Assembly: GCF_020740535.1 (NCBI RefSeq)
Contig: NZ_CP082362.1
Location: 7,251,501 to 7,315,500, forward strand
DNA: 64,000 nucleotides
DNA from: Streptomyces profundus
GTDB taxonomy: Bacteria; Actinomycetota; Actinomycetes; Streptomycetales; Streptomycetaceae
Reading direction: 5' to 3'
Part shown: one piece after another, positions 1 through 64,000 of the stretch
How positions within the stretch are numbered: the stretch's first letter is position 1
Layout of the letters: each line of letters opens with the position of its first letter
The notes under the pieces: model-generated
Told to the model about the DNA's origin: nothing
The model's database searches: none
The model's input: the letters and a program-made list of their open reading frames with translations, nothing else
Translations under genes and position numbers: made by a program

Positions 1-181
1 CGAGCCGCGCGCTGGCCTCGACGACGCCGGTGAGATCGCTGCCGGTGGGGAACCCCGGCTCGGTGAAGCCCCGGGTGAGGTCCACGACCACCAGCGCGGG
101 GCGCCGCCCCCGCGGTACCCGGGCGCCGAAGCCAGCCGTGTCGTAGAGCCGGTCCACCGCCTCCCCGTGCAGCCCGCTCAC
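1..181 (-). CDS. nicF: Isochorismatase-family amidohydrolase, N-terminal part (probable maleamate amidase)
   Basis: Only the first 60 codons are in the window; the gene runs off the left edge. The start is GTG at 181, overlapping the stop of the maleate isomerase gene by 4 bases (GTGA), so the two are translationally coupled. The visible part contains RPALVVVDLTRGFTEPGFP, which is the first strand and catalytic Asp region of the isochorismatase/N-carbamoylsarcosine amidase fold. The catalytic Lys and Cys lie outside. Next to NicX and NicE genes the expected job is hydrolysis of maleamate to maleate plus ammonia in the cytoplasm (NicF step of nicotinate degradation). The family is seen in sequence; the exact substrate is inferred from neighbours. 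Confidence 0.75.
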   Translation of the reverse strand, partial: MSGLHGEAVDRLYDTAGFGARVPRGRRPALVVVDLTRGFTEPGFPTGSDLTGVVEASARL

Positions 182-954
182 GGCCGCTCCCCGGAGCGGA
201 CCGGAGGGCTCCCGGCCAGCAGTCGTCCGGCGCCCGGCACCACCGGCTCAAGACCGAGCCCGGTCAGCACACGGTGGGTGGTCGCGGTGGCCGCCGACAG
301 GACCGGAAGGCCGAGTTCGTCCTCGACGGGCTGGATCGACGGGAGCGACGGCATCTGCACGCACGCCGAGAGCACCAGGGCGTCGGCCCGCGTCAGATCG
401 AGTGTCCGCGCGTGGTCGCGCAGCCGCGTCGGATCCAGGCGCGCCACGGCCAGATTGTCCGGCACCTCAAGCGACAGCGAGTCGACCACCTCGACCCCCG
501 CGTCCTCCAGGTAGGTGATGACGGCCTGGGTCAGCGGCTTGAGATAGGGCGTGATGATCGCGACCCGCCGCGCCCCGAGGGCCTCGATGCCCGACAGGAG
601 CGCACCGGCACTGGAGACCACGGGGGCCGACGCGCCCTCGTCCCTCAGCACCTCGGATATCGCGTCCTCCGCCACGCAGTGGTACCCGGGCCCCTGCGCC
701 ATGATGGCGACCAGACAGGCCGTGGTGACGATGTCCGGCCTGGCGTCCGCCAGTTCGGCCGCCGCGCGCCGGGACTGCTCGTTCATCGCGGCCAGCTGCT
801 CGGGCGTCACCTGCCGCATCCGGGCCCGGGCGGCGTGGTGGACGAAACGCTCGTCCGGCACGACCTCCTCGCGCGCCCGCAGCATCCGGGGCAGCTCCGT
901 CTCCATGGTCAGGTTCGAACTCGGCACGATCATGCCGATGCGGTAGTCCGTCAT
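178..954 (-). CDS. nicE: Maleate cis-trans isomerase
   Basis: 258 residues, the usual size for the Asp/Glu racemase-like maleate isomerase family. The protein starts MTDYRIGMIVPSSNLTMETE, a hallmark of this group, and has the two expected active-site cysteines in TTACLVAIM (Cys80) and LSACVQMPS (Cys198). It would convert maleate to fumarate, which enters the TCA cycle. The start overlaps the stop of the dihydroxypyridine dioxygenase gene by 4 bases, and its own stop overlaps the next gene. The alternative, another member such as an arylmalonate decarboxylase-like enzyme, is less likely given the flanking NicX and NicF genes. Confidence 0.85.
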   Translation of the reverse strand: MTDYRIGMIVPSSNLTMETELPRMLRAREEVVPDERFVHHAARARMRQVTPEQLAAMNEQSRRAAAELADARPDIVTTACLVAIMAQGPGYHCVAEDAISEVLRDEGASAPVVSSAGALLSGIEALGARRVAIITPYLKPLTQAVITYLEDAGVEVVDSLSLEVPDNLAVARLDPTRLRDHARTLDLTRADALVLSACVQMPSLPSIQPVEDELGLPVLSAATATTHRVLTGLGLEPVVPGAGRLLAGSPPVRSGERP

Positions 955-1997
955 CGCCGGGCCGCCGGACGCATCTCGGGAACGGTCAACTCGCCGGCGT
1001 CCACGATCAGTTCGTCGTCGAGATAGAGGCTGTTGCCGCGCATCGGGATGTCGAAGTGGCAGGCGGTGTCGTTCGGACCGCCCAACTCGTTGTTCGGGCC
1101 GATGGAGAACATCACATTGCCGTAGAAGCTGCGCAGCTCCATGCCCATGCCGCCGCCGAACTGGGTCAGCCCGTGCCAGTGCGCCCGTTCGTCGAGCCCC
1201 CAGCCGACATGGCTCATGCCGTAGCCACGTGGGTCGTCGAAGCTCCGGATATAGGAGCTGAGCAGGTCGGCGTCCAGGCTCGGCTGCCCGTCGAGCCCCC
1301 GGATGTCGCGGATGAAGCCGGCCTCGACGGTCAGCTCGACGGGTGTCGTCACATAGGTGTTGAACGGCAGCAGCACATCGCCGGGGGCCAGCACGATCCG
1401 GCCGTCCACCCCGTCGTCGGCGCCACCGGTGAACACGAACGCGGCGGGCCAGTGGTCCCAGCGTCCCGGCGTGTCCGTGTAGCCGTACTCGCTCAGCGTC
1501 GGGTAGACCCCCAACCGGTAGGTGACATCGGTGCCGTGCGGGCTGGTGATCCGCATGGTCCCCGCCTTGGCCAGCAGCTCCGCGCCGATCGTAACCCGCT
1601 CCCGCAGCTCCGTGGTCGGCAGCAGCCGGGCCAGCAGCGGCGCCGGCTCGACGGCGGTGAGGATCCGGGTGCCGGCCGCCTGGATCTCGAACTGCTCGGC
1701 GGAGAACAGCAGGAAGGTGCAGTCCACCACCATGTCCACGCTCTTGAGCGCCTCCACGGCGTGCCGGTTGCCGGCGAGCCCGGAGTCGCCGACCGCCCAG
1801 CCGCCGGAGGCGCTGGCCGGGGACGGCAGCCGCAGGTGGAACGTCCGGGCGCCGAGCTGTTGCGCGGCCCAGAGGAACGCGTCGGCGTACTCGCCGCGTT
1901 CGGCACCCCGGGTCAGCACGGCCACGGTCTCACCTTCGTGCACGGCGGAGAGGGTCAGCTGCCGTAGGCAGATGTCGTTGAACAGGTTCTGGTCCAT
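951..1997 (-). CDS. nicX: 2,5-dihydroxypyridine 5,6-dioxygenase
   Basis: 348 residues, close to the 350 of Pseudomonas putida NicX. NicX is an Fe(II) extradiol-type ring-opening enzyme on an M29 aminopeptidase-like fold that turns 2,5-dihydroxypyridine into N-formylmaleamate. The three metal ligands expected for the family are present: His263 in SHVGWG and the pair His314/Asp316 in ACHFDIPM. The start ATG at 1997 has a strong ribosome site (GAAGGAGGAACTCCCC). It is followed with a 4-base overlap by the maleate isomerase gene. About 85 bases separate it from the upstream permease gene, a stretch holding a short 12-base tandem repeat. This gene is the best marker that the locus degrades a pyridine such as nicotinate or picolinate. 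Confidence 0.88.
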   Translation of the reverse strand: MDQNLFNDICLRQLTLSAVHEGETVAVLTRGAERGEYADAFLWAAQQLGARTFHLRLPSPASASGGWAVGDSGLAGNRHAVEALKSVDMVVDCTFLLFSAEQFEIQAAGTRILTAVEPAPLLARLLPTTELRERVTIGAELLAKAGTMRITSPHGTDVTYRLGVYPTLSEYGYTDTPGRWDHWPAAFVFTGGADDGVDGRIVLAPGDVLLPFNTYVTTPVELTVEAGFIRDIRGLDGQPSLDADLLSSYIRSFDDPRGYGMSHVGWGLDERAHWHGLTQFGGGMGMELRSFYGNVMFSIGPNNELGGPNDTACHFDIPMRGNSLYLDDELIVDAGELTVPEMRPAARR

Positions 1998-2016
1998 GGG
2001 GAGTTCCTCCTTCGAG

Positions 2017-2045
2017 AGGCATGTCGAAAGGCATGTCGAGAGGCA
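2017..2045 (-). repeat. Short 12-bp tandem repeat ahead of nicX
   Basis: Two full and one partial copy of AGGCATGTCGAR lie in the 85-base gap between the permease and nicX. No function is evident; it may separate translation of the transporter from the enzymes. Confidence 0.4.
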
Positions 2046-2081
2046 CGGGGCAACGGGGGCCCGGGTCGTCGAGGAGCCGGG

Positions 2082-2894
2082 TCAGTGGGGGAGGGGTCTC
2101 TCCAGCCGGCGCAGCGCCAGGGTCTCGATGACCCGCATCAGGACGGTGAAGATCAGGGCGTAGGCGACCATGTCCTCGGGCCGCAGGAACCGGAACGCCT
2201 CGTAGATCCGGGCCCCCACGCCGTCCGGTTGGGTCATGGTCTCCATCAGGACGACGAGCTTCCAGGAGAAGGCGAACGACGTCTTCAGCGCGCCCACCAC
2301 GGCGGGCCTGACCTGCGCGGCCAGCACATGCCTGGTGTAGTCGCGCCAGCCCAGCCGGTAGGTGCGGGCCATCTCGTCCAGGGAGTGGTCGCGGGCACCG
2401 ACCGATCCGGCGACCACGTTGGCCACCAGCGGGGTGATGGCGATGACGAGCGCGACCACGCCCGAGGTCTCGGAGATCCCCATGACGAGGATGACCAGGA
2501 TGATGTAGACCGGGTCGGGGATCGCGAGACCGATCACCAGGATCGGGCGGCAGAACGCCTCGGCACCGCGGCTCAGCCCGCAGGCCAGCCCGATCAGCAG
2601 CCCCAGCAGCATCGAGGCCACCAGCACGGTCAGCACCCGGCGCAGCGAGAGGAACGCGTCCCCGTAGAACCCGGAGTCGGTGAGCGCGTCGCCGGTGGCC
2701 GCCAGGACCTCGCCGACCCCCGGCATCCAGCCGTCGGAGAGCAGACTGCCCAACTGCCAGCAGGCGACGCCCAACAGCACCGCGGTCAACCCGGAAGCCA
2801 GCCGAGCGCGCCAGCCCACCCGCTCCCCGTCGGCCGGGGCGGCGGACGCGGGCCGCGCCGAGGGGACGGGGCGGACCGTGGCCGGCGCCGTCAC
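2082..2894 (-). CDS. ABC transporter permease, SsuC/TauC type (first of two)
   Basis: 270 residues from the GTG at 2894, which overlaps the ATPase stop by 4 bases. A longer reading frame upstream is not needed. It has a Ala/Pro-rich N-terminus, then five to six membrane segments and the cytoplasmic coupling region EMARTYRLGWRDYTRHVLAAQVRPAVVG-type sequence (EAA loop) that docks on the ATPase. This permease class moves small organic anions (sulfonates, nitrate, pyrimidine or pyridine derivatives). It pairs with the ATPase at 2891, the permease at 5107 and the lipoprotein at 5916. Two different permease genes with one ATPase suggests a heterodimeric channel. Import of the pyridine substrate is inferred from the operon. 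Confidence 0.85.
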   Translation of the reverse strand: MTAPATVRPVPSARPASAAPADGERVGWRARLASGLTAVLLGVACWQLGSLLSDGWMPGVGEVLAATGDALTDSGFYGDAFLSLRRVLTVLVASMLLGLLIGLACGLSRGAEAFCRPILVIGLAIPDPVYIILVILVMGISETSGVVALVIAITPLVANVVAGSVGARDHSLDEMARTYRLGWRDYTRHVLAAQVRPAVVGALKTSFAFSWKLVVLMETMTQPDGVGARIYEAFRFLRPEDMVAYALIFTVLMRVIETLALRRLERPLPH

Positions 2895-3715
2895 GAGGCC
2901 GCCCCGTCCACCAGATCCCACTCGCGCAGCACGTCGGCGACGACCTCGTCCTCCAGCCGGGCGAGCCGCGGGTCCTCGTACCGCCTCGGGCGCTCCAGCG
3001 GAACGTCCAGGGTCTTCAGCACGCGGGCCGGGCCGTGGCTGAGGATGACCACCCGGTCGGCGAGGAACAGCGCCTCCCTGATGGAGTGCGTGACGAACAG
3101 GGTGGGCACCGAGGTGACCTCGTGCAGCCGCGTCAGCTCCTGGCGCATCGCCCGCCCGGTGACCTCGTCCAGACCGCTGAACGGCTCGTCCATCAGGACG
3201 ATGTCGGGGTTCACGGCCAGCGCGCGAGCGATCGAGACCCGCTGCCGCTGACCGCCGGAGAGCCGCATCGGCCAGGCGTCGCGGTGCTCGCCCACCCGCA
3301 GCATGTCGAGGAAGCGGTCAAGGCGCTCGTCCCACTCCTCCTTCGGCACGCCGGCCGCCTTCATCGCGATCTCGACGTTCTGGCGCACGGTGCGCCAGGG
3401 CAGCAGCCGGTGGTCCTGGAAGACGTATCCCACCCGGACCCGCCCCCGCAGCCCGTCGGTGGCGTCGGCGCCGCGCAGCCGCAGCTCGCCCCCGGCGACG
3501 GGAGCCAGCCCGGAGAGCACATGCAGCAGGCTGGACTTGCCACACCCGCTCGGCCCGAGCAGCGCCACGAACTCCCCGGCGCGCAGGGTCAGATCGATCC
3601 CGGAGACCACGGTCTTGTCCGCGTGTCTGACGGTGACCCCCCGCAGTTCGAGATAGGGGTCGTCCGTCTTGGCCAGCCCGTCGGGGACGGCCGGGCCACG
3701 CATGGTTTCGTTCAT
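2891..3715 (-). CDS. ABC transporter ATP-binding protein, SsuB/TauB type
   Basis: 274 residues from ATG at 3715, chosen because AAGGAG lies just upstream and the extra upstream frame runs into the inserted TnpB element. Walker A (GPSGCGKSS), signature LSGGQRQR and Walker B IVLMDEPF are intact, and the His switch is in TLFVTHS. It energises the nitrate/sulfonate/taurine-class importer encoded around it. The ribosome site survives only a few bases from the left end of the TnpB insertion, so the reading frame is intact, but cotranscription with the upstream binding protein and permease now has to cross the element. Confidence 0.9.
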   Translation of the reverse strand: MNETMRGPAVPDGLAKTDDPYLELRGVTVRHADKTVVSGIDLTLRAGEFVALLGPSGCGKSSLLHVLSGLAPVAGGELRLRGADATDGLRGRVRVGYVFQDHRLLPWRTVRQNVEIAMKAAGVPKEEWDERLDRFLDMLRVGEHRDAWPMRLSGGQRQRVSIARALAVNPDIVLMDEPFSGLDEVTGRAMRQELTRLHEVTSVPTLFVTHSIREALFLADRVVILSHGPARVLKTLDVPLERPRRYEDPRLARLEDEVVADVLREWDLVDGAAS

Positions 3716-3734
3716 CGGGACTCCTTCGTGGATA

Positions 3735-3754
3735 CCCCCGGCTTCAGCCGGGGG
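3735..3754 (+). repeat. Left-end hairpin of the TnpB element
   Basis: A perfect 8-4-8 inverted repeat with a TTCA loop. It has the same loop and the same following AGGAA as the right-end hairpin. It lies just upstream of the ATPase ribosome site as read on the minus strand. Confidence 0.6.
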
Positions 3755-3864
3755 AGGAAACGAAGCTCCTGCGGAGCAGGGCAGGGGAAGCCGGTTCGCC
3801 GTCAGGGCGGACCGGCGTCTACCAGCAACGACCGGCAGTTCACCACTAATTGAGCCCTTATCAT

Positions 3865-5070
3865 GTGAACTGTGAAGACCACGCACGTGAAGCGGGCGTC
3901 AAGTACCGCTGCTATCCGACGGATGCGCAGGCGGCGGAGCTGTCGCGCACCTTCGGGTGCGTGCGGAAGGTCTACAACCTGGCCCTTGCCGCGCGTACGG
4001 AAGCGTGGACGCGGCAGGAGCGGGTGAACTACCACCAGACCTCGGCCATGCTGACGGCCTGGAAGAAGACCGAGGAGTTCGCCTACCTCAACGACGTCTC
4101 CTCCGTCCCGCTCCAGCAGGCGCTGCGGCACCTCCAGGGAGCGTTCACCAACTTCTTCGACAAGCGAGCCAAGTACCCGCGTTTCAAGTCGCGGAAGCGA
4201 TCGCGGAAGTCGGCGGAGTACACCACCTCCGCGTTCCGGCTCCGGGACGGCCGGCTGACCTTGGCGAAGATGGCGGAGCCGCTGGGCATCGTGTGGTCCC
4301 GCCCGCTGCCCGAGGGTGCGTCGCCGTCCACGGTGACCGTCTCCCAGGACGCCGCCGGACGCTGGTACGTGTCCCTGCTGGTCCAGGACCCGACCATTCA
4401 GCGGCTCCCGGCCGCCGATACGGCCGTCGGTATCGATGTCGGGCTCGACCACCTGCTGACCCTCTCCACCGGCGAGAAGATCACCAACCCGAGGCACGAG
4501 CGTGCGGATCGTGCCCGTCTCGCGAAGGCCCAGCGGCGGCTGGCCCGTAAGGCCGCGGGGGATGGGGCCAACCGCGCCAAGGCCCGCCGGAAGGTCGCCC
4601 GGGTGTATGCCCGGATCGCTGACCGTAGGCGGGACCACCTGCACCAGCTGACCACTCGACTCGTGCGTGAACACCAAACGCTCGTGATCGAGGACCTCGC
4701 GGTGCGGAACATGGTGCGAAACCGCTCTCTGGCCCGCGCCATCTCGGACGCGGCGTGGTCGGAGTTCCGGAGCATGCTGGAGTACAAGGCGGCCTGGTAC
4801 GGGCGGGAAGTGATCGCGGTCGACCGCTTCTTCCCCTCCTCCAAGCTGTGCTCCGTCTGCGGCGCCGTGCGGAGTGGGATGCCGCTGCACGTCCGGGTCT
4901 GGACGTGCGGCGGTTGCGGGGCGACCCATGATCGTGACGTGAACGCGGCGCGCAACCTGCTGGCCGTCGGGCTGACGGTGTCTGTCTGTGGAGCTGGTGT
5001 AAGACCTCAACGGAGTCCTCCGGGCGGGCAGTCGGCGACGAAGCAGAAACCCTCACGGCGCGAGCCGTAG
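3865..5070 (+). CDS. tnpB: TnpB RNA-guided nuclease, probable 5' frameshift
   Basis: About 400 residues of a TnpB/InsQ protein. The split RuvC residues are all present: Asp in GIDVGLD, Glu in VIEDLAVRNM and Asp in HDRDVNAARN. Two Cys pairs (CSVCG, CGGCG) form the zinc finger. The usual start appears to be GTG at 3872, reading VKTTHVKRA and then shifting out of frame just before KYRCYPTDAQ. One missing base near 3898 explains this. If translated, it must start at GTG 3865 or TTG 3850 with a changed N-terminal stretch. Family knowledge: TnpB uses an omega RNA from its own 3' end to cut at empty donor sites. Catalytic parts are intact, so activity depends on whether the new start works. Confidence 0.8.
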   Translation: MNCEDHAREAGVKYRCYPTDAQAAELSRTFGCVRKVYNLALAARTEAWTRQERVNYHQTSAMLTAWKKTEEFAYLNDVSSVPLQQALRHLQGAFTNFFDKRAKYPRFKSRKRSRKSAEYTTSAFRLRDGRLTLAKMAEPLGIVWSRPLPEGASPSTVTVSQDAAGRWYVSLLVQDPTIQRLPAADTAVGIDVGLDHLLTLSTGEKITNPRHERADRARLAKAQRRLARKAAGDGANRAKARRKVARVYARIADRRRDHLHQLTTRLVREHQTLVIEDLAVRNMVRNRSLARAISDAAWSEFRSMLEYKAAWYGREVIAVDRFFPSSKLCSVCGAVRSGMPLHVRVWTCGGCGATHDRDVNAARNLLAVGLTVSVCGAGVRPQRSPPGGQSATKQKPSRREP

Positions 5071-5125
5071 GAATCCCCCTTGTTCACGAGGGGGAGGAAG
5101 TCAAGTTCACAACACCCGCCAGGAG
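4960..5125 (+). ncRNA. Candidate omega (re)RNA and guide of the TnpB element
   Basis: By analogy with studied TnpB systems, the RNA overlaps the 3' end of the gene, runs through the right-end hairpin (5075-5094) and ends in a guide taken from flanking host DNA. Here the flank after about 5105 is the 3' end of the permease gene. The limits are inferred from the family and not measured; only the hairpin and its position are directly visible. Confidence 0.4.
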
Positions 5126-5904
5126 AGGACATACCGTTCGATGGTCCGGAAGACGAGGTACTCGCCGACCAGGAGGATCGCGACGAAGACCAGGAGCCAG
5201 AGCAGCACCTCGGTCAGCTGGAAGCGGTCGAACGCCTGGGAGAACTCGTAGCCCATCCCGCTGTTGACGATGAACAGCTCGGCCAGCACGACCACCTTCC
5301 AGGCGTGCGCGTACTCGTTGCGCGTGGCCGACAGCAGATAGGGCACCAGCTGCGGCAGCACCACATGCCGGGCTCTGGCCAGGCCGGTCACCCCGTACAC
5401 GTCGCTCATCTCGCCGACGCGCCCGTCGAGTTCGCGCATTCCCTGGCGCAGCATGGTGGCCACGAAGGGGGCGCAGATGAACGTCACCACCGCGTACACC
5501 CCGAGCGGGTCGCGACGGAAGAGGTAGAGGGCCAGCAGCGCGGCCACCGTGCTCGGGACGGCGATCGCGAACGAGGTCAGGGAGGCGATCACCCGGCTCC
5601 AGAAGCCGTCGCGGCGCATCACGTACGCCGCCGCCGTGCCCAGGACGAGGGCCACCGCCAGGGACCAGACCACCCGTTGGGTGGTGGCCGCCACCGCCAG
5701 CCAGGTGTCCGACTCGCCCAGGAAGGCGGGCAGTTCGGCGGCCACCTCACCGATGGGCGGCACATAGCGGGTGGCCGAACCGCCGAACCACCACAGGACG
5801 AGCACGCTGGCCACCCCGGCGGCCGGCAGCCCCCATCGGTGGCTCGCCGCCCGCCACCGTGGGCCGGGCGCCGGGCGGGTGCCCGGCGTGGTCACACTGG
5901 TCAT
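5107..5904 (-). CDS. ABC transporter permease, SsuC/TauC type (second of two)
   Basis: 265 residues, start ATG 5904 with AGGAGAGCTGAG just ahead. About six hydrophobic segments and a coupling loop (MSDVYGVTGLARARHVVLPQLVPYL) mark a binding-protein-dependent permease. It follows the binding protein gene by 11 bases, so these two are one unit. It differs clearly from the permease at 2082, arguing for a two-subunit channel. The TnpB element begins directly after its stop codon, so the protein is complete. Confidence 0.87.
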   Translation of the reverse strand: MTSVTTPGTRPAPGPRWRAASHRWGLPAAGVASVLVLWWFGGSATRYVPPIGEVAAELPAFLGESDTWLAVAATTQRVVWSLAVALVLGTAAAYVMRRDGFWSRVIASLTSFAIAVPSTVAALLALYLFRRDPLGVYAVVTFICAPFVATMLRQGMRELDGRVGEMSDVYGVTGLARARHVVLPQLVPYLLSATRNEYAHAWKVVVLAELFIVNSGMGYEFSQAFDRFQLTEVLLWLLVFVAILLVGEYLVFRTIERYVLSWRVL

Positions 5905-5915
5905 CTCAGCTCTCC

Positions 5916-6944
5916 TCAGTCGGCCTGGACGACCTCGTCGAGGACAGCGACCGGGACGTTGTCCGGCAGCCCGTCCAACCCGCCCTGTTCCACGAGCAGT
6001 TCGAGGAAGACCAGCTGTTGGGCGGTGTCCTCCTGGGTCCAGGTGTCCGTGTAACAGGGCAGGCCGGCGCAGTAGTCGGCCAGTGCCTGGAGCTCCTCGG
6101 GGCTCTCCCGGTCCAGGAACGTCGCGTACGGCTCTTCGAGGAACAGCTGGTAGTCGGTGTCCACGATCTCCTGGACGGCTTCCCGCCAGGCGTTCTGGAC
6201 GGCGTGCGCGAGCTCGCCGTTCTCCGTCAGCCAGTCACGCCGCGCCGTCAGCATGGCCAGCGGCGGCGCCCAGTCGGTGTTCTCCTGCCAGTAGTCGGCG
6301 ACCTTGAACAGGTAGCGTCCCGGCGTCCGTTCGACGGCGCGCAGCCCGTAGGGCTCGTAGTCGAAGATGGCGTCGACCTCACCGCTGGCCAGCAGCTCGG
6401 GGAGGGCCGCCGGGGAGGACTGCACCAGCTCGTAGTCCTCGACGGGGTTGATCCCCCAGCCCTGTTGGAGCGAGACGGAGATCGCCTGGGTGGTGCCGGA
6501 GTCGGTGCCGAAGTGCCCGACCCTGGCGCCGACGAGGTCCTCGGGGGAGCGGTAGGGGCTGTCTTCGGGGACGACGATGGCCGCGGTGTTGGTCAGCGCC
6601 GGGTAGAAGGAGACGACGTCGTTGCCCTCGTTGTTGGCGATGGCGGAGTTGGTGGCGTCCTGGTCGACGCCGATGTCGCTCTCGCCCAGCAGGAAGGTGC
6701 TGGTGGCCGCGTCGGGATCCACCTCGACGAACTCGGCCTGGAAGCCGTGCCTCTCGTCGATGCCCAGCTCCTGCATGACCAGGACGGGCAGCGGCGCGGG
6801 GTCGGGAAGGGCGGAGAAGCGGACGGTCGGCACATCGCCGTCCGAACCGCCGCTCTGCGAGCCGATGTCTCCGCAGGCGGACACGGCGAGGGCGGATAGG
6901 AGGGTGGCGGCGGCCAGACGGGCGCCGCGGGGGGTCGATGCCAT
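5916..6944 (-). CDS. Substrate-binding lipoprotein, NMT1/SsuA family
   Basis: 342 residues from ATG 6944 (ribosome site AAGGA). The signal peptide ends in a lipobox LAVSACGD, so the mature protein is anchored outside the membrane. The body has the NMT1/THI5-SsuA pattern: FSALPDPAPLPVLVMQELGI near the N-terminus, a GESDIGVDQDATNSAIANN loop, and DLVGARVGHFGTDSGTTQAI. Relatives bind sulfonates, nitrate or thiamine pyrimidine precursors. In this operon the ligand is probably the pyridine (for example a hydroxynicotinate), which is inference. It is first in the transporter set, 145 bases after the monooxygenase stop. Confidence 0.85.
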   Translation of the reverse strand: MASTPRGARLAAATLLSALAVSACGDIGSQSGGSDGDVPTVRFSALPDPAPLPVLVMQELGIDERHGFQAEFVEVDPDAATSTFLLGESDIGVDQDATNSAIANNEGNDVVSFYPALTNTAAIVVPEDSPYRSPEDLVGARVGHFGTDSGTTQAISVSLQQGWGINPVEDYELVQSSPAALPELLASGEVDAIFDYEPYGLRAVERTPGRYLFKVADYWQENTDWAPPLAMLTARRDWLTENGELAHAVQNAWREAVQEIVDTDYQLFLEEPYATFLDRESPEELQALADYCAGLPCYTDTWTQEDTAQQLVFLELLVEQGGLDGLPDNVPVAVLDEVVQAD

Positions 6945-7009
6945 GGCGGGGTCCTTCGGGGGCGGGGGACGAGGGGTCGGCATTTCGGGGTAGGCAGGGC
7001 CTTCATCAC

Positions 7010-7074
7010 GGGTGCGGGTGCGGGTGCGGGTGCGGGTGCGGCTCGGGGATGGGGACGGGAACGGGAACGGGGAC
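7010..7074. repeat. GC-rich hexamer tandem repeats
   Basis: Five GGGTGC units (7010-7039) and four GGGRAC units (7051-7074) sit in the gap between the monooxygenase stop and the binding-protein start. On the minus strand the transcript would be C-rich. No coding or regulatory role is visible; slippage-prone sequence is the simplest reading. Confidence 0.6.
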
Positions 7075-7088
7075 GGGCGCGAGCCCGG

Positions 7089-8270
7089 TCAGCCGCCGAC
7101 GGGCGAAGGGCCGATATAGCTGGCCGCGAAGTTCCGCGCGTAGGCGGGGGAGTTGGCCAACTGCCACAGCCGTGACTGCTGAAGCCGCTGCCGGAAGGCG
7201 GCGGACGGGGCCTCGTCCGGGTAGGTGTGCATCATGTGCAGCAGGGCGTGGCTGAACTCCTGCGCCTTCCAGACGTCGGGCACCCGGCGCGTGCTGTAGG
7301 CGCCCAGCGTGGCGGTGCCGGCGTCGTGTTCGGCCAGCACGCGGTCCAGCTCCACCGCGTCGGCCACGGCGAGGTTCAGGCCCTTGCCGCCGGACGGGCT
7401 GATGATGTGCGCGGCGTCGCCGAGCAGGAAGACCCGCCCGTACTGCATGGGTTCGGCCACCCGACTGCGCATGTCCAGCATGTTCTTGCTGGTGACAGGC
7501 CCCTCGTGGAGGGTCCAGCCCGGGTGGGCCAGCCGCGCCCGCAGCTCGTCCCAGATCCGCTCGTCCGGCCAGTCCTCCACCGTGTCCCCGACGGGGACCT
7601 GGAGATGGAAGCGGGTGAACGTGTCGCTGCGGAGCAGGTGGCCGGCGAAGCCCCGCTCGTGCTGGGCGTAGATGGTCCACTCGGCGGACGGCGCGGCGGC
7701 GGCGATCAGGGTCAGCCACTGGAACTCGTGGACCATCTCGTACTCGGTGGTGGCCCCCGGCGGGGTGCTCGCCCGGGCGACGCCGTGTTGGCCGTCGGCC
7801 CCGGCCGCGAACTCGGCGTGGACGACGGAGCCGTCGGCGAGGTGCACCGTCACCCCGTCGTCGGTCTGTTCCAGGCGCTCGGCCGCGACGCCGAGCCGCA
7901 CGTCGCCGCCGGCGGCGACGAGCCCGTCGAGCAGGTCGGCCACCACCTCCTGTTGCGGGTAGACGTGGTGGGAACGGCCGTCGTACAGCTCGGAGAAGTC
8001 GGTGTAGGAGCGCTGGCCGGTGAACCGGAACTCGCAGCCGGTGTGCCGGTGCCCCTCCTTCAGGAGGCGGTCGGCAAGACCCATCCGCCGCACCGTCTCC
8101 ACCGTCCGGTACTCCAGCAGACCCGCCCGGGTCCGGCTCACCAACTCCTCCCGCTCGAACTTGTCGACGACCACGCAGGGCACCTGGCGGGCGTGCAGCA
8201 GATTCCCGAGGGTCAGCCCCGCCGGTCCCGCGCCCAGGATCACGACGCGGGTGGTGATCTCGTACGGCAT
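7089..8270 (-). CDS. FAD-dependent aromatic monooxygenase, 4-hydroxybenzoate 3-monooxygenase (PobA) family
   Basis: 393 residues, matching the 394 of PobA. The start is ATG 8270 (GAGGAGCGAGAGA ahead); eleven extra upstream codons lack such a site. Motifs: GAGPAGLTLG (FAD Rossmann), the SRTRAGLLEYRTVE segment, AGADGQHGVAR (DG motif) and GRVFLLGDAAHIISPSGGKGLNLA. PobA uses NADPH and O2 to hydroxylate 4-hydroxybenzoate. As first gene of a NicX/NicE/NicF operon it more likely hydroxylates a pyridine to supply 2,5-dihydroxypyridine. 6-Hydroxynicotinate is a close shape analogue of 4-hydroxybenzoate, which makes that idea plausible. Known NicC enzymes are from a different flavoenzyme branch. Family sure, substrate unsure. 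Confidence 0.85.
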   Translation of the reverse strand: MPYEITTRVVILGAGPAGLTLGNLLHARQVPCVVVDKFEREELVSRTRAGLLEYRTVETVRRMGLADRLLKEGHRHTGCEFRFTGQRSYTDFSELYDGRSHHVYPQQEVVADLLDGLVAAGGDVRLGVAAERLEQTDDGVTVHLADGSVVHAEFAAGADGQHGVARASTPPGATTEYEMVHEFQWLTLIAAAAPSAEWTIYAQHERGFAGHLLRSDTFTRFHLQVPVGDTVEDWPDERIWDELRARLAHPGWTLHEGPVTSKNMLDMRSRVAEPMQYGRVFLLGDAAHIISPSGGKGLNLAVADAVELDRVLAEHDAGTATLGAYSTRRVPDVWKAQEFSHALLHMMHTYPDEAPSAAFRQRLQQSRLWQLANSPAYARNFAASYIGPSPVGG

Positions 8271-8322
8271 TCTCTCGCTCCTCGTAGCCGGCGAACCGCC
8301 CACCGGGAGTGGTTGGTTCAGT

Positions 8323-8331
8323 GGTACTACC
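8323..8331 (-). promoter_or_regulatory. Candidate GntR operator ahead of the monooxygenase operon
   Basis: GGTACTACC, flanked as TGGTACTACCT, matches the GGT-N3-ACC half-site pattern of FadR-type GntR operators. It lies about 55 bases upstream of the monooxygenase start and 43 bases after the GntR gene's stop. A similar dyad lies at 9233-9247 ahead of the GntR gene. Confidence 0.45.
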
Positions 8332-8373
8332 TATCGGGGTGCGGACGGGGCACCGCGATGGGTGCCGCGCCCC

Positions 8374-9123
8374 CTAGTCCGTCGTGACTTCTGGCTTGTC
8401 GGGGCCGCGCAGGTCGCCCGCCACGTCGACGAGGTGCTCCCGCATGACGCGTCCCGCCTCGTCCGGGTCGCGCGCGAGGACCGCGTCGAAGACGGCCCGA
8501 TGCCCGGCGACGGCCTTGTCGTGGGGGTGGTAGCTCGACCGGTCCAGCCTGCTGCGCATGTCCCGCAGCAGTTGGTAGACGGCGGTGTGCACGGCGAGCA
8601 CCGTCGTGTTGCCCGTCGCCCTGGCCACCGCCAGATGGAAGTCCGTGTCCACGGTCTCCACGGGCCCGCCCTCGCTGACGGCGCGTTCGAACGCCAGCAG
8701 GGCGGCGGTCAGATCGGCCTCCCGCTCGGGGGTGAAGTTGGCCGCCGCGAGGGCGGCTACGCCCGGCTCGAAGACCATGCGGAACTCCATCACCGAGTGC
8801 ACCGCTGGCGACGACAGCTCGATCACCGCCTGGAACGGCGCCATCAGCTGCGACGCGCTCGGCCGTCCGACGAACGTCCCCTCCCCGTGTCGGCTGACCA
8901 CCAGCCCCAGGAGGTCGAGCTGACGCAGCGCCTCACGCACCGAGTTCCGGCTGACCTGGAACTGCTCGGCGAGTTCGCGCTCCGCCGGCAGCTTGTCGCC
9001 GTACCGGAGTTGGCCCTCCCGCATCATCTGTTGGAACTGCTGGACGACGCGCTGTGAGACGCGTTCGGAACGCACCTGCCGGAAACCCTTCGCGGTCCTG
9101 GTGTGCTCATCATCCAACGTCAC
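8374..9123 (-). CDS. GntR/FadR-family regulator with FCD domain
   Basis: 249 residues. The winged helix is at about residues 15-85 (YGDKLPAERELAEQFQVSRNSVREALRQLDLLGLV), followed by an all-helical FCD ligand domain with the usual metal-binding set (DTDFHLAVARATGN, GHRAVFDAV, MREHL). Such regulators usually repress nearby catabolic genes and let go on binding a carboxylate. It faces the same way as the pyridine operon and is only 100 bases ahead of it, so it is the likely controller. Two GGT-N3-ACC dyads sit in the right places, one ahead of itself and one ahead of the operon. The effector is unknown. Confidence 0.88.
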   Translation of the reverse strand: MTLDDEHTRTAKGFRQVRSERVSQRVVQQFQQMMREGQLRYGDKLPAERELAEQFQVSRNSVREALRQLDLLGLVVSRHGEGTFVGRPSASQLMAPFQAVIELSSPAVHSVMEFRMVFEPGVAALAAANFTPEREADLTAALLAFERAVSEGGPVETVDTDFHLAVARATGNTTVLAVHTAVYQLLRDMRSRLDRSSYHPHDKAVAGHRAVFDAVLARDPDEAGRVMREHLVDVAGDLRGPDKPEVTTD

Positions 9124-9232
9124 GTCTCACTGCTTCCTGGACAAGGACCTCTTCGGCCGGTCGACCGTCGAACGCGACACAGCACACAGGAGCCGCGTTT
9201 CCGTGGCGGGTCTGGAGGTTGCCACGTGGTTA

Positions 9233-9247
9233 AAAGGTTCTACCTTT
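9233..9247 (-). promoter_or_regulatory. Candidate GntR operator ahead of the regulator gene
   Basis: AAAGGTTCTACCTTT is a perfect 6-3-6 inverted repeat about 110 bases upstream of the GntR start. Its core GGT-N3-ACC is shared with the site ahead of the monooxygenase, suggesting autoregulation. Confidence 0.5.
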
Positions 9248-9394
9248 ACGGGGTGGCGTCAAGGGTCGTGCAGACGCCGGATGAACCGCGGCGGTCGGCG
9301 CGGTGCCTCGCGGGGGGCGCCTCCGTCGGCAACTGTCGCCCGTGCGCGCCGTGTTGGTGGGTTCGTGGGGTGGTTTTACTAGGACGTCCAACTA

Positions 9395-9563
9395 TATAGT
9401 CGGGGCAGAGGCCCGCGGTGCAGGGAAGCCGGTGTGATTCCGGCACGGTCCCGCCACTGTGACCGGGGCGCATGTCGTCGAGCAGGACGCCACCGACGAG
9501 CCAGCTGTCGGGAGGGCGGACGGCGCGCGCTGATCCGGGAGTCAGATACCGGCCGCGGGATCT
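9395..9563 (+). ncRNA. Cobalamin (AdoCbl) riboswitch
   Basis: The conserved core is easy to read: GCAGGGAAGCCGGTGTGATT from 9419, then CCCGCCACTGTGACCGG at about 9450-9466 containing the B12 box GCCACTG, and downstream GGGAGTCAGATACCGGC at about 9537-9553. These appear in the order and spacing of the cobalamin riboswitch family. Outer limits are approximate. It points plus-ward at the mmsA operon, with a leader of about 240 bases between. Riboswitches of this class normally shut off B12 synthesis or transport genes, or genes for B12-independent enzymes, when cobalamin is plentiful. Confidence 0.88.
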
Positions 9564-9801
9564 TCCGTGTTGTCCACGAGGATGGAGCTGACACGCATGG
9601 CACCGGTGCGCACGTACGATCCCGGCCCGCCCACGCGAACGGCCGCGCGTCATCGAGGAGTTCACCCGCGCCGAACCGGCGCGGTCTGAGGGCTCCTCCG
9701 CCATCAGCGATCTCGCGCCGCCCCCGTCCGCGTACGCCACCGCGTCACGCGCCGGCGGGCCGACGCGCCATCCCCGGATCACCTGACGAGAGCAGGCACC
9801 C
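9564..9801 (+). other. Leader between riboswitch and mmsA, with possible 30-codon ORF
   Basis: About 240 bases with no recognised gene. A short frame, 9597-9689, starts at ATG with GAGGATGGAG nine bases upstream and would encode a 30-residue Arg/Pro-rich peptide. I do not recognise it. It may be a leader peptide, or the stub of a B12-regulated gene whose remainder was deleted. Confidence 0.35.
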
Positions 9802-11325
9802 ATGGTCCGTGTCACCGACCGCGCAACCGTGCGCGAGTTGACCCACTTCGTCGCCGGCGAACACACCCCGGGAACCTCGGGGTCCTACGGCGACGTGTAC
9901 GACCCCAACACCGGCGAGGTCCAGGCCCGCGTGCCCCTCGCGAGCCGCACCGAGACCGAGGCGGCCATCGCCGACGCCGAGCGGGCACAACGCGCGTGGG
10001 GCGACTGGAACCCCCAGCGTCGCGCCCGAGTCCTGCTCCGCTTCCTGCACCTGGTCGAGCGGGAGAAGGACACCCTGGCGCGGCTGCTGTCCGCCGAACA
10101 CGGCAAGACGGTCCCCGACGCGCTGGGCGACATCCAACGCGGCCTGGACGTCGTGGAGTTCGCCGCCGGCATCCCCCATCTGCTCAAGGGCGAGTTCACC
10201 GACAACGCCGGTGGCGGCATCGATGTGCACTCGCTGCGCGCGCCCGTCGGGGTGGTAGCCGGCATCACCCCGTTCAACTTCCCCGCGATGATTCCGCTCT
10301 GGAAGGCGGCCCCCGCCCTGGCCTGCGGCAACGCCTTCCTCCTCAAGCCGTCGGAGCGCGCGCCCTCCGTTCCGCTGCGGCTGGCCGAACTGTTCCTGGA
10401 GGCGGGCCTGCCGCCCGGCGTCCTCAATGTCGTCAACGGCGACCGGGAAGCGGTGGACACCCTGCTGGCCGACCCCCGCGTCGCCGCCCTCGGCTTCGTC
10501 GGCTCCACGCCCGTCGCCGCCAGCGTCTACGCCACCGCCGCCGCCCACGGAAAGCGCGCCCAGTGCTTCGGCGGCGCCAAGAACCACCTGATCGTGATGC
10601 CGGACGCCGACCTCGACCAGGCCGTGGACGCCCTGATCGGAGCCGGTTACGGCTCGGCGGGCGAGCGCTGCATGGCGATCTCCGTCGCCGTCCCGGTGGG
10701 GGAGGAGACCGCCGACGCCCTGGTGGCCAGGCTCAAGGAGCGCGTCGGCCGGCTGCGCATCGGCCGCAGCGACGATCCCGGCGCCGACTTCGGGCCGCTG
10801 GTCGGCCCGGACGCCGTCGACCGGGTCCGCTCCTATGTCGACCTCGGGGTCGAGGAGGGCGCCGAACTGGTCGTCGACGGCAGGGAGTTCGTCCTGCCGG
10901 GCCACGAGAACGGCTTCTTCGCCGGAGCCTCGCTCTTCGACCGCGTCACCCCCGCGATGCGGGTGTACCAGGAGGAGATCTTCGGCCCGGTCCTCTCCGT
11001 GGTCCGCGCCGGGGACTACGAGGAGGCGCTGCGGCTGCCCAGCGAACACCGCTACGGCAACGGCGTCGCCATCTTCACCCGCGACGGCGACACCGCGCGG
11101 GACTTCACCCGGCGGGTCGACACCGGCATGGTCGGGGTGAACGTGCCGATCCCGGTGCCGGTCGCCTATCACACCTTCGGCGGCTGGAAGCAGTCCGGAT
11201 TCGGCGATCTCAACCAGCACGGCCCGGACGCCGTCCGCTTCTACACCCGCACGAAGACGGTGACCTCGCGCTGGCCGGCCGGTCTCCGTGCGGGCGCCGA
11301 CTTCACCATCCCCACGACGGGTTGA
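9802..11325 (+). CDS. mmsA: Methylmalonate-semialdehyde dehydrogenase (CoA-acylating)
   Basis: 507 residues of the aldehyde dehydrogenase superfamily. The catalytic Cys290 lies in AGERCMA and the oxyanion Asn159 in ITPFNF. The usual catalytic Glu motif is replaced by FGGAKNHL, a signature of the CoA-dependent MMSDH branch. It converts methylmalonate semialdehyde (from valine) to propionyl-CoA, or malonate semialdehyde to acetyl-CoA, with NAD and CoA. It is the first gene of a five-gene valine operon and the first full gene after a cobalamin riboswitch. Six bases separate it from the acyl-CoA dehydrogenase gene. Confidence 0.93.
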   Translation: MVRVTDRATVRELTHFVAGEHTPGTSGSYGDVYDPNTGEVQARVPLASRTETEAAIADAERAQRAWGDWNPQRRARVLLRFLHLVEREKDTLARLLSAEHGKTVPDALGDIQRGLDVVEFAAGIPHLLKGEFTDNAGGGIDVHSLRAPVGVVAGITPFNFPAMIPLWKAAPALACGNAFLLKPSERAPSVPLRLAELFLEAGLPPGVLNVVNGDREAVDTLLADPRVAALGFVGSTPVAASVYATAAAHGKRAQCFGGAKNHLIVMPDADLDQAVDALIGAGYGSAGERCMAISVAVPVGEETADALVARLKERVGRLRIGRSDDPGADFGPLVGPDAVDRVRSYVDLGVEEGAELVVDGREFVLPGHENGFFAGASLFDRVTPAMRVYQEEIFGPVLSVVRAGDYEEALRLPSEHRYGNGVAIFTRDGDTARDFTRRVDTGMVGVNVPIPVPVAYHTFGGWKQSGFGDLNQHGPDAVRFYTRTKTVTSRWPAGLRAGADFTIPTTG

Positions 11326-11331
11326 GCCGCG

Positions 11332-12480
11332 ATGACCCACACCCACCTCACGGAGGACCAGCAGGCCCTCGTCGAGACGACCCTCGACTTCGCCCAGGAC
11401 CACCTCGCGCCGCACGCCCTCGACTGGGACCGCGACAGGCACTTCCCCGTCGACGTGCTGCGCGAGGCCGCCGCGCTGGGGCTCGGCGGCGTCTATGTCA
11501 GCGAGGAGTCCGGCGGCTCGGGCCTCACCCGCGCCGACGGGGTCCTCGTCTTCGAGACCCTCGCCTCCGGCTGCCCCTCCATCGCCGGCTACCTGTCCAT
11601 TCACAACATGGTCGCCTGGATGATCGACCACCACGGCGACGCCGCACAGCGCGGGCGCTGGCTCCCCGCCCTCTGCGCCATGGACGATCTGGCCAGCTAC
11701 TGCCTGACGGAGCCCGGCGCCGGCTCCGACGCCGCCGCCCTCACCAGCCGGGCCGTCCGCGACGGGGACGACTGGCTGCTCACCGGCGTCAAGCAGTTCA
11801 TCTCAGGCGCGGGCGCCGCCCGGGTGTACGTGGTGATGGCCCGCACCGGTGGCGCGGGCGCCGACGGCGTCTCCGCGTTCGTGGTCGAGCGGGACGACCC
11901 CGGCGTCTCCTTCGGCCCCGACGAGCGGAAGATGGGCTGGAACGCCCAGCCGACCCGCCAGGTGATCCTGGACGCCGTCCGGCTGCCGGCCGACCGGCTC
12001 CTGGGGCGCGAGGGCCAGGGCTTCCGCATCGCCATGAGCGGTCTGAACGGCGGTCGCCTGGGCATCGCCGCCTGCTCCCTCGGCGGCGCCCGCAGCGCCC
12101 TCAACCGGAGCCTCAGGCACCTCGCCGACCGGGAGGCGTTCGGCCAACGGCTGCTCGACGCCCAGGCGTTGCGCTTCCGCCTCGCCGACATGGCGACCGA
12201 GCTCGCCGCCGCCCGCGCGCTGCTCGGGCAGGCGGCCGGGGCCCTCGACCGGGGGGACCCCGAAGCCCCCTACCTGTGCGCGATGGCGAAGCGGTTCGCC
12301 ACCGACACCGGCTACGCGGTGGCCGACCGGGCGCTCCAACTGCACGGCGGCTACGGCTACCTCAGCGAGTACGGCATCGAGAAGATCGTCCGCGACCTGC
12401 GGGTCCATCAGATCCTGGAAGGAACCAACGAGATCATGCGTGTCATCGTGGCCCGCGGCCTGACGGAGGCGTTCCGATGA
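11332..12480 (+). CDS. Acyl-CoA dehydrogenase (probable isobutyryl-CoA dehydrogenase)
   Basis: 382 residues with the three acyl-CoA dehydrogenase domains: helical N-terminus, beta middle domain (CLTEPGAGSDAAAL, WLLTGVKQFIS), and C-terminal helical domain ending LHGGYGYLSEYGIEKIVRDLRVHQILEGTNEI. Glu363 in ILEGTNE is at the catalytic-base position. Between mmsA and the 3-hydroxyisobutyryl-CoA hydrolase gene, the natural role is oxidation of isobutyryl-CoA to methacrylyl-CoA in valine breakdown, passing electrons to ETF. Its TGA overlaps the next ATG (ATGA at 12477-12480). Confidence 0.9.
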   Translation: MTHTHLTEDQQALVETTLDFAQDHLAPHALDWDRDRHFPVDVLREAAALGLGGVYVSEESGGSGLTRADGVLVFETLASGCPSIAGYLSIHNMVAWMIDHHGDAAQRGRWLPALCAMDDLASYCLTEPGAGSDAAALTSRAVRDGDDWLLTGVKQFISGAGAARVYVVMARTGGAGADGVSAFVVERDDPGVSFGPDERKMGWNAQPTRQVILDAVRLPADRLLGREGQGFRIAMSGLNGGRLGIAACSLGGARSALNRSLRHLADREAFGQRLLDAQALRFRLADMATELAAARALLGQAAGALDRGDPEAPYLCAMAKRFATDTGYAVADRALQLHGGYGYLSEYGIEKIVRDLRVHQILEGTNEIMRVIVARGLTEAFR

Positions 12481-13553
12481 CCGGCGACGAGGACGCCGTC
12501 CTGCTGCGCACCACCGGACGGGCCGCCCGTATCACCCTCAACCGTCCCCACGTGCTCAACGCCCTCAACCACGCCATGGTGCGGCGGATCGCCGAGGCGC
12601 TCACCGCCTGGGAGCACGAGCCCGGCGTCGAGACCGTGGTCATCACGGGCGCCGGCGAGCGCGGGCTGTGCGCGGGCGGCGACATCCGCGCCATCCACGA
12701 CGACGCCAGGGAGGGCGACGGCACCGTCGCCGCCGCGTTCTGGCGCGACGAGTACCGCCTCAACGCGCGCGTCGCCCGCTACCCCAAGCCCTATGTCGCC
12801 GTCATGGACGGCATCGTGATGGGCGGCGGCGTCGGGATCTCGGCGCACGGCGGCGTCCGTCTCGTCACGGAACGCTCCACCCTCGCGATGCCGGAGACCG
12901 GCATCGGCTTCGTCCCCGACGTCGGCGGCACCCATCTGCTCGCCCACGCCCCGGGCGAGCTGGGCACCCATCTGGGCCTGACGGGCGCGCGGATCGGCGC
13001 CGGGGACGCCCTGCTGTGCGGGCTCGCCGACCACTACCTCCCGTCCGCCTCGATCGGGGCCCTCGTCGAGGAGTTGACGACCCGCCCGGTGTCGGACGCC
13101 ATCGCCCGGCATGTGCGGGCCGCACCGGTCGGGGAGTTGGCCGCCAGGCGGGAGTGGATCGACGCCTGCTACGCCGCCGACACCGTCGAGGAGATCGTGT
13201 CGCGGCTGCGCGCCCACGGGGACCCGCACGCGAAGGAGGCCGCCGAGACCCTGCTCACCAAGTCGCCCACGGCGCTGAAGGTCACGCTGGCATCGCTGCG
13301 CCGGGCCCGTCGGCTCGGCTCGCTGGAGCGGGTCCTCGACCAGGAGTACCGGGTCTCCCTCGCGGCCCTGGCCACGCCCGATCTGGTGGAGGGCATCCGC
13401 GCCCAGGTCATCGACAAGGACCGCGGGCCGCGCTGGTCGCCGGCCCGCCTCGGCGAGGTCACCGAGGCCGAGGTCGCCCGCTTCTTCGCCCCCGTCGGCG
13501 CGCACGAACTCGGGCTCGCCGGAACCGACACCGCCGTGGAGGTGGCCGGATGA
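12477..13553 (+). CDS. 3-hydroxyisobutyryl-CoA hydrolase
   Basis: 358 residues from the ATG at 12477, which overlaps the previous stop. A much longer open frame upstream is a shadow of the two preceding genes. It has the crotonase fold plus the C-terminal extension typical of HIBCH (about 350 residues against about 260 for enoyl-CoA hydratases). Features: [13 protein letters not shown] oxyanion loop, [21 protein letters not shown], and the [13 protein letters not shown] loop carrying Glu140 and Asp148, the HIBCH catalytic pair. It releases 3-hydroxyisobutyrate, the substrate of the next gene product. The stop overlaps the mmsB start. Confidence 0.9.
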
Positions 13554-14446
13554 GCCGGACCGTCGCATTCATCGGACTCGGGCACATGGGCGGCCCGATG
13601 GCCGCCAACCTGGTGGCGTCGGGCTTCCGGGTGCGCGGCCACGACCTGGTCACCGCCGCCCTGGACGCCGCCGCGGGCGCGGGCGTGGTGCCCGTGGGGA
13701 CGGCGGCCGAGGCCGTCGCCGACGCGGACGTCGTCGTCACCATGCTGCCCGCCGGGCGCCATGTCCTGGATCTCTACGGGGACATCCTCGCCGCCGCCCG
13801 TCCCGGCTCCCTGTTCGTCGACTGCTCGACCATCGATGTCGCCGACGCCCGCCAGGCGCACCGACTGGCCGGGGACGCCGGCATGCGCGCCCTGGACGCC
13901 CCCGTCTCCGGTGGGGTGGTCGGGGCCGAGGCCGGCACGCTGACCTTCATGGTCGGCGGCGGGGAGGGGGAGTTCGACGAGGCGCGCCCCCTGCTGGAGG
14001 CCATGGGCCGACGGGCCGTCCACTGCGGCGAGGCGGGCGCCGGGCAGGCCGCGAAGATCTGCAACAACATGATCCTCGGCGTCTCGATGATCGCCGTCAG
14101 CGAGGCGTTCGTCCTCGGCGAGAGCCTCGGCCTCTCCCATCAGGCGCTCTACGACGTGGCCTCCACGGCGTCCGGGCAGTGCTGGGCGCTGAGCGTCAAC
14201 TGCCCGGTGCCCGGGCCCGTGCCGACGAGCCCCGCCAACCGGGACTACCGCGCCGGCTTCGCCGCCGCCCTGATGGCCAAGGACCTCGGCCTGGCCGCCA
14301 ACGCCGCCAACGCCGGCGGTGTGCGGGCGGAACTCGGCCTGCGGGCCGCCGAGTTGTACGCGGCCTATGCCGAGAGCGCCGGTGCCGCCGAGGACTTCTC
14401 GGGCATCGTCCGGACGATCAGGGGCCAGGAAGGGGAACAGCCGTGA
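13550..14446 (+). CDS. mmsB: 3-hydroxyisobutyrate dehydrogenase
   Basis: 298 residues, the standard size. N-terminal NAD site [15 protein letters not shown], substrate motif [16 protein letters not shown], and the catalytic Lys169 in GQAAKICNN. It oxidises 3-hydroxyisobutyrate to methylmalonate semialdehyde, feeding MmsA, so the operon encodes consecutive steps from isobutyryl-CoA to propionyl-CoA. ATG 13550 overlaps the preceding TGA, and its own TGA overlaps the next GTG. Confidence 0.93.
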
Positions 14447-15234
14447 CCACACATCCGGCGGCGGAGTACGAGACGATCCGGGTCGAACGCCAGGGCCGCA
14501 CCGCCCTGCTCACCCTCGACCGCCCCCAGGCGCTCAACGCGCTGAACCTGCGGGTCATGAACGAGGTGGTGGCCGCGGTGGAGGCCCTGGACCGCGACCA
14601 GGACTGCGGCTGCGTGGTGATCACCGGCTCGGCGAAGGCGTTCGCCGCCGGCGCCGACATCAAGGAGATGCGGCCCCACGACTACCCGGACATGTACCTC
14701 GCCGACTGGTTCACGGCCTGGGACCGGCTCGGGGCGCTGCGCACCCCGACCGTCGCCGCCGTCGCCGGGTACGCGCTCGGCGGCGGCTGTGAACTCGCCA
14801 TGCTCTGCGACATCCTGCTCGCCGCCGACACGGCCGTCTTCGGCCAGCCGGAGATCAAGCTCGGGGTGATCCCCGGCATCGGCGGCTCCCAGCGCCTCAC
14901 CAGAGCGGTCGGCAAGGCCAAGGCCATGGAGCTGTGCCTGACCGGGCGCACCATGGACGCCGCCGAGGCCGAGCGCGCCGGCCTGGTCTCCCGCGTCGTG
15001 CCCGCCGACGAACTGCTCGACGAGGCCCTCGCCGTCGCCGAAACCGTCGCCGGCATGTCGCTGCCCGTGGCCATGATGGCCAAGGAGGCCGTCGGCCGGG
15101 CCTTCGAGACCACCCTCGCCGAGGGGGTCCGCTTCGAACGCCGGCTCTTCCACGCGGTGTTCGCCACCGCCGACCAGAAGGAGGGCATGGCGGCCTTCGT
15201 CGACAAGCGGCCACCCGAGTTCCGGCACCGCTGA
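14443..15234 (+). CDS. Enoyl-CoA hydratase (crotonase family)
   Basis: 263 residues from GTG 14443 (GTGA overlap with the mmsB stop). Typical EchA-type motifs: [10 protein letters not shown] oxyanion hole, [21 protein letters not shown] with Glu117, and [20 protein letters not shown] with Glu137. It would hydrate methacrylyl-CoA to 3-hydroxyisobutyryl-CoA, the one valine step not covered by the other four genes, so it completes the set. A broader short-chain enoyl-CoA hydratase role is also possible. Confidence 0.9.
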
Positions 15235-15247
15235 CCCGGGGAGGCGG

Positions 15248-15284
15248 GGGAGGGCCCACGGCGGTTGTCCGGTGGCCCTCTCCC
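15248..15284. terminator. Bidirectional terminator between the valine operon and the aldolase gene
   Basis: GGGAGGGCCCACGG pairs with CCGGTGGCCCTCTCCC across a short loop, with small bulges. It sits in the 100-base gap between two converging genes. No T-run follows, which is common in GC-rich actinomycetes. Confidence 0.55.
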
Positions 15285-15334
15285 GTTCCCCGCGGGGCCC
15301 GACGGCGCGCCGGCCGCACCCCGCAGGACGGCGG

Positions 15335-16231
15335 TCAGCCGGCCGTGACCCCCAGGGGCACGAGCACCTCGTGCAGCGCGGCTCGGGTCGGGGAGTCGAG
15401 CGGGCGGGCGGGGGAGCGGACGGTGGCGTCGGCGATGAGCTTCCGGGCGAGCAGGACCTCCTTGTGTATCGCCCAGGCCCAGCCCTGCTGGAGCCCGTGC
15501 AGGATCAGGGGCAGCAGCCGGGCGAAGCCCTCCCTGGCCGCCCCGCGCTGCCCGGCGGCCCAGTCGTCGAGCACCGGACGCAGCAGGTCGGGGAACTCGC
15601 AGGCGGGCATGGTGCCGATGGCGCCGCGCGCGTACTCGTCGAGGCAGAACTGGGCGTTCAGGCCGCCCAGCACCGCGAAGTCGGCGCCGGCCGCCGTGTC
15701 GACCACGGCGGTCACCTTGGCCGGCGTCGGCGGCGCCTCGACCTTGACCGAGGTCACGTTCGGCAGCGTGCTCAACTCGGCCAGCGTCGCGGGAGCCATG
15801 GTCACGCCGGTGACCCCGGGGGCGTCCTGCACCATCACCTCGCACTCCGTGGCGACCGCGACCTCCGCGTAGAAGTCGAGGAGCTGCGCGGGGGTCGGCT
15901 TGACCATGTACGGCGGCAGCACCATCAGCGCGGCGGCGCCGTCGTCGGCCGCCGCCCTGGCCTGTTCCACCGCCGTGACCGTGGAGGTCGCGTTGACCCC
16001 GGCCACCACGGGGACCGCGCCCGCCGCGACGTCGACGACCTCGCGCAGCACGCGGGCCCGTTCCTCGGCGGTGAGCGCGAAGGTCTCGCTCGCCATACCG
16101 GAGACCGCGAGACCGTCGACGCCGCTGCTGAGGTTGAACTCCACCACGCGGCGCAACGAGGGGAGGTCGAGGGATCCGTCCGAGGCGAAGGGGGTGGCCA
16201 GGATCGGTGCGAGCCCGTGGACGAGGGGCAT
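15335..16231 (-). CDS. DHDPS/NAL-family aldolase or synthase
   Basis: 298 residues of the (beta/alpha)8 class I aldolase family. The Schiff-base Lys163 is in NVTSVKVEA. The usual catalytic Tyr in the YNxP motif is replaced: the matching segment is MVQDAPGVTG, and the GTTGE loop reads GMASET. A true dihydrodipicolinate synthase is therefore unlikely. The gene follows the dehydratase gene by 7 bases, so it probably acts on the 2-keto-3-deoxy acid made there, either cleaving it or dehydrating/decarboxylating it (as KDG dehydratase-type members do). Family sure, reaction unsure. Confidence 0.8.
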   Translation of the reverse strand: MPLVHGLAPILATPFASDGSLDLPSLRRVVEFNLSSGVDGLAVSGMASETFALTAEERARVLREVVDVAAGAVPVVAGVNATSTVTAVEQARAAADDGAAALMVLPPYMVKPTPAQLLDFYAEVAVATECEVMVQDAPGVTGVTMAPATLAELSTLPNVTSVKVEAPPTPAKVTAVVDTAAGADFAVLGGLNAQFCLDEYARGAIGTMPACEFPDLLRPVLDDWAAGQRGAAREGFARLLPLILHGLQQGWAWAIHKEVLLARKLIADATVRSPARPLDSPTRAALHEVLVPLGVTAG

Positions 16232-16238
16232 GGGGAGA

Positions 16239-17399
16239 TCAGTCCTTTCCGGCGAGGTCGCGGACGACCTGCTCGTCTACGTCGATGCCGAGGCCCGGCC
16301 CGGCGGGGAGGGGGAAGTGGTCGGGGTGGACCGCGAGCGGGGTGCGCAGCACGCGCTGGCCCACCTCGGTCGAGGTCGGCTGGTACTCGAAGACCAGCAG
16401 GTCCTCGACGGCCGCCGCCACATGCAGCCCGGCGGCCACCGAGACGCCGAGCCCGACGGAGTGGTGCGGCGCCACCGGGACATGGGACGCCGCGCACAGC
16501 TCGGCGATCGCCATCGCCTCGGTGATGCCGGTGCGGGCCACGTCCGGCTGGGCGATCTCCAGCGCGCGACCCCGCAGCCAGCGGGCGAACTCGTAGCGGT
16601 TGCGCAGGGTCTCGCCCACCGCCAGGGGCAGCGCTGAGCGCTCGCCGAGGTGGCGGTGGCCCTCCTCGTCCTCGGGGGCCAGCGGCGCCTCAAGGAACCA
16701 GCAGCCACGGTCGGCCAGCCCGGCGGCGAGCCGCCGGGCCTCGGCCTGGCCGTAGGCCCAGTGCGCGTCCACGGCGACCCGCAGCGCGGGCGCGGCGGCC
16801 CGGACGGCGTCCACCGTGGCCAGGTCGGCCTCGACGCCGTGGCCGAGGTGGAGCTTGACGGCGCCGGCGCCCCGGCCCGCCCAGTCGGCGGCGAGGTGGG
16901 CCCGCTCCTCGTCGGTGGCCCGCGGCAGCCCCGAGACATAGGTCGGCAGCCGCTCCCGGAACGCCCCGCCGAGCAGGGCGGCGACGGGCGCGCCGCGCAG
17001 CCGTCCGGCCAGGTCCCACAGCGCGATGTCCACGGCCGCCAGCGCGTCGGCCTGATGGCCCACCAGGTGCCCGCGCTCGCGCATCAGGTTCCGCAGCAGG
17101 GCCCAGGCCGGACGCGGCGCGAGCGCGTCCCGGCCCAGCAGGACGGGAGCGAGCAGCAGGTCGACGATGTCCGCCGGCACCTCGGGCGCGACCGGCGCCA
17201 GCGCCTCGCCCCACCCCGCGGTGCCGTCCTCGGCTGTCACCTTCACCAGCAGGGTCTCGAACCGGCGCGAGTACAGGCTCCGCCAGGGCGCGCGCACCTG
17301 GTAGCCCGCCGGCACCTCGCTGCCGTCCGGCAGGGCGCCGAGGTAGGGCTCGTGATGGAAGACCTTGAGGACGAACGTCTCGACCGAGGCGATCTGCAT
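16239..17399 (-). CDS. Mandelate racemase/enolase-superfamily sugar-acid dehydratase
   Basis: 386 residues if started at ATG 17399; starts at 17411 or 17432 remain possible since no ribosome site is decisive. Counting from 17399, the barrel has a K-x-H motif (Lys182, His184), metal ligands Asp211, Glu237 and Glu263, and the acid/base pair Asp286 (AQPD) with His312 (APHH). This His-type active site is that of sugar-acid dehydratases in the superfamily. Neighbouring aldolase and KDG kinase genes point to production of a 2-keto-3-deoxy sugar acid from an aldonate or uronate-derived acid; the exact sugar cannot be read. It is divergent from the IclR gene, across an operator-like dyad. Confidence 0.87.
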   Translation of the reverse strand: MQIASVETFVLKVFHHEPYLGALPDGSEVPAGYQVRAPWRSLYSRRFETLLVKVTAEDGTAGWGEALAPVAPEVPADIVDLLLAPVLLGRDALAPRPAWALLRNLMRERGHLVGHQADALAAVDIALWDLAGRLRGAPVAALLGGAFRERLPTYVSGLPRATDEERAHLAADWAGRGAGAVKLHLGHGVEADLATVDAVRAAAPALRVAVDAHWAYGQAEARRLAAGLADRGCWFLEAPLAPEDEEGHRHLGERSALPLAVGETLRNRYEFARWLRGRALEIAQPDVARTGITEAMAIAELCAASHVPVAPHHSVGLGVSVAAGLHVAAAVEDLLVFEYQPTSTEVGQRVLRTPLAVHPDHFPLPAGPGLGIDVDEQVVRDLAGKD

Positions 17400-17427
17400 G
17401 CCCGCATCCATTCTTCGGTTGAACTCT

Positions 17428-17452
17428 TGCATTGAGCGGATAGCTTAATGCA
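17428..17452. promoter_or_regulatory. Candidate IclR operator in the divergent promoter
   Basis: TGCATTGAGC and GCTTAATGCA form a 10-5-10 inverted repeat with 9 of 10 matching positions. It lies between the dehydratase start (17399) and the IclR start (17499). One site could control both directions. Confidence 0.6.
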
Positions 17453-17498
17453 GTATCCATCGCGTATCGCAAGTGTTTCGGATGTAGGAGAGCTGGTC

Positions 17499-18338
17499 AT
17501 GGGTGCTGAGCAGGGCACGAGCACAAACCAGAGCGTGGAGCGCGCGGCGGCCGTCCTCGCGGCGTTCCACGACGGGCGCCCGCTCCGGGTCGCCGACGTC
17601 TCCTCCCGGGCGGGGCTCGGCCAGTCCACGACGTCCCGCATGCTGGCGACGCTCGAATCCCTCGAATACGTGGAGCGCGACGCCGACTCCGGTCTCTACC
17701 GGCTCGGCACCGGACTGATCACCCTGGCCGGGTCGGCGCTCAACCAGCATCCGGTCTACCGTGCCTCCCGGCGACACGCCCAGGAGGCCGCCGCGCAGCT
17801 CGGGCTCGGCGTCAACGTGTCCGTCCTGCACCGCGGCACCGTCTTCTACCTCGCCAACTACGAGGGGGCGCTCGCCCCGAAGTCGATGACGCTGGCCGGA
17901 CAGCGCAACGCCCTGCACGCCACCGGCATGGGCAAGTGCCTGCTGGTGGGCACCACCCGGGACCAGCGGCGCGCGATGCTCCCCGAGCTGCCGAGGTTCA
18001 CCGGCAGGACCGTCGGCAGCCACGAGGGGCTCGACGCGCAGATCGAGCTGGTCGTCGAACGCGGGTACGCCACCGAGGTCGAGGAGCTCGCCCTGGGCCG
18101 CGCCTGCGTGGCGGCGCCGATCCGTGACGCCGCAGGGGAGGTCGTCGCGGCCATCTCGATCTCGGGCGCGCTGTCGGCCATCGACCTCGACAACCGCGAG
18201 GGCGAGCTGGCGGGGCGTGTGATCGAGACGGCCGACGAGGTGAGCACGGCACTGGGCTACGCCGGCCCCACCGTGCACCCCCACCACGCCGGCCAGGACA
18301 CCGCCCCCTCCCGCACCTCGGGCGGTGTCGCCCGATGA
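17499..18338 (+). CDS. IclR-family transcriptional regulator
   Basis: 279 residues from ATG 17499 (TAGGAGAGCTGGTC ahead); an upstream in-frame ATG at 17448 lies inside the operator dyad and lacks such a site. The N-terminal winged helix (about residues 8-70, SVERAAAVLAAFHDGRPLRVADVSSRAGLGQSTTSRMLATL) is followed by the IclR effector-binding domain (HATGMGKCLLV, RGYATEVEELALGRACVAAPI, AISISGALSAID). Such proteins usually sense a sugar acid or its keto-deoxy product. Its TGA overlaps the start of the importer lipoprotein gene, so regulator and importer share one transcript and the locus is self-controlled. Confidence 0.93.
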   Translation: MGAEQGTSTNQSVERAAAVLAAFHDGRPLRVADVSSRAGLGQSTTSRMLATLESLEYVERDADSGLYRLGTGLITLAGSALNQHPVYRASRRHAQEAAAQLGLGVNVSVLHRGTVFYLANYEGALAPKSMTLAGQRNALHATGMGKCLLVGTTRDQRRAMLPELPRFTGRTVGSHEGLDAQIELVVERGYATEVEELALGRACVAAPIRDAAGEVVAAISISGALSAIDLDNREGELAGRVIETADEVSTALGYAGPTVHPHHAGQDTAPSRTSGGVAR

Positions 18339-19621
18339 GCGCGGCGCGCAACCGCCCCACGGGACCTTCCCGGCGGCGCGTCCTCTCGCTCGGCCTCGCG
18401 GCCACCGCCGGCGCCGCGCTCTCCGCCTGTGGCTCGCGCGGCGGGTCCGGCGACGGGAGGACCGTGCTGGAGTTCCCCTCCTGGCAGGCCGCCGAGGGAA
18501 CGTTCGCCGTGTGGTGGCGAGAGTTGATCGCCGAGTTCGAACGGACCCACCCCGAGGTGCGGGTGGACTTCTACTCGCTGCCGTTCGACAGCTATGTCGA
18601 CCAGCTCACCATCAGGTTCGCCGCCAACGACCGCCCGGAGATCGTGCACCTGCCGGCGCGCAACGCCGCGGAGTTCGCCGGCCGTGGCTGGCTGGCGTCG
18701 CTGGAGGACCGCCTGCGGTCCACCGACATCCAGGACACCTGGACGCCGTTGCAGGAGGAGATGGAACTGGACGGCGAGGACCACGGCGTCCTGCTGCTCG
18801 GCTACGGCTACAACCTCTACTACAACCGGCGGTTGCTCGAATCCGTCGGGGCCGGGGTCCCGACCACCCCGGAGGAGATGATCGCCGCCGCCGAGGCGAT
18901 CACGGGCGACGGGATCTACGGGTTCGGCGCCACGACGGCCGCCAACCCCGACAACTACACCGAACTCGCCGCCTTCGTCGTCGGCAGCGGCGCCGCACTC
19001 TCCACCGACGACGGCGCGTTCACCGCCGACAGCGACGCGACGATCGCCGGCCTCGACCTCTACCGCCGCGCCCTCGCCCAAGCGCCGCAGGGCATCCAGT
19101 CCCAGCAGCGCAATGAGCTCTACCTCACGGGGAAGGTCGCGATGCTCCTGGAGGGCCCGTTCTTCCTCAACGAGCTGGGCGGCGCAGGCGACGCCGTGCG
19201 CCCCCATCTCGACGTCGCCCGCGCACCGTTCCCGCAGGTCCCCGGCGGCGTCTCGAACAGCATCCACATGCCGGCCGGCATCGACCCCGACAAGGCGGCG
19301 GCCGTCTGGGACCTCATCGCGCTGGCCTGCTCACCGGAGTGGCAGCGCCGCTACACCGAGGTGACCACCAACCCGGCGCCCCGGGCCGACTCGGTCACCG
19401 CCGAGGCCGTCGCCGAGACGCCACAGCTCGAACTCTTCCAGCAACTCGCGGACGAGGCCGAGTCGATCTTCCCTGGCCACCAGGAACACCGCGAACGGTT
19501 CGGCCGGATCAGCGACATCGTGTCGGCCGCCGCCACGGCCCTGATCACCACCAACGATGCGACCGCGTCGATCGCCGCCCACCTCCAGGGCGAACTCGAG
19601 CAGGCCATGGAGTCCCGATGA
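18335..19621 (+). CDS. Extracellular sugar-binding lipoprotein (ABC importer)
   Basis: 428 residues. The N-terminus SRRRVLSLGLAATAGAALSACGS combines a twin-Arg motif with a lipobox (LSAC), so it is probably Tat-exported and lipid-anchored. The body is a family 1 solute-binding protein (FPSWQAAEGTFAVWWRELIAEFERTHPEV near the start, VAMLLEGPFFLNELG later). It delivers sugar or sugar acid to the two permeases that follow. ATGA overlap with the IclR stop and with the next permease start. No ATPase gene is present here; Streptomyces importers of this class commonly share MsiK. Confidence 0.9.
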   Translation: MSAARNRPTGPSRRRVLSLGLAATAGAALSACGSRGGSGDGRTVLEFPSWQAAEGTFAVWWRELIAEFERTHPEVRVDFYSLPFDSYVDQLTIRFAANDRPEIVHLPARNAAEFAGRGWLASLEDRLRSTDIQDTWTPLQEEMELDGEDHGVLLLGYGYNLYYNRRLLESVGAGVPTTPEEMIAAAEAITGDGIYGFGATTAANPDNYTELAAFVVGSGAALSTDDGAFTADSDATIAGLDLYRRALAQAPQGIQSQQRNELYLTGKVAMLLEGPFFLNELGGAGDAVRPHLDVARAPFPQVPGGVSNSIHMPAGIDPDKAAAVWDLIALACSPEWQRRYTEVTTNPAPRADSVTAEAVAETPQLELFQQLADEAESIFPGHQEHRERFGRISDIVSAAATALITTNDATASIAAHLQGELEQAMESR

Positions 19622-20568
19622 CCACGAAACCGCGGCCGAAGTCCGCCACCCCGCCGCCGACCCAGTCCTCGCCCGCGCTGCGGCGCGAGCACCGACGCCG
19701 CAGCGTCTTCGCGTATCTGACGCTCTCGCCCACCCTCGCCATCGTCGGTCTGCTGATGGCCTACCCGCTCTATGTGGCGATCGACCTCAGCCTCCGTGGT
19801 GGCCAGATCTCCGATCTGCTCAACCTGGAGCAGAACCCGCTCACCTTCGACAACTACGGCGATGTCCTCACCGACCCCGGCCTGGTCAGCGACATCGTGC
19901 GGTCGATGGTCTACACCCTCGGCGTCGTGCTCCCCGCCTTCGCCATCGGCCTGGGCCTCGCCGTCCTGCTCAACAAGGCGTTCCCCGGACGCCGGATCAT
20001 CCGGCCCCTGGTCCTGCTGCCGTGGGCGGTCCCAGGAGTGGTGGTGAGCGCGGCGTTCAGCTGGATGCTCGACGCCTCCTACGGCGTCGTGAACTACCTG
20101 CTGCGCACGGTCGGCATCATCGACAGCAACGTCGCCTGGCTCGTCGACTCCAACACCGCCATGTTCGCCGTGATCCTGCCGACGATCTGGAAGTACTACC
20201 CGTTCTTCGTCCTGATCCTGCTGGCCCAGCTCCAGTCGGTGCCTGGCGAGCTCTACGAGGCCGCGCGGATGGACGGCGCCTCGCCGCTGCGGCAGTTCGC
20301 CCATGTCACCTGGCCGGCGGTCCGCACGGCCTCCGCCCTGGCCATCGTGATCACCGGCATCGGTGTCTTCCGCGAGTTCGACTTCATCTTCCCGCTCACC
20401 GGCGGCGGCCCCAACGAAGCCACCCAGACGCTCGCCATCCGGATCTACAACGAGGCCTTCCAGTTCTTCGAGATGGGCGTCGCCGCCGCGCTCGGCATCG
20501 TGACCATGGCGATCTGCGGCGCCCTGCTGGCAGCCGCCGGCCGGGCCGTGCGCCGCGAGTTCGGCTGA
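19618..20568 (+). CDS. ABC sugar transporter permease, MalF/UgpA type
   Basis: 316 residues from ATG 19618. About six membrane spans start at VFAYLTLSPTLAIVGLLMAYPLYV. The coupling motif EAARMDGASPLRQFAHVTWP and the end LTGGGPNEATQTLAIRIYNEAF are typical of the first permease of family 1 sugar importers. It overlaps the binding protein gene by 4 bases and is followed 26 bases later by the second permease. Confidence 0.92.
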   Translation: MTTKPRPKSATPPPTQSSPALRREHRRRSVFAYLTLSPTLAIVGLLMAYPLYVAIDLSLRGGQISDLLNLEQNPLTFDNYGDVLTDPGLVSDIVRSMVYTLGVVLPAFAIGLGLAVLLNKAFPGRRIIRPLVLLPWAVPGVVVSAAFSWMLDASYGVVNYLLRTVGIIDSNVAWLVDSNTAMFAVILPTIWKYYPFFVLILLAQLQSVPGELYEAARMDGASPLRQFAHVTWPAVRTASALAIVITGIGVFREFDFIFPLTGGGPNEATQTLAIRIYNEAFQFFEMGVAAALGIVTMAICGALLAAAGRAVRREFG

Positions 20569-20594
20569 ACCGGCCCGTCACCACAGGAGCACCC

Positions 20595-21437
20595 ATGTCC
20601 ACCACACTCTCCCGCCCACGCCGGTGGTCCCTGCTCGCGCTGGCGATCGCGGTCACCTCCGTGCTGATGTTCCCCATCTACTGGATGATCATGACCTCGA
20701 TCGTCCCCTCCGAACGGCTGCTGGTCTCCGAACCACCGCTGGTCCCACCAGCCGACGCCACCTCGATCAGCGCCTACACCTCCGTGCTCAGCGATGTGCC
20801 CGTGCTGAAGTGGTTGTGGAACTCCACGGTCACCACCGTGGGCGCCGCCGTCATCTCCACGGTCGTCAGCACGTTGGGCGGCTACAGCCTCTCCCGCTTC
20901 CGCACCAAGGGGCAGCAGGCGATGGGCTTCACCCTGCTGTTCAGCCGGATGCTGCCGGGCACGCTGCTGATCATCCCGACCTTTGTGCTCTTCGCCAACT
21001 TCGGCATGGTCAACAACCTCTGGGCGGTCACCCTGGTCAACACCGCGGCCACCGTCCCGTTCACGACCTGGCTGATGAAGGGCTTCGTCGACGCCGTCCC
21101 GGTCGAGATCGAACAGGCCGCGATGATCGACGGATGCGGACGGCTCGGCGCGCTGTGGCGCGTGATCGTCCCGCTGCTCAAACCGGGCATCGCCGCGACG
21201 TTCACCTACGCGTCCATCCTCACCTGGGGCGACTTCCTCTTCGCCCGCACCCTCATGGGCAACCCGGACGGCTGGACCGTCACCGTCGGCATCGCCTCCT
21301 TCATCGGCGAGTTCAGCGTCGACTGGTCGGGACTGATGGCCGTCGGCCTGATCTCGATGCTGCCGATGGTCGTTCTCTTCCTGCTCCTCGAACCGTTCCT
21401 GACCAAGGGAATGACGACGGGATCGGTGAAGGGATGA
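20595..21437 (+). CDS. ABC sugar transporter permease, MalG/UgpE type
   Basis: 280 residues, ribosome site CAGGAG before ATG 20595. Motifs of the second permease class: NSTVTTVGAAVISTVVSTLGGYSLSRF, VPFTTWLMKGFVDAVPVEIEQAAMIDGCGRLGALWRVIVPLLKPGI. It forms the membrane channel with the preceding permease. The stop overlaps the start of the aldolase gene, which ties uptake directly to catabolism. Confidence 0.92.
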   Translation: MSTTLSRPRRWSLLALAIAVTSVLMFPIYWMIMTSIVPSERLLVSEPPLVPPADATSISAYTSVLSDVPVLKWLWNSTVTTVGAAVISTVVSTLGGYSLSRFRTKGQQAMGFTLLFSRMLPGTLLIIPTFVLFANFGMVNNLWAVTLVNTAATVPFTTWLMKGFVDAVPVEIEQAAMIDGCGRLGALWRVIVPLLKPGIAATFTYASILTWGDFLFARTLMGNPDGWTVTVGIASFIGEFSVDWSGLMAVGLISMLPMVVLFLLLEPFLTKGMTTGSVKG

Positions 21438-22093
21438 GCACCCGGCACCACACCGCCCCAGGGCCGGCGGGCGTCGTCGCCATCGTGCGGCTGAACACCG
21501 CCCCGCCGGACGGGATCCGCGCCGCCCTCGTGGCCGCCGGCGTCGAGGCGCTGGAAGTCACCCTCACCACCCCGGGGGCCGAGGCGGCCATCGCCCGGTG
21601 GCGGGAGTCGGGCACCGCCGCCTCGGTCGGCGCCGGCACCGTGCGCACTCCCGACGAGGCGCGCCGCGCGGTGCGGGCCGGCGCGCAGTTCCTGGTCACC
21701 CCGACCACCTCGGCCGCCGTGCTCGACACCGCGGGCGAGGCCGGCGTGCCCGTGCTCTGCGGCGCCCTGACCCCGACCGAGATCGACACGGCCTGGCAGC
21801 TCGGTGCCTCGGCCGTCAAGGTGTTCCCCGTCGACACGGTCGGTGGAGCGGCCTACGTCAGGGCCGTCCTGGCCCCGCTCCCGGACATCCCGCTGGTGCC
21901 GACCGGCGGCGTCGACGCCGCAGCCGCACGCGCGTACGCCGCGCTGGGCTGCCGCGCGGTCGGCGTGGGCGGCTTCCTCGTCTCCGAACGCCTCGCGGCG
22001 AACGGGGACTTCGACGGGCTGCACGCGCGCGCCGCCGAGCTGACCGCCGCCTGGCACGCCGGCCGCGCCGAGTACGCGGGGGAGACCCCGTGA
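21434..22093 (+). CDS. eda: KDPG/KHG aldolase family (2-dehydro-3-deoxy-phosphogluconate aldolase)
   Basis: 219 residues, normal for Eda. The Schiff-base Lys129 is in SAVKVFPVDTVGG and the general acid Glu41 in EALEVTLTTPG; the phosphate-binding end reads VPTGGVDAAAARAYAALGCRAVGVGG. It splits KDPG (or the galacto epimer) to pyruvate and glyceraldehyde 3-phosphate. It is coupled by overlaps to permease and kinase genes, and works after the kinase in an Entner-Doudoroff-like route. Confidence 0.9.
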   Translation: MSTRHHTAPGPAGVVAIVRLNTAPPDGIRAALVAAGVEALEVTLTTPGAEAAIARWRESGTAASVGAGTVRTPDEARRAVRAGAQFLVTPTTSAAVLDTAGEAGVPVLCGALTPTEIDTAWQLGASAVKVFPVDTVGGAAYVRAVLAPLPDIPLVPTGGVDAAAARAYAALGCRAVGVGGFLVSERLAANGDFDGLHARAAELTAAWHAGRAEYAGETP

Positions 22094-23079
22094 CCTGGCC
22101 GCCCCGGCCCGAACCGCTCGGCGCCCGACTCGATGTCGTCGGCGTCGGCGAGGCCATGCTGCTCCTCCAGGCGCCGCCCCCGTCGCCGATCGAGGACGCC
22201 CAGGCGCTGTCGGTCTCGGTCGCGGGGGCCGAGCTGAACGTGTGCGCCGCCGTCGCCCGGTTCGGCGGCCGGGCCGCGTTCCTGTCCGCGGTGGGGGCGG
22301 ACGCCCCCGGGCGCCGGGTACGGCGCGCCGTGCGGGACCTCGGCGTCGCCGACCCGCTGGTCCGCGAGGACCAGGCCCGCCCGACCGGCCTCTTCCTGCG
22401 GGAGACACCGGCCGACGGGCACCGCCGGGTGACCTACTACCGGGCCGGTTCGGCCGCCTCCGCCCTCGACGAGTCCGCCGCCGATCTCATCGACGGGGGC
22501 AACGCCCCACGCTCCGTGGTGGTTTCGGGCCTGACCGCGTCCCTCGGCCCCGGCCCGCGACGGCTGCTGGAACGGCTGGCCCGGCAGACGGCCGGCACCG
22601 GCACCGCTCTGGTGCTGGACGTCAACCTGCGCCCCGCCCTCGGCGTCGACGAGGCGCTGGCCACGATGCGGCGCATGCTCCCGCACGTCGACCTCCTGCT
22701 GCTGGGCGACGACGAGTCGGGGCCGCTGTTCGGCACCACGGATCCGGCGGACGTGCTGGCCACGGCCACGGCCGCCGGCGTCGGCGAGACGGTGCTCAAG
22801 GGCGGTGAACGCGGCTGCTGGCTGTGGGACGAGGGCCCGCGGCACGTCCCGGCCCACCCCACCCGGGTCCTCGACACCGTGGGCGCGGGCGACGCCTTCC
22901 TGGGCGCGTACCTCGCGGCGCGGCTGGCCGGCGCCCGCCCCCTCGCCGCCGCCGACCTGGGCGCCCGGACCGCCGCCGGGGTCGTCGCACACCCCGGCGA
23001 CACCGAGGGCCTCCCCGACCGGATCACCGCCCACCGCCTCCTCACCGCCGCCCTCGCGGGACCGGACGGTATCCGCTAG
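22090..23079 (+). CDS. kdgK: PfkB-family sugar kinase, probable 2-keto-3-deoxygluconate kinase
   Basis: 329 residues from GTG 22090 (GTGA overlap). PfkB features: GEAMLLLQAP near the start, GGAELNVCAAVARFGGRAAFLSAVG-like substrate region (AGAELNVCAAV), and the C-terminal DTVGAGDAFLGAYLAA with the catalytic Asp. KDG kinases share this form. With the dehydratase and Eda it gives: sugar acid to KDG-type acid, then phosphorylation, then cleavage. Another 2-keto-3-deoxy acid such as KDGal could be the real substrate. It is the last gene of the operon. Confidence 0.87.
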   Translation: MTWPPRPEPLGARLDVVGVGEAMLLLQAPPPSPIEDAQALSVSVAGAELNVCAAVARFGGRAAFLSAVGADAPGRRVRRAVRDLGVADPLVREDQARPTGLFLRETPADGHRRVTYYRAGSAASALDESAADLIDGGNAPRSVVVSGLTASLGPGPRRLLERLARQTAGTGTALVLDVNLRPALGVDEALATMRRMLPHVDLLLLGDDESGPLFGTTDPADVLATATAAGVGETVLKGGERGCWLWDEGPRHVPAHPTRVLDTVGAGDAFLGAYLAARLAGARPLAAADLGARTAAGVVAHPGDTEGLPDRITAHRLLTAALAGPDGIR

Positions 23080-23127
23080 CCGTACGCGCCTCGGGGCCGG
23101 TGCGCGCTTCTGGATAGGCTCGGCGGC

Positions 23128-24717
23128 ATGGTGAACGAGGGGGAGCGCGGCCAAGTCCTGGACGGGCGCTTCGAGTTGGTCGAGCCGTTGGGCGGCGAGG
23201 ACGAGGGCGGACGCTGGCGGGGGCGGGACATCGCCCTGCGGCGGGAGGTGACGATCCGACGGATCCGGCTCGACGGTTCCGACGCCGCCCAGGGCTCCGA
23301 GCCACGCGCGCTGCGGGAGGCCCGCGCGTTGGCCGGGCTCAGCCATCCGCATGTGGAGACGGTCCTGCACATCGTCCAGGAGCCGGGCGACCCCGTCCTG
23401 TGGGTCGTCACGGAGCTGGTGGCGGGGCGCACCCTCGCCGATCGCCTGGCCGACGGGCCGCTGACCGCGTCGGAGACCGCCGCCCTCGGCCGCCAGCTGC
23501 TCTCCGCCCTGCGTGCCGCGCACGCCGCCGGGCTCACCCACGGGGACATCCGGCCCGCCCGGGTGGTCCCGCACCCGGACGGCAGCGTGGTCCTCACCGG
23601 CTTCCTGGGCTCGGGCGCCGACGACGCCGACTCCCCGACCGGCCCCCGGGCACCCGAGTACCTCGCCCCCGAGCGCATCCGAGGCGGCGAGCCAGGGCCG
23701 GCGGCCGACCTCTGGTCGCTGGGCGTGCTCCTGTATGTCTGCGTCGAGGGACACCACCCACTGCGCCGGGCCACCCCGATGGCCACCCTGGCCGCCGTCC
23801 TCGACGGAGCTCCGCCACCCCCGGCCCGGGCCGGCGCGCTGGGGCCGGCGCTGCGGGCCCTCCTCGTCCAGGACCCGGCCGCCAGGCCATCGGGCGAGCG
23901 GCTGGACGCCCTGCTGGCCACCGCGACGACGGCCGGCCCGCCCCTGCCGCTCCCACCACCCCCACCGCCCTTCGCTCCGCCACCCCCCGCCCCCCGCCGC
24001 CCGTTCGGGCCGGTGGCCGTGGCGGTGACCGCCGTCGTGGCGGTGGTCGTCGCCTTCTCGGCCTACGCCCTGCTCCGGTCGTCCGACGACGACGACGCCG
24101 ACGGCGGTGACGACCGGGCCCGTTCGACGCCGTCAGGGAACGACACGGCCCCCTCGGCGGGGGCCACGGACCCCCCGCCAGATGACGAGGCGGACGCCCT
24201 GGTCATCGACGGGGTCAGGACCCTCGCGCCCGACGTCTACCGCCACGGTCTCGGCGAGACCAGCGAGCCCGTCCCCTACGAGCCCTCCGCCGGCGGGCGG
24301 ACCGCGCTCTCCGTCACCGTCGACCAGATCGAGACGGGCCGGCACGCGGACCTCGACGGCCTGATGGACCCCATCCAGTCCGAGGGCCTGAAGCCGGTCT
24401 ATCTGCGGGTGACCCTCACCAACCTCGGCGGCGAGACCATGACGCTGACATCCAGCATGTGGGTCGGCAACCTTGGCACCTTCGGCGTCTTCGACGAGGA
24501 CACCATCCCCATCGCGAACAACGTGTACGCCTTCGCGATCGAGGGCGAACCCGGCGAGTCCACCGCCCGGCCGGACGACCGGCACCTCCCGGTCGGCCAG
24601 TCGGCGGACTCCTGGGTCGTCGCCGCGATCCCCGAGGACGACGAACCCTCCCTGGTCTACTGGCAACCCGACTGGGACCCCATGGCGAACGGCTGGCTCC
24701 TCTGGGAGACGAGCTGA
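23128..24717 (+). CDS. Membrane-anchored Ser/Thr pseudokinase
   Basis: 529 residues. Residues 14-265 are a bacterial protein-kinase domain (YLAPERI, DLWSLGVLLYV), but key residues are changed: the ATP Lys position is Arg44 (VTIRRI), the HRDLKPEN loop reads HGDIRPAR (138-145), and DFG is replaced by TGF (157-159). A Pro-rich linker (271-290) leads to one membrane span (294-316), an acidic stretch, and an outer domain of about 200 residues resembling DUF4352-like beta domains. Catalysis looks lost, so a binding or sensor role is more likely. Not visibly linked to its neighbours. Confidence 0.82.
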   Translation: MVNEGERGQVLDGRFELVEPLGGEDEGGRWRGRDIALRREVTIRRIRLDGSDAAQGSEPRALREARALAGLSHPHVETVLHIVQEPGDPVLWVVTELVAGRTLADRLADGPLTASETAALGRQLLSALRAAHAAGLTHGDIRPARVVPHPDGSVVLTGFLGSGADDADSPTGPRAPEYLAPERIRGGEPGPAADLWSLGVLLYVCVEGHHPLRRATPMATLAAVLDGAPPPPARAGALGPALRALLVQDPAARPSGERLDALLATATTAGPPLPLPPPPPPFAPPPPAPRRPFGPVAVAVTAVVAVVVAFSAYALLRSSDDDDADGGDDRARSTPSGNDTAPSAGATDPPPDDEADALVIDGVRTLAPDVYRHGLGETSEPVPYEPSAGGRTALSVTVDQIETGRHADLDGLMDPIQSEGLKPVYLRVTLTNLGGETMTLTSSMWVGNLGTFGVFDEDTIPIANNVYAFAIEGEPGESTARPDDRHLPVGQSADSWVVAAIPEDDEPSLVYWQPDWDPMANGWLLWETS

Positions 24718-24765
24718 CCCGACGCGCCCCCGCCCGCCGTCATCTCGCCGCGCCCGTAAGGCCGT

Positions 24766-27090
24766 TCACTCGGTGAGGTCGAGCGCGGCGCGGACGATGC
24801 TGTCGGCGTCGATCCGGTGGTGGCGGTAGACGTCAGCGAGGGAGCCGGACTGGCCGAAGCGGGTGACGCCGAGCCGTCGGATCGGAACGTGGTGGATGCT
24901 GGCCAGGAAGGCCAGGGTGTGCGGATGCCCGTCCAGGACGGTGACCAGCGGGGTGGCGCGCTCCGCGGGGAAGACCTGGTCCAGGATCCAGTCGGCGGCC
25001 TCCCCGTGCCCGGCCCTGGCGTCGAGGGCGCGGTAGAGCAGCCCCGGGCTGGTCACGCACACCACGTCGGCCGGGACGCCGATTCCCTGGAGCCGGTCGG
25101 CGGCCTCCAGGGCCTCGGTCACCATGGCCCCCATGGCGGCGACGGTCACCCGGGCGCCGTCCCGTCGGCGCAGCGGATAGGCGCCGGCGACGACCTGGCG
25201 GCGGCGCCGTTCGCGGGCCGCCGGGTCGGCGGGGACGCGGGCGAGGGTCTGGTCGACGGGGCGGGTGGACAGTCGCAGATAGGCGGAGCCACCGTCGGGC
25301 CGGCCCAGGCGGGCGAGGGCGGCCAGCAGGGTCCACTCGGTGTCCAGGGCGAACGCCGGCTCCCAGGCGGTGCAGCCCGGCTGCTCGATGCCGAGGGAAG
25401 GGGTGGTGACGGACTGGTGGGCACCGCCCTCGGGCGCGAGGGTGACCCCGGACGGGGTGCCGACCAGTATCGACTGGCCGCCGGCGTAGATGCCGAACGA
25501 CCAGGGCTCCAGGGCTCGTTGCACAAAGGGGTCGTACAACACCCCGATGGGCAGCAGCGGTTCGCCCCAGCGGCTCCAGGTCGCGCCCAGCTCTCCCAGC
25601 AGGCCGACCAGATTGGTCTCGGCGATGCCCAACTCGATGTGCTGGCCGGTCGGCCGCTCCCGCCAGTGCAGGATCGTCTCGGCGTCGTCGGCGAACCAGT
25701 TCACCCGCTCCGTCGGAGACCAGACGCCGACCTTGTTGACCCAGCCGCCCAGGTTGGTGGTCGAGCTGACGTCGGGGCTGACCGTCACCACCCGGCGCGC
25801 CGCCTCCGGCGCGGTGCGGGTCAGGTCGAGCAGCACCCGGCCCAGGGCCGCCTGGGTGGTCGCCACCCCGCTCGGGGTGCGCCCGATATCGGCGGGCAGC
25901 GCGGGCGGCACGGCCGTGGGCACGGGGTCGCGACGCAGCCGCGCCGCCGTCTCCGCGCACAGGCCGGCAGCGGCGGACGTCGCGGCGAAGCCCTCCCAGG
26001 GCCGGTCGAGATCGGTGCCCAACCGGGCGGCGAGTTCCCGCATCTGCTGTTCCGTCAGCAGGGACGAGTGGTTCTGCGGGTGCCCCTCGGTGGGCAGGCC
26101 GTGGCCCTTGACGGTGTACGCGAAGATCACGGTCGGCCGTTCGTCGTCCACCTCGGACAGCGCGGTGTCGAGGGCGGCCAGGTCGTGGCCGCCCAGGTTG
26201 CGGAGAGCCGCCATCAGCGTCGCGTCGTCGATCCCGGCCAGCAGGCCGGCGACGGCCCGGGCTCCCGGTCCCGCGCCCGGCAGCCGCTCGCGCAGCTCGT
26301 CGGCCGGGCAGCGCAACAGGCGCTGGTACTCGGGGTTGGACATCTCGTCGATGCGGGCCCGCAGCGCGTCTCCGCCCGCGCGCGCGAAGAGCTCCTCAAG
26401 TCGCGTCCCGTACTTGAGGGTGAGCACCTGCCAGCCGGCCGCGGCGAACATGCCGTGCAGGCGGCCGGCGGCCATGTGCGGCACGACGCGGTCCAGGGAC
26501 TGCCGGTTCAGGTCGACGATCCACACCAGCTCGCCGAGTTCGGCGACGCCCGGGTCGAGCACCGCCTCCCACACCGCGCCCTCGTCCAACTCCGCGTCGC
26601 CGACCAGCGCGTACTGCCGCCCCGCGAAGCCGGCCCCCGGGGTCCCGTCCGCGTAGCGCCGGGCCAGGGCGCCCCAGATCGTCGCGGTGGCGCCGATGCC
26701 GACCGACCCGGTGGAGTAGTCGACGGGGTCCGGGTCCTTGGTGCGGCTCGGGTAGCTCTGGAGGCCGCCGAAGGCACGCAACGTCGACAGGTGCGAGGCG
26801 TCGAGCTCGCCGAGCAGGTGGTTGATCGCGTGCAGGACCGGCGAGGCGTGCGGCTTGACCGAGACCCGGTCCTCCGGGCGCAGATGACGGAACCACAGGG
26901 CCGTCATGATCGACACCATCGAGGCGCACGAGGCCTGGTGGCCGCCGACCTTGAGCCCCGAGGGGTTGGGGCGCACCCGGTTGGCGTGGTGCGTGATCGC
27001 GCTGGACAGCCACAGCACACGGTCCTCGATCTCGCGCAGCGCGTCGAGGGTGGCAGCCGTGGTCCGCCGGGCGGCGGGTGCGGTGGTCAT
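24766..27090 (-). CDS. Thiamine-diphosphate enzyme, pyruvate dehydrogenase E1 / transketolase-like
   Basis: 774 residues from ATG 27090 (GAGGAGACC upstream). Homodimeric E1/transketolase layout: N-terminal ThDP domain with ITHHANRVRPNPSGLKVGGHQASCAS, DYSTGSVGIGATATIW, the GDAELDEG...VDLNRQS ThDP/Mg motif and AYTVKGHGLPTEGHPQNHS; then pyrimidine-binding and C-terminal domains. The pattern is closest to AceE-type E1 but shorter than the 880-910 residues usual for actinobacterial AceE, lacking part of the N-terminal region. It may act on pyruvate or another 2-keto acid, or as a transketolase. No E2/E3 genes nearby. Divergent from rph across a 637-base gap. Confidence 0.82.
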   Translation of the reverse strand: MTTAPAARRTTAATLDALREIEDRVLWLSSAITHHANRVRPNPSGLKVGGHQASCASMVSIMTALWFRHLRPEDRVSVKPHASPVLHAINHLLGELDASHLSTLRAFGGLQSYPSRTKDPDPVDYSTGSVGIGATATIWGALARRYADGTPGAGFAGRQYALVGDAELDEGAVWEAVLDPGVAELGELVWIVDLNRQSLDRVVPHMAAGRLHGMFAAAGWQVLTLKYGTRLEELFARAGGDALRARIDEMSNPEYQRLLRCPADELRERLPGAGPGARAVAGLLAGIDDATLMAALRNLGGHDLAALDTALSEVDDERPTVIFAYTVKGHGLPTEGHPQNHSSLLTEQQMRELAARLGTDLDRPWEGFAATSAAAGLCAETAARLRRDPVPTAVPPALPADIGRTPSGVATTQAALGRVLLDLTRTAPEAARRVVTVSPDVSSTTNLGGWVNKVGVWSPTERVNWFADDAETILHWRERPTGQHIELGIAETNLVGLLGELGATWSRWGEPLLPIGVLYDPFVQRALEPWSFGIYAGGQSILVGTPSGVTLAPEGGAHQSVTTPSLGIEQPGCTAWEPAFALDTEWTLLAALARLGRPDGGSAYLRLSTRPVDQTLARVPADPAARERRRRQVVAGAYPLRRRDGARVTVAAMGAMVTEALEAADRLQGIGVPADVVCVTSPGLLYRALDARAGHGEAADWILDQVFPAERATPLVTVLDGHPHTLAFLASIHHVPIRRLGVTRFGQSGSLADVYRHHRIDADSIVRAALDLTE

Positions 27091-27479
27091 GGCGGAACGG
27101 TCTCCTCGTGCTGGGCACATCCGGCCGACGCGACACGCGCGACCGGCTGTGGGACGGGACGGACCACGGCGGCGGACGGAGCGCGCCGGGCTGGCCCCGG
27201 CACCGGTCGGGCCGGCTCAGGACCGGGTCACGGTCGGCCGCGCGATGTCGGGGCGTGATCGTTGCGGACGAGGAGATCACCGGTCCGGGAGGTCGCACAA
27301 GATCCGGCGAGGAAGTCGCGCAGATCGCCCAACCACCCACCGCTTGGGCCCCGCGGGGTGCGCACTATGCCCAACCCCGCCCGCGTCGACCCCGCCGACC
27401 CGGGCGGGAGGGCCGGGCCACGATCGGGGCCGCCTGGCCGCGCCCGAGGGCCGACGGCATCGACGGCACAAACACAAAG

Positions 27480-27503
27480 GGCAAGGAGACCGCGCTCCTT
27501 GCC
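27480..27503. repeat. Hairpin upstream of the rifamycin-associated element
   Basis: GGCAAGGAG and CTCCTTGCC form a perfect 9-6-9 inverted repeat. On the minus strand it is followed by a T-rich tract (CTTTGTGTTTGTG), so it could act as a terminator in that direction. No minus-strand gene ends there, so its role is open. Confidence 0.45.
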
Positions 27504-27526
27504 ACTCTCAACGTATAGCGCACCGG

Positions 27527-27545
27527 GGGGCTTGCGGCAAGACCC
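27527..27545 (+). promoter_or_regulatory. Rifamycin-associated element (RAE)
   Basis: GGGGCTTGCGGCAAGACCC matches from memory the 19-base RAE inverted repeat (GGGGCTTGCGGCAAGGCCC) found ahead of rifamycin-inducible resistance genes in actinomycetes; one position differs. It lies about 180 bases upstream of the rph start. Known work links RAE to induction of rph-type genes by rifamycins. Confidence 0.8.
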
Positions 27546-27727
27546 GGGGGGTGCCGCAAAATCGTCGGCCAAGGCCACAACCAGCGGAAATGAGGGCACG
27601 ACGTGCGTGTGTTGTCGACGTGTGGGGGACGCGGTGACGTCGGACCGGCGAGGGGATCGGCGCCGGTGCCGGGGTGCGCGCCGGCGCCGGTGAGGCGAGG
27701 GAACACCGCTGCCTCGGAGGTGGCGCG

Positions 27728-30355
27728 ATGACCGAGCGGTATGTGCGGGATCTCCGCGAGGTCGACGAGACGCGGATCGCGCTCGTCGGCGGCAAGGGAG
27801 CGCACCTGGGCGGGCTGTCGCGGATCGACGGCGTCCGCGTGCCGGACGGCTTCTGCGTGACGACGGACGCCTTCCGGCGGATCGTGGCACAGGCGCCGTC
27901 GATCGACGACCCGCTCGATCAGCTGTCGCGCCTGGACCCGGACGACCGGGAGGCGGTCCGCGAGCTCAGCGCGCGGATTCGTCGGTCCATCGAGGGAACC
28001 GCCGTCCCGGGCGATCTCGCGGCGGCGATCACCCGAGCGCTCGCCCGGTTCGGCGAGCGGGACGCCTACGCCGTCCGATCCAGCGCGACGGCGGAGGACC
28101 TGCCGACGGCCTCCTTCGCCGGCCAGCAGGACACCTACCTCAACGTGGTGGGGCCGGCGGCGATCCTCCGACACGTCAGCCGCTGCTGGGCCTCGCTGTT
28201 CACCGAACGGGCGGTGGTCTACCGCCAGCGCAACGGCATCGACCACCGCGCGGTCCTGATGGCCGTGGTGGTGCAGCGGATGGTCCTTCCCCGGGCGGCC
28301 GGCGTCCTGTTCACGGCCGACCCCGTCACGGGCAACCGGAAGGTCGCCACCGTGGACGCCGGCCTCGGCCTCGGCGAGGCCCTGGTCTCCGGCCTGGTGA
28401 ACCCGGACGTCTTCACGGTGCGCGACGGCGAGGTCGTTGCCAGGACGATCGCCGCCAAGGAGCGTGCCGTGCATGCCCTGCCGGCCGGCGGCACCCGGGA
28501 GGTGGCGGTCGACCCGCTGCGGCGGGAACAGCCGGCGCTGACGGACGCGCAGGTGGTGCGGCTCGTCCGGCTGGGGCGGCGGATCGAGGCGCACTTCGGC
28601 CGCCCGCAGGACATCGAGTGGTGTCTGGCCGACGATGACTTCCAGATCACGCAGAGCCGGCCGATCACCACCCTGTTCCCCGTCCCCGAGGCCGGCGACC
28701 AGGAGAACCGCGTCTATGTCTCCGTCGGCCACGGGCAGATGATGACCGACGCCATGAAGCCCCTGGGGCTCTCCGTGTGGCGGCTGACGGCGATGGTGCC
28801 GATGCACGAGGCGGGCGGCAGGCTGTTCGTCGACGTCACCTCGCGCCTGACCTCGCCCGCGAGCCGCGCCGGGCTGCTGGAGGTGATGGGGCGGGGCGAT
28901 CCGCTGATCAGGGACGCTCTGGAGACCGTCCTCGACCAGGACGACTTCGTCCCGTCGCGCCCGGACACGGATCCCGGCGGGCCGCCCGCCGGCGGTGCGC
29001 CGGCGCCGATCGAGACCGATCCGGCCGTCGTCACCGAGCTGGTCGAACGCAGCCGGGCGTCCATCGCGGCCCTGGAACGCGATATCCGGACGAAGACCGG
29101 GCCGGCGCTCTTCGACTTCCTGCTGGCGGCCTTCGAGGAGCACCGAAGCGTCCTCAGCGATCCGCTGAGCCTGCGGGCGATCATGGCGGGGATGGACGCC
29201 AGCTGGTGGCTCAACGACCGGCTGGGGGAGTGGCTGGGCGAGAAGAACGCGGCCGACACGCTGACGCTGTCCGCGCCCGACAACGTCACCTCCCGGATGG
29301 GACTGGCGCTGCTCGACCTCGCCGACGTGATCCGCCCGCATCCGGAGGTGGTGGCGTTCCTGCGAACCGCCGTAGGGAGGGGGGCCGTCGACGAGGGCTC
29401 CCCGGACCAGGGCTTCCTGGACGAGCTGGCGAAGCCCGCCGGCGGGGCCGAGGCGCGCGACGCCCTGGCGGCCTACCTCGACCGGTACGGCATGCGCTGC
29501 GTCGGCGAGATCGACATCACGAGGCCGCGGTGGTGCGAGCGCCCCACCGCGCTGGTGCCCGCGATCCTCGACAACGTCAGGAACTTCGAACCCGGCGCCG
29601 CCGAGCGGCGCTTCGAGGAGGGGCGGCGGAAGGCGTGGGCGAAGGAACAGGACGTCCTGGCCCGCCTGCGGGCCCTGCCGGACGGCGAGCGCAAGGCCGC
29701 GGAGACCAAGCGGATGATCGACCGGGTCAGAACCTTCATCGGCTACCGGGAGTACCCGAAGTACGGCATCGTCAGCCGCTACCTCGTCTACAAGCGGGCC
29801 CTGTTGGCGGAGGCCGAACGCCTCGTGCGGGCCGGTGTGCTGCCCGAGCGGGAGGACATCTTCTACCTCACCTTCCAGGAACTCCACGATGTGGTGCGCA
29901 CGAACCGGGCGGATGACCGGCTCGTCCAGCGGCGCAAGGAGGCGTTCCGGTCCTACCAGGCGCTCACGACCCCCCGGGTGCTCACCTCGGACGGTGAGGC
30001 CCTCACCGGGGCCTACCGGCGCGACGACGTGCCGGCCGGCGCGCTGAGCGGCCTGCCGGTCTCCGCCGGGACCGTCGAGGGCAGGGCCCGCGTCGTCCTC
30101 GACATGGCTCAGGCCGATCTCGAAGCGGGCGACATCCTGGTCACGACCTTCACCGACCCGAGCTGGTCGCCGCTGTTCCTCGGCATCGCGGGCCTGGTGA
30201 CGGAGGTCGGCGGCGTGATGACCCACGGCGCGGTGGTCGCCAGGGAGTACGGCCTGCCCGCCGTCGTGGGCGTGGCGGAGGCCACCCGGCTGATCCCGGA
30301 CGGTCAGCGGATCCGCGTGCACGGAACCGACGGATACGTCGAACTCCTGCCCTGA
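27728..30355 (+). CDS. rph: Rifampin phosphotransferase (rifamycin-inactivating)
   Basis: 875 residues from ATG 27728 (GAGGTGGCGCG ahead); a GTG-type start 54 bases earlier lacks support. Colinear with Listeria RPH throughout: N-terminal ATP-grasp domain (ALVGGKGAHLGGL, AVRSSATAEDLPTASFAGQQDTYLN, GVLFTADPVTGNRK), a central rifampin-binding domain (GEIDITRPRW, TFIGYREYPKYGIVSRYLVYK) and the C-terminal swivelling His domain with catalytic His833 in GGVMTHGAVVAREYG. The enzyme moves the beta-phosphate of ATP to the C21 hydroxyl of rifamycins, giving AMP and Pi. The RAE upstream supports rifamycin induction. A generic PEP synthase is excluded by the match along the whole length. Confidence 0.95.
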   Translation: MTERYVRDLREVDETRIALVGGKGAHLGGLSRIDGVRVPDGFCVTTDAFRRIVAQAPSIDDPLDQLSRLDPDDREAVRELSARIRRSIEGTAVPGDLAAAITRALARFGERDAYAVRSSATAEDLPTASFAGQQDTYLNVVGPAAILRHVSRCWASLFTERAVVYRQRNGIDHRAVLMAVVVQRMVLPRAAGVLFTADPVTGNRKVATVDAGLGLGEALVSGLVNPDVFTVRDGEVVARTIAAKERAVHALPAGGTREVAVDPLRREQPALTDAQVVRLVRLGRRIEAHFGRPQDIEWCLADDDFQITQSRPITTLFPVPEAGDQENRVYVSVGHGQMMTDAMKPLGLSVWRLTAMVPMHEAGGRLFVDVTSRLTSPASRAGLLEVMGRGDPLIRDALETVLDQDDFVPSRPDTDPGGPPAGGAPAPIETDPAVVTELVERSRASIAALERDIRTKTGPALFDFLLAAFEEHRSVLSDPLSLRAIMAGMDASWWLNDRLGEWLGEKNAADTLTLSAPDNVTSRMGLALLDLADVIRPHPEVVAFLRTAVGRGAVDEGSPDQGFLDELAKPAGGAEARDALAAYLDRYGMRCVGEIDITRPRWCERPTALVPAILDNVRNFEPGAAERRFEEGRRKAWAKEQDVLARLRALPDGERKAAETKRMIDRVRTFIGYREYPKYGIVSRYLVYKRALLAEAERLVRAGVLPEREDIFYLTFQELHDVVRTNRADDRLVQRRKEAFRSYQALTTPRVLTSDGEALTGAYRRDDVPAGALSGLPVSAGTVEGRARVVLDMAQADLEAGDILVTTFTDPSWSPLFLGIAGLVTEVGGVMTHGAVVAREYGLPAVVGVAEATRLIPDGQRIRVHGTDGYVELLP

Positions 30356-30380
30356 CCGCCCCCCTGGCGGAACGCGGGCG

Positions 30381-30412
30381 GCCCGCTCGGGTCACAGAGA
30401 TCCGAAGCGGGC
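30381..30412. terminator. Terminator between rph and the TetR gene
   Basis: GCCCGCTCGG pairs with CCGAAGCGGGC (one bulged A) around an 11-base loop. Placed between convergent genes, it can serve both strands. Confidence 0.5.
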
Positions 30413-30423
30413 GGCTCCTGCCG

Positions 30424-30993
30424 CTATGCCTGGTGACGGCATCCGGCGAGGAGGGTCGCGACCATGTGCTGGGCGTCGGCCTGGTCGTAGTCGGGGCCGG
30501 TGATGCAGAGGTTTCCGATGGCGCGCATGAGCGGGTAGGCGGTGATGCCGGGGTTGATCTCGTCGGCGGCGGCGCAGGCGTCGAGCAGCGTCGCGCAGGC
30601 CGGGAGCAGGGTGTCGAGCATGAGGGTGTGGAGGTTCTCCAGCCCCGGATCACCGGACCCCAGGGCGGCACCGAGGCCGTGCTTGGTCACCAGGAAGTCC
30701 ACGAACGCGTCGACCCAGCGGGTCAGGGCGGTGAAGGGAGAGGCCGATTCCGCCAGGAGCTGGGGCGCGAGCGCGGCACAGGTGTCGATCTGGTGCCGGT
30801 AGACGGCCGTGACGAGGTCGGCCCGGCTCGGGAAGTTCCGGTAGATCGTGCCGATGCCGACGCCGGCACGTTCGGCGATGTCGCGGATGGGGGCCTGGAC
30901 GCCCTGGTCCACGAAGACCGCCGCCGCAGCCGCCAGCACGGCGCCGCGGGTGCGTTGCGCCTGCGCCTGGCGTACCCCGACTGCTTCCGGCAC
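30424..30993 (-). CDS. TetR/AcrR-family repressor
   Basis: 189 residues from GTG 30993 with a GGGAGGG ribosome site; the frame continues upstream through its own operators but lacks a good start. The HTH is RDIAERAGVGIGTIYRNFPSRADLVTAVY, followed by a helical ligand domain with a C-terminal LMRAIGNLCITGPDYDQADAQHMVATLLAGC region typical of the SbtR-like group. It is divergent from an alpha/beta hydrolase gene across two copies of a 17-base dyad, so it most likely represses the hydrolase and itself. Confidence 0.92.
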   Translation of the reverse strand: MPEAVGVRQAQAQRTRGAVLAAAAAVFVDQGVQAPIRDIAERAGVGIGTIYRNFPSRADLVTAVYRHQIDTCAALAPQLLAESASPFTALTRWVDAFVDFLVTKHGLGAALGSGDPGLENLHTLMLDTLLPACATLLDACAAADEINPGITAYPLMRAIGNLCITGPDYDQADAQHMVATLLAGCRHQA

Positions 30994-31011
30994 GAGACCC
31001 TCCCTTTGCTC

Positions 31012-31028
31012 GCGGAACAATGTTCCGC
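31012..31028. promoter_or_regulatory. TetR operator copy 1
   Basis: GCGGAACAATGTTCCGC is a perfect 8-1-8 palindrome between the TetR start (30993) and the hydrolase start (31097). Confidence 0.7.
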
Positions 31029-31035
31029 TAAGTTG

Positions 31036-31052
31036 GCGGAACGACGCTCCGC
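31036..31052. promoter_or_regulatory. TetR operator copy 2
   Basis: GCGGAACGACGCTCCGC repeats the copy 1 pattern with one mismatch in the dyad; the centres are 24 bases apart, just over two helical turns, so both dimers could sit on the same face. Confidence 0.65.
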
Positions 31053-31096
31053 CAAAGTATGGCAGAGCGACCCCAGGGAGAAAGCGCAGGTCCCCC

Positions 31097-32008
31097 ATGT
31101 CTTCCCGCCCCCTCGACCAGCGGATCCTCTCGGTCAAGCCCATCACCGTTCCCGCGCCGGGGCGCGGCGTCGAGCTCCAGGTGAAGGTCACCGCCCCGCT
31201 GGCAGGTCACAACCTCCCCGTCATCGTGTTCTCCCACGGCAACGCGTGGTCCATGGACGGATACGAACCTCTCGTCGACCGGTGGGCAGCCGCCGGATTC
31301 GTCGTCGTGCGGCCCACCCACCTGGACTCCCGCCGCAACGGCATCGGGTGGGACGACCCGCGCTTCGCCACCATCTGGCGCGTCCGCGTCGCCGACCTCC
31401 ACGCGGTCCTGGACGGCCTCGGCGACATCCTTCTCCAAGCTGGTGACCTGGAGTCCCGCGTCGACCGTGAGCGGGTCGCGGTCGTCGGCCACTCCTGGGG
31501 TGCCCAGAGCGCCGGCGTGGTCCTCGGCGCGCGCGTACTCGACGCCGACGGCGTTCCCGGAGAGGACCTCTCCCACCCCGCGGTCTCGGCCGGCGCGCTG
31601 ATCGCGGCGACCGGAACCGGCGAAACGCTCACCCCGTTCGCCGTCGAACACCTGCCGTTCATGCGGCCGGACTACTCCACCATGGCCGCCCCGGCCTTGG
31701 TCGTCGCGGGCGGCAAGGACCAGTCCCAGCTCTCCACCCGGGGGCCGGAGTGGTTCACCGACGCCTACCACCTGAGCCCGTCCCCGAAGAGTCTCCTCGC
31801 CATCGCCGAGGGCGAACACACCCTCGGCGGCCTCGCCGGCGAGATGGTCGCCGAGACCACCGACGAGGACCCGGCCCGCGTCGCCCTCGTCGCCGACGCG
31901 ATCTCGGCCTACCTCCGCGACGCCTTCAAGCTCGGGGACGCCGCGTGGGTCGCACTCAACAACGCCGCGGCGGCCGGCGACGGCACATGGAGCGTCACCA
32001 GCAAGTGA
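31097..32008 (+). CDS. Alpha/beta hydrolase (chlorophyllase/PET-hydrolase-like fold)
   Basis: 303 residues from ATG 31097. The strand-loop VIVFSHGNAWSMDGYEPLVDRWAAAGFVVVRPTHLD is the oxyanion side, and the nucleophile Ser is in VAVVGHSWGAQSAG. A later KDQSQLSTRG region and the EGEHTLGG segment supply the likely Asp and His. No signal peptide, so it is cytoplasmic. Divergent from a TetR repressor with twin operators, a common arrangement for detoxifying or ester-cleaving enzymes induced by their substrate. The substrate cannot be read. Confidence 0.85.
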   Translation: MSSRPLDQRILSVKPITVPAPGRGVELQVKVTAPLAGHNLPVIVFSHGNAWSMDGYEPLVDRWAAAGFVVVRPTHLDSRRNGIGWDDPRFATIWRVRVADLHAVLDGLGDILLQAGDLESRVDRERVAVVGHSWGAQSAGVVLGARVLDADGVPGEDLSHPAVSAGALIAATGTGETLTPFAVEHLPFMRPDYSTMAAPALVVAGGKDQSQLSTRGPEWFTDAYHLSPSPKSLLAIAEGEHTLGGLAGEMVAETTDEDPARVALVADAISAYLRDAFKLGDAAWVALNNAAAAGDGTWSVTSK

Positions 32009-32071
32009 ACCCGGGCCGGCGAGCCTCTGAAACGGAAAGGGCGGCGCGTGCCGGGCCGCCGCCGCTCCGTC

Positions 32072-32102
32072 TTGACCTCAACTTAACTTGAGGTTCTACG
32101 CT
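32072..32102 (+). promoter_or_regulatory. SoxR/MerR-type promoter ahead of the MarR gene
   Basis: A -35 TTGACC (32072-32077) and -10 TACGCT (32097-32102) are 19 bases apart, the overlong spacing used by MerR-family activators. Inside lies CCTCAACTTAACTTGAGG (32076-32093), which differs by one base from the symmetric SoxR box CCTCAAGTTAACTTGAGG. No soxR gene is in the window, so it would act in trans. Confidence 0.65.
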
Positions 32103-32137
32103 GCTCGCGACAGCGATCGTTTCTGAGGAGCCCACCC

Positions 32138-32605
32138 ATGACGACCCAGCACGCCTCCGACGCCGAACTCGCCGCACAGCCGGCCGCCTACTGGACCGGG
32201 GTGGCCCATGAGGCGGTCATCTCCTTCACCCGAGCCCGACAAGCCGAACTGGGCTTCACCCAGCCCCAGTTCTGGCTGCTGCGCAATCTGTCGAAGAACG
32301 ACATCTCACCCGACGGCCGAGGTATGACCGTCCCCGAACTCCAGCGGGCCATGAGCTCCTACCTCAGACCCGGGGACGATCTGAAGGCGGAGGCGGGAAC
32401 CCTGCTGGAGCGCGGTTGGCTCACCCGCGACGCCGAGGGACGACTGTGGATCACCGAGTCGGGCGAGGAGGCCCGCCTCGACCTCAAGCGGCACGCCCCC
32501 GCCATCCGAGCCCGCATCCACCGGGGCATCGACGACGCCGACTACGCGACCACGGTCAGAGTGCTCCAACAGCTCACCCGCAACACCGACGGCACCCAGA
32601 CCTAG
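32138..32605 (+). CDS. MarR-family winged-helix protein
   Basis: 155 residues. Central winged helix (FTQPQFWLLRNLSKND, TVPELQRAMSSYL, LLERGWLTRDAEGRLWITESGEEA) between helices that form the dimer interface. The start ATG 32138 has GAGGAGCCC ahead. A SoxR-type promoter directly upstream suggests it is induced by redox-active compounds and then controls other genes. No operon partner: a strong terminator follows at 32711. Confidence 0.85.
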   Translation: MTTQHASDAELAAQPAAYWTGVAHEAVISFTRARQAELGFTQPQFWLLRNLSKNDISPDGRGMTVPELQRAMSSYLRPGDDLKAEAGTLLERGWLTRDAEGRLWITESGEEARLDLKRHAPAIRARIHRGIDDADYATTVRVLQQLTRNTDGTQT

Positions 32606-32710
32606 CCCGAGCAGGCCTGCGCATAACAAGCGAATCCTGCCGTTGGCAGGAAGCGGAGCCTGTCGGGGCCGCGGTGCGTGATCCACCCATCGAGCCATTG
32701 CGGCGCCACA

Positions 32711-32737
32711 GGACCCGGGCCTCAGCGGCCCGGGTCC
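32711..32737. terminator. Strong hairpin between MarR gene and the defence-like operon
   Basis: GGACCCGGGCC and GGCCCGGGTCC form a perfect 11-base stem with loop TCAGC, between converging genes. It is also the left boundary of the island that follows. Confidence 0.75.
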
Positions 32738-32750
32738 CAGCAGGGGAGCG

Positions 32751-33881
32751 TCAGGTGGTGGGGCGCTGCGCCAGAGCGCGGGCCCTGCTCGCCCAGTCCC
32801 CCATGGATGTGATGGCGGAGGTCATCACCTTCACCGCTGCGGAGATGTCCTTCGCCGGTTTGTGGAGGTGTCGACTCAGACGCACCAGGCCACCCGCCGA
32901 CGTAGCGAACGAGCCGAGCTGACCCAGGCTCTCCTGAGCGGTTTCGTCCAGGGCCATGAGCTGTCCCAGGAACTCCTCTGTTCCCTCGTCGCGCTCGTCG
33001 GTCGGAGTTACCTCGATGAGCCCCAGCGCAGCCCGCACCCCGCTGTCCAGGGTCACCATTCGTTCCGCGAACGTCCCTGCGACAAGGTTCATTTCCTGGG
33101 CTGGTGAGCTGATCGACTTTGCGTACCGAGCGACGGCGGCGAGCCGTGCGCTCGCGGGCGCGTTCGCCTGGCTGAGGTCGAGCATCTCGGTGTTGGTCTG
33201 TTCGGTCAGCGCCCCGATCGTTTCGATCATCTTGACGATCGTCCCCACATCCGCGGTCATCTCCTCCAGCCCGTCCTCGATCGCGGCGAAGTCGTCGAGC
33301 AGACCGGGTGAGTCCTCGTCCTCCGTCTTCCCGCCCTCCGCCGAGGACGACAGCCCCTCAACGTTCTGGAGCAGTCCGCGCAGCACCCGCGCCGGGGTGA
33401 GGAGTTCGAAGCCGTCCCGAAGTCCGACTTCCAGGGCGCTCTCGATTTCCTTGCGCGCGCCGGCCAGGTGGCTGCGCGCCCGTTGATACCGGATCGTCCT
33501 GATCGACGCGATGTCGAACGGCAGCTTCCCTGCCTCCCCGATGTGGACGGTCGGCTTGCCGGTGATGTGACGCAGCCCCAGCTCGTACATCACGTTGGGG
33601 TTGCCGCCGCTGACGTCTGCGATGACCAGGTCCGAGTCGATGACGTGCCGACAGATCTGGTCGTTGATGTCGCCGGCGTGGGCGATGCCGTCGGCGCGCA
33701 CCGCGATGATCCCGTGCTTCTCGCAGGCAGGAACGATCACCTGCTCGAAAATTTCGAGGTGGTGCTCGTACGCCTCTCGCTCGGGGCTGCCGTTCGAGGC
33801 ATACGGGTCGCCGATGGGGCCGATGACAAAGCACCTGCGGGGCTGGTCAGGCGTCTTCGCAGGAGCCAGTGACGCGATCAT
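32751..33881 (-). CDS. Nucleoside-deoxyribosyltransferase-like (TIR-like fold) protein with coiled-coil C-terminus
   Basis: 376 residues. Residues 16-135 form a Rossmann-like base-removing-enzyme domain: CFVIGPIGDPYAS, DINDQICRHVIDSDLVIADVSGGNPNVMYELGLRH and PFDIASIRTIRYQ. Glu100 in VMYELG is at the position of the catalytic Glu in this superfamily, which includes nucleoside 2-deoxyribosyltransferases and TIR-like NAD-cleaving effectors. Residues 140-376 are helical and low in aromatic residues, resembling coiled-coil signalling proteins (EEMTADVGTIVKMIETIGALTEQTN). It is the last gene of a five-gene coupled operon (ATGA overlap at 33878-33881) and is the probable effector. Function is inferred; the family is reasonably clear. 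Confidence 0.7.
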   Translation of the reverse strand: MIASLAPAKTPDQPRRCFVIGPIGDPYASNGSPEREAYEHHLEIFEQVIVPACEKHGIIAVRADGIAHAGDINDQICRHVIDSDLVIADVSGGNPNVMYELGLRHITGKPTVHIGEAGKLPFDIASIRTIRYQRARSHLAGARKEIESALEVGLRDGFELLTPARVLRGLLQNVEGLSSSAEGGKTEDEDSPGLLDDFAAIEDGLEEMTADVGTIVKMIETIGALTEQTNTEMLDLSQANAPASARLAAVARYAKSISSPAQEMNLVAGTFAERMVTLDSGVRAALGLIEVTPTDERDEGTEEFLGQLMALDETAQESLGQLGSFATSAGGLVRLSRHLHKPAKDISAAVKVMTSAITSMGDWASRARALAQRPTT

Positions 33882-34186
33882 GCGAGGTCCTCCGTTCTAT
33901 GTGGATGGGCTTCGTCGAGCTGGGCGGCGTGCGTGGCAGCGGCTTCCAGATCGGCGGCGTACACCGGCCGCTCCTCAATGCCGAGGGAGCGCAACAGGTG
34001 TGCGGTCGGAATGCGGTAGCGCCAGCCGAGGCGCAGCACGGGGCAGGGGAAGGCGTCGAGGCGGATCAGCTTGTACGCCGTACCGGGGCAGATATCGAAG
34101 GCACGGGCTGCCGTGCGCAGGTCGACGCTCAGGGGTAGGTCGAAGGCCTCTGCGAAGCCCAGGGGCGGGCCGGATCGTGCGCTCAT
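33878..34186 (-). CDS. Small helix-turn-helix DNA-binding protein
   Basis: 102 residues from ATG 34186, which overlaps the previous stop (ATGA). The MerR/excisionase-like HTH is at about residues 18-70 (LPLSVDLRTAARAFDICPGTAYKLIRLDAFPCPVLRLGWRYRIPTAHLLRSLG), a pattern common in Streptomyces. It may autoregulate the operon, for example at the 20-base palindrome upstream, or be an excisionase-type relic. Its own stop overlaps the start of the deoxyribosyltransferase-like gene. Confidence 0.8.
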   Translation of the reverse strand: MSARSGPPLGFAEAFDLPLSVDLRTAARAFDICPGTAYKLIRLDAFPCPVLRLGWRYRIPTAHLLRSLGIEERPVYAADLEAAATHAAQLDEAHPHRTEDLA

Positions 34187-34935
34187 CGGCGGGCCTCCGC
34201 GGGGCGGAGGGTCAGCGTGCCGATGAGGTCGGCCTCCTCGTGGCGGCGGGCCCGGAACACCAGGTCGGACAAGCCGGCGCTGTGGGCGAGCGCCCTGAGC
34301 CGCTCTCCCTCCCGCCGGGTGCGCGATTCGGCGAAGCGGATTGTCGTGGCCAAACCCTCGGGGCGTGGCCTGGGCGTAAGGTGCAGCTCCCACCTGCCGG
34401 CCGGCCGTAGCTGTTCCTCCGGTGGAGGTGTGGCGTTGCGGGCGTCGGCGAAGGCTGCGATGTCCACGAAGGGAACCTCGCGCCTGATCCGATCCACGTA
34501 GGCCCACATCCGGTTCACCCCTTCCTTGATCATGTGGTTGCCCGTGTCCGAGCTGGCCGGATCTGCCGAGTCGAGGGCGGTGAGCACGGCCAGGACGGCC
34601 TCCGCCTCAAGGTCGGCTCGCTCGACCCTCAGCCGGCGGAGGATCTTGTGAAGGCTCCGGTACAGCCCGGGTAGCGCCAACCAGACGATGAACAACCGCT
34701 TCGTGCCGTTCCTGCCGGTCTCTCGCTGAGCCTCGGTGACGGCCTGTCGCCAGATCACGGGCCACAGATCCGCATCGCGCTCCGCTCCGTACAGTGCCTT
34801 CCTGCATTCCTCCGGAGAGAGCCGGATCGTGCGATCACCCACATTCACGGTGAGGGTTGGCCGCACAGCACCGGGTGCTCCGAGAAGCTCACTTTCGATC
34901 AGGGCGAATAAGCTCCTGGGATCAGTCGATGTCAT
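34183..34935 (-). CDS. Unknown protein, 250 residues, in the coupled operon
   Basis: I do not recognise a named family. The N-terminal half is helical with a basic, sigma-factor-like stretch (FIVWLALPGLYRSLHKILRRLRVERADLEAEAVLAVLTAL) and a second helical part (NHMIKEGVNRMWAYVDRIRREVPFVDIAAFADA). The C-terminal half is predicted mixed beta with many Arg residues. No signal peptide or membrane span. The start ATG 34935 lies inside the end of the preceding small gene (14-base overlap) and the stop overlaps the HTH gene. Its constant coupling to the HTH gene suggests they work together, perhaps in regulation. Confidence 0.65.
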   Translation of the reverse strand: MTSTDPRSLFALIESELLGAPGAVRPTLTVNVGDRTIRLSPEECRKALYGAERDADLWPVIWRQAVTEAQRETGRNGTKRLFIVWLALPGLYRSLHKILRRLRVERADLEAEAVLAVLTALDSADPASSDTGNHMIKEGVNRMWAYVDRIRREVPFVDIAAFADARNATPPPEEQLRPAGRWELHLTPRPRPEGLATTIRFAESRTRREGERLRALAHSAGLSDLVFRARRHEEADLIGTLTLRPAEARR

Positions 34936-35215
34936 TACTTCTCCTTTGCTGCCTCGTCAGGCCGACTGACGACAGCGCCGCGACAGCTCGCCCGCAGGCG
35001 TGGGCAAGGGCGGTCAACGCCGACCGCACATCTGCGTGACGTGTCCCTGAGACCGGACTCGCCGTCTCGCGACGCGGCCGGGAGGATCCGTCCACCGAGG
35101 CGGACGTGTGAATATGAACGTCGCCGTACACGTCGTGGCCGACGTTCACCCCGTAGTCCGCCCGCTGGATGCCGTCCCCTTCGAGTCGGAGCGGGGCCTC
35201 GTTCGGTGCCGTCAC
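34922..35215 (-). CDS. Small protein carrying a GVNVGHD motif
   Basis: 97 residues. ATG 35215 overlaps the stop of the cyclase-like gene (ATGA). Residues 22-35 read GVNVGHDVYGDVHI, matching residues 235-248 of the upstream cyclase-like protein (GVNVGHDLSGSLTI). The rest is low-complexity, followed by a helical Ala/Arg-rich end (RSALTALAHACGRAVAALSSVGLTRQQ). Short Gly/Asn/Val-rich motifs shared between a receptor and a neighbour are a known pattern for bacterial amyloid-type or homotypic signalling; applying that here is inference. Too short for most family models. Confidence 0.6.
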   Translation of the reverse strand: MTAPNEAPLRLEGDGIQRADYGVNVGHDVYGDVHIHTSASVDGSSRPRRETASPVSGTRHADVRSALTALAHACGRAVAALSSVGLTRQQRRSNDID

Positions 35216-36003
35216 AGGGCGCGCCCGTGGCCGGCCGCCGGAGGGGCCACGGGCAGGCCGATGGTGAGACTCCCACTGAGGTCGTGTCCGACATTGACGC
35301 CATGGGGGGCGTACTGAGAGGGCGCCGTTCGGGTAGGGGCGGGACCATCGGGCGACGGCATCGGCCCACTCGTGTCGGCTAAGGACCGGTGTACTTCGTC
35401 CGGGGCGTGGCCCGGCACGTGGATCCAGCCGTAACCGCCGAAGTCCTTCACCCGGACATGGACTTGGGCGTACTGGGTCTGGTCGAGGTCGGGGTGCCCC
35501 AACCGTACGACGTCCTGGTACAGCCGGTCGGACACGATGACTGCGAGATCAGCCGGGGGAAGGGCAGCGAGTACGGCCTTCAGTTGGGGCGCGTTCACAT
35601 AGCGTGCCACGGCGACTGGCGCGGGTCCGGCATGACCGAGAGCCGCGTCGGCGACGATGCCGGTGTCGACGGCGAGCCGCAGTCTGACGCGAGGGGTGGC
35701 CGGGCGGGCGTTGAGGGCGCCGAGGCGGGCCACCAGGTGGCGCACGAAAGGGCCCAACACGGCGACTTCGCGTGTGGCCTCGGGGAGTACGGCGAACTCC
35801 TGGTCGCCCTGAGGCTGGCGAGCCCAGGCGTCTCGGTTCAGTCCGGTCAGTGCCGCCGCCTCGTCCAATAGCCGGACCAGGTCGGATTGGACGGTTGACT
35901 GGCTCCGGGTGTCGAGGCGGCTGTACTCCTCCATGTCCGCCGCCAGGCACAGCCTGCGGTGCGGAGTGATCTCCCGCGTCCAGCGGGAGAGGGATTCGTT
36001 CAC
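35212..36003 (-). CDS. Nucleotidyl-cyclase-like protein with C-terminal GVNVGHD motif
   Basis: 263 residues. Residues 15-195 resemble the class III nucleotidyl cyclase fold common in Streptomyces hypothetical proteins: LCLAADMEEYSRLDTRSQ (Asp23), RQPQGDQEFAVLP (Asp67), RVRLRLAVDTGIVADA and VARYVNAPQLKAVLAALP. The two Asp residues at metal positions are kept, but purine-specifying and transition-state residues of true cyclases are not evident, so it may bind rather than make a nucleotide. A Pro-rich tail leads to GVNVGHDLSGSLTI, shared with the next gene product. First gene of the five-gene operon, about 80 bases after a 20-base palindrome. Confidence 0.7.
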   Translation of the reverse strand: MNESLSRWTREITPHRRLCLAADMEEYSRLDTRSQSTVQSDLVRLLDEAAALTGLNRDAWARQPQGDQEFAVLPEATREVAVLGPFVRHLVARLGALNARPATPRVRLRLAVDTGIVADAALGHAGPAPVAVARYVNAPQLKAVLAALPPADLAVIVSDRLYQDVVRLGHPDLDQTQYAQVHVRVKDFGGYGWIHVPGHAPDEVHRSLADTSGPMPSPDGPAPTRTAPSQYAPHGVNVGHDLSGSLTIGLPVAPPAAGHGRAL

Positions 36004-36080
36004 GGCAACGCGTTTCCTTCCACGTGTCGTTGGGTGCGGTGCACGCCAACTGTGTGGGGAAGGGAGACGAGCCGTCGAAG

Positions 36081-36100
36081 AATTCGCATTAATGCGAATT
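36081..36100. promoter_or_regulatory. Perfect 20-bp palindrome ahead of the five-gene operon
   Basis: AATTCGCATTAATGCGAATT is fully symmetric and AT-rich in GC-rich surroundings. It covers the end of the Crp-type gene and lies about 80 bases upstream of the cyclase-like start, so it is a good operator candidate for that operon. It does not match the TGTGA-N6-TCACA Crp pattern. Confidence 0.6.
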
Positions 36101-36814
36101 GTGATCGTGTCTTTGGGTAACCGGCATGCCCAGCTTGGCGACTTTCCGCAATCGGGCGATATCCCGCACGTAGGTCTGCTTGAGGCCAGTGGTGATGAGG
36201 TTCTGCCTGCCCAACTGGATGAGCGCGTTGTGTGCGGTGCCCGCTCTGCACCCGATGAGGGCGGCGAACTCGGGCTGAGACAGATTCACGTCGATGCGCA
36301 CCGCGTTGCGTTCCTGTCGCCCATACGACGCCGCCAGTTCGACGAGCACGCGTGCCAGCCGCACCAGGACCGGGTAACAGCCGAACTCCAGACGCCAGCG
36401 GTCGGACCGTCGCAACCCGCCGGAGAGCACTCGGGTGAGGGCCAGTAACACCTCGGAGTTGGCCAGGAGGAAAGTCTGCAGTTCGTGTGAGGGGATAACT
36501 GTGGCAACGACCTCCCCACATGCGGTTACCGTGGCCGACCTGGGGCGACGGTCCAGGGCCGCCAGCTCACCCACGACATCCCCGGCGATCTTGATGTCCA
36601 CGAGCTGTGGCCGGTCACGTCCCAGCTGGACGGTCACCTTCACCAGTCCCTGATGAAGCAACACCAGATCCTGCTCGTGGTCGCCCTCACTGATCAGTAC
36701 GTCGTCCCTGGTGAAGCGGTGCCTACTGCCGAGCTGTGTCAAAGCTGTGCGTGCCCCGGGCGACAGGGTGTCGAGAAACGGCCGGCGATCAACCATGTTC
36801 GATGCATGAATCAT
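36089..36814 (-). CDS. Crp/Fnr-family regulator
   Basis: 241 residues from ATG 36814 (ATG 36796 is equally possible; neither has a clear ribosome site, and the long upstream extension looks non-coding). Cyclic-nucleotide-binding-type beta roll (ISEGDHEQDLVLLHQGLVKVTV, DVVGELAALDRRPRSATVTA) at about residues 30-130, then a C-terminal winged helix (LSQPEFAALIGCRAGTAHNALIQLGRQNLI). The GELAALDRRPRSATV segment resembles the phosphate-binding cassette, so a nucleotide ligand is possible. It lies directly upstream of, and in line with, a cyclase-like gene, which hints at a linked signal. Confidence 0.85.
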   Translation of the reverse strand: MIHASNMVDRRPFLDTLSPGARTALTQLGSRHRFTRDDVLISEGDHEQDLVLLHQGLVKVTVQLGRDRPQLVDIKIAGDVVGELAALDRRPRSATVTACGEVVATVIPSHELQTFLLANSEVLLALTRVLSGGLRRSDRWRLEFGCYPVLVRLARVLVELAASYGRQERNAVRIDVNLSQPEFAALIGCRAGTAHNALIQLGRQNLITTGLKQTYVRDIARLRKVAKLGMPVTQRHDHNSH

Positions 36815-37015
36815 GTGCACAGCAGAGCAGTTCCCCGGCTCGGCAGTTCGCGTTTCCGCTCGTTGCTCCCGGCGCGCCGAACGCACTCCGGGGCGCACGG
36901 CGGCGCACGGTCGGAGCGCTCGACCTTCCATCGGTGCCGTCCGAGCCGTTCGAAGAACTCGATACCGAAGAGCGACCATGCCGCAGCCCACAGCCGCACC
37001 ACATGAGTCATCCCC

Positions 37016-37162
37016 CTAGCCCGAGCAGGCCCTGACGGTCACGTAGATGATCAGAGCGAGGAGGAGATAGCTGAAACAGCCCGGCTCGTCGCCATCGACC
37101 GCCCTGCGGATCCGCTCGCGCTCATCCCTTCGCCCCCGTTCGTACGCGTCCCAGTCATTCAC
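37016..37162 (-). CDS. Small single-span membrane protein
   Basis: 48 residues from GTG 37162 with a GGTTGGGGG stretch upstream. A charged N-terminus (NDWDAYERGRRDERERIRRAVDGDEP) precedes one membrane span (CFSYLLLALIIYVTVRACSG) at the C-terminus. No family recognised. It could be a tail-anchored partner of nearby defence genes. The frame can be extended upstream, but the GTG start gives the natural length. Confidence 0.45.
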   Translation of the reverse strand: MNDWDAYERGRRDERERIRRAVDGDEPGCFSYLLLALIIYVTVRACSG

Positions 37163-37269
37163 GGCAGCCCCCAACCGGCCACGATGCCAGGCCCATGTTC
37201 CCGGCCACTCGCATCGTGGCACCGCGCCGGCGGCAGCGAATTAGCCGTGCGTGCGGCGTTGGTTGTCGC

Positions 37270-38331
37270 TCAGCGCAACCGCCGAGCCTCCGGCGCATCG
37301 CTCGGCGCCGCCTGCCGGAACTCCCCGGGCGGTATGCCGTAGGCCGCGCGGAAGGCCCGGCTGAAGTCCGCCGGATGACGGAATCCCCACGCCAGCGCGA
37401 TCTCCCCGACGGTCTTGTGCCGCAGCCGTGGATCTCCGAGGTCGGCCCGGGAGCGTTCCAGTCGGCGACGGCGGATCGTCGCGCTGACGGTGTCCGGCCG
37501 TTCCCGAAACAGTTCGTGCAGCGTCCGCAGGGAGATGTGGTGGTGTGCGGCGATATCGATCGGCCGCAGGTCGGCGTCGTGCAGGTCGCGCTCGATGAAG
37601 GCGTCGATCCTGGCCAGCAGCGCCTGCCTGCGGCTCTCCGGCGGGACGGCACGGGCGATGTCCAGCCGGCCGGCGAGGAGCGTCACCGCCAGGTCGACCG
37701 CGACGGAACCGAGCCCGGCCAGCTCGGCCGGGCCGCACTCCGGCGCGTGCCTCAGGAACCCGGTCAGGTGCTGGGCCAGCAGCGCGCCCGATCCGGTCCG
37801 CGCGGGCAGGCGCGCGGCCAGCAGCCGGTCCACCTGGGCGAAGGGCAGCGGGAGCAGCGCCCGGGGCAGGCGGACCATCTCCACCCGGGCCGGGCGGCCA
37901 CTGCCTCGGAACTCGGCCCGCAACGGCCGGGAGGTGGAGTAGAGGCCCAGGTCGCCCACGCCGAGCCAGGAGTTGCCGCGGTTCTGCTCCAGCCCGATCC
38001 GGCCGCCACGGACCGCGAAGAGGTAGTAGTCCTCCGGGTCATGCCGCCGGATGTGCGTGCGCGTCCTGACCCCCGTCGCCGACGAGAGCCACCACGAGGA
38101 GACCGTCGTGTCCGGGGCGCCGACGCTGTCGACTCTCCCGCGAAAGCGCTCGGGGCGCTCGCTGGCCATCGACAGCGCCATGACCTCCGCGCGCATGAGC
38201 TGCTCCCACCAGTCGAACCGGTCCCCGGCGGGCAGGCCGTCGGTCGACAGGGACACCCACCCGCCCGGTACGGCCGCCTGTCGCGGCGCCGCGGGTCTCA
38301 CCCGATCAGCCACCGGCGCATGGTCTCGCAT
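37270..38331 (-). CDS. AraC-family transcriptional regulator
   Basis: 353 residues. N-terminal AraC-binding-like ligand domain (DRFDWWEQLMRAEVMALSM, VRTRTHIRRHDPEDYYLFAVRGG) and C-terminal double HTH (IDAFIERDLHDADLRPIDIAAHHHISLRTLHELFRE, KTVGEIALAWGFRHPADFSRAFRAAYGIPPGEFR). Such Streptomyces regulators often govern secondary metabolism or catabolism. It is 56 bases downstream of the STAND NTPase gene on the same strand, but no functional link is evident. Confidence 0.9.
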   Translation of the reverse strand: MRDHAPVADRVRPAAPRQAAVPGGWVSLSTDGLPAGDRFDWWEQLMRAEVMALSMASERPERFRGRVDSVGAPDTTVSSWWLSSATGVRTRTHIRRHDPEDYYLFAVRGGRIGLEQNRGNSWLGVGDLGLYSTSRPLRAEFRGSGRPARVEMVRLPRALLPLPFAQVDRLLAARLPARTGSGALLAQHLTGFLRHAPECGPAELAGLGSVAVDLAVTLLAGRLDIARAVPPESRRQALLARIDAFIERDLHDADLRPIDIAAHHHISLRTLHELFRERPDTVSATIRRRRLERSRADLGDPRLRHKTVGEIALAWGFRHPADFSRAFRAAYGIPPGEFRQAAPSDAPEARRLR

Positions 38332-38387
38332 CCGGGCCCCCGGGACACAGTCCTGCGCAGGCCAAGTCCGCGGGCCGCGCTGGCGTC

Positions 38388-41300
38388 TCAGCCTCGATCG
38401 GCGTTGTTGATCGCCTCGGCGACGCCATAGGACCCCAGGAGCAGCAGTTGGTCCAACAGGTCGAGGATCTCTGACCGGCGTTCGGCCGGGGTGGCCTGGG
38501 CATGTGCGCGCACCAGCAGCTCACCGACGTGATGGGCGTCGGCTGTCGTACCGCCCGCCAACCTGGGGGAAGCAGGACTGACTGCCTTGAGGAAGCGCCT
38601 CACACAGGTCAATACCAGGTCGTCGACCCGGTCAGGGGCGTGCTCAAGAGTGATCAGCAACTGGGGTAGCGCGGACTGGAAGGTACGAGAGTCAATCAGG
38701 GCAGTCAGGGTCCGGCGGAAGGGCGCCAGACGCTGGCCCCTCAACGCGAGGGCGACCGTGGCAGCGGCTTCGCGGACGTCCGTTTCCGGGGCATGGAAGA
38801 ACTGGAGCAGTGCGCGGTGGGCCAGGGCGGCGTCCCCGGTGTTCACGAGGCGTTGGGCGCACACCTCCGCGGCTCCTTGCCGGTGTGCTCGGTCATTTCC
38901 AGCAAGCACGTGCGCAAGCAGATCGGTCATCCCCCACTCCATGGCCGCCACTGCCGCGACCCGTCCACCCTGCTCGCGAACCGCTGGCACCGGGGAGTGC
39001 AACATCCGTTCCATCATCGGTCTCCCAGCCACCGGGTCCCCATAACACAGGGCGAGAAAAAGGCGAGTTACACAGGGGGAGACCAGAAGCTGGTCGGGGG
39101 CCTCCGTGAGCACCGTGAAGGCCTCGGCCACCGCAGGACGGTCGTGGCGCATCGCGGCATGCAGAACGTGGGCCACGCATGCCCGGACGGCGAGGGAAGG
39201 GTCGATGGCCAGCGAACGAAGGTGGGGTACGACCAGGGCGGCCCGCGCCCCGTTCGTGTCGTGGAGGAGCAGGTCTCCCAGGCTCCTGGCGTTGCTGCCC
39301 CGCACCGTGTTGATCCCCGCGGTGAACAGGTCGCGCTCCGTCTCTCCCTCGTCCTCAGTGAGGATGTCACTAGGGTCGTCGGAGTCGAGGGCGCGGTTCA
39401 GTAGCGTCTCCACTAGATCGAGAGGCGTGCAGGTGAGGTACTTCTGCACCGCCCACCCCAGCCAGCGGTCACATGCCAGCCTGCGTTGGTCCGCGAAATG
39501 TCGAACTGCCTCGAAAACGGTGCCCGGGTCGCTGTGTGGCTCCGCGTCACCGAGGCCGAGGAGTAAGGAGGCCCCGTAGGCCGGGTGCATCCCGGCGTCC
39601 ATCCGCAAAGCGAGCCGCGCGAACCGGTCGGGGGCGGTGGCCGTCATGCTCTGCAGCACACGCCCCAGCTCTTGAGCCCCGCCCGTGAAGGTCGCCCAGT
39701 CGGTGCGATCCTGGCTGTGCTTTCTCATGGCGCCCAGCCACTGGTCGTCGCTCATGTGCTGGGCCGCTTTCCGTGGGATGGGCGGCCCGATGAATCCGAC
39801 CGTCATCCCCTGTAGCTCGTTCGGCTCCCGCATGTCGCCGTGCAGTCTGCGGAGTTCTCCGAGCCTCCGGGCCGCCCGTTCGGAGAGTCGCCCTTCGGGC
39901 AGCGCTGTCAGCAGTGTGAACTCGTGCCAGGGAGAGTGCTGCTCGTCCGGGGGGAGCCGCAGGTGGAGCAGTGCGTTCTCCAAGCGACGGAGGGTGCCGT
40001 CGGGCAGCGCCTCACCGACCGCGCGGAGGACCTCGCGTGCCCCCCATACGGCGTTCGCCGCATAGCCGGACAGGAGGCGGTGTCTGCCCTGGAGGAGAAG
40101 TTCGGCTGTCCAGGGAGCGACGGCCGGCCCCGCCTCGATCAGCGCCTGGTAGAGGAGCCACTGCGCCCCCTCGTACACCACGTCAGTGAGCCCTTCCACG
40201 AGCTCTCGCACGCGGGCGACATCTCGGCCCGCCACGATCCGCAGAGCCTTGGCCGCGCCCTGGAACAAGGCGTCGCCGAGTGTGGTGGGCTCGTTATCGG
40301 CAGTGCGGAACGAAAAGTGCTTGTCGAAGACCGGCCAACCTGCCCGAGCAGGATTGCCTGTTGTAGCCATGACGTTCAGCAGCACGGGCAGAAGCTGCGC
40401 ACAGTACTCCTCGGGAGCGCCCAGAGCGGCGGCCGCTATCAGGCGGAGTGCCGAGCGCTCTCGGGTCAGAAGTACGGCGACCCTGCCCTGATCATCAAGT
40501 TGCAGGGAGTTCGGACGGTCCGCAAGCAGTGCATTGAGCAACTCGACGGCCCACGCGGGTTTTCCAGCTGCGAGGTCATCCACCGAGATCCAAAGGTCGT
40601 GCTCGTGACCCGAGAAGAGACCGGCCCGCGCGCCTTGGAGCAAGAGGTCGAAGAGCGCCCGGCTGTCGGTGGTGCGGGCAGACAGAACGACCCGGAACAT
40701 CCATGAGGGGTACTGGGGATCTGCCGTGTGCGGCTTCAGGAGGCCGGCCACCCGGTCTGGATAGGCGCGGGCAGCTGCAAACATCATCCGTAGCCCCCAG
40801 TCGCGTTCCCTGGCATCGGGACTGGTCAGCCAGCTCTCGATCACTGCCTCATCGTCCGCGCGTCGGAACCACGCCGCATTGCTCACTGCGTGCACAAGAA
40901 GGGCCTGGAAGGGAGGGCGGGTGTCCAGCACCCGTGCGACGGCGCCCCATTCACTGGCGGTAGGAGCCGCCAGCCCGCGTAGGACGGCCAAGGTCACGTC
41001 CTTGAGGTGGTAACGGATCTCCGGACTGGTCAGCAGTGCCTCGACCTCCTCGGCGAATCGCTCCCGGTCCAGCTCTCGCAGGTGGTCGAGGACCTGCCTC
41101 AACTGTCCGCGGCGGAAGAGTTCCTGCTCCCCACCGGTGAGAAAGGTGACCAGGCTCTCCCCTCGCCTGAGCCAGTCGCGCGCGAAGGCGTAGTCGAAGA
41201 AACTCTCGTGGAAGAAGGCCAGTTGCCGACCGTCGCGCACGCAGACGTGCTCCGAGATCAATACGTCCCGCGTCGTGGCGAGGTCGTCGGCGTCGAGCAC

Positions 41301-42830
41301 ACTGTCCGGTACGGACAGCCGTTGCCGAGCGCTCATGGTCGCCGTGACGGCCGACACCGCATCGTGAAAGCGGATGGAGGGGTTGCGACGCAGGCAGTCC
41401 CGCCGTTTGTTGTCCCAGAAGGCGTCGAAAAGCTGCGTGATGGTACGGAAGGTGAGGGCTGCCTCCTGGTCGGCGATCTGGCTCAGGAGGAGCAGATGCA
41501 GCGGTGATCGCAGCAATGCTCGCTGCGGCGGGGTCACATGGGATGCGTTCAGCCCCATATTCGTGACCGCGACGTTTACCTGGGCGTCGGAAAGTGACCG
41601 GACCTCGATGCTCGCGCAGTTGTTCGATATCGTGAGCTGGCGGATGCGGTGATCGGCTTGGGCATCGAATTCGCGGCACACGAGAACAACGCGCATGGCA
41701 GGATCTGCCTTCGCCTCGGCTACCAGATCGGCCACCGCGTCGAACGTGTCCGGGATACGTCCGGACGCGAGGCCGACCGCGTCGAGCTGGTCCACGATCA
41801 GGACACTGGGCCGACCGTCCGCCACGGCTCCGAGGGCACTGACCGGGGACACGGCCAGGTCGATACGCCGCCCCAGCTCGTTGGTCGAGGCGAAGGGAGC
41901 CAGCCGGTCGAGTCGGAATGCGAGTACCGGAGTTGCTCGTGCGTCGAGTGCGGTGAAGGCCTGGTGCAGCACCGCGCTCTTTCCACTGCCCGCTGTGCCT
42001 GTCAGGAGGATGAGCTGTTCGGAGCCTCTCGTGATCTGTTCCAGCAACCGGTCGACTTCCGCTCGGGATATAGCGGGTTGCAGCAGCCCACGTCGCACGC
42101 TTGCCGCCCACCCCCTCGTCGCCTTGCTCACGGCGTGGGTCACCACGTCCCTGTCTCCCCGACTGATCCGTCGCAGCCCGTACGGTGCCAACCGGGCGCT
42201 GATGGCCGAGGCGTCGAGAGTGGTTCCCATGTTGGTCAACAGGAGGTCGCCGAGGCCGAGGGCAGCGAGTGGGCCTGGGGCCCCGGCAAGGACCTGTTCG
42301 GCCAGGACCGCGTTGACGTTGACGAGTTCTCGTTCGTTGGGCCAGTCCACCCGGAGCCCTCTGAGCATGCGCCAGGCTGTTGTGGCTGAACCATAGATGT
42401 TGGCCGCCGCGAGGGCGTCGAAGGGGCCTTGAAGCTCATCCGACAACCACTCGGCCTTGAAGGAGGCGAAGTCGTCGGAACGGCGGGCGCGGTCGGCGAG
42501 TTCGTCGAGGGCACGGGCGGGCACCGTGGAGACGAAGTGGAAGGTGCGGCCCGCGTCGACGTGGGAACGCAGGTTCTGCCAAACCTCCTTGCTGTGGAGG
42601 GAAGCCACATTCCAGCTGTTCGCGGTGCGATTCTGTCTCTTGACCTGGTGCACCTCCGTCTCACCGTCATGGCGGTAGACGAACTCGATGCCATCGCCCA
42701 AGGGGGCGCCCGGCTCCAGGGTGATCGATGCTCCCGTGCCCAGAAGGACGTACAGGGCATGCCTGATCGTCCAGGCCCCATCGTAGCGGTTGCCGAACTT
42801 GTCCGCCTCTCCTCCTGGCCGCGGTACCAC
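38388..42830 (-). CDS. Avs-like STAND NTPase with N-terminal PD-(D/E)xK nuclease domain
   Basis: 1480 residues from GTG 42830 (AGGGGGCAGA just ahead). Three parts are visible. Residues 12-160 resemble the DUF4297/Cap4-type nuclease: NRYDGAWTIRHALYVLL, GDGIEFVYRHDG (Asp46, Glu49) and TEVHQVKRQ (Glu59, Lys64). Residues 265-560 are a STAND-type NTPase with Walker A GTAGSGKS (278-285) and Walker B VLIVDQLD (343-350), and a winged-helix region near FFHESFFDYAFARDWL. The remaining 850 residues are helical repeats of HEAT/ARM type. Nuclease-STAND-repeat single-gene architecture and size match Avs antiviral sensors, which recognise phage proteins with the repeats and then cut DNA. The assignment is by architecture; the phage target is unknown. 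Confidence 0.75.
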   Translation of the reverse strand: MVPRPGGEADKFGNRYDGAWTIRHALYVLLGTGASITLEPGAPLGDGIEFVYRHDGETEVHQVKRQNRTANSWNVASLHSKEVWQNLRSHVDAGRTFHFVSTVPARALDELADRARRSDDFASFKAEWLSDELQGPFDALAAANIYGSATTAWRMLRGLRVDWPNERELVNVNAVLAEQVLAGAPGPLAALGLGDLLLTNMGTTLDASAISARLAPYGLRRISRGDRDVVTHAVSKATRGWAASVRRGLLQPAISRAEVDRLLEQITRGSEQLILLTGTAGSGKSAVLHQAFTALDARATPVLAFRLDRLAPFASTNELGRRIDLAVSPVSALGAVADGRPSVLIVDQLDAVGLASGRIPDTFDAVADLVAEAKADPAMRVVLVCREFDAQADHRIRQLTISNNCASIEVRSLSDAQVNVAVTNMGLNASHVTPPQRALLRSPLHLLLLSQIADQEAALTFRTITQLFDAFWDNKRRDCLRRNPSIRFHDAVSAVTATMSARQRLSVPDSVLDADDLATTRDVLISEHVCVRDGRQLAFFHESFFDYAFARDWLRRGESLVTFLTGGEQELFRRGQLRQVLDHLRELDRERFAEEVEALLTSPEIRYHLKDVTLAVLRGLAAPTASEWGAVARVLDTRPPFQALLVHAVSNAAWFRRADDEAVIESWLTSPDARERDWGLRMMFAAARAYPDRVAGLLKPHTADPQYPSWMFRVVLSARTTDSRALFDLLLQGARAGLFSGHEHDLWISVDDLAAGKPAWAVELLNALLADRPNSLQLDDQGRVAVLLTRERSALRLIAAAALGAPEEYCAQLLPVLLNVMATTGNPARAGWPVFDKHFSFRTADNEPTTLGDALFQGAAKALRIVAGRDVARVRELVEGLTDVVYEGAQWLLYQALIEAGPAVAPWTAELLLQGRHRLLSGYAANAVWGAREVLRAVGEALPDGTLRRLENALLHLRLPPDEQHSPWHEFTLLTALPEGRLSERAARRLGELRRLHGDMREPNELQGMTVGFIGPPIPRKAAQHMSDDQWLGAMRKHSQDRTDWATFTGGAQELGRVLQSMTATAPDRFARLALRMDAGMHPAYGASLLLGLGDAEPHSDPGTVFEAVRHFADQRRLACDRWLGWAVQKYLTCTPLDLVETLLNRALDSDDPSDILTEDEGETERDLFTAGINTVRGSNARSLGDLLLHDTNGARAALVVPHLRSLAIDPSLAVRACVAHVLHAAMRHDRPAVAEAFTVLTEAPDQLLVSPCVTRLFLALCYGDPVAGRPMMERMLHSPVPAVREQGGRVAAVAAMEWGMTDLLAHVLAGNDRAHRQGAAEVCAQRLVNTGDAALAHRALLQFFHAPETDVREAAATVALALRGQRLAPFRRTLTALIDSRTFQSALPQLLITLEHAPDRVDDLVLTCVRRFLKAVSPASPRLAGGTTADAHHVGELLVRAHAQATPAERRSEILDLLDQLLLLGSYGVAEAINNADRG

Positions 42831-43073
42831 TCTGCCCCCTGCTATCTCCCGGGCGACCTCGACAGCCGCGTATGTGCGCGGACGCTACCGCACCGGTCCG
42901 AGGAGCCGAGGAGTTTGGGCTACGAGGTCTTCCTGGTGCCCCGGATGGGGGAGGCGCCCTCCAGGTGCCCGACTCTCAACGCCGCGTCGGGTGCGAATGA
43001 TTGACACCCCTGAAGAAAGCCGGTTTACCCCACCCATCGGCCGGTTGACGGATGTGGTGACCAAGAGGTGGTG

Positions 43074-43200
43074 ATGAGCGACGAGGAGATCACGATCAAC
43101 GACGTCGCTTGTCGTGCCGGGGTGAGCAAGGGGACGGCGCCCCTCGCCTACAGCGGCAAGCGGACCACGGCCCAGGTCCTTCGGACGGCGGCCGACTGGA
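43074..43200 (+). pseudogene. LacI-family regulator remnant
   Basis: From ATG 43074 (AGAGGTGGTG ahead) the frame gives a LacI headpiece: EITINDVACRAGVSKGTAPLAYSGKR, then it becomes unlike LacI within 20 residues and stops by 43259. The ligand domain is missing. The broken end runs directly into sequence from an unrelated glycosidase in another frame, so this is a deletion relic. Confidence 0.7.
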
Positions 43201-43201
43201 C

Positions 43202-43576
43202 TGGGCGCCGAGTTCCACTACCGATCCCCAGGGCCGGACCTGGAGAAAGGCGGGCGTGATCCCCTTCCGCATCCGGGGAACGTGGTGGATGTGCTTCGGT
43301 GAGGGCGCGATCTACTGGGCCACCAGCGACGATCTGATCAGCTGGGCCCCAGGCGCCCTCGACACCGAGCCGATGTACGAGCCGACCGCCGGTTCCTTCG
43401 ACCGGGACCTGGTGGAGATCGGCACCTACCCGGTGCTCACCGACAACGGTCTCCTGCTCATACCCACCAACGGCGCGGTGCGCCATGTGCACGACGGCGG
43501 GGTCGACGTCGACTACCGTTACGGCCAGAGCGACATCCCCCTCGCTGTCGCCGTCCACGACCCCACCACCACCTGA
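43202..43576 (+). pseudogene. GH130/GH43-like glycoside phosphorylase fragment
   Basis: In the frame ending at 43576 the sequence reads WRKAGVIPFRIRGTWWMCFG, EGAIYWATSDDLISWAP and GTYPVLTDNGLLLIPTNGAV, the core of a five-bladed propeller enzyme of the GH130/GH43 type. The start and the C-terminal blades are missing. It abuts the LacI fragment, so an internal deletion probably removed the rest of a sugar locus. Not expected to be active. Confidence 0.6.
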
Positions 43577-43703
43577 AGAAACGCCACCCCGGCGGCCTGA
43601 GGGGGCCGGTCCGCGGAGGAGCCTGCGACGGCCGGTCGCGCACGAGTGGTCACCGGTGTCCGGGCCCCGTGTGGGGCTGGCCCGGACACCGGGGTGGGGC
43701 GTC

Positions 43704-45305
43704 TCAGCAGGTGTTGCGGCTGGTGTTGTTGAGGGTCAGATTGTGGTAGTTGATGTTCTCGCCGCAGGGGCTCTCGCGCAGCGAGGTGTTGGTCAGTGTC
43801 AGGTTCCCCAGCGTGATGTCGCGGTTGTTGGGGAACTCCGTCCGGGCCGCCAGCCGAACCTCACCGCCCCCGTTGACCGTTCCCGACTGGGCGGCGATGT
43901 TCACGTTGTAGCAGTTCTCGATCAGAATCGCGTTGTTGCCCGTGTTGCTGAGCGTGATCGAGTCGATGACGGCGCCGCCGCTCTCCGAGACACAGAACAC
44001 CCCGCGTCCGCCACCGCGCGCGATCACCTCGCCCACGCGGATGTTCGTGGGGTAGCCGTCCCCGATCCGTCCGTTGCGGTTGGCCATCCGGAACGCCGCG
44101 TAGCCGGTGCCGGTCCCGGCGTTCTCGGCGTCCACCCGGGTGAGGGAGCCGTTGATCGTGTCGTTGAGCAGCACGCCGGACTCCCCGACGTTCCGCGCCG
44201 TGACCGTGCCGACGCTCAGCCCGTCGACGCCGTAGGTCTCCAGGGCGTGACTGCCGGAACCGGAGACGAGGAGGTTGTTGATCCGGATGTTGGTGGAGCG
44301 CACCGCGCGGTCCCCGTGGTTGTCGATGCGCACGCCGAGCCCGCCGGACAGCCGCATGTCGATCTGCCCCAGGGCGATGTCGCTGACGCTGCGCAGGAAG
44401 ATGCCGTAGAGCGGGGCACCGGTGAGGGTGAGGTGACCGACCTCGATGTCGGTGGTGCCACGGGAGTAGATCGGCGCGTGGTCGCTGGCCGTCGGCCCGG
44501 TGACGTTGATGGTGCCGCACACGTCGATCGCGGTGTGACTGGGCAGCGACACCCGGGTGTTGGCGTTGAAGGTGCCGGAACCGCGCACCACCACCCGCTC
44601 CTTGGTCGAGCGGTTGGGCGTGAGGCTGTTGACCGCCGCCTGTGTCGCGTCCCGCATGCTGCTGCCGGTGTAGACGGTGCCGCCGTTTCGGTGCGCGGTC
44701 CAGGTGCCGCCGTTGAGCACGGCCTCCGCGTGGTAGGTCCCCGAGCCGCAGTCGGCGTCCCGCACCGGCACCAGCGACCACTGCTGGTTGGCTCCGCCGA
44801 GATCACTGAACTGGGAGATCCGCCCGCCGTTCTCGGTGGACCACTCCCACACCTCCAGCGCCTTCCCGCTGTTGCGGTTGATCAGCCGGACGTAGCCGTT
44901 GCCGGCGTCGACCACCGTGAAGCGCTGGTTGGCGCCGTTGTTGTCGGCCCACTGCTGCACGTTCGCTCCGTCCGATGTGGACGAGCCGGCGATGTCGATC
45001 ACCTTGCCGCTGTGCCGCGACCGCAGGCGGTAGCTGCCGTCGCCCGAGTCGACGAACTGCCACTGCTGCCAGCCACCGTCGTTGCGTGACCAGTGCACGA
45101 GGGGTGCCCCGTCGGCGGTCGCCAGATCGTGGACGTCGAGTGCCTTGCCGCTGTGCCGGTTGACCAGGACGTACCAGGAGTCCGGGTCGACGCCGGCCGC
45201 GTTCGCGCGGGGCGCCGGCAGAGCGACCAGGGAGATCGCGGCCAGCACCGCGACCAGCGCGGCGGCGCAAGGGCCCCGCAGACTGCGCAGACTTCGGAGG
45301 AACAT
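43704..45305 (-). CDS. Secreted ricin-type lectin plus right-handed beta-helix protein (pectate-lyase-like)
   Basis: 533 residues from ATG 45305 (AAGGAGCCGCC ahead). A Sec signal peptide (to about residue 36, ALPAPRANAA) precedes a ricin-B/CBM13 trefoil with three repeats (SWYVLVNRHSGKALDVHD, GSYRLRSRHSGKVIDIAG, GYVRLINRNSGKALEVWE), each with QxW-type elements (WQQWQF, NQRFTV, NQQWSL). The remainder is a parallel beta-helix rich in Asn ladders (TNIRINNLLVSGSGSHALE, NTGNNAILIENCYNVNI), as in polysaccharide lyases and GH28-type enzymes. It likely binds and cleaves or modifies plant polysaccharide outside the cell. A CebR-like box upstream suggests control by cello-oligosaccharides. The catalytic residues are not clear. 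Confidence 0.82.
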   Translation of the reverse strand: MFLRSLRSLRGPCAAALVAVLAAISLVALPAPRANAAGVDPDSWYVLVNRHSGKALDVHDLATADGAPLVHWSRNDGGWQQWQFVDSGDGSYRLRSRHSGKVIDIAGSSTSDGANVQQWADNNGANQRFTVVDAGNGYVRLINRNSGKALEVWEWSTENGGRISQFSDLGGANQQWSLVPVRDADCGSGTYHAEAVLNGGTWTAHRNGGTVYTGSSMRDATQAAVNSLTPNRSTKERVVVRGSGTFNANTRVSLPSHTAIDVCGTINVTGPTASDHAPIYSRGTTDIEVGHLTLTGAPLYGIFLRSVSDIALGQIDMRLSGGLGVRIDNHGDRAVRSTNIRINNLLVSGSGSHALETYGVDGLSVGTVTARNVGESGVLLNDTINGSLTRVDAENAGTGTGYAAFRMANRNGRIGDGYPTNIRVGEVIARGGGRGVFCVSESGGAVIDSITLSNTGNNAILIENCYNVNIAAQSGTVNGGGEVRLAARTEFPNNRDITLGNLTLTNTSLRESPCGENINYHNLTLNNTSRNTC

Positions 45306-45360
45306 GGCGGCTCCTTCACCACTGGATGGGGGGTCGGGAGCGCCTCGCACCTGAGGGGGG

Positions 45361-45372
45361 TGAATCGATTCA
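45361..45372. promoter_or_regulatory. 12-bp palindrome upstream of the beta-helix gene
   Basis: TGAATCGATTCA is a perfect palindrome 56-67 bases ahead of the start codon. Unassigned; it could be a second operator. Confidence 0.35.
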
Positions 45373-45394
45373 TGCACGGTGCCCGGAATGGTCG

Positions 45395-45408
45395 CGGGAG
45401 CGCTCCCA
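45395..45408 (-). promoter_or_regulatory. CebR-like operator
   Basis: On the minus strand TGGGAGCGCTCCCG matches the Streptomyces CebR box TGGGAGCGCTCCCA at 13 of 14 positions. It lies about 90-100 bases upstream of the ricin/beta-helix gene. CebR is the cellobiose-responsive LacI-type repressor of cellulose-utilisation genes. Confidence 0.6.
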
Positions 45409-45516
45409 TGGGAAGGGGAACGTACCAGTCCGGTCATGGGCAGGACAATATGCGTGCCGAGGTCTCGGCACTCGCCCCGGCCGCGCGGCCCGCCGGTGGA
45501 TGGGGTGGGGGAGTCC

Positions 45517-46944
45517 TCAACCCCCGTGTCGCCGATGGGAGATGCTCGCCGCCACGCCGGCCACCTTGACCTCCACCACCACCTCGCCCCGGGTCCAGCG
45601 GGTGGTGTGGCCGTCCGGGGCGCCCAGGGTCTCCAGCACGGCGACCGGGAGCCGCTCGCGGTCCTCGACCTCCGGGTAGAAGACGACCAGGCCGAGTCCG
45701 CCGCGGGGGCCGAAGGCGTACTGGGTGGGCATGGACACCCCGCAGAACCGCTCGGGTCCCTCGCCGGTGACCCACCAGTCGGCGCTCTTCTGCCGGCCGT
45801 CGGGGAAGCGGGCCAGGAACTCGTCCGCCGTCGCGCCCCACGGCAGCCCGTTCCACCCCGTCGCGAGCGACGATCCCTCGCCTTCTGGGGCGGCCGGCGT
45901 CCGGCGGTCGCTCCGGAACAGGGAGAACCAGCCACGTGATCGACGCGATGGCCGGGGCCGATCGGCCGGGGTCGGCTCGTCGGCGGGCCCCCCGCGCCTG
46001 GTGCCGGTGTCGGCCCGCCGCCGTGGGAGCTGTTCCGTCTCCGTCACCGAGGCCGCCTCCTGGGCGGCGCCCACCAGGTCCACGATGTCGGTCGGCAGCC
46101 AGGTCCGTCCCGCCCAGTGCTCCGGTTCGGTTGCGCCGTCCTCCGGCGTGGTGAGCGAGTCGATCAGCTCGGCGGGGGTCGGCCGGTCGGCCGGGTCCTT
46201 CGCCAGGCAGGCCCGCACGACGCTCCGCAACCCGGCGTCGAGCGCGGTCAGTTCGGGCTCCTCCTGGACCACCTGGTAGAGCACCGCCGCCGGGTGGCCG
46301 CCCGCGAAGGGGGGTGCCCCCGTCGCGGCGAAGGCCAGCACGGAGCCCAGCGCGAACACGTCCGAGGCCGGGCCGATGTCGGCGGTGCCGCGCGCCTGCT
46401 CGGGCGACATGTAGGCGGGCGTGCCCACGATCACCCCGCTCGCCGTCCGCGTGGTCGCCTCCAGCGCCCGCGCGATGCCGAAGTCGATGACGCGTGGGCC
46501 GTCCGCGGCGAGGACGACGTTTCCCGGCTTCAGATCCCGGTGCACCAGGTCGCAGCGGTGGATGGCCACCAGCCCCTCGGCGAGCCCGGCGCCCAGCACG
46601 CGTACCGTCGCCGGTGGCAGCGGCCCGTGCTCGGTGACCGCGGTCTCCAGGGAGGGGCCCGCGACATACGCGCTGACCAGCCACGGCAGATCCGCGTCCG
46701 GATCGGCGTCCACGACCTGCGCGGTGAAGAACCCGCCGACCCGTCGCGCCGCCTCCACCTCGCGCGCGAAGCTCTTCCGGAACCCGGGGTCCGCGCCGTA
46801 CTCGGGACGGATCACCTTCACCGCCACCGGTCGCCCGCCGGCCGAACGGCCCAGGAAGACCTGCCCCATGCCGCCGGAGCCGAGCCGCCCCACCAGCCGG
46901 TAGTCGCCTACCCGCGCCGGATCCTCCGGTCGTAACCCGTCCAT
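45517..46944 (-). CDS. Ser/Thr protein kinase (PknB-type), soluble
   Basis: 475 residues. Complete kinase core: LGSGGMGQVF glycine loop, Lys43 in VAVKVI, HRDLKPGN (135-142) with Asp137, and DFG (154-156), then GTPAYMSPEQA. A Pro/Arg-rich linker (about 315-345) leads to a C-terminal globular domain of about 115 residues (GWNGLPWGATADEFLARFPDG, EVVVEVKVAGVAAS) that I do not recognise. There is no membrane span or PASTA repeat, unlike PknB. The extra domain may sense or be the site of regulation. Alone in its transcript as far as can be seen. Confidence 0.9.
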   Translation of the reverse strand: MDGLRPEDPARVGDYRLVGRLGSGGMGQVFLGRSAGGRPVAVKVIRPEYGADPGFRKSFAREVEAARRVGGFFTAQVVDADPDADLPWLVSAYVAGPSLETAVTEHGPLPPATVRVLGAGLAEGLVAIHRCDLVHRDLKPGNVVLAADGPRVIDFGIARALEATTRTASGVIVGTPAYMSPEQARGTADIGPASDVFALGSVLAFAATGAPPFAGGHPAAVLYQVVQEEPELTALDAGLRSVVRACLAKDPADRPTPAELIDSLTTPEDGATEPEHWAGRTWLPTDIVDLVGAAQEAASVTETEQLPRRRADTGTRRGGPADEPTPADRPRPSRRSRGWFSLFRSDRRTPAAPEGEGSSLATGWNGLPWGATADEFLARFPDGRQKSADWWVTGEGPERFCGVSMPTQYAFGPRGGLGLVVFYPEVEDRERLPVAVLETLGAPDGHTTRWTRGEVVVEVKVAGVAASISHRRHGG

Positions 46945-47117
46945 CCGGCCTCGATCCCACGTCGATTCGCGCTTCTGTCACCCCACACGACGCCGGGGAC
47001 TCCGTCGGAGGTTCCCTCATCGCCCCATCGGGGGTGCCCGGGAGGCCGGCGCGCGTGATCAGCGCCACAGTCACACCGTCGAACGTTGCGGCGTGGAGCC
47101 GCGGCCTCATATGGTCA

Positions 47118-47138
47118 TGAAAACCGTTGTTATTTTCA
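47118..47138 (+). promoter_or_regulatory. Metal-box-like dyad ahead of the FecCD-type importer
   Basis: TGAAAA and TTTTCA arms are separated by 9 bases, in an AT-rich stretch about 45 bases before the permease start. The arms equal those of actinobacterial Zur boxes (TGAAAATSATTTTCA type), though the usual central spacing is shorter. A zinc or other metal repressor is therefore a candidate; the match is incomplete. Confidence 0.4.
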
Positions 47139-47182
47139 GAAACCGGCGGGACCGTGTCCAGGCCGTCGAAGGAGGCCGTCCC

Positions 47183-48259
47183 GTGTCCGCCCTTCCCCGA
47201 GGGGTCGGCCGCTCCCGCCGCGCGCCGCTGCTCGCCCAAGTCGTCCTCGCCCTGGGCATCCTGACCGTCATCGTGGTCTCGGGGGCGACGGGTCCCGCCG
47301 ATGTCACGCCGCAGGACGCGGGCCGGGTCATCCTGGGGCATCTGCTGCCCGACGCGTCCTGGATGAGCGACGGCTCGCTGACCCGGCTCCAGGACCAGGC
47401 CGTCTGGCAGTTCCGCCTGCCGCGCACGCTGCTGGCCGGGCTGGCCGGCGCCGGGCTCGCCCTGGCCGGCGCCCTGATGCAGGCCGCCGTCCGCAACCCG
47501 CTCGCCGAGCCCTATGTGTTGGGGGTCTCGGCCGGCGCCGGGCTCGGCGCGGTCGCCGTCATCACGCTGGGCTCCGCCACCCTCGCCGGACTTCCGGTGA
47601 GCGGCGCCGCGTTCCTCGGGGCGCTGGGCGCCACGGCCGCCGTCGCGCTGCTCTCCCGCCACCACGGGACGCTCGCGCCGACCCGCATGATCCTCACCGG
47701 CGTCGCGCTCGGCTCCCTGCTCTCCGCCCTGACCAGCTATCTCACCCTCACCACCGAGGCGCAGAACGTCTTCAGCGTCCTGTTCTTCCTGCTCGGCAGC
47801 GTCTCCGCCGCCGCCATGGACCAACTCGTCGTCCCCGCCGTGGCGTTGCTCGTGGTCATGCTCTTCGCCCTGGCCAACGCCCGGGCCCTGAACGCGCTCC
47901 TCGCCGGCGACGAGAGCGCCACCGCGCTGGGCGTCCGGGTGCACCGGCTGCGCGGCCAACTCATCGTCGCCGCATCCCTGTTGACCGGCGCGGTGGTGGC
48001 GGTCAGCGGCGGCATCGGCTTCGTCGGCCTGGTCGTGCCGCACAGCGCGCGCATCCTGGTCGGCGCCGACCACCGCAGGATGCTGCCCGTCACCGTGCTG
48101 GCCGGCGCCCTCTTCCTGATGACCGCCGACCTGCTGGCCCGCACGGTCGCAGCGCCGACCGAGATCCCGCTCGGCATCGTCACCGCCGTCGTGGGCGCGC
48201 CCTGCTTCCTGTGGCTGATCCGCCGGGGGCGCGCCGCCAGGGCGGGGATGCTGCGATGA
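47183..48259 (+). CDS. FecCD-family ABC importer permease
   Basis: 358 residues from GTG 47183 with GAAGGAGG upstream; the longer frame begins inside the AT-rich operator-like dyad. About ten membrane spans with FecCD/BtuC marks: RLPRTLLAGLAGAGLALAGALMQAAVRNPLAEPYVLGVSAGAGL and GGIGFVGLVVPHSARILVGADHRRMLP. This class imports siderophores, haem, cobalamin and related metal chelates. First gene of a five-gene coupled operon with ATPase, binding protein and a CydDC-like pair. Some annotations label similar actinobacterial sets as F420-0 transporters. Confidence 0.9.
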   Translation: MSALPRGVGRSRRAPLLAQVVLALGILTVIVVSGATGPADVTPQDAGRVILGHLLPDASWMSDGSLTRLQDQAVWQFRLPRTLLAGLAGAGLALAGALMQAAVRNPLAEPYVLGVSAGAGLGAVAVITLGSATLAGLPVSGAAFLGALGATAAVALLSRHHGTLAPTRMILTGVALGSLLSALTSYLTLTTEAQNVFSVLFFLLGSVSAAAMDQLVVPAVALLVVMLFALANARALNALLAGDESATALGVRVHRLRGQLIVAASLLTGAVVAVSGGIGFVGLVVPHSARILVGADHRRMLPVTVLAGALFLMTADLLARTVAAPTEIPLGIVTAVVGAPCFLWLIRRGRAARAGMLR

Positions 48260-49095
48260 ACGTCGACTTCGACCGGGTGTCCGTCGCGGCCGGCGGCCGG
48301 ACGATCGTCCACGGAGCCACCCTCCGGGTGGGCAGCGGCCAGTTCCTCGGCCTCGTCGGCCCCAACGGCAGCGGCAAGTCCACGCTGCTGCGCACCCTCT
48401 ACCGGGTGCTGCGGCCGGCCGGCGGCACCGTGCGGCTGGCCGGCGACGACGTCTGGCGGCTGCCCCCGCGCGAGGTGGCCCGCAGGGTCGCCGTGCTGAC
48501 CCAGGAGAGCACCAGCGACTTCGACCTGGACGTGGTCGACGTCGTGCTGTTGGGCCGGCTGCCGCACCACGCGGGGTTCGGCGGCGACTCACCCCGCGAT
48601 CTCGACCTGGTGGCCGGGGCCCTCGACCAGGTCGGCGCCACCGGCCTCGCCGACCGGCCGTTCGCCGCGCTCTCCGGCGGCGAACGACAGCGCGTGCTGC
48701 TGGCGCGCGCCCTCGTCCAGGAGAGCCAGGTGCTGGTCCTGGACGAGCCCACCAACCACCTGGACATCTCCTTCCAGCTCGAACTGATGCGGCTCGTCGG
48801 TGACCTGGGCATCACCACCGTCGCCGCCCTGCACGACCTCAACCTCGCCGCGCAGCACTGCGACCTCGTCGCCGTGCTGCGCGGCGGCCGGATCAGCGCG
48901 TTCGGTCCGCCCGACGACGTGCTCACCCCCGAGGCGATCGAGGACGTCTTCCACGTCCGTGCCCACCGGCTCAGCCACCCGGCCAACGGTCGCCCGCTGA
49001 TCGCGTTCTCGGGCGCGACACCCGCCGCCCCCTCCGTGGCCGACGTCCCGCACCGGCGGGCCGCCGACCACCCGCACCAGGAGCACACCCCATGA
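48256..49095 (+). CDS. FecE/BtuD-type ABC importer ATPase
   Basis: 279 residues, ATGA overlap with the permease stop. Walker A GPNGSGKST, signature LSGGERQR, Walker B VLVLDEPTNHLD and the His switch in ALHDLN are intact. The C-terminal 40 residues (after RAHRLSHPANGRPLI) are a short extension rich in Ala and His (HRRAADHPHQEH) that could bind metal, though this is only a suggestion. It drives the FecCD permease. Confidence 0.92.
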   Translation: MNVDFDRVSVAAGGRTIVHGATLRVGSGQFLGLVGPNGSGKSTLLRTLYRVLRPAGGTVRLAGDDVWRLPPREVARRVAVLTQESTSDFDLDVVDVVLLGRLPHHAGFGGDSPRDLDLVAGALDQVGATGLADRPFAALSGGERQRVLLARALVQESQVLVLDEPTNHLDISFQLELMRLVGDLGITTVAALHDLNLAAQHCDLVAVLRGGRISAFGPPDDVLTPEAIEDVFHVRAHRLSHPANGRPLIAFSGATPAAPSVADVPHRRAADHPHQEHTP

Positions 49096-50120
49096 CACCT
49101 CCCCGTTCCACCCCCGCCGCCAGGAGACTCCGCTTCCGCGCCGCGCTCGCCGCCGTGCCCGTCCTGCTCGCCGTCAGCGCCTGTGGCTCGGGCGTCACCG
49201 ACCCCGACGAGGCGCCGGCGGCCGAGGGCGGCGGCATCGGCTACACCAACTGCGGGCGCGAGGTCACTCTCGACGCCACGCCGCGGGCCGTGGTGGGCCT
49301 GAGCCCCGCCCAGACCGAACTGCTGCTGCGGCTGGGCGTCGACGACCGGATGGTGGGCCAGGCGCAGACCGCCACCGCGCCGCTGCCCGAGGACCTCAGG
49401 GAGCTGGCCGCCGACATCCCCGTCCTCAGCGAGGACGCCCCGCCCAGCCGCGAGGTGCTGCTGGAGGCCGGCCCCGACCTGGTGACCGCGCCCACCGCCT
49501 ACGAGTTCTCCGCCGAGCAGGGCTTCGCGGGCCTCAACCAGCTGGCCGACGCCGGCTCGGCCGCCTACATCGCCACCGGCGGCTGCGCCGAACGGCGGAT
49601 GACCGCCACCGTGGACGATCTCTTCACCGACCTGGAGACGCTCGGCCGCGTCCTGGACGTCGAGGACGCCGCCGCCGAACTCGCCGCGTCCCAGCGGGCC
49701 GTCCTCGACGACATCGACGCCCGCGTCGGCGAGCGCTCGCCCGTGACCGTGGCACAGATCTATGTGGAGGGCGACCGCCTCTCCGCCATCGGCGCCGGCA
49801 TCGAGTACGACATCGTCCGCCGGGCCGGCGGCGACAACGCGTTCGGGCCCGACGACGCGGCCTTCGCCGACTTCTTCGCGGCGGAGATCAACCCCGAGGA
49901 ACTGGCCCACCGCGACCCCGAGGTGCTCGTCTTCGGCGTCCACGACGAGGAACACGAACAGGCCACCCGCGCCTACCTGGAGCGGACCTTCCCCGATCTG
50001 GCCGCGGTGGCGAACGACCGGCTGGTCGCCGTCTCAAGCGCCGACGTCTTCCCCGGCACCATCGGCAACGTCCGCGCGGTCGCCGCCATCGCCCAGGGCC
50101 TCCACCCCGCGGCCTTCTGA
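49092..50120 (+). CDS. Periplasmic-binding lipoprotein of a siderophore/cobalamin/F420-0-type importer
   Basis: 342 residues, start ATG 49092 in an ATGA overlap. The signal peptide ends in a lipobox (LLAVSACGS). The mature part is a class III (TroA/FhuD/BtuF-like) binding protein: YTNCGREVTLDATPRAVVGLSPAQTELLLRLGVDDRMVGQAQ, then a long helix region (FTDLETLGRVLDVEDAAAELAASQRAVLDDIDARV). The NCGRE...P pattern is shared with proteins annotated as putative F420-0 binding; the true ligand may be a metallophore. Followed after 7 bases by the CydD-like gene. Confidence 0.85.
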   Translation: MTPPRSTPAARRLRFRAALAAVPVLLAVSACGSGVTDPDEAPAAEGGGIGYTNCGREVTLDATPRAVVGLSPAQTELLLRLGVDDRMVGQAQTATAPLPEDLRELAADIPVLSEDAPPSREVLLEAGPDLVTAPTAYEFSAEQGFAGLNQLADAGSAAYIATGGCAERRMTATVDDLFTDLETLGRVLDVEDAAAELAASQRAVLDDIDARVGERSPVTVAQIYVEGDRLSAIGAGIEYDIVRRAGGDNAFGPDDAAFADFFAAEINPEELAHRDPEVLVFGVHDEEHEQATRAYLERTFPDLAAVANDRLVAVSSADVFPGTIGNVRAVAAIAQGLHPAAF

Positions 50121-50127
50121 TCCACCG

Positions 50128-51897
50128 ATGCTGCACCGTCGTCTCCTCGTCCTCGCCGGTTCCGCCGTCCGTCCCGTGGCGCTCTGCGCCCTGCTCGGCC
50201 TGCTGGTCAGCGCCGCCTCCCTCGCCCAGGCCGTCGCCCTGGCACGGGCGTTGGCGCACCTCTTCCCCGGGGGCGGCGGCGCGGGGGAGGCCGGTGCCGC
50301 GCTCGTCACCGCCGTCGGCTGCATGGTGGTGCGGGCCGCGCTGCTGCGCCTGGACGCGCCGCTGCGCGCGAGGTGCGGCGCGGAGATCCGCGCCCGGCTG
50401 CGCGACCGACTGGTCGCCCGACTCGGCGAGTTGGGCCCGGCGCACGCCGCCGGCGCCCGCGCGGGCGAGGTCCAACACACCCTGGTCACCGGCGTCGAGG
50501 GGCTCGACGCCTACTACACCCGCTACCTCCCCCAACTGCTGGTGGTCGCCGTGGTGCCGGCCGCGATCGTCGGCTGGCTGGCGACCGTCCATCTCCCCGG
50601 CGCGCTGGCGCTCGGCGGCGCCCTGGCCCTGGCCGTGGTGCTGCCCCGCTTCTGGGACGCGACGCTGCTGCGGCGCGGGAGGGAACGCTGGGCCGGCTGG
50701 GGCCGGTTGGGCGCCGACTACCTGGAGGCGACCCAGGCGCTCCCCACGCTGCGCGTGCTCGGCGCGGGGGAGCGGGTCGGCGCCCGGCTCGCCGCCAGGG
50801 GCGACCACCTCTACCGCACCACCATGGCGCAGCTGCGCGTCTCCCTCGTCGAGCACGGGATCAGCGCCCTGGCCCTGCACGGCGGCACCGCCGTCACCCT
50901 GACGCTGGTCGCCGGCGCCGCGCTGGCCGGCGACCTCCCGGCCACCGGCGCGTTCCTCTTCCTGCTCTGCGGACGCGAGTGCTTCCGTCCGCTCGGCGAC
51001 CTCTCCGCCGCGTGGCACGCCGGCTACCAGGGGCTGACCGCCGTGGACGGGATCGAGGAACTCCTCGACGCCACGCCGACCGTGGCGGACACCGGCACCC
51101 GCCCGGCGCCCGATGGGGTGCCCGAGATCCGCTTCGAGGACGTCCACTTCGCCCATCCGGACGGCTCCCGGCACCCGGCCCTGGCCGGAGCCACCCTGTG
51201 CTGCCCCGCCGGCGCGCTGGTCGGAGTCGTCGGCGCGTCGGGCGCGGGAAAGAGCACGCTGGCCGCCCTGTTGGCGCGCCATCACGACCCGGACGCCGGC
51301 AGCGTGCTGCTCGGCGGCCACCCGCTGCCCGAGTACCGGCTGGCCGACCTGCGGGCCACGGTGACGCTGGTCCACCAGGAGCCCTGGCTCTTCCACGCCA
51401 GCGTCGCCGACAACATCCGGCTGGCGCGGCCGGAGGCCAGCGACGCCCAGGTCTGCGCGGCCTCCCGGCAGGCCGGCGCGCACGCCTTTGTCTCCGCGCT
51501 GCCCGCCGGCTACGCCACGGTGCTCGGCGAGCGCGGCGGCACCCTCTCCGGCGGGCAGCGCCAACGGGTCGCGCTGGCCCGCGCGTTCCTGTCCACCGCG
51601 CCCGTCCTGGTCCTGGACGAGGCGACCTCGCATCTGGACCCCGAGACCGAGTCGGCCGTGCTCCTGGCCCTGGCCACGGCGCCCGAGCTGGCGGGCAGGA
51701 CCCGCGTCGTCATCGCCCACCGGCTGGCCACCGTCCGGCACGCCGACGTCATCGCCGTGCTGGAGCGGGGCCGGGTGGTGGAGTGCGGCCCCCACGACGA
51801 GCTGATCGGCCGTCCCGGTGGCGCCTACCGCGCCCTGGTCCGCCGCCAACGCGGCCTGGCCGCGACGGATGTCACCGGTGCGGAGCCGCGCGGGTGA
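50128..51897 (+). CDS. ABC transporter, fused membrane-ATPase subunit 1 (CydD/IrtA-like)
   Basis: 589 residues from ATG 50128, 7 bases after the binding-protein stop. Six membrane spans (LCALLGLLVSAASLAQAVALARALAHLF onward) precede a nucleotide-binding domain with Walker A GASGAGKST, LSGGQRQR, VLVLDEATSHLD and an intact His in VVIAHR. CydDC pairs export thiols and serve cytochrome bd assembly, but no cydAB genes are here. IrtAB- and YbtPQ-like pairs of this type import or process metal-siderophores. Being in one operon with a FecCD importer favours the second reading. Confidence 0.87.
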   Translation: MLHRRLLVLAGSAVRPVALCALLGLLVSAASLAQAVALARALAHLFPGGGGAGEAGAALVTAVGCMVVRAALLRLDAPLRARCGAEIRARLRDRLVARLGELGPAHAAGARAGEVQHTLVTGVEGLDAYYTRYLPQLLVVAVVPAAIVGWLATVHLPGALALGGALALAVVLPRFWDATLLRRGRERWAGWGRLGADYLEATQALPTLRVLGAGERVGARLAARGDHLYRTTMAQLRVSLVEHGISALALHGGTAVTLTLVAGAALAGDLPATGAFLFLLCGRECFRPLGDLSAAWHAGYQGLTAVDGIEELLDATPTVADTGTRPAPDGVPEIRFEDVHFAHPDGSRHPALAGATLCCPAGALVGVVGASGAGKSTLAALLARHHDPDAGSVLLGGHPLPEYRLADLRATVTLVHQEPWLFHASVADNIRLARPEASDAQVCAASRQAGAHAFVSALPAGYATVLGERGGTLSGGQRQRVALARAFLSTAPVLVLDEATSHLDPETESAVLLALATAPELAGRTRVVIAHRLATVRHADVIAVLERGRVVECGPHDELIGRPGGAYRALVRRQRGLAATDVTGAEPRG

Positions 51898-53573
51898 CCG
51901 CCGCCGGCGCGGGCCCGCTGCTGCGGCTGCTGCCCCTGGTCGCCCGCCACCGTGGCCCCTTCTGGTGGACGCTGCTCGCCGGACTGCTCACCCAACTCGG
52001 CGTGTTGGCCCTGGGCCTGCTGGGCGCGTGGCTGCTGACGCTGGCCCTGCGCGGCGACCGGGCGGCCTTCGTGCCGCTGGCCGCCGCCCTGCTGCTGACC
52101 GCCGCGCTCTGCGCCCTGACCAGCTGGCGGGAGTCCTATGTCGCCCACGATCTGGCCTACCGGGTGCTGGCCGACCTGCGGGCCCTGGTCTTCGGCGCGC
52201 TGCGCCGCGCGTGGCCGTCCCGGCGGCGGCCCCGGCACAGCGGCGATCTGGGCACGGTGGCCCTGGCCGATGTGGAGACCCTGGAGTGGCTCTACGCCCA
52301 CACCGCCGCCCAGGCGTTGGTCAGCCTCGTCCTGCTGTCCGTCACCACCTGGGTCTCCCTCGCCCTCACCCCCTGGCTGCTGCTGGCCTGGGGGCCCGCC
52401 CTGCTGGTGATCGTGGCCCTGCCCTGGTGCACCGGCCGGGCCGCCGCCCGACGCGGCGCCGAACTCACCGCTGCCAACGCCCGGTTGCACACCCAGGTGG
52501 TGGAGACCGTCTCCGGACTGCGGGAGTTGACGGAGGCCGGCGCGCTGGAGCGCCGCCGCGTCGCACTGGCCGACGGCACCAGGGCGCTCAGCCGCGCCCA
52601 GCGCCGGGTCGCCGCCGTCAACGGCGTCGAGACGGCCGTCGCCGACCTGGCCGTCGCGGTCGCCGGCGCCGCCGCGCTCTGGACGGCGGCGACGGGCACG
52701 GCGGGCGACCCCACGCTGGCCCCCGTCACCCTGGCCCTGGCCACCGTGGCCCTCGGCCCCATCGGCCAACTCTCCCAGCTGCTGCGGAACCTGGGCACGC
52801 TCCTCGCCTCGGCCGCGCGGATCGACGCGGTGCTCGCCGCACCGCCGGCCACCACGCCGCCCGCCGCGCCGGTGGAGCCGGCCTTCGGGCCGCTGGTTCT
52901 CGACCGGGTGAGCTTCCGTTACAGGCCCGATGGCCCCGAGGTGCTGAGGGACGCCCGCTGTGTCGTGCACCCGGGGGAGACGGTCGCGCTGACGGGGCCT
53001 TCGGGCGGCGGCAAGTCCACCTGCGTCGGCCTCGCGCTGCGGCTGTGGGACCCGGACGGCGGGCGCGTCACCCTCGGCGGGGTCGATCTGCGGGATCTGG
53101 CGGACCGCGATCTGCGCGCGGTCGTGACCGCCGTGCCGCAGCGCATCGACCTGCTGACCGGCACGGTCGGCGAGAACATCGCGCTCGCGGCGCCGGACGC
53201 CGGCCCCGACCGGCTGCGCGCCGCCGCGCGGGCCGCCGGGCTGCTCGACCGGGCGGCGGGGCTGCCTCTCGGGCTCGACACCCCGGTGGGCGAGCGGGGC
53301 GGCGGGCTCTCCGGCGGCCAGCGGGCCAGGGTCGCCCTGGCCCGCGCCCTCCTGCCGGAGCCGAGGGTGCTGATCCTGGACGAGACCCTGGCCCATCTGG
53401 ACGCGCACGCCGAGGCCGCGCTCACGGCGGCGCTGCGCGCGCGGTCCGAGGACCGGATCACCCTGGTGGTGAGCCACCGGCCGGCCACCCTGCGGTCGGT
53501 GGACCGGGTGCTTGAGGTGCGTTCCGGTCGTATCCGGCCGATCGACAAGGAGCCCGGCCCGACGGCTTCGTGA
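51894..53573 (+). CDS. ABC transporter, fused membrane-ATPase subunit 2 (CydC/IrtB-like)
   Basis: 559 residues from GTG 51894 (GTGA overlap), so it is certainly made with subunit 1. Membrane domain first (FWWTLLAGLLTQLGVLALGLLGAWLLTLAL), then an ATPase with Walker A GPSGGGKST, signature LSGGQRAR and VLILDETLAHLD. The base after Walker B is Glu, so this site should hydrolyse ATP. Forms a heterodimer with the previous protein. A strong hairpin terminator follows the stop. Confidence 0.87.
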   Translation: MTAAGAGPLLRLLPLVARHRGPFWWTLLAGLLTQLGVLALGLLGAWLLTLALRGDRAAFVPLAAALLLTAALCALTSWRESYVAHDLAYRVLADLRALVFGALRRAWPSRRRPRHSGDLGTVALADVETLEWLYAHTAAQALVSLVLLSVTTWVSLALTPWLLLAWGPALLVIVALPWCTGRAAARRGAELTAANARLHTQVVETVSGLRELTEAGALERRRVALADGTRALSRAQRRVAAVNGVETAVADLAVAVAGAAALWTAATGTAGDPTLAPVTLALATVALGPIGQLSQLLRNLGTLLASAARIDAVLAAPPATTPPAAPVEPAFGPLVLDRVSFRYRPDGPEVLRDARCVVHPGETVALTGPSGGGKSTCVGLALRLWDPDGGRVTLGGVDLRDLADRDLRAVVTAVPQRIDLLTGTVGENIALAAPDAGPDRLRAAARAAGLLDRAAGLPLGLDTPVGERGGGLSGGQRARVALARALLPEPRVLILDETLAHLDAHAEAALTAALRARSEDRITLVVSHRPATLRSVDRVLEVRSGRIRPIDKEPGPTAS

Positions 53574-53604
53574 GCGGCAGCCCAACGGGCCCACCGCTGG
53601 TGAC

Positions 53605-53627
53605 GGGGCCCGCCATCGGCGGGCCCC
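53605..53627. terminator. Bidirectional terminator
   Basis: GGGGCCCGCC and GGCGGGCCCC make a perfect 10-base stem with loop ATC, between the converging CydC-like and sialidase genes. Confidence 0.75.
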
Positions 53628-53642
53628 GCCACGGGGCGGGTG

Positions 53643-55739
53643 TCAGGGGCGGCGGCGGAGACGGATGGCGTCGGCGATGACGAAGCCGTCCGCGTCGTCG
53701 CTCAGCTCGATCGTCGTGTCGAGCCCGGCGGTGAGGGGGAACGTGCCGAGCGGTGCCCAGGTGCCGCCGCGCGGGTCGGGGGTGCCGGCGGCGCGCTGGT
53801 CCACGCGGACGACGCTCACTCCGTCCGCGTGGGTCACCCGGTAGGGCGCGTCGGAGGCGCGGTTGGCGTGCGGGGCGTAGGACACCTCGATCAGATAGTC
53901 GCCCTCGCCCGGCACCACCGGGCGCCAGCGGACCGAGCTGCCTCCCGAACCGGCGGGCGCCGTACGGTAGTTGCCGCCCCAGAAGCCCGGTGTACCGGTG
54001 GCGGGGGACCAGGTGCCGCTGACGGCCTGGTAGCCGAGGGCGTCGTTGTCCACGACCACCTCCTCGCGGACGTCGGGCGCGTGCGGCACGCGCACCAGGC
54101 TGAGGGCGTCCACCGCGAGGACCAGGCCACCGCCCCGCCCCGCGCCGGCGACCGTCAGATCGAGGGTGTGCCCGCCGGTCAGGGGGAGGGTGCCGAGGTA
54201 GGCGATGTCATAGCCGTCGGCGTTCTCCCTGGTCGTGTCGAGCACCGCCGTGCGGGGCCGCTCACCGTCCACGGTGACCTCGATCAGCGCCCCGGCCGCG
54301 CTCCGGTGGTAGCGCAGCCAGAGCTGGTGCTCGCCCGACCGGTCGGGCGTGAGGCGGTGGCGCAGCCGGGCGCCGGGGGCCGACGCCGTCAGGACGGCCA
54401 ACTCCCCGCCGCGCGCGAGCGGGTCGGCGACGGTGGTGAACGTACCGCCCGTCGCCTGGCCGCCGGTGGCGAGCGGGATCAACCGCTCGGTGCGGGCGGG
54501 CCCTCGGCCGAGGCTGTCGCGTCCCTCGGTGAGCCAGTCGAGGGAGAAGCGGGCGACGTTCACCTTGCGGGGTGCACTGGCGATCTCGCCCTCGCAGCCG
54601 TAGAGCAGGACGATCGTGCCGTCCGACAGCCGGGCGAGGTCGGAGTAGTAGGAACGCTGGGCGTTGACGACGCGGCTGTAGGGGAACGAGTGGCCCTCGT
54701 CGTAGCTGACGGAGACCGTCATGTTGGTGCGCACCGGGGAGTCGGGGCGGCTGAAGAGGAGCCGGCTGGGCTCCTCGCCGCCGGGGCCGCCGGTGTAGCG
54801 GACGAGGGAGGCGTCCACCGCGTTGAACATGCCGGTCGCGCCGTCGAGCGCGGGCCGCGCCCAGGTCAGGCCGCGGTCGTCGCTGACGGCGACGATGCGC
54901 TGCCGGTTGCCGCCGGCGGCCGAACGGCCGTTGACGACCACGGTCCCGTCGGAGCGTTGGAAGAGCCGCGCCTCGTTGATCGGGTAGTCCACGGAGACCG
55001 GCACCTCGCCCGCCGCGTGCCAGCTGGCGCCGTGGTCGTCGCTGTAGAGGGTGGACACCCCGTAGAGCCGCTCTTCGACGGTGTTGCCCACGATGACGCG
55101 GCGGTGGGCGCAGTTGAGCAGCAGGCGGCCGGTGTCGAGTTGGATGCCGTGCCCGGGCCCTGGGCCGTGCAGCGCCCAGTCGTAGGGGAAGTGGTCGAAC
55201 ATGCCGGACATCGCCGTCGGCGCGCTCCAGGTGGCGCCGGCGTCGTCGCTGGAGATCATCCACAGGTCGCCGATGTCGCCCGAGCAGGAGGTGTTCTCCG
55301 GCAGCCGGAGCGAGAGCATGTAGAAGCAGAAGACGGTGCCGGTCTCCCGATCGGCGAGGAGCGCCGGGTTGCCCCAGGAGGCGCCGTCCTCGGAGACCAC
55401 GATGGTCCTGGTCGGCCCCCAGGTGTCACCGCCGTCCGTGCTGCGGCGCAGCAGGAGATCGCGCGGGCCCGCGTCACACACCTCGTACCGTCCTTCGGTG
55501 ACGGCGAGGATCGTGTCGTCCGGGAGGACGGTCAGGGCGTGGACGTGGTAGTTCTCCAGCGGGTCGGTCGCCGAGTCCCACAGGGTGGTCTCGTCGAAGG
55601 AGAGGGCGGGCCCGGCCGCCGGCGCGGCGAGCGCCCGGGTGTGCGGGCCGATGGCGACGCCCAGGGAGGCGCCGGCGAGGCCGAGGGCGAACGTTCTGCG
55701 GCTGGGGCGGACGGGCGGGGTCGGCTCTGTTGTCGGCAT
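53643..55739 (-). CDS. Tat-exported exo-sialidase-like enzyme with C-terminal carbohydrate-binding-type domains
   Basis: 698 residues from ATG 55739 (GGGGAGAACC ahead). The N-terminus RPSRRTFALGLAGASLGVAIGPHTRALA is a twin-Arg signal. Residues 60-420 form a six-bladed sialidase propeller with Asp boxes: STDGGDTWG, SSDDAGATWS, SDDHGASWH, SDDRGLTWA; the conserved Arg of the FRIP motif is not obvious. Residues 420-698 are two beta-sandwich regions (RLIPLATGGQATGGTF, DNDALGYQAVSGTWSP) like golvesin/CBM-type modules. It likely releases terminal sugars from outside glycans, which the Opp-type importer takes up. The substrate may be an acidic sugar other than Neu5Ac. Confidence 0.82.
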   Translation of the reverse strand: MPTTEPTPPVRPSRRTFALGLAGASLGVAIGPHTRALAAPAAGPALSFDETTLWDSATDPLENYHVHALTVLPDDTILAVTEGRYEVCDAGPRDLLLRRSTDGGDTWGPTRTIVVSEDGASWGNPALLADRETGTVFCFYMLSLRLPENTSCSGDIGDLWMISSDDAGATWSAPTAMSGMFDHFPYDWALHGPGPGHGIQLDTGRLLLNCAHRRVIVGNTVEERLYGVSTLYSDDHGASWHAAGEVPVSVDYPINEARLFQRSDGTVVVNGRSAAGGNRQRIVAVSDDRGLTWARPALDGATGMFNAVDASLVRYTGGPGGEEPSRLLFSRPDSPVRTNMTVSVSYDEGHSFPYSRVVNAQRSYYSDLARLSDGTIVLLYGCEGEIASAPRKVNVARFSLDWLTEGRDSLGRGPARTERLIPLATGGQATGGTFTTVADPLARGGELAVLTASAPGARLRHRLTPDRSGEHQLWLRYHRSAAGALIEVTVDGERPRTAVLDTTRENADGYDIAYLGTLPLTGGHTLDLTVAGAGRGGGLVLAVDALSLVRVPHAPDVREEVVVDNDALGYQAVSGTWSPATGTPGFWGGNYRTAPAGSGGSSVRWRPVVPGEGDYLIEVSYAPHANRASDAPYRVTHADGVSVVRVDQRAAGTPDPRGGTWAPLGTFPLTAGLDTTIELSDDADGFVIADAIRLRRRP

Positions 55740-55777
55740 GGTTCTCCCCTGGTGTGCTGGTGGAGGCGTGGTTGGGA

Positions 55778-56710
55778 TCAGGGAGTGATCAGGTGCTCCT
55801 CGTGCGGTGCCAGCAGCGCGAGGAGCCGGTCGCGTTCGTCGGGGGTGCACGGCGTGAACGGGTTCGCCACATGCGGGGTGCACAGGCCGCGCGCCGCGAG
55901 GACCGTCTTCACGGCCGGGACGCCGGGGCGGACGGTGTGCAGGGCGAGGAGGACGTCGAGGGAGCGCTGGGCCCGCTCGGCGTCCTCGGCGCGCCCTTCC
56001 CGGTGGGCGCGCAGGAGCGCGACGGCGGGCCCTGGCGCGAGGTTGGCGATGCCGGGCACGATGCCGTCGGCGCCCAGCCGCAGTGCGGCGAGGGCCTGGT
56101 GTTCGGCGCCCTGGCTGACGCCGAATTCCGGCCGCCGCCGCGCCGCGGCGATCAGGTGGGTGAGGAGGTCGAGGTCGCCCGAGCTGTCCTTGGCGCCGAC
56201 GACGTGCGGGAGTTCGGTGAGGCGGTCGATGAGCTCCGGGGTCAGCGGGTCGCTGTAGCGCGGCGCGTTGTAGGCGACGACGGGGACGCCGACCTCGGCG
56301 AGGGCCGCGTAGTGCGCCAGGATCTCGTCCTGGCGGTGGTGGAAGTAGATCGGCGGGCTGAGGACGAGGGCGTCGGGCCGGGCGGGCAGGACCGCCTCGG
56401 CGCGCGCCAGCACATCGGCGGTGCCGGCCGATGTCACGTTGACGAGGACCGGCCCGCCGTCGGTCAGTTCGCGCCAGCGGGCGCTCACCCCCGCGACGAA
56501 GTCGGTGAGCTCGGGGCCCGGCGGGAGCAGCGGGCCCTCGCCGTTGCTGCCCAGCAGCATCAGGGCCCGCGCCCCGGCGGCGGCCAGCGCGCCGAGCAGC
56601 TCGGCGGCGGCCGGCGCCGAGGGGACGCCGGGGCGGGACATCGGGGTGACGAGGGGGACCATGACGCCGTCGAGAAGCTGCCGGCCGTCTGTGGGTACAG
56701 AGGTGCGCAT
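55778..56710 (-). CDS. DHDPS-family lyase, NanA-like (N-acetylneuraminate lyase or KDG aldolase type)
   Basis: 310 residues. The gene start ATG 56710 shares a base with the stop of the FAD oxidoreductase (TGATG). All key residues of the family are present: GSNGE loop (54-58), Tyr147 in YNAPRYS, and Schiff-base Lys174 in VVGAKDSSGD. This contrasts with the other family member at 15335, which lacks the Tyr. Beside a sialidase gene, cleavage of a sialic-acid-like or 2-keto-3-deoxy sugar acid to pyruvate plus an aldose is the best guess. No nanE or nanK genes are in the window. Confidence 0.83.
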   Translation of the reverse strand: MRTSVPTDGRQLLDGVMVPLVTPMSRPGVPSAPAAAELLGALAAAGARALMLLGSNGEGPLLPPGPELTDFVAGVSARWRELTDGGPVLVNVTSAGTADVLARAEAVLPARPDALVLSPPIYFHHRQDEILAHYAALAEVGVPVVAYNAPRYSDPLTPELIDRLTELPHVVGAKDSSGDLDLLTHLIAAARRRPEFGVSQGAEHQALAALRLGADGIVPGIANLAPGPAVALLRAHREGRAEDAERAQRSLDVLLALHTVRPGVPAVKTVLAARGLCTPHVANPFTPCTPDERDRLLALLAPHEEHLITP

Positions 56711-58323
56711 CAGTAGCCCTTGATCTGGGGCCAGTCCAACTCCACGCCGTCCAGGACCAGTTCGTCCTGGAAGTCGCGCAGCAGACCGGCCGACTCGTGC
56801 ACCTGGCCGGGTTCGAGCCCGCGCTCCAGGCAGTGCGCGGCGAGCGCCCCCGCGACCTCGCCGACGTTCCACTCGACGGGGTGGAGGCGGTAGCAGCCGT
56901 TGGTGATGTGGGTGGTGCCGATGTTCTTGCCGGCGGGCAGCAGGTTGCGCAGCCGCACGGGCAGCAGCGCGCCGAGCGGGATGCGGAACGGGCAGCTGGC
57001 GACGTCGATATAGGTGTCGCCGCCCGTCGACGGGTGCAGGTCGATGCGGTACATGCCGACCCCGACGCTGTCGGGGTACGCCACCGCGCCCGCCGAGCCC
57101 CTGATGTCCAGCGACAGGTCCTGCTCCACGACGCGCCGCCGCGCCAGGACGCGGCGCGATTCGCGGATATAGGGCGCCTTGGCCAGGCCGTCCGTGGTGC
57201 CGAGCACATCGCCGCGCAGCCGCAGGCCCGGCCAGCCGGTGCCGCCGTCGGGCCTGGGCGCCTCGGTCTGGAGCCAGTAGAGCATGCTCATGCTCAGCTC
57301 CCTGGCCCCGGCGAGATGCCGCTCGCGCTCCGCCTCGTCGACGCCTATCAGCGGCCCGGGAAGGTAGTCGATCATGGGCCAGTTGACGATCGTCACATCG
57401 CTGTGGGCGAAGCCGGGGCGCAGCACCGAGCGGGAGAGGACGCGGCGGAAGGCCCACAGCTCCTTGTCGCCCGGGTCCTTGCTCTGGTCGGCGACGACGG
57501 GCCCCGCGTCGGCGTTGGGGACGAAGTCGCGGCGGACGGTCTCCAGGGTGCGCGGGTCGGGGGCGTGCAGGCTGAGCAGGGGGTTGGGCCAGCGCGGCGG
57601 CTGGTAGCCGGCCCAGTCCGCGTAACCGGCCGGGCGGTCGACGGTGTGGTCCTCGCCCGCGATGTGGTCCACGGCGAACACCCAGGAGAACGCCTGCATG
57701 TTGGCCGGCTGAGCCGTCTCGGGCGCGCTCGGCTCGCCCGTGTCGTGCCGCGACTCGAAGCCGGTGACATGCTCGGTGCCGGTCAGCGGCAGCAGGTCAC
57801 CCAACTCGGTCGCGTCCAGGACATAGGGGGCGGTGAGCGTCAGCCGGTCGCCGCCCTGGCCCTCGACCTCGACGGCGCGCACCCGGTCCCCGTCCGTCTC
57901 GGCGGCGACGGGCCGGTGCCCGTACAGGACGCGCAGCCGGCCGGCCGCCGTCCAGGGCGCCACCAGCGCGTGCACCACGGCGGCGGCGACCCGGGGCTCG
58001 TGGCAGAGCCGGGAGACGCGGCCCTCGCCCGGGTTGAGGTCGCGGCGTCGTCTGGCCTCGTCGGTCAGCGGATACCAGGTGCGGTAGTGGTCGCGGATCG
58101 CCTCGCGCAGCTCGCGGTAGCTGCGGGTGGCGCCGAACTGCTCGATCCAGGCGTGCTCGTCGGGCGGCACGCCCTGCGTGGTGAGTTGGCCGCCGAGCCA
58201 GTCGGTCTCCTCGGTGAGCAGCACGGTCCTGCCTCTGCGCAACGCGGCGAGTGCGGCGGCCACACCGCCGAGCCCCCCTCCGACGATCAGGATGTCGGCG
58301 GTCGGCGCCGTCTTCGTGCTCAC
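56710..58323 (-). CDS. FAD-dependent oxidoreductase (FAD_oxidored family)
   Basis: 537 residues. N-terminal FAD Rossmann motif ILIVGGGLGGVAAALAALRRG followed by TEETDWLGGQLTTQG, the pattern of the PF12831-like family often found in carbohydrate loci. Near the C-terminus LLPAGKNIGTTHITNGCYRLHPVEWNVGEVAGALAAHCLE completes the FAD site. The substrate is not known; members of this group in glycan clusters may oxidise a sugar hydroxyl. No signal peptide. It is coupled to the NanA-like gene and about 80 bases after the GH63-like gene. Confidence 0.83.
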   Translation of the reverse strand: MSTKTAPTADILIVGGGLGGVAAALAALRRGRTVLLTEETDWLGGQLTTQGVPPDEHAWIEQFGATRSYRELREAIRDHYRTWYPLTDEARRRRDLNPGEGRVSRLCHEPRVAAAVVHALVAPWTAAGRLRVLYGHRPVAAETDGDRVRAVEVEGQGGDRLTLTAPYVLDATELGDLLPLTGTEHVTGFESRHDTGEPSAPETAQPANMQAFSWVFAVDHIAGEDHTVDRPAGYADWAGYQPPRWPNPLLSLHAPDPRTLETVRRDFVPNADAGPVVADQSKDPGDKELWAFRRVLSRSVLRPGFAHSDVTIVNWPMIDYLPGPLIGVDEAERERHLAGARELSMSMLYWLQTEAPRPDGGTGWPGLRLRGDVLGTTDGLAKAPYIRESRRVLARRRVVEQDLSLDIRGSAGAVAYPDSVGVGMYRIDLHPSTGGDTYIDVASCPFRIPLGALLPVRLRNLLPAGKNIGTTHITNGCYRLHPVEWNVGEVAGALAAHCLERGLEPGQVHESAGLLRDFQDELVLDGVELDWPQIKGY

Positions 58324-58404
58324 GTACGGGTCCTCTTCTCTGGTTCTCTGGTTCTCTGGCTCATGCCTCGTCCCGGCGGGACGCCGGTGCGGGGGAGTGG
58401 GAGG

Positions 58405-60510
58405 TCAGGCTCGCCCGGCCTCGAAGGGAAGTGGCGCGCCGCGCACGGTCAGCCGCAGCGGCGGGCCGCCGTCCGGCGGGCTGACGGTGAGCTCGCCGTG
58501 GCCGTGGGCGGTGCCGGCGGCGCGGTCCGCCGTCCTGGTGTAGCCGGTGACGGTGACGCCGGGATCGGCGCGCAGCAGCGTCAGACCTTCCAGGGAGACG
58601 GTGAGGGCGTCGGCCTCGGCGTGGACGGCGAGCCGTCCTTCGCCCAGGGGCAGTCCGGCGAGCGTGGCTCCCTCGCCTGGGTGGGCGAAGCGCCAGCCGT
58701 CCTCGCGGGCGTCGGCCAGTTCGCCGAACGCGAGAAGCGCGAGGAGGCCGCCCCAGGCCATCAGCCCGTCCGAGCGCGCCGGCAGGCCCGTCAGGTCCTC
58801 GCCCGCGTGCGCCGGGTAGTTCTCCCGCACATGGCTGTGCCGGTGCCACTCCGTCAGGAAGAGGCGGAGCAGGGCGCGGACGACGGAGGCGCTGTGGTCG
58901 GTGAGCCCGTTGCGGCGCAGGCCCTCGACGGCGAGGTAGGCCATCGGTGCCCAGATCCGGCCGCGCCAGTAGGTGGCGGCGAACGCGGGGTCGTCGCGCG
59001 CCGTGCTGGGCAACGGGCGTTCGCCGCCGAGGACCTCGGGCCGCAGCAGCGCGTCCGCCAGCGCGCCGGCGCGTTCGGGGTCGGGCAGTCCGGCGAGCAG
59101 CGGATAGAGCAGGGTCGGCGAGACATGGGGGTCGTGCTTCCCCGATGCCGTCAGGTTGCGGTAGCCGCCCTGCTCCGCTGACCACAGCAGGGCGTCGGCG
59201 CGGGCGCGGGCCTCGGTGGCCTCGTCGCGCAGCCTGGTGGCGGTGGTGTGCTCGCCGATGATGTCGGCGAGATGGGCGAGGGCGTCGGCATCGGCGATGT
59301 GCAGGGCGTTGAGTCCGGCGTCGGCGAGGTCCATGCAGTGGGTCGCGGGATCGTAGGCCGCCTCGTCGTACATCGGCGAGTCGTCCAGGCCCGACTCGCG
59401 TTTGGCGCGGTCGAGGGTGGCCGACCCCGGATCGCCGGCGATCGGGTCGGAGCCCCAGGCCAGCAGGCCCCGGGGGCCGCGCCTGGCCGTCGGCCACCAG
59501 TCGTGCCAGGCGAGCAGGGCGGGGAACGTCTCGCGGACGAGGCGGTGGTCGCGGGTGGCGTCCGACAGCCCACCGGCGAGATACGCCTTGAGGACGGTGA
59601 GGGCGCCGACGGGCGGCTGGGACCGGTCGTCGGTGCGGCCCCGGTCGTCGGAGACGCGGTTGGGGATCATCCCGGTGCCGGTGGCGTGCGGCAGGATCTG
59701 GGTGAGGACGCCCCTGGCGTAATCGCGGTCCACGGTGGACGCGACCAGACCGGTGAAGAACGTGTCCCAGGCGTGCAGGGCCCAACTGCCGTAGAAGCCG
59801 CGCCGTTCGGTGGCGACGAAGTCGCGGGAGGTGGGCGTGATGACCCGGCCGAGCGCGGGGACGTGGATGACGTTCCAGATCAGGGCGCGGGTGAGGGCGT
59901 CCGCCGCGTCGTCGAGCCAGCCGCCGGTGCGCGGTAGGGCGGCCTCCGTGGCGGCGCGGCGGTCCCCGAGGACGCCGGCCGTGTCGGCGGCGCCGCCCGG
60001 GGTGCCGTCGGGGGCGACGCGCAGCTCGGCCGCGCCGGCGGCGCAGCGCCAGGCCAGCGCGCCGGGAAGGGGCACGGGCCGCGCGTCGGGCGGCAGGTCG
60101 ATCCGCCAACGGGCGCCCCCGGCCCGCACCGTCACGGCCCCTTCGGTGCCGTTCGCGCCGTCCGCCCCGTCCGTGCCGTCGGTGCCTTCGACGACGATCA
60201 CCGCCTCGCCCGTGCAGGCCAGCCGCGCGTGCAGGGTGTCCCCCCGGCCCCCGGCGAGCAGCAGCCGCAGCGTGGTGTCCCCGACGCCGACCAGCGCCTC
60301 GGCGTAGGAGCCGTCCAGGCTGTGCGGCCCCAGGCGGACCAGTCCGTCCCGCCAGGTGAACCCGTCCGCCACCGGACCGGTGGCGCCCATGACACCGAAG
60401 CGCACGCGCAGTCCCGACGGCAGATGGCTCATCCCCGTGTGGAAGCGGACGTCCCAGGTGTTCCAGCCGGTCGGTGCCGGGGCGTACGGGAGGTCGTCGT
60501 CGTGGCTCAT
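58405..60510 (-). CDS. GH63/GH37-like (alpha/alpha)6 glucosidase-type enzyme
   Basis: 701 residues from ATG 60510 (ATGA overlap with the ATPase stop). An N-terminal beta domain (YAPAPTGWNTWDVRFHTGMSHLPSGLRV) is followed by an (alpha/alpha)6 barrel with AWDTFFTGLVASTVD, GMIPNRVSDD, DSPMYDEAAYD and YWRGRIWAPMAYLAVEGL; these resemble the acid and base regions of GH63/GH37 enzymes. No signal peptide, so it acts on imported oligosaccharide. A short Gly-x-y run (GTDGTDGADGANGTEGA, about residues 110-126) is an odd flexible insertion. Exact bond specificity unknown. Confidence 0.8.
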   Translation of the reverse strand: MSHDDDLPYAPAPTGWNTWDVRFHTGMSHLPSGLRVRFGVMGATGPVADGFTWRDGLVRLGPHSLDGSYAEALVGVGDTTLRLLLAGGRGDTLHARLACTGEAVIVVEGTDGTDGADGANGTEGAVTVRAGGARWRIDLPPDARPVPLPGALAWRCAAGAAELRVAPDGTPGGAADTAGVLGDRRAATEAALPRTGGWLDDAADALTRALIWNVIHVPALGRVITPTSRDFVATERRGFYGSWALHAWDTFFTGLVASTVDRDYARGVLTQILPHATGTGMIPNRVSDDRGRTDDRSQPPVGALTVLKAYLAGGLSDATRDHRLVRETFPALLAWHDWWPTARRGPRGLLAWGSDPIAGDPGSATLDRAKRESGLDDSPMYDEAAYDPATHCMDLADAGLNALHIADADALAHLADIIGEHTTATRLRDEATEARARADALLWSAEQGGYRNLTASGKHDPHVSPTLLYPLLAGLPDPERAGALADALLRPEVLGGERPLPSTARDDPAFAATYWRGRIWAPMAYLAVEGLRRNGLTDHSASVVRALLRLFLTEWHRHSHVRENYPAHAGEDLTGLPARSDGLMAWGGLLALLAFGELADAREDGWRFAHPGEGATLAGLPLGEGRLAVHAEADALTVSLEGLTLLRADPGVTVTGYTRTADRAAGTAHGHGELTVSPPDGGPPLRLTVRGAPLPFEAGRA

Positions 60511-61334
60511 GCGGGCATCTCCCCTGTCGCGCCTGTCCGTTCCGAGGCGCCGTCGTCCAGATCGAGGGCCGCGTCCAGCAGCGCCCGGGTGTACTCGTGC
60601 CGTGGCGCGCCCAGCACGTCGGCCGCCAGGCCCTCCTCGACCACCTCGCCGCGTCGCATCACCGCGACCCGGTCGGCGATCTGGTGGACCACGCCGAGGT
60701 CGTGCGAGATGAACAGCAGCGCCAGCCGGTGCTCGCGCCGCAGGTCGTCGAGCAGCCGCAGGATCTGCGCCTGCACCGACACGTCGAGCGCGGAGACCGC
60801 CTCGTCGCACACCAGCAGCCGGGGTGAGACGGCGAGGGCCCGCGCGATGCTGACCCGCTGGCACTGTCCCCCCGAGAGGTCGCCCGCCCGCCGGGAAGCG
60901 GTGGAGGAGTCGAGCCCGACATCGTCGAGCAGCCGGTGCAGCGCCTCCGTGCGGTCGCCATCCGGCGCGGCGGACGGATGGGTGCGCCACGCCTCGCCGA
61001 TGACGGCGGCGACCGTCATCCGAGGGTTCAGCGACGATCTCGGGTCCTGGAAGACCATCTGGACCGCCCGCTGCAACGCGGCGGGGCGGCGCCCGACCGG
61101 GCCGAGCGGCTGCCCGTCGAAGGCGAGCGAGCCGGAGCCGGGACTGATCAGCCCGGCCACGCAGCGGGCCACCGTGGTCTTGCCCGAGCCCGACTCGCCG
61201 ACCAGGCCGAGCGTCTCCTCGGGGGCGACGGAGAGGCTGACGCCGTCCACCGCGCGGAAGGCGCCCCGGCGGCGTCCGCGCCGGCCGCCGCCGTAGGTGA
61301 CACGCAGGTCCCGCACATCGAGCAGGGCGTTCAC
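60507..61334 (-). CDS. Opp/Dpp-type ABC importer ATPase (OppF/DppF)
   Basis: 275 residues from GTG 61334, overlapping the previous stop by 4 bases; ten extra upstream codons are not needed. Walker [10 protein letters not shown], signature LSGGQCQR, Walker B LLVCDEAVSALD and HDLGVVHQIADR are clear. A basic insertion (GGGRRGRRRGAFR) follows the first strand. It is one of two ATPases of a peptide/oligosaccharide importer. Confidence 0.9.
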   Translation of the reverse strand: MNALLDVRDLRVTYGGGRRGRRRGAFRAVDGVSLSVAPEETLGLVGESGSGKTTVARCVAGLISPGSGSLAFDGQPLGPVGRRPAALQRAVQMVFQDPRSSLNPRMTVAAVIGEAWRTHPSAAPDGDRTEALHRLLDDVGLDSSTASRRAGDLSGGQCQRVSIARALAVSPRLLVCDEAVSALDVSVQAQILRLLDDLRREHRLALLFISHDLGVVHQIADRVAVMRRGEVVEEGLAADVLGAPRHEYTRALLDAALDLDDGASERTGATGEMPA

Positions 61335-62335
61335 GATCCGAGCACCTCCTCGGCGAAGTGGCACGCGCCGCGCCGCCCCTCGGCGACGGTCCGCACGGCG
61401 GGGACCTCCGTGCGGCAGCGCGCCCGGGCGAGCGGGCAGCGCGGGTGGAACGGGCAGCCGGACGGGCGCGAGGCCGGGCCCGCCGGGGTGCCGGGCAACG
61501 GGTCGGCGAGCGCCGTGCGGGTGCGGACGGCCGGCACGCTGGCGACGAGCGCCCGCGTGTAGGGGTGCGCCGGGCGGCGCAGCACGTCCCCCGCCGGGCC
61601 CTGCTCGGCGATCCGGCCCGCGTACATGACGACGACCCGTTCGGCGACATGCGAGACCACCCGCAGATCGTGGCTGACCAGCAGCATCGACAGGCCCTCC
61701 GCCTGCTGCACGGAGCGCAGCAGCGCGAGGATGCGGGCCTGGACGGTGACATCGAGCGCCGTCGTCGGCTCGTCGGCCAGCAGCAGCGACGGGTTCCCCG
61801 AAAGGGCCATGGCGATGACGGCGCGCTGCCGCAGCCCACCGGAGAACTCGTGCGGGTAGGCGCGCATCCGGCGCTCGGGCTCGGGGACCCCGGCGCGATC
61901 GAGCAGATCGATGACGCGGCGGCGCACCTCGGCACGCGGCAGGCCGTCGCGGCGCGGGATCTCGCCGACCTGGCGGCCGATGCGCTGCGTCGGGTTGAGG
62001 GCGGCCAGCGGATCCTGGAACACCATGGCGATCTCCCGGCCGCGTACCCGCCGCAGCCGCGCCGCGTCGGCGCCGAGCAGGTCACCGCCGCGCCAGCTGA
62101 CCTCGCCGCCCGTGGTCGCGCCCGGGGGCAGCAGGCCCATCAGCGCGTTCGCCGTCATGGTCTTGCCCGAGCCCGACTCGCCGATCAGGCCGACCGTGGT
62201 CGCCGGCGGCACCTCGAACGAGACGCCGTCGAGGACGCGCACCGTGCCGCCGTCGGCGCCTGGCAGGGAGACGGTCAGATCGGTGACGGTCAGCGCGGTG
62301 GCGGCGGCCTCCGCCGTGGCGGGTGCGCGGGTCAC
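61331..62335 (-). CDS. Opp/Dpp-type ABC importer ATPase (OppD/DppD)
   Basis: 334 residues from GTG 62335 (GTGA overlap with the binding-protein stop). Walker [10 protein letters not shown], signature FSGGLRQR, Walker [13 protein letters not shown], and the C-terminal oligopeptide-ABC Cys-rich motif [20 protein letters not shown], which in this family can hold an iron-sulfur cluster. Works with the OppF-like subunit and the permeases, of which one is only seen as a fragment at the right edge. Confidence 0.92.
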
Positions 62336-63870
62336 GAGCCGGCGCCCCGGACGACGGAGAAGTCGGGGAGGCCGCTGGGGTCGGGGACGAAGCCCTCAAG
62401 ATCCGAGTTCCAGGCGTAGGCGATGCTGACGGTCATGGGGTACATGCCGACGGCCTCGTTCCAGATGATCGCGCTCGCCTGGTCGTACAGGTCGGTGCGC
62501 TCCGCCTCGTCGGCGCTGCCGCCGGCGCGGGCGAGGAGTTCGTCCAGCTCCGGGTCGCAGTAGCCGTTGCGCGCCGCCTCGCAGGTGTAGAGGCGGCCGA
62601 GGTTGCTCGCCGCGTCGAACGTCGGCGTCGCGAGCTGCTGGAAGTTGATGTCCCAGTTGAGGGCGAGCAGGTCGTCGGTGAAGACGGCCTGCTCCTTCTC
62701 CAGCGGTTCGACCCGCACCCCGATCTCCGCCAGGTCGGAGGCGACCGCCTGGAGGAACGGGCGGAACTCGGCGTTGGCGAACTGGAGCCGGAGCTTCTGC
62801 GAGAAGTCGAACCCGGCGTCCTCCAGCGCCGCCAGGGCCGCCTCCGGGGCGAAGGCGACGGGCTCCTGCGGCGCGTGGCCGAGGACGACGGGCGTGACGG
62901 GGGCGAGGGCCAACTCGCCGGTCTCCGGGTAGAGCTGCTCGATGATCGTCTCGAAGTCCACGGCCTGCCACAGCGCGCGCCGCACGGCGGCGTCCTCAAG
63001 CGCGGGCACCGAGGAGTTGAACCACATGGTGAACTCGGCGGTGCTCGGCACGGTCTCGACGGTGAGCGCGTCCTCTCCCTCCAGGACGGGCAACTGGTCG
63101 TCCGGGATGCCCCAGACGACGTCCACCTCGCCGGTGCGCAGCGCGGTGAGGCGCGCGGAGAGCTCGGGGATGTTGCGGACGGTGACGCGGTCGAGCCGGG
63201 GTACCTCACCCCAGTGGTCCTCGTTGGGGACGAGCGAGAGGGTCTCCCCCGGGGTGAAGCGGTCCACGGTGAAGGGGCCAGAGCCGACAGGGGAGTTGAA
63301 GAAGGCGGTGTCGTCGGCGGCGACGCCGGCCGGCAGCACGTAGAAGAGGACGAGCTTGCCGGGGATGGCGGCGTCGGGCTCCGGGGTGGTGAGGACGACC
63401 TCGGTGTCCGAGGTGGCGGCCACCGTGGCGCCGGGGAAGTTCCCGGCGTTGGGGCCGGCCAGCTCCAGCATCCGCTCGAAGGAGGCGACGACGTCCTCGG
63501 CGGTCAGCGGGGAGCCGTCGCTGAAGGTGACCCCGGCGCGCAGGGTGAAGGTCCAGGCGGTGACATCCTCGTTGGGCTCCCACGACTCGGCGAGGTCGCC
63601 GGTCAGCGTGCCGTCCGGGTTCGGCTTCACCAGCCGGCTGAAGAGCGCCTGCCCGGCGAACTGGGTGCCGGTGGAAGCGCCTTGGGCGCCGTGCGGGTCG
63701 AGGCTCTCCACGGGGTAGGTGCCGGCGGCGGTCAGCTCGTCCGTGCCGCCGCCCTCCCCGCCCTCGCCGCCGCTGGTCGTGGTGGAGCAGGCGGCGAGCA
63801 CGGCGGCGCCGGCCAGCGTGGCGGCCAGCCTGGCGAACCGCCCGGTTCTCCGTGCGCTGCTGTCGTTCAT
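62332..63870 (-). CDS. Family 5 (OppA/DppA-type) solute-binding lipoprotein
   Basis: 512 residues from ATG 63870 (GGGAGAAACACCG ahead). The lipobox LAGAAVLAACST follows a basic signal peptide, then a Gly/Glu-rich linker. Family 5 features: LAESWEPNEDVTAWTFTLRAGVTFSDGSPLTAEDVVASFERML and FNSPVGSGPFTVDRFTPGETLSLVPNEDHWG. Although the family is named for peptides, many members bind oligosaccharides, and the surrounding glycan enzymes point to that here. Confidence 0.9.
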   Translation of the reverse strand: MNDSSARRTGRFARLAATLAGAAVLAACSTTTSGGEGGEGGGTDELTAAGTYPVESLDPHGAQGASTGTQFAGQALFSRLVKPNPDGTLTGDLAESWEPNEDVTAWTFTLRAGVTFSDGSPLTAEDVVASFERMLELAGPNAGNFPGATVAATSDTEVVLTTPEPDAAIPGKLVLFYVLPAGVAADDTAFFNSPVGSGPFTVDRFTPGETLSLVPNEDHWGEVPRLDRVTVRNIPELSARLTALRTGEVDVVWGIPDDQLPVLEGEDALTVETVPSTAEFTMWFNSSVPALEDAAVRRALWQAVDFETIIEQLYPETGELALAPVTPVVLGHAPQEPVAFAPEAALAALEDAGFDFSQKLRLQFANAEFRPFLQAVASDLAEIGVRVEPLEKEQAVFTDDLLALNWDINFQQLATPTFDAASNLGRLYTCEAARNGYCDPELDELLARAGGSADEAERTDLYDQASAIIWNEAVGMYPMTVSIAYAWNSDLEGFVPDPSGLPDFSVVRGAGS

Positions 63871-63904
63871 CGGTGTTTCTCCCGTCGGGTGGTGCGGAAG
63901 GGGG

Positions 63905-64000
63905 GTCATGCCGACCGGCCGTGCCGGTGCCGGGCGGTGAGCTGGTCGCCGAGGATGCCGACGCTGATGATGAGCAGGGAGAGCGCGATGCCGGGAAGCG
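63905..64000 (-). CDS. Opp/Dpp-type permease (DppC), C-terminal fragment
   Basis: Only the last 31 codons are in the window: LPGIALSLLIISVGILGDQLTARHRHGRSA and stop at 63905. The membrane segment followed by LGDQL is the C-terminal signature of DppC/OppC permeases. It is 34 bases upstream of the binding-protein gene and continues beyond the right edge, where the partner permease is expected. Confidence 0.75.

Follow-up and report, generated by a model that had tools for sequence, protein, structure and literature searches.

In the account given in PMC7889193, bacterial amyloid signalosomes are built on BASS motifs and combine an NLR with a BELL, CHAT or TIR effector. Pycsar, as outlined in PMC11224242, consists of a PycC cyclase and a PycTIR or PycTM protein. 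A further group, the conflict systems sketched in PMC7159879 and PMC8195603, joins cNMP cyclases to STAND proteins by means of adaptor domains that match each other (iSTAND2 with EADs or bDLD3), and ECF sigma and CRP-like genes are noted in some of them. A full-text literature search, with the original 2020 BASS study outside its scope, yielded no earlier description that we recognised of the gene set treated here.

This gene set (Table 1) lies in a window of 64,000 nt from Streptomyces profundus (NZ_CP082362.1), in which all coordinates are counted. Like BASS signalosomes as portrayed in PMC7889193 it belongs to a filamentous actinobacterium, has overlapping genes and appears from its sequences to carry a short motif at the C-terminus of one protein and the N-terminus of its partner. 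It differs from them in that the effector-side protein is a cyclase-like domain, the partner, P0002, is a protein of 97 residues lacking the NTPase domain of an NLR/STAND receptor, and CRP, sigma-like, HTH and TIR-like genes are added. With Pycsar it shares the logic of cyclase, cyclic-nucleotide-binding (CNB) domain and TIR-type domain. Gene 5 matches a Pycsar model of a TIR effector, and P0006, the CRP protein, matches the CNB part of the PADLOC PycTIR models. Unlike Pycsar, however, it has a transcription factor as receptor, the CNB domain being joined to a Crp HTH in P0006 and the TIR-like domain lying separately in P0005. Membership of Pycsar was ruled out, there being neither a CNB-effector fusion nor any PADLOC match of P0001, PycC family included, up to E = 1. 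Compared with the adaptor-based systems as they are presented in PMC7159879 and PMC8195603, the cassette has short tail motifs rather than folded adaptors, and a constant Crp-cyclase pair with a sigma/HTH/TIR-like module.

Table 1. Features of the cassette and its surroundings (positions in the 64,000-nt window)
Feature	Position	Strand	Basis
P0005, gene 5: TIR/nucleoside-deoxyribosyltransferase-like domain and conserved C-terminal region; putative effector	32751..33881	-	
P0004, gene 4: HTH_17/excisionase-type HTH protein	33878..34186	-	Pfam HTH_17 0.0016, below cut-off
P0003, gene 3: divergent protein, sigma-factor-like; putative domain resembling sigma region 2 (roughly residues 1-152) and degenerate C-terminal half	34183..34935	-	
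P0002, gene 2: 97 aa, N-terminal motif and presumed C-terminal helix	34922..35215	-	
N-terminal motif of P0002, residues 17-35, QRADYGVNVGHDVYGDVHI; putative partner of the P0001 tail	35111..35167	-	
P0001, gene 1: protein of class III cyclase-like type, ending in a tail that bears the motif	35212..36003	-	AlphaFold2 model, Foldseek, conserved D23, D67, R134, K186
C-terminal motif of P0001, residues 230-249, QYAPHGVNVGHDLSGSLTIG, behind a variable linker	35257..35316	-	
P0006: CRP/FNR-type regulator, cyclic-nucleotide-binding domain and Crp HTH	36089..36814	-	Pfam
P0367: regulator of the AraC family, an additional gene located between P0007 and crp	37270..38331	-	Pfam AraC_binding_2 7.3e-20, HTH_18 8e-17
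P0007: STAND-type NTPase of 1480 aa, HEAT-like repeats; candidate-defence protein that is an optional member at the upstream side of the cassette	38388..42830	-	
Terminator-like hairpin 3' of gene 5	about 32710..32738	-	
Conserved inverted repeat GTTGGCGTGC-acc-GCACCCAAC, leader of gene 1	36029..36050	-	
Palindrome of 20 bp, perfect, AATTCGCATTAATGCGAATT; overlaps the stop codon of crp and is a putative operator	36081..36100	.	
GTGCG-type repeats, conserved, ahead of the start of crp; may be a site for a regulator	36880..36908	-	upstream-region alignment

The original prediction described an operon of five minus-strand genes joined by start-stop overlaps at 35212-35215, 34922-34935, 34183-34186 and 33878-33881, with a palindrome upstream, a strong terminator downstream and an Avs-like gene 2.4 kb away. 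The genes, all four overlaps, the palindrome and the distance to the end of P0007 were borne out. So was a strong hairpin after gene 5 (-33.1 kcal/mol over a 53-nt stretch, z -2.9), which lacks a T-run. The five genes are indeed part of a conserved unit but its real extent is six or seven genes, with crp ahead of gene 1 and usually also P0007; a plain five-gene unit was ruled out because crp is present in every complete locus. When the proposed check of whether the genes stay together across Streptomyces genomes was run, the order of crp and genes 1-5 was found intact in all 15 related loci with enough sequence, a count that leaves out one locus at a contig end (L039) and one with a fragment of 41 residues (L047). 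This recurrence is more than chance. Across the 18 loci examined, drawn from 17 of 199 genomes, eight are of the six-gene type; 11 of 31 match rows were dropped from the genome search as spurious, having 6 or 7 in-frame stops, and one genome (G002, E = 8.9e-4) was left out.

The flanks of related loci are mostly different, with just one generic family common to at least three loci outside the cassette, so that the unit looks like a mobile cassette, and up to seven genes appear to travel between Streptomyces chromosomes as one. The seven protein families were shown to co-diverge: the 15 pairs among the six genes correlate at r = 0.60-0.94 (0 of 5000 permutations), and P0007 with the cassette genes at r = 0.72-0.92 (0-8 of 5000 permutations, 9 loci). 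Within 32300-38600 there was no match to Rfam.

Gene 1 had been called cyclase-like, with both metal-binding Asp residues kept. Neither result named in the original prediction as telling against it, a gene order conserved nowhere else or the lack of the expected folds in genes 1 and 5, was obtained, the structure models covering genes 1 and 3. Structures were predicted for genes 1 and 3, and P0001 models as a class III cyclase-type fold, its AlphaFold2 model having adenylyl cyclases as the top Foldseek matches (5o5k, 4wpa and 4wp3, E = 5.4e-4 to 6.1e-4). Sequence-profile support for the relation, from an alignment with one reading frame per locus, was weak or marginal; Pfam, NCBIfam, PADLOC and PHROGs gave just one chance match, in Pfam, and profile searches of PDB sequences gave nothing for genes 1 and 5. 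The search for homologues of P0001 found 211, of which 120 were listed and 48 aligned. Among these 48, Asp67 is invariant and Asp23 is kept in 46, the other two rows showing a gap because the annotated start is later there. K186 is also conserved, and the position of the transition-state Arg (R134) is Arg throughout. The transition-state Asn expected of class III cyclases is replaced by Val in 47 rows and Ile in one; both positions were assigned from the motif N-x-x-x-R. A set of 30 relatives keeps the Asn in 21 (Val in 7, Gly in 2), and its loss is therefore specific to the P0001 branch and part of the remaining relatives.

The tail of P0001 carries a motif in which G235, V238, G239, G244 and G249 are invariant in all 48 aligned rows. 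It aligns with the motif of P0002, itself a protein with no family in Pfam, NCBIfam, PADLOC or PHROGs, at a score of 56 that none of 2000 shuffles reached. This link between genes 1 and 2 is absent from the original prediction. Across seven divergent systems, five pairs lie individually beyond shuffles and the true diagonal ranks at 6 of 5040 permutations. The matching of tail and next gene was not equalled in 20,000 permutations either in 30 Crp-cyclase loci, two of which (L132 and L133) had the next gene miscalled although small partner genes do exist there, or in 25 fresh loci not used to form the idea; with six dereplicated loci it was equalled in 71 of 20,000. By sequence comparison, the tails of Crp-cyclase proteins thus match the adjoining gene beyond chance. 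In L048 and L059 the partners are large and P-loop-like by sequence, with one weak Pfam match (nSTAND3, 0.009).

A Crp gene lies near the cyclase-like gene in all 30 relatives, as against none of 30 sigma loci and none of 15 ordinary Guanylate_cyc loci. In our locus it was missing from the original prediction, and its stop codon falls within the palindrome. Pfam places P0006 in the CRP/FNR family with cNMP_binding (1.5e-15) and HTH_Crp_2 (6.2e-10), both above cut-off, and the phosphate-binding motif GE...PRSA is kept in aligned members of the block. Its start was set by comparison at 36814, the reading frame opening at 36991. Gene 1 had been proposed to sense or bind a nucleotide; the likely nucleotide reader is instead P0006, encoded upstream. 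A whole-genome search with the exact 12-mer placed the palindrome CGCATTAATGCG at a single site, ahead of gene 1, with one near site elsewhere, and 11 of 15 related loci have the pattern CGCANTAATNCG at that position. For the gene 1 leader, the predicted fold has z = -4.98.

Gene 3, left by the original prediction as an unknown protein of 250 residues, is better described as a divergent sigma-factor-like protein with a possible region-2 fold. All 50 VIA rows were sigma or RNA-polymerase holoenzyme entries, its profile scored 29.8 against 8.8-15.1 for controls, and TIGR02937 (sigma70-ECF) is matched at 3.2e-6 by a member of the family from a different actinobacterium. P0003 itself has no family in Pfam, NCBIfam, PADLOC or PHROGs, its profile made one chance match to PDB sequences (E = 0.67) and it was not found on PLSDB plasmids. 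It would resemble ECF-type sigma factors in its possible region-2 fold, and does so in its relative's match; it differs from them in being highly divergent, with a degenerate region 4, and always beside an HTH_17 protein: P0004 adjoins it in all 18 loci, and the relative of P0004 in L053 matches HTH_17 at 2.5e-8, above cut-off. The nucleoside-deoxyribosyltransferase/TIR assignment of gene 5 gained support from sequence matches. Residues 33-136 of P0005 match the PADLOC Pycsar 'TIR' effector model (PDLC00733, 6.3e-11), and there are matches to phrog_3634 (2.6e-33) and, at only E = 0.12, to Pfam Nuc_deoxyrib_tr. Glu100, in NPNVMYELG, is kept in all 32 aligned homologues. P0005 thus carries a probable TIR/NDT-like domain with the catalytic Glu and is a putative nucleotide-cleaving enzyme. 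Among 50,697 phage records there was no full-length match, and the N-terminal domain alone was present in 41.

P0007 matches PADLOC PDC-M54A (7.2e-15), with Pfam AAA_16 just below cut-off (1.9e-7) and nSTAND_NTPase5 below it (1.7e-5). In its P-loop STAND-type domain, long repeats and candidate-defence model it is like Avs/STAND defence proteins; it differs from them in being tied to a Crp-cyclase operon. It does not match the NCBIfam model of Avs4 (AVAST type 4), which gave E = 0.22 and 8.6 bits against a cut-off of 1500. That P0007 recurs alongside the operon is absent from the original prediction: of 14 related loci with upstream sequence, eight have it intact, three have remnants and in three it was not found. 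P0367 was not seen between P0007 and crp in related loci.

Our preferred reading, to which we give a probability of roughly 45%, is that this mobile Streptomyces cassette works as an alarm circuit that can be induced and signals through a cyclic nucleotide, its probable setting being conflict with phages or with other mobile elements. Its basis is what comparison of sequences has shown: the gene order, the motif pair, the metal, Arg and Lys sites of the cyclase-like domain, the CRP, the sigma-like and HTH proteins, the TIR/NDT-like domain and the private palindrome. On triggering of P0002 or a receptor, the motifs of P0001 and P0002 would assemble with each other, homotypically and possibly in amyloid-like form. 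Known class III cyclases are active as dimers, and clustering would pair the cyclase domains of P0001 and so activate them. The product would bind P0006, and P0006 would then raise the operon by acting at the palindrome. P0003 and P0004 may direct RNA polymerase either to target promoters or to the operon, and P0005 would cleave NAD or nucleotides and so stop growth. P0007 may be a second, nuclease- or STAND-type arm, present with the circuit in about half of loci.

A strong competitor, if still short of even odds, is that P0001 is a catalytically dead relative of the cyclases that binds nucleotide or is a mere scaffold, the CRP sensing a nucleotide made elsewhere. The Asn to Val change would fit this, as would its restriction to this branch and part of the other relatives, but a dead enzyme would not usually have retained the two metal Asp together with the Arg and Lys, and the cyclase-Crp pair adjoins in 30 of 30 relatives. 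It is improbable that the gene 1/2 motif is simply low-complexity G/V-rich sequence or a residue of gene duplication and no pairing device. The motif is short and Gly-rich, and 9 of 30 tail/partner pairs fail individually to beat shuffles; against this, shuffles kept composition and permutations kept the whole set, and in L135-L137 a different motif type, FSHTGEHGIQAYN, pairs with FSHSGEHGIQAYN inside its own locus.

Another alternative is that a stand-alone Avs-like defence gene and a separate Crp-cyclase operon merely share a hotspot. Six of 14 loci have lost P0007 or hold it in decayed form, nothing in it closely copies the motif (its score is 36, that of P0002 56), and in L044 and L045 a tRNA-Pro situated 180-290 bp ahead of crp makes an integration hotspot possible; yet wherever P0007 is present its order and strand are unchanged and it co-diverges with the operon (r = 0.92 for the pair with P0003), and we regard this alternative as doubtful. 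Unlikely, too, is a stress or developmental regulatory operon of CRP, sigma-like and HTH proteins with gene 5 either producing or degrading a signalling nucleotide. In its favour, transcription-type proteins make up three of the seven products, and at 8 of 18 loci P0003-P0004 are present but gene 5 is not, six of these loci having the pair beside a large SARP/NB-ARC-like regulator (the L053 copy alone was scanned by Pfam). However, the patchiness of the cassette (the six-gene type at 8 of 18 loci, the 18 coming from 17 of 199 genomes), its mostly different flanks, the candidate-defence STAND gene alongside and the TIR-like domain at its end make it unlike a core developmental operon.

More tentatively, and with considerable doubt, the alarm circuit may exemplify a class in which a receptor, STAND-like or, as here, a 97-residue seed protein, templates a short tail motif to switch on a cyclase, and a neighbouring CRP passes the signal to transcription; the Streptomyces version would add a sigma-like factor for a dedicated RNA-polymerase programme and a TIR-type effector. 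Among the questions raised in PMC7889193 are whether signalling amyloids act outside NLR pathways and what role microbial motif-based cascades play. The locus offers a small system, consisting of a cyclase-like protein with a tail motif, a 97-residue partner, a dedicated receptor and a private site, and therefore one in which assembly, nucleotide output and transcription are each measurable. If the pairing rule holds, the sequences of motif tails would show, for Streptomyces, the cyclase that each receptor feeds. A sigma-like factor carried within the cassette itself would tie an immune-type trigger to the control of RNA polymerase.

The window is part of a Streptomyces-type chromosome of 7,653,710 bases; its features and those of related loci are located in the table. 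On checking against the sequence, the five minus-strand genes and their four overlaps proved to be exactly as the original prediction gave them. The nearest same-strand upstream neighbour of gene 1, which had been overlooked, encodes a CRP/FNR-type regulator (crp; Pfam cNMP_binding, 1.5e-15; HTH_Crp_2, 6.2e-10), whose start was placed by comparison with relatives.

Location of features in the window and in related loci
Feature	Location	Remark
Window	G000:C1:7251501-7315500	genome of the window
crp start	window 36814	
GTGCG repeats	window 36880-36908	spaced, 5' of crp; kept in related loci
AraC-type regulator	window 37270-38331	inserted between P0007 and crp; not observed there in related loci
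Palindrome	window 36081-36100	perfect, 20 bp
Leader of gene 1	window 35985-36100	
tRNA-Pro (ggg)	L044:7757-7831; L045:7772-7846	
End of gene 3	L047:9980-10120	
Variant clusters	L059:7943-17346; L060:1857-11319	in order: crp; cyclase-like gene; large protein; protein of 300 aa; 57-aa motif protein; second large protein; relatives of genes 3-4-5
Double locus	L048:2932-11944	two abutting Crp-cyclase systems of opposite strand; one has a large partner, the other is of the window type
TIR locus	L061:5430-8161	
Weak cyclase-like family relatives	G000:C1:2833411-2834028; 7611551-7612249; 3723899-3724345	three more in the same genome

Gene order was assessed in the GTDB collection, where a profile search with gene 3, which is probably sigma-factor-like, gave at least 17 loci, a lower bound owing to the pattern search. 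Two are omitted from the count: L039 begins inside the operon, while L047, in Streptomyces scabiei 87.22, keeps only the end of gene 3 (a 41-residue match) and is apparently a decayed copy of the cassette. In all 15 remaining loci the order from crp through genes 1 to 5 is unbroken. Upstream sequence is available for 14 loci: there the STAND-like gene P0007 is intact in eight, survives as a remnant in three and was not found in three. Cassette aside, the flanks of the 19 loci compared have a single generic family common to three or more, although some pairs of loci do have flanking genes in common (for instance, two downstream for the window and L042, four for L045 and L049). In L044 and L045, where P0007 is missing, tRNA-Pro lies close upstream of crp, a possible integration hotspot; tRNA genes stand at greater distance in L037, L038 and L040. 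The seven cassette protein families co-diverge, with r of 0.60-0.94 among the six operon genes, values to which the common ancestry of the hosts can contribute.

In 199 Streptomyces genomes gene 3 gave 31 match rows from 29 genomes, of which 11 rows were dropped for in-frame stops, leaving 20 in 18 genomes; in the wider class, matches occur in 5 of 296 genomes. Neighbourhoods were surveyed at 18 loci from 17 of those 18 genomes, G002 being left out. Gene 4 adjoins gene 3 at every one, a gene 5 relative is present at ten and the complete Crp-cyclase-small gene arrangement at eight. At six (L051, L053, L054, L056, L057 and L058) the gene 3-4 pair, without genes 1, 2 and 5, is divergent beside a SARP/NB-ARC-type regulator of 917-943 residues, that of L053 having NB-ARC and TPR matches in Pfam. 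In L059 and L060 two large proteins come after the Crp-cyclase pair, with relatives of genes 3-4-5 downstream; their 57-residue protein bears the same NTG-x-VHGGQ motif, and the crp of L060 is read in two frames.

Gene 1 was assigned to no family in the libraries searched. Its AlphaFold2 model (mean pLDDT 51.6) is confident for about residues 20-110 only and has the strand-helix order of a class III cyclase, in which Asp23 follows strand 1 and Asp67 sits in the hairpin of strands 2 and 3; Foldseek placed adenylyl cyclases top (E 5.4e-4) and GGDEF domains below them. Against 15 ordinary cyclase loci the gene 1 profile was the best of its row, yet marginal. In 48 homologues, aligned from 120 listed among 211 matches, both metal Asp residues, Arg134 and Lys186 are conserved, but the transition-state Asn position is occupied by Val (47 homologues) or Ile (one), so that cyclase activity is possible but uncertain; the site roles are those of class III cyclases. 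The same position in 30 relatives is Asn in 21, Val in seven and Gly in two.

The tail of gene 1 consists of a variable linker and then G-x-x-V-G-x-x-[VL]-x-G, its glycines invariant in the 48 homologues, and the N-terminus of gene 2 has the same kind of motif. The window pair, QYAPHGVNVGHDLSGSLTI with QRADYGVNVGHDVYGDVHI, scores 56, reached by none of 2000 shuffles. Among seven divergent systems five pairs exceed their shuffles (0-2 of 2000) and those of L049 and L050 fail to; the cognate total over the seven was matched in 6 of 5040 permutations. A search of the 199 Streptomyces genomes, using as query the gene 1 relative from L059, found a match in 80. At the best-scoring 30 loci available, tail and next-gene N-terminus averaged 63.0 against 37.4 for other pairings (0 of 20,000 permutations); individually, 21 pairs lay at no more than 5 of 500 shuffles and nine did not. 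Removal of five loci known beforehand left 25 for a fresh test, with 61.4 for cognate pairs against 36.7 (0 of 20,000), and the six loci left by dereplication at 60% identity gave 71 of 20,000. A crp-profile match lies within 1.5 kb in all 30 cyclase-like loci, compared with 0/30 sigma-gene loci and 0/15 ordinary cyclase loci. The partner genes of the 30-locus set encode large proteins; a P-loop-like stretch, GxxGSGRRTAALNLL, is present in some of them and stands out by pattern in five loci; Pfam detects just one, weakly (nSTAND3, 0.009), and it is therefore only by inference that we call them STAND-like. In L061 a TIR protein has a C-terminal QGPIHTGQGHQYY that matches RGPIHSGHGSQNIY at the start of the large protein encoded next, with gene 3-4 relatives after the latter; this appears to be a further motif pair, of another type and with a different effector (TIR).

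Gene 4, an excisionase-type HTH protein, has the highest mean identity of the six operon products (0.78), followed by gene 5 (0.76). The latter has a TIR/NDT-like domain by PADLOC model match, and its Glu100 is kept in all 32 rows chosen from 120 listed among 774 matches. Its N-terminal domain is found at 30-40% identity in 41 phage records, mostly of Streptococcus and Staphylococcus phages, such as Streptococcus phage Javan527 and Staphylococcus phage SAP-26; temperate Firmicutes phages are among the carriers.

At 11 of 15 loci the palindrome that overlaps the crp stop fits CGCANTAATNCG in the same place, with variants in the other four; among the remaining compared loci CGCANTAATNCG was found only in L031, L046 and the repeats of the window, L001-L003. 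Within the genome of the window there is a single exact copy of the palindrome, with one near site elsewhere. Compared with shuffled sequences the gene 1 leader has a much stronger fold (z -4.98), and it contains a conserved inverted repeat, GTTGGCGTGC...GCACCCAAC; the leader may act as an operator or as an RNA element.

The anatomy of the cassette is shown by the comparisons above; for its mechanism we infer that assembly of the tail motifs would gather or switch on the cyclase, whose product would be sensed by the CRP protein acting at the palindrome, a putative operator. The sigma/HTH pair of genes 3 and 4 would then alter transcription, and gene 5 would attack NAD or nucleotides. Defence is the least supported step.

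The cassette is like Pycsar in logic but lacks two of its defining features, a PycC-family cyclase and a CNB domain fused to a TIR or membrane domain. Equally, it is similar to motif-based NLR signalosomes, but without a motif-bearing NLR partner. Two papers on conflict systems (PMC7159879, PMC8195603) describe cyclase and STAND proteins coupled via matching adaptors, as well as CRP-like and ECF sigma genes.
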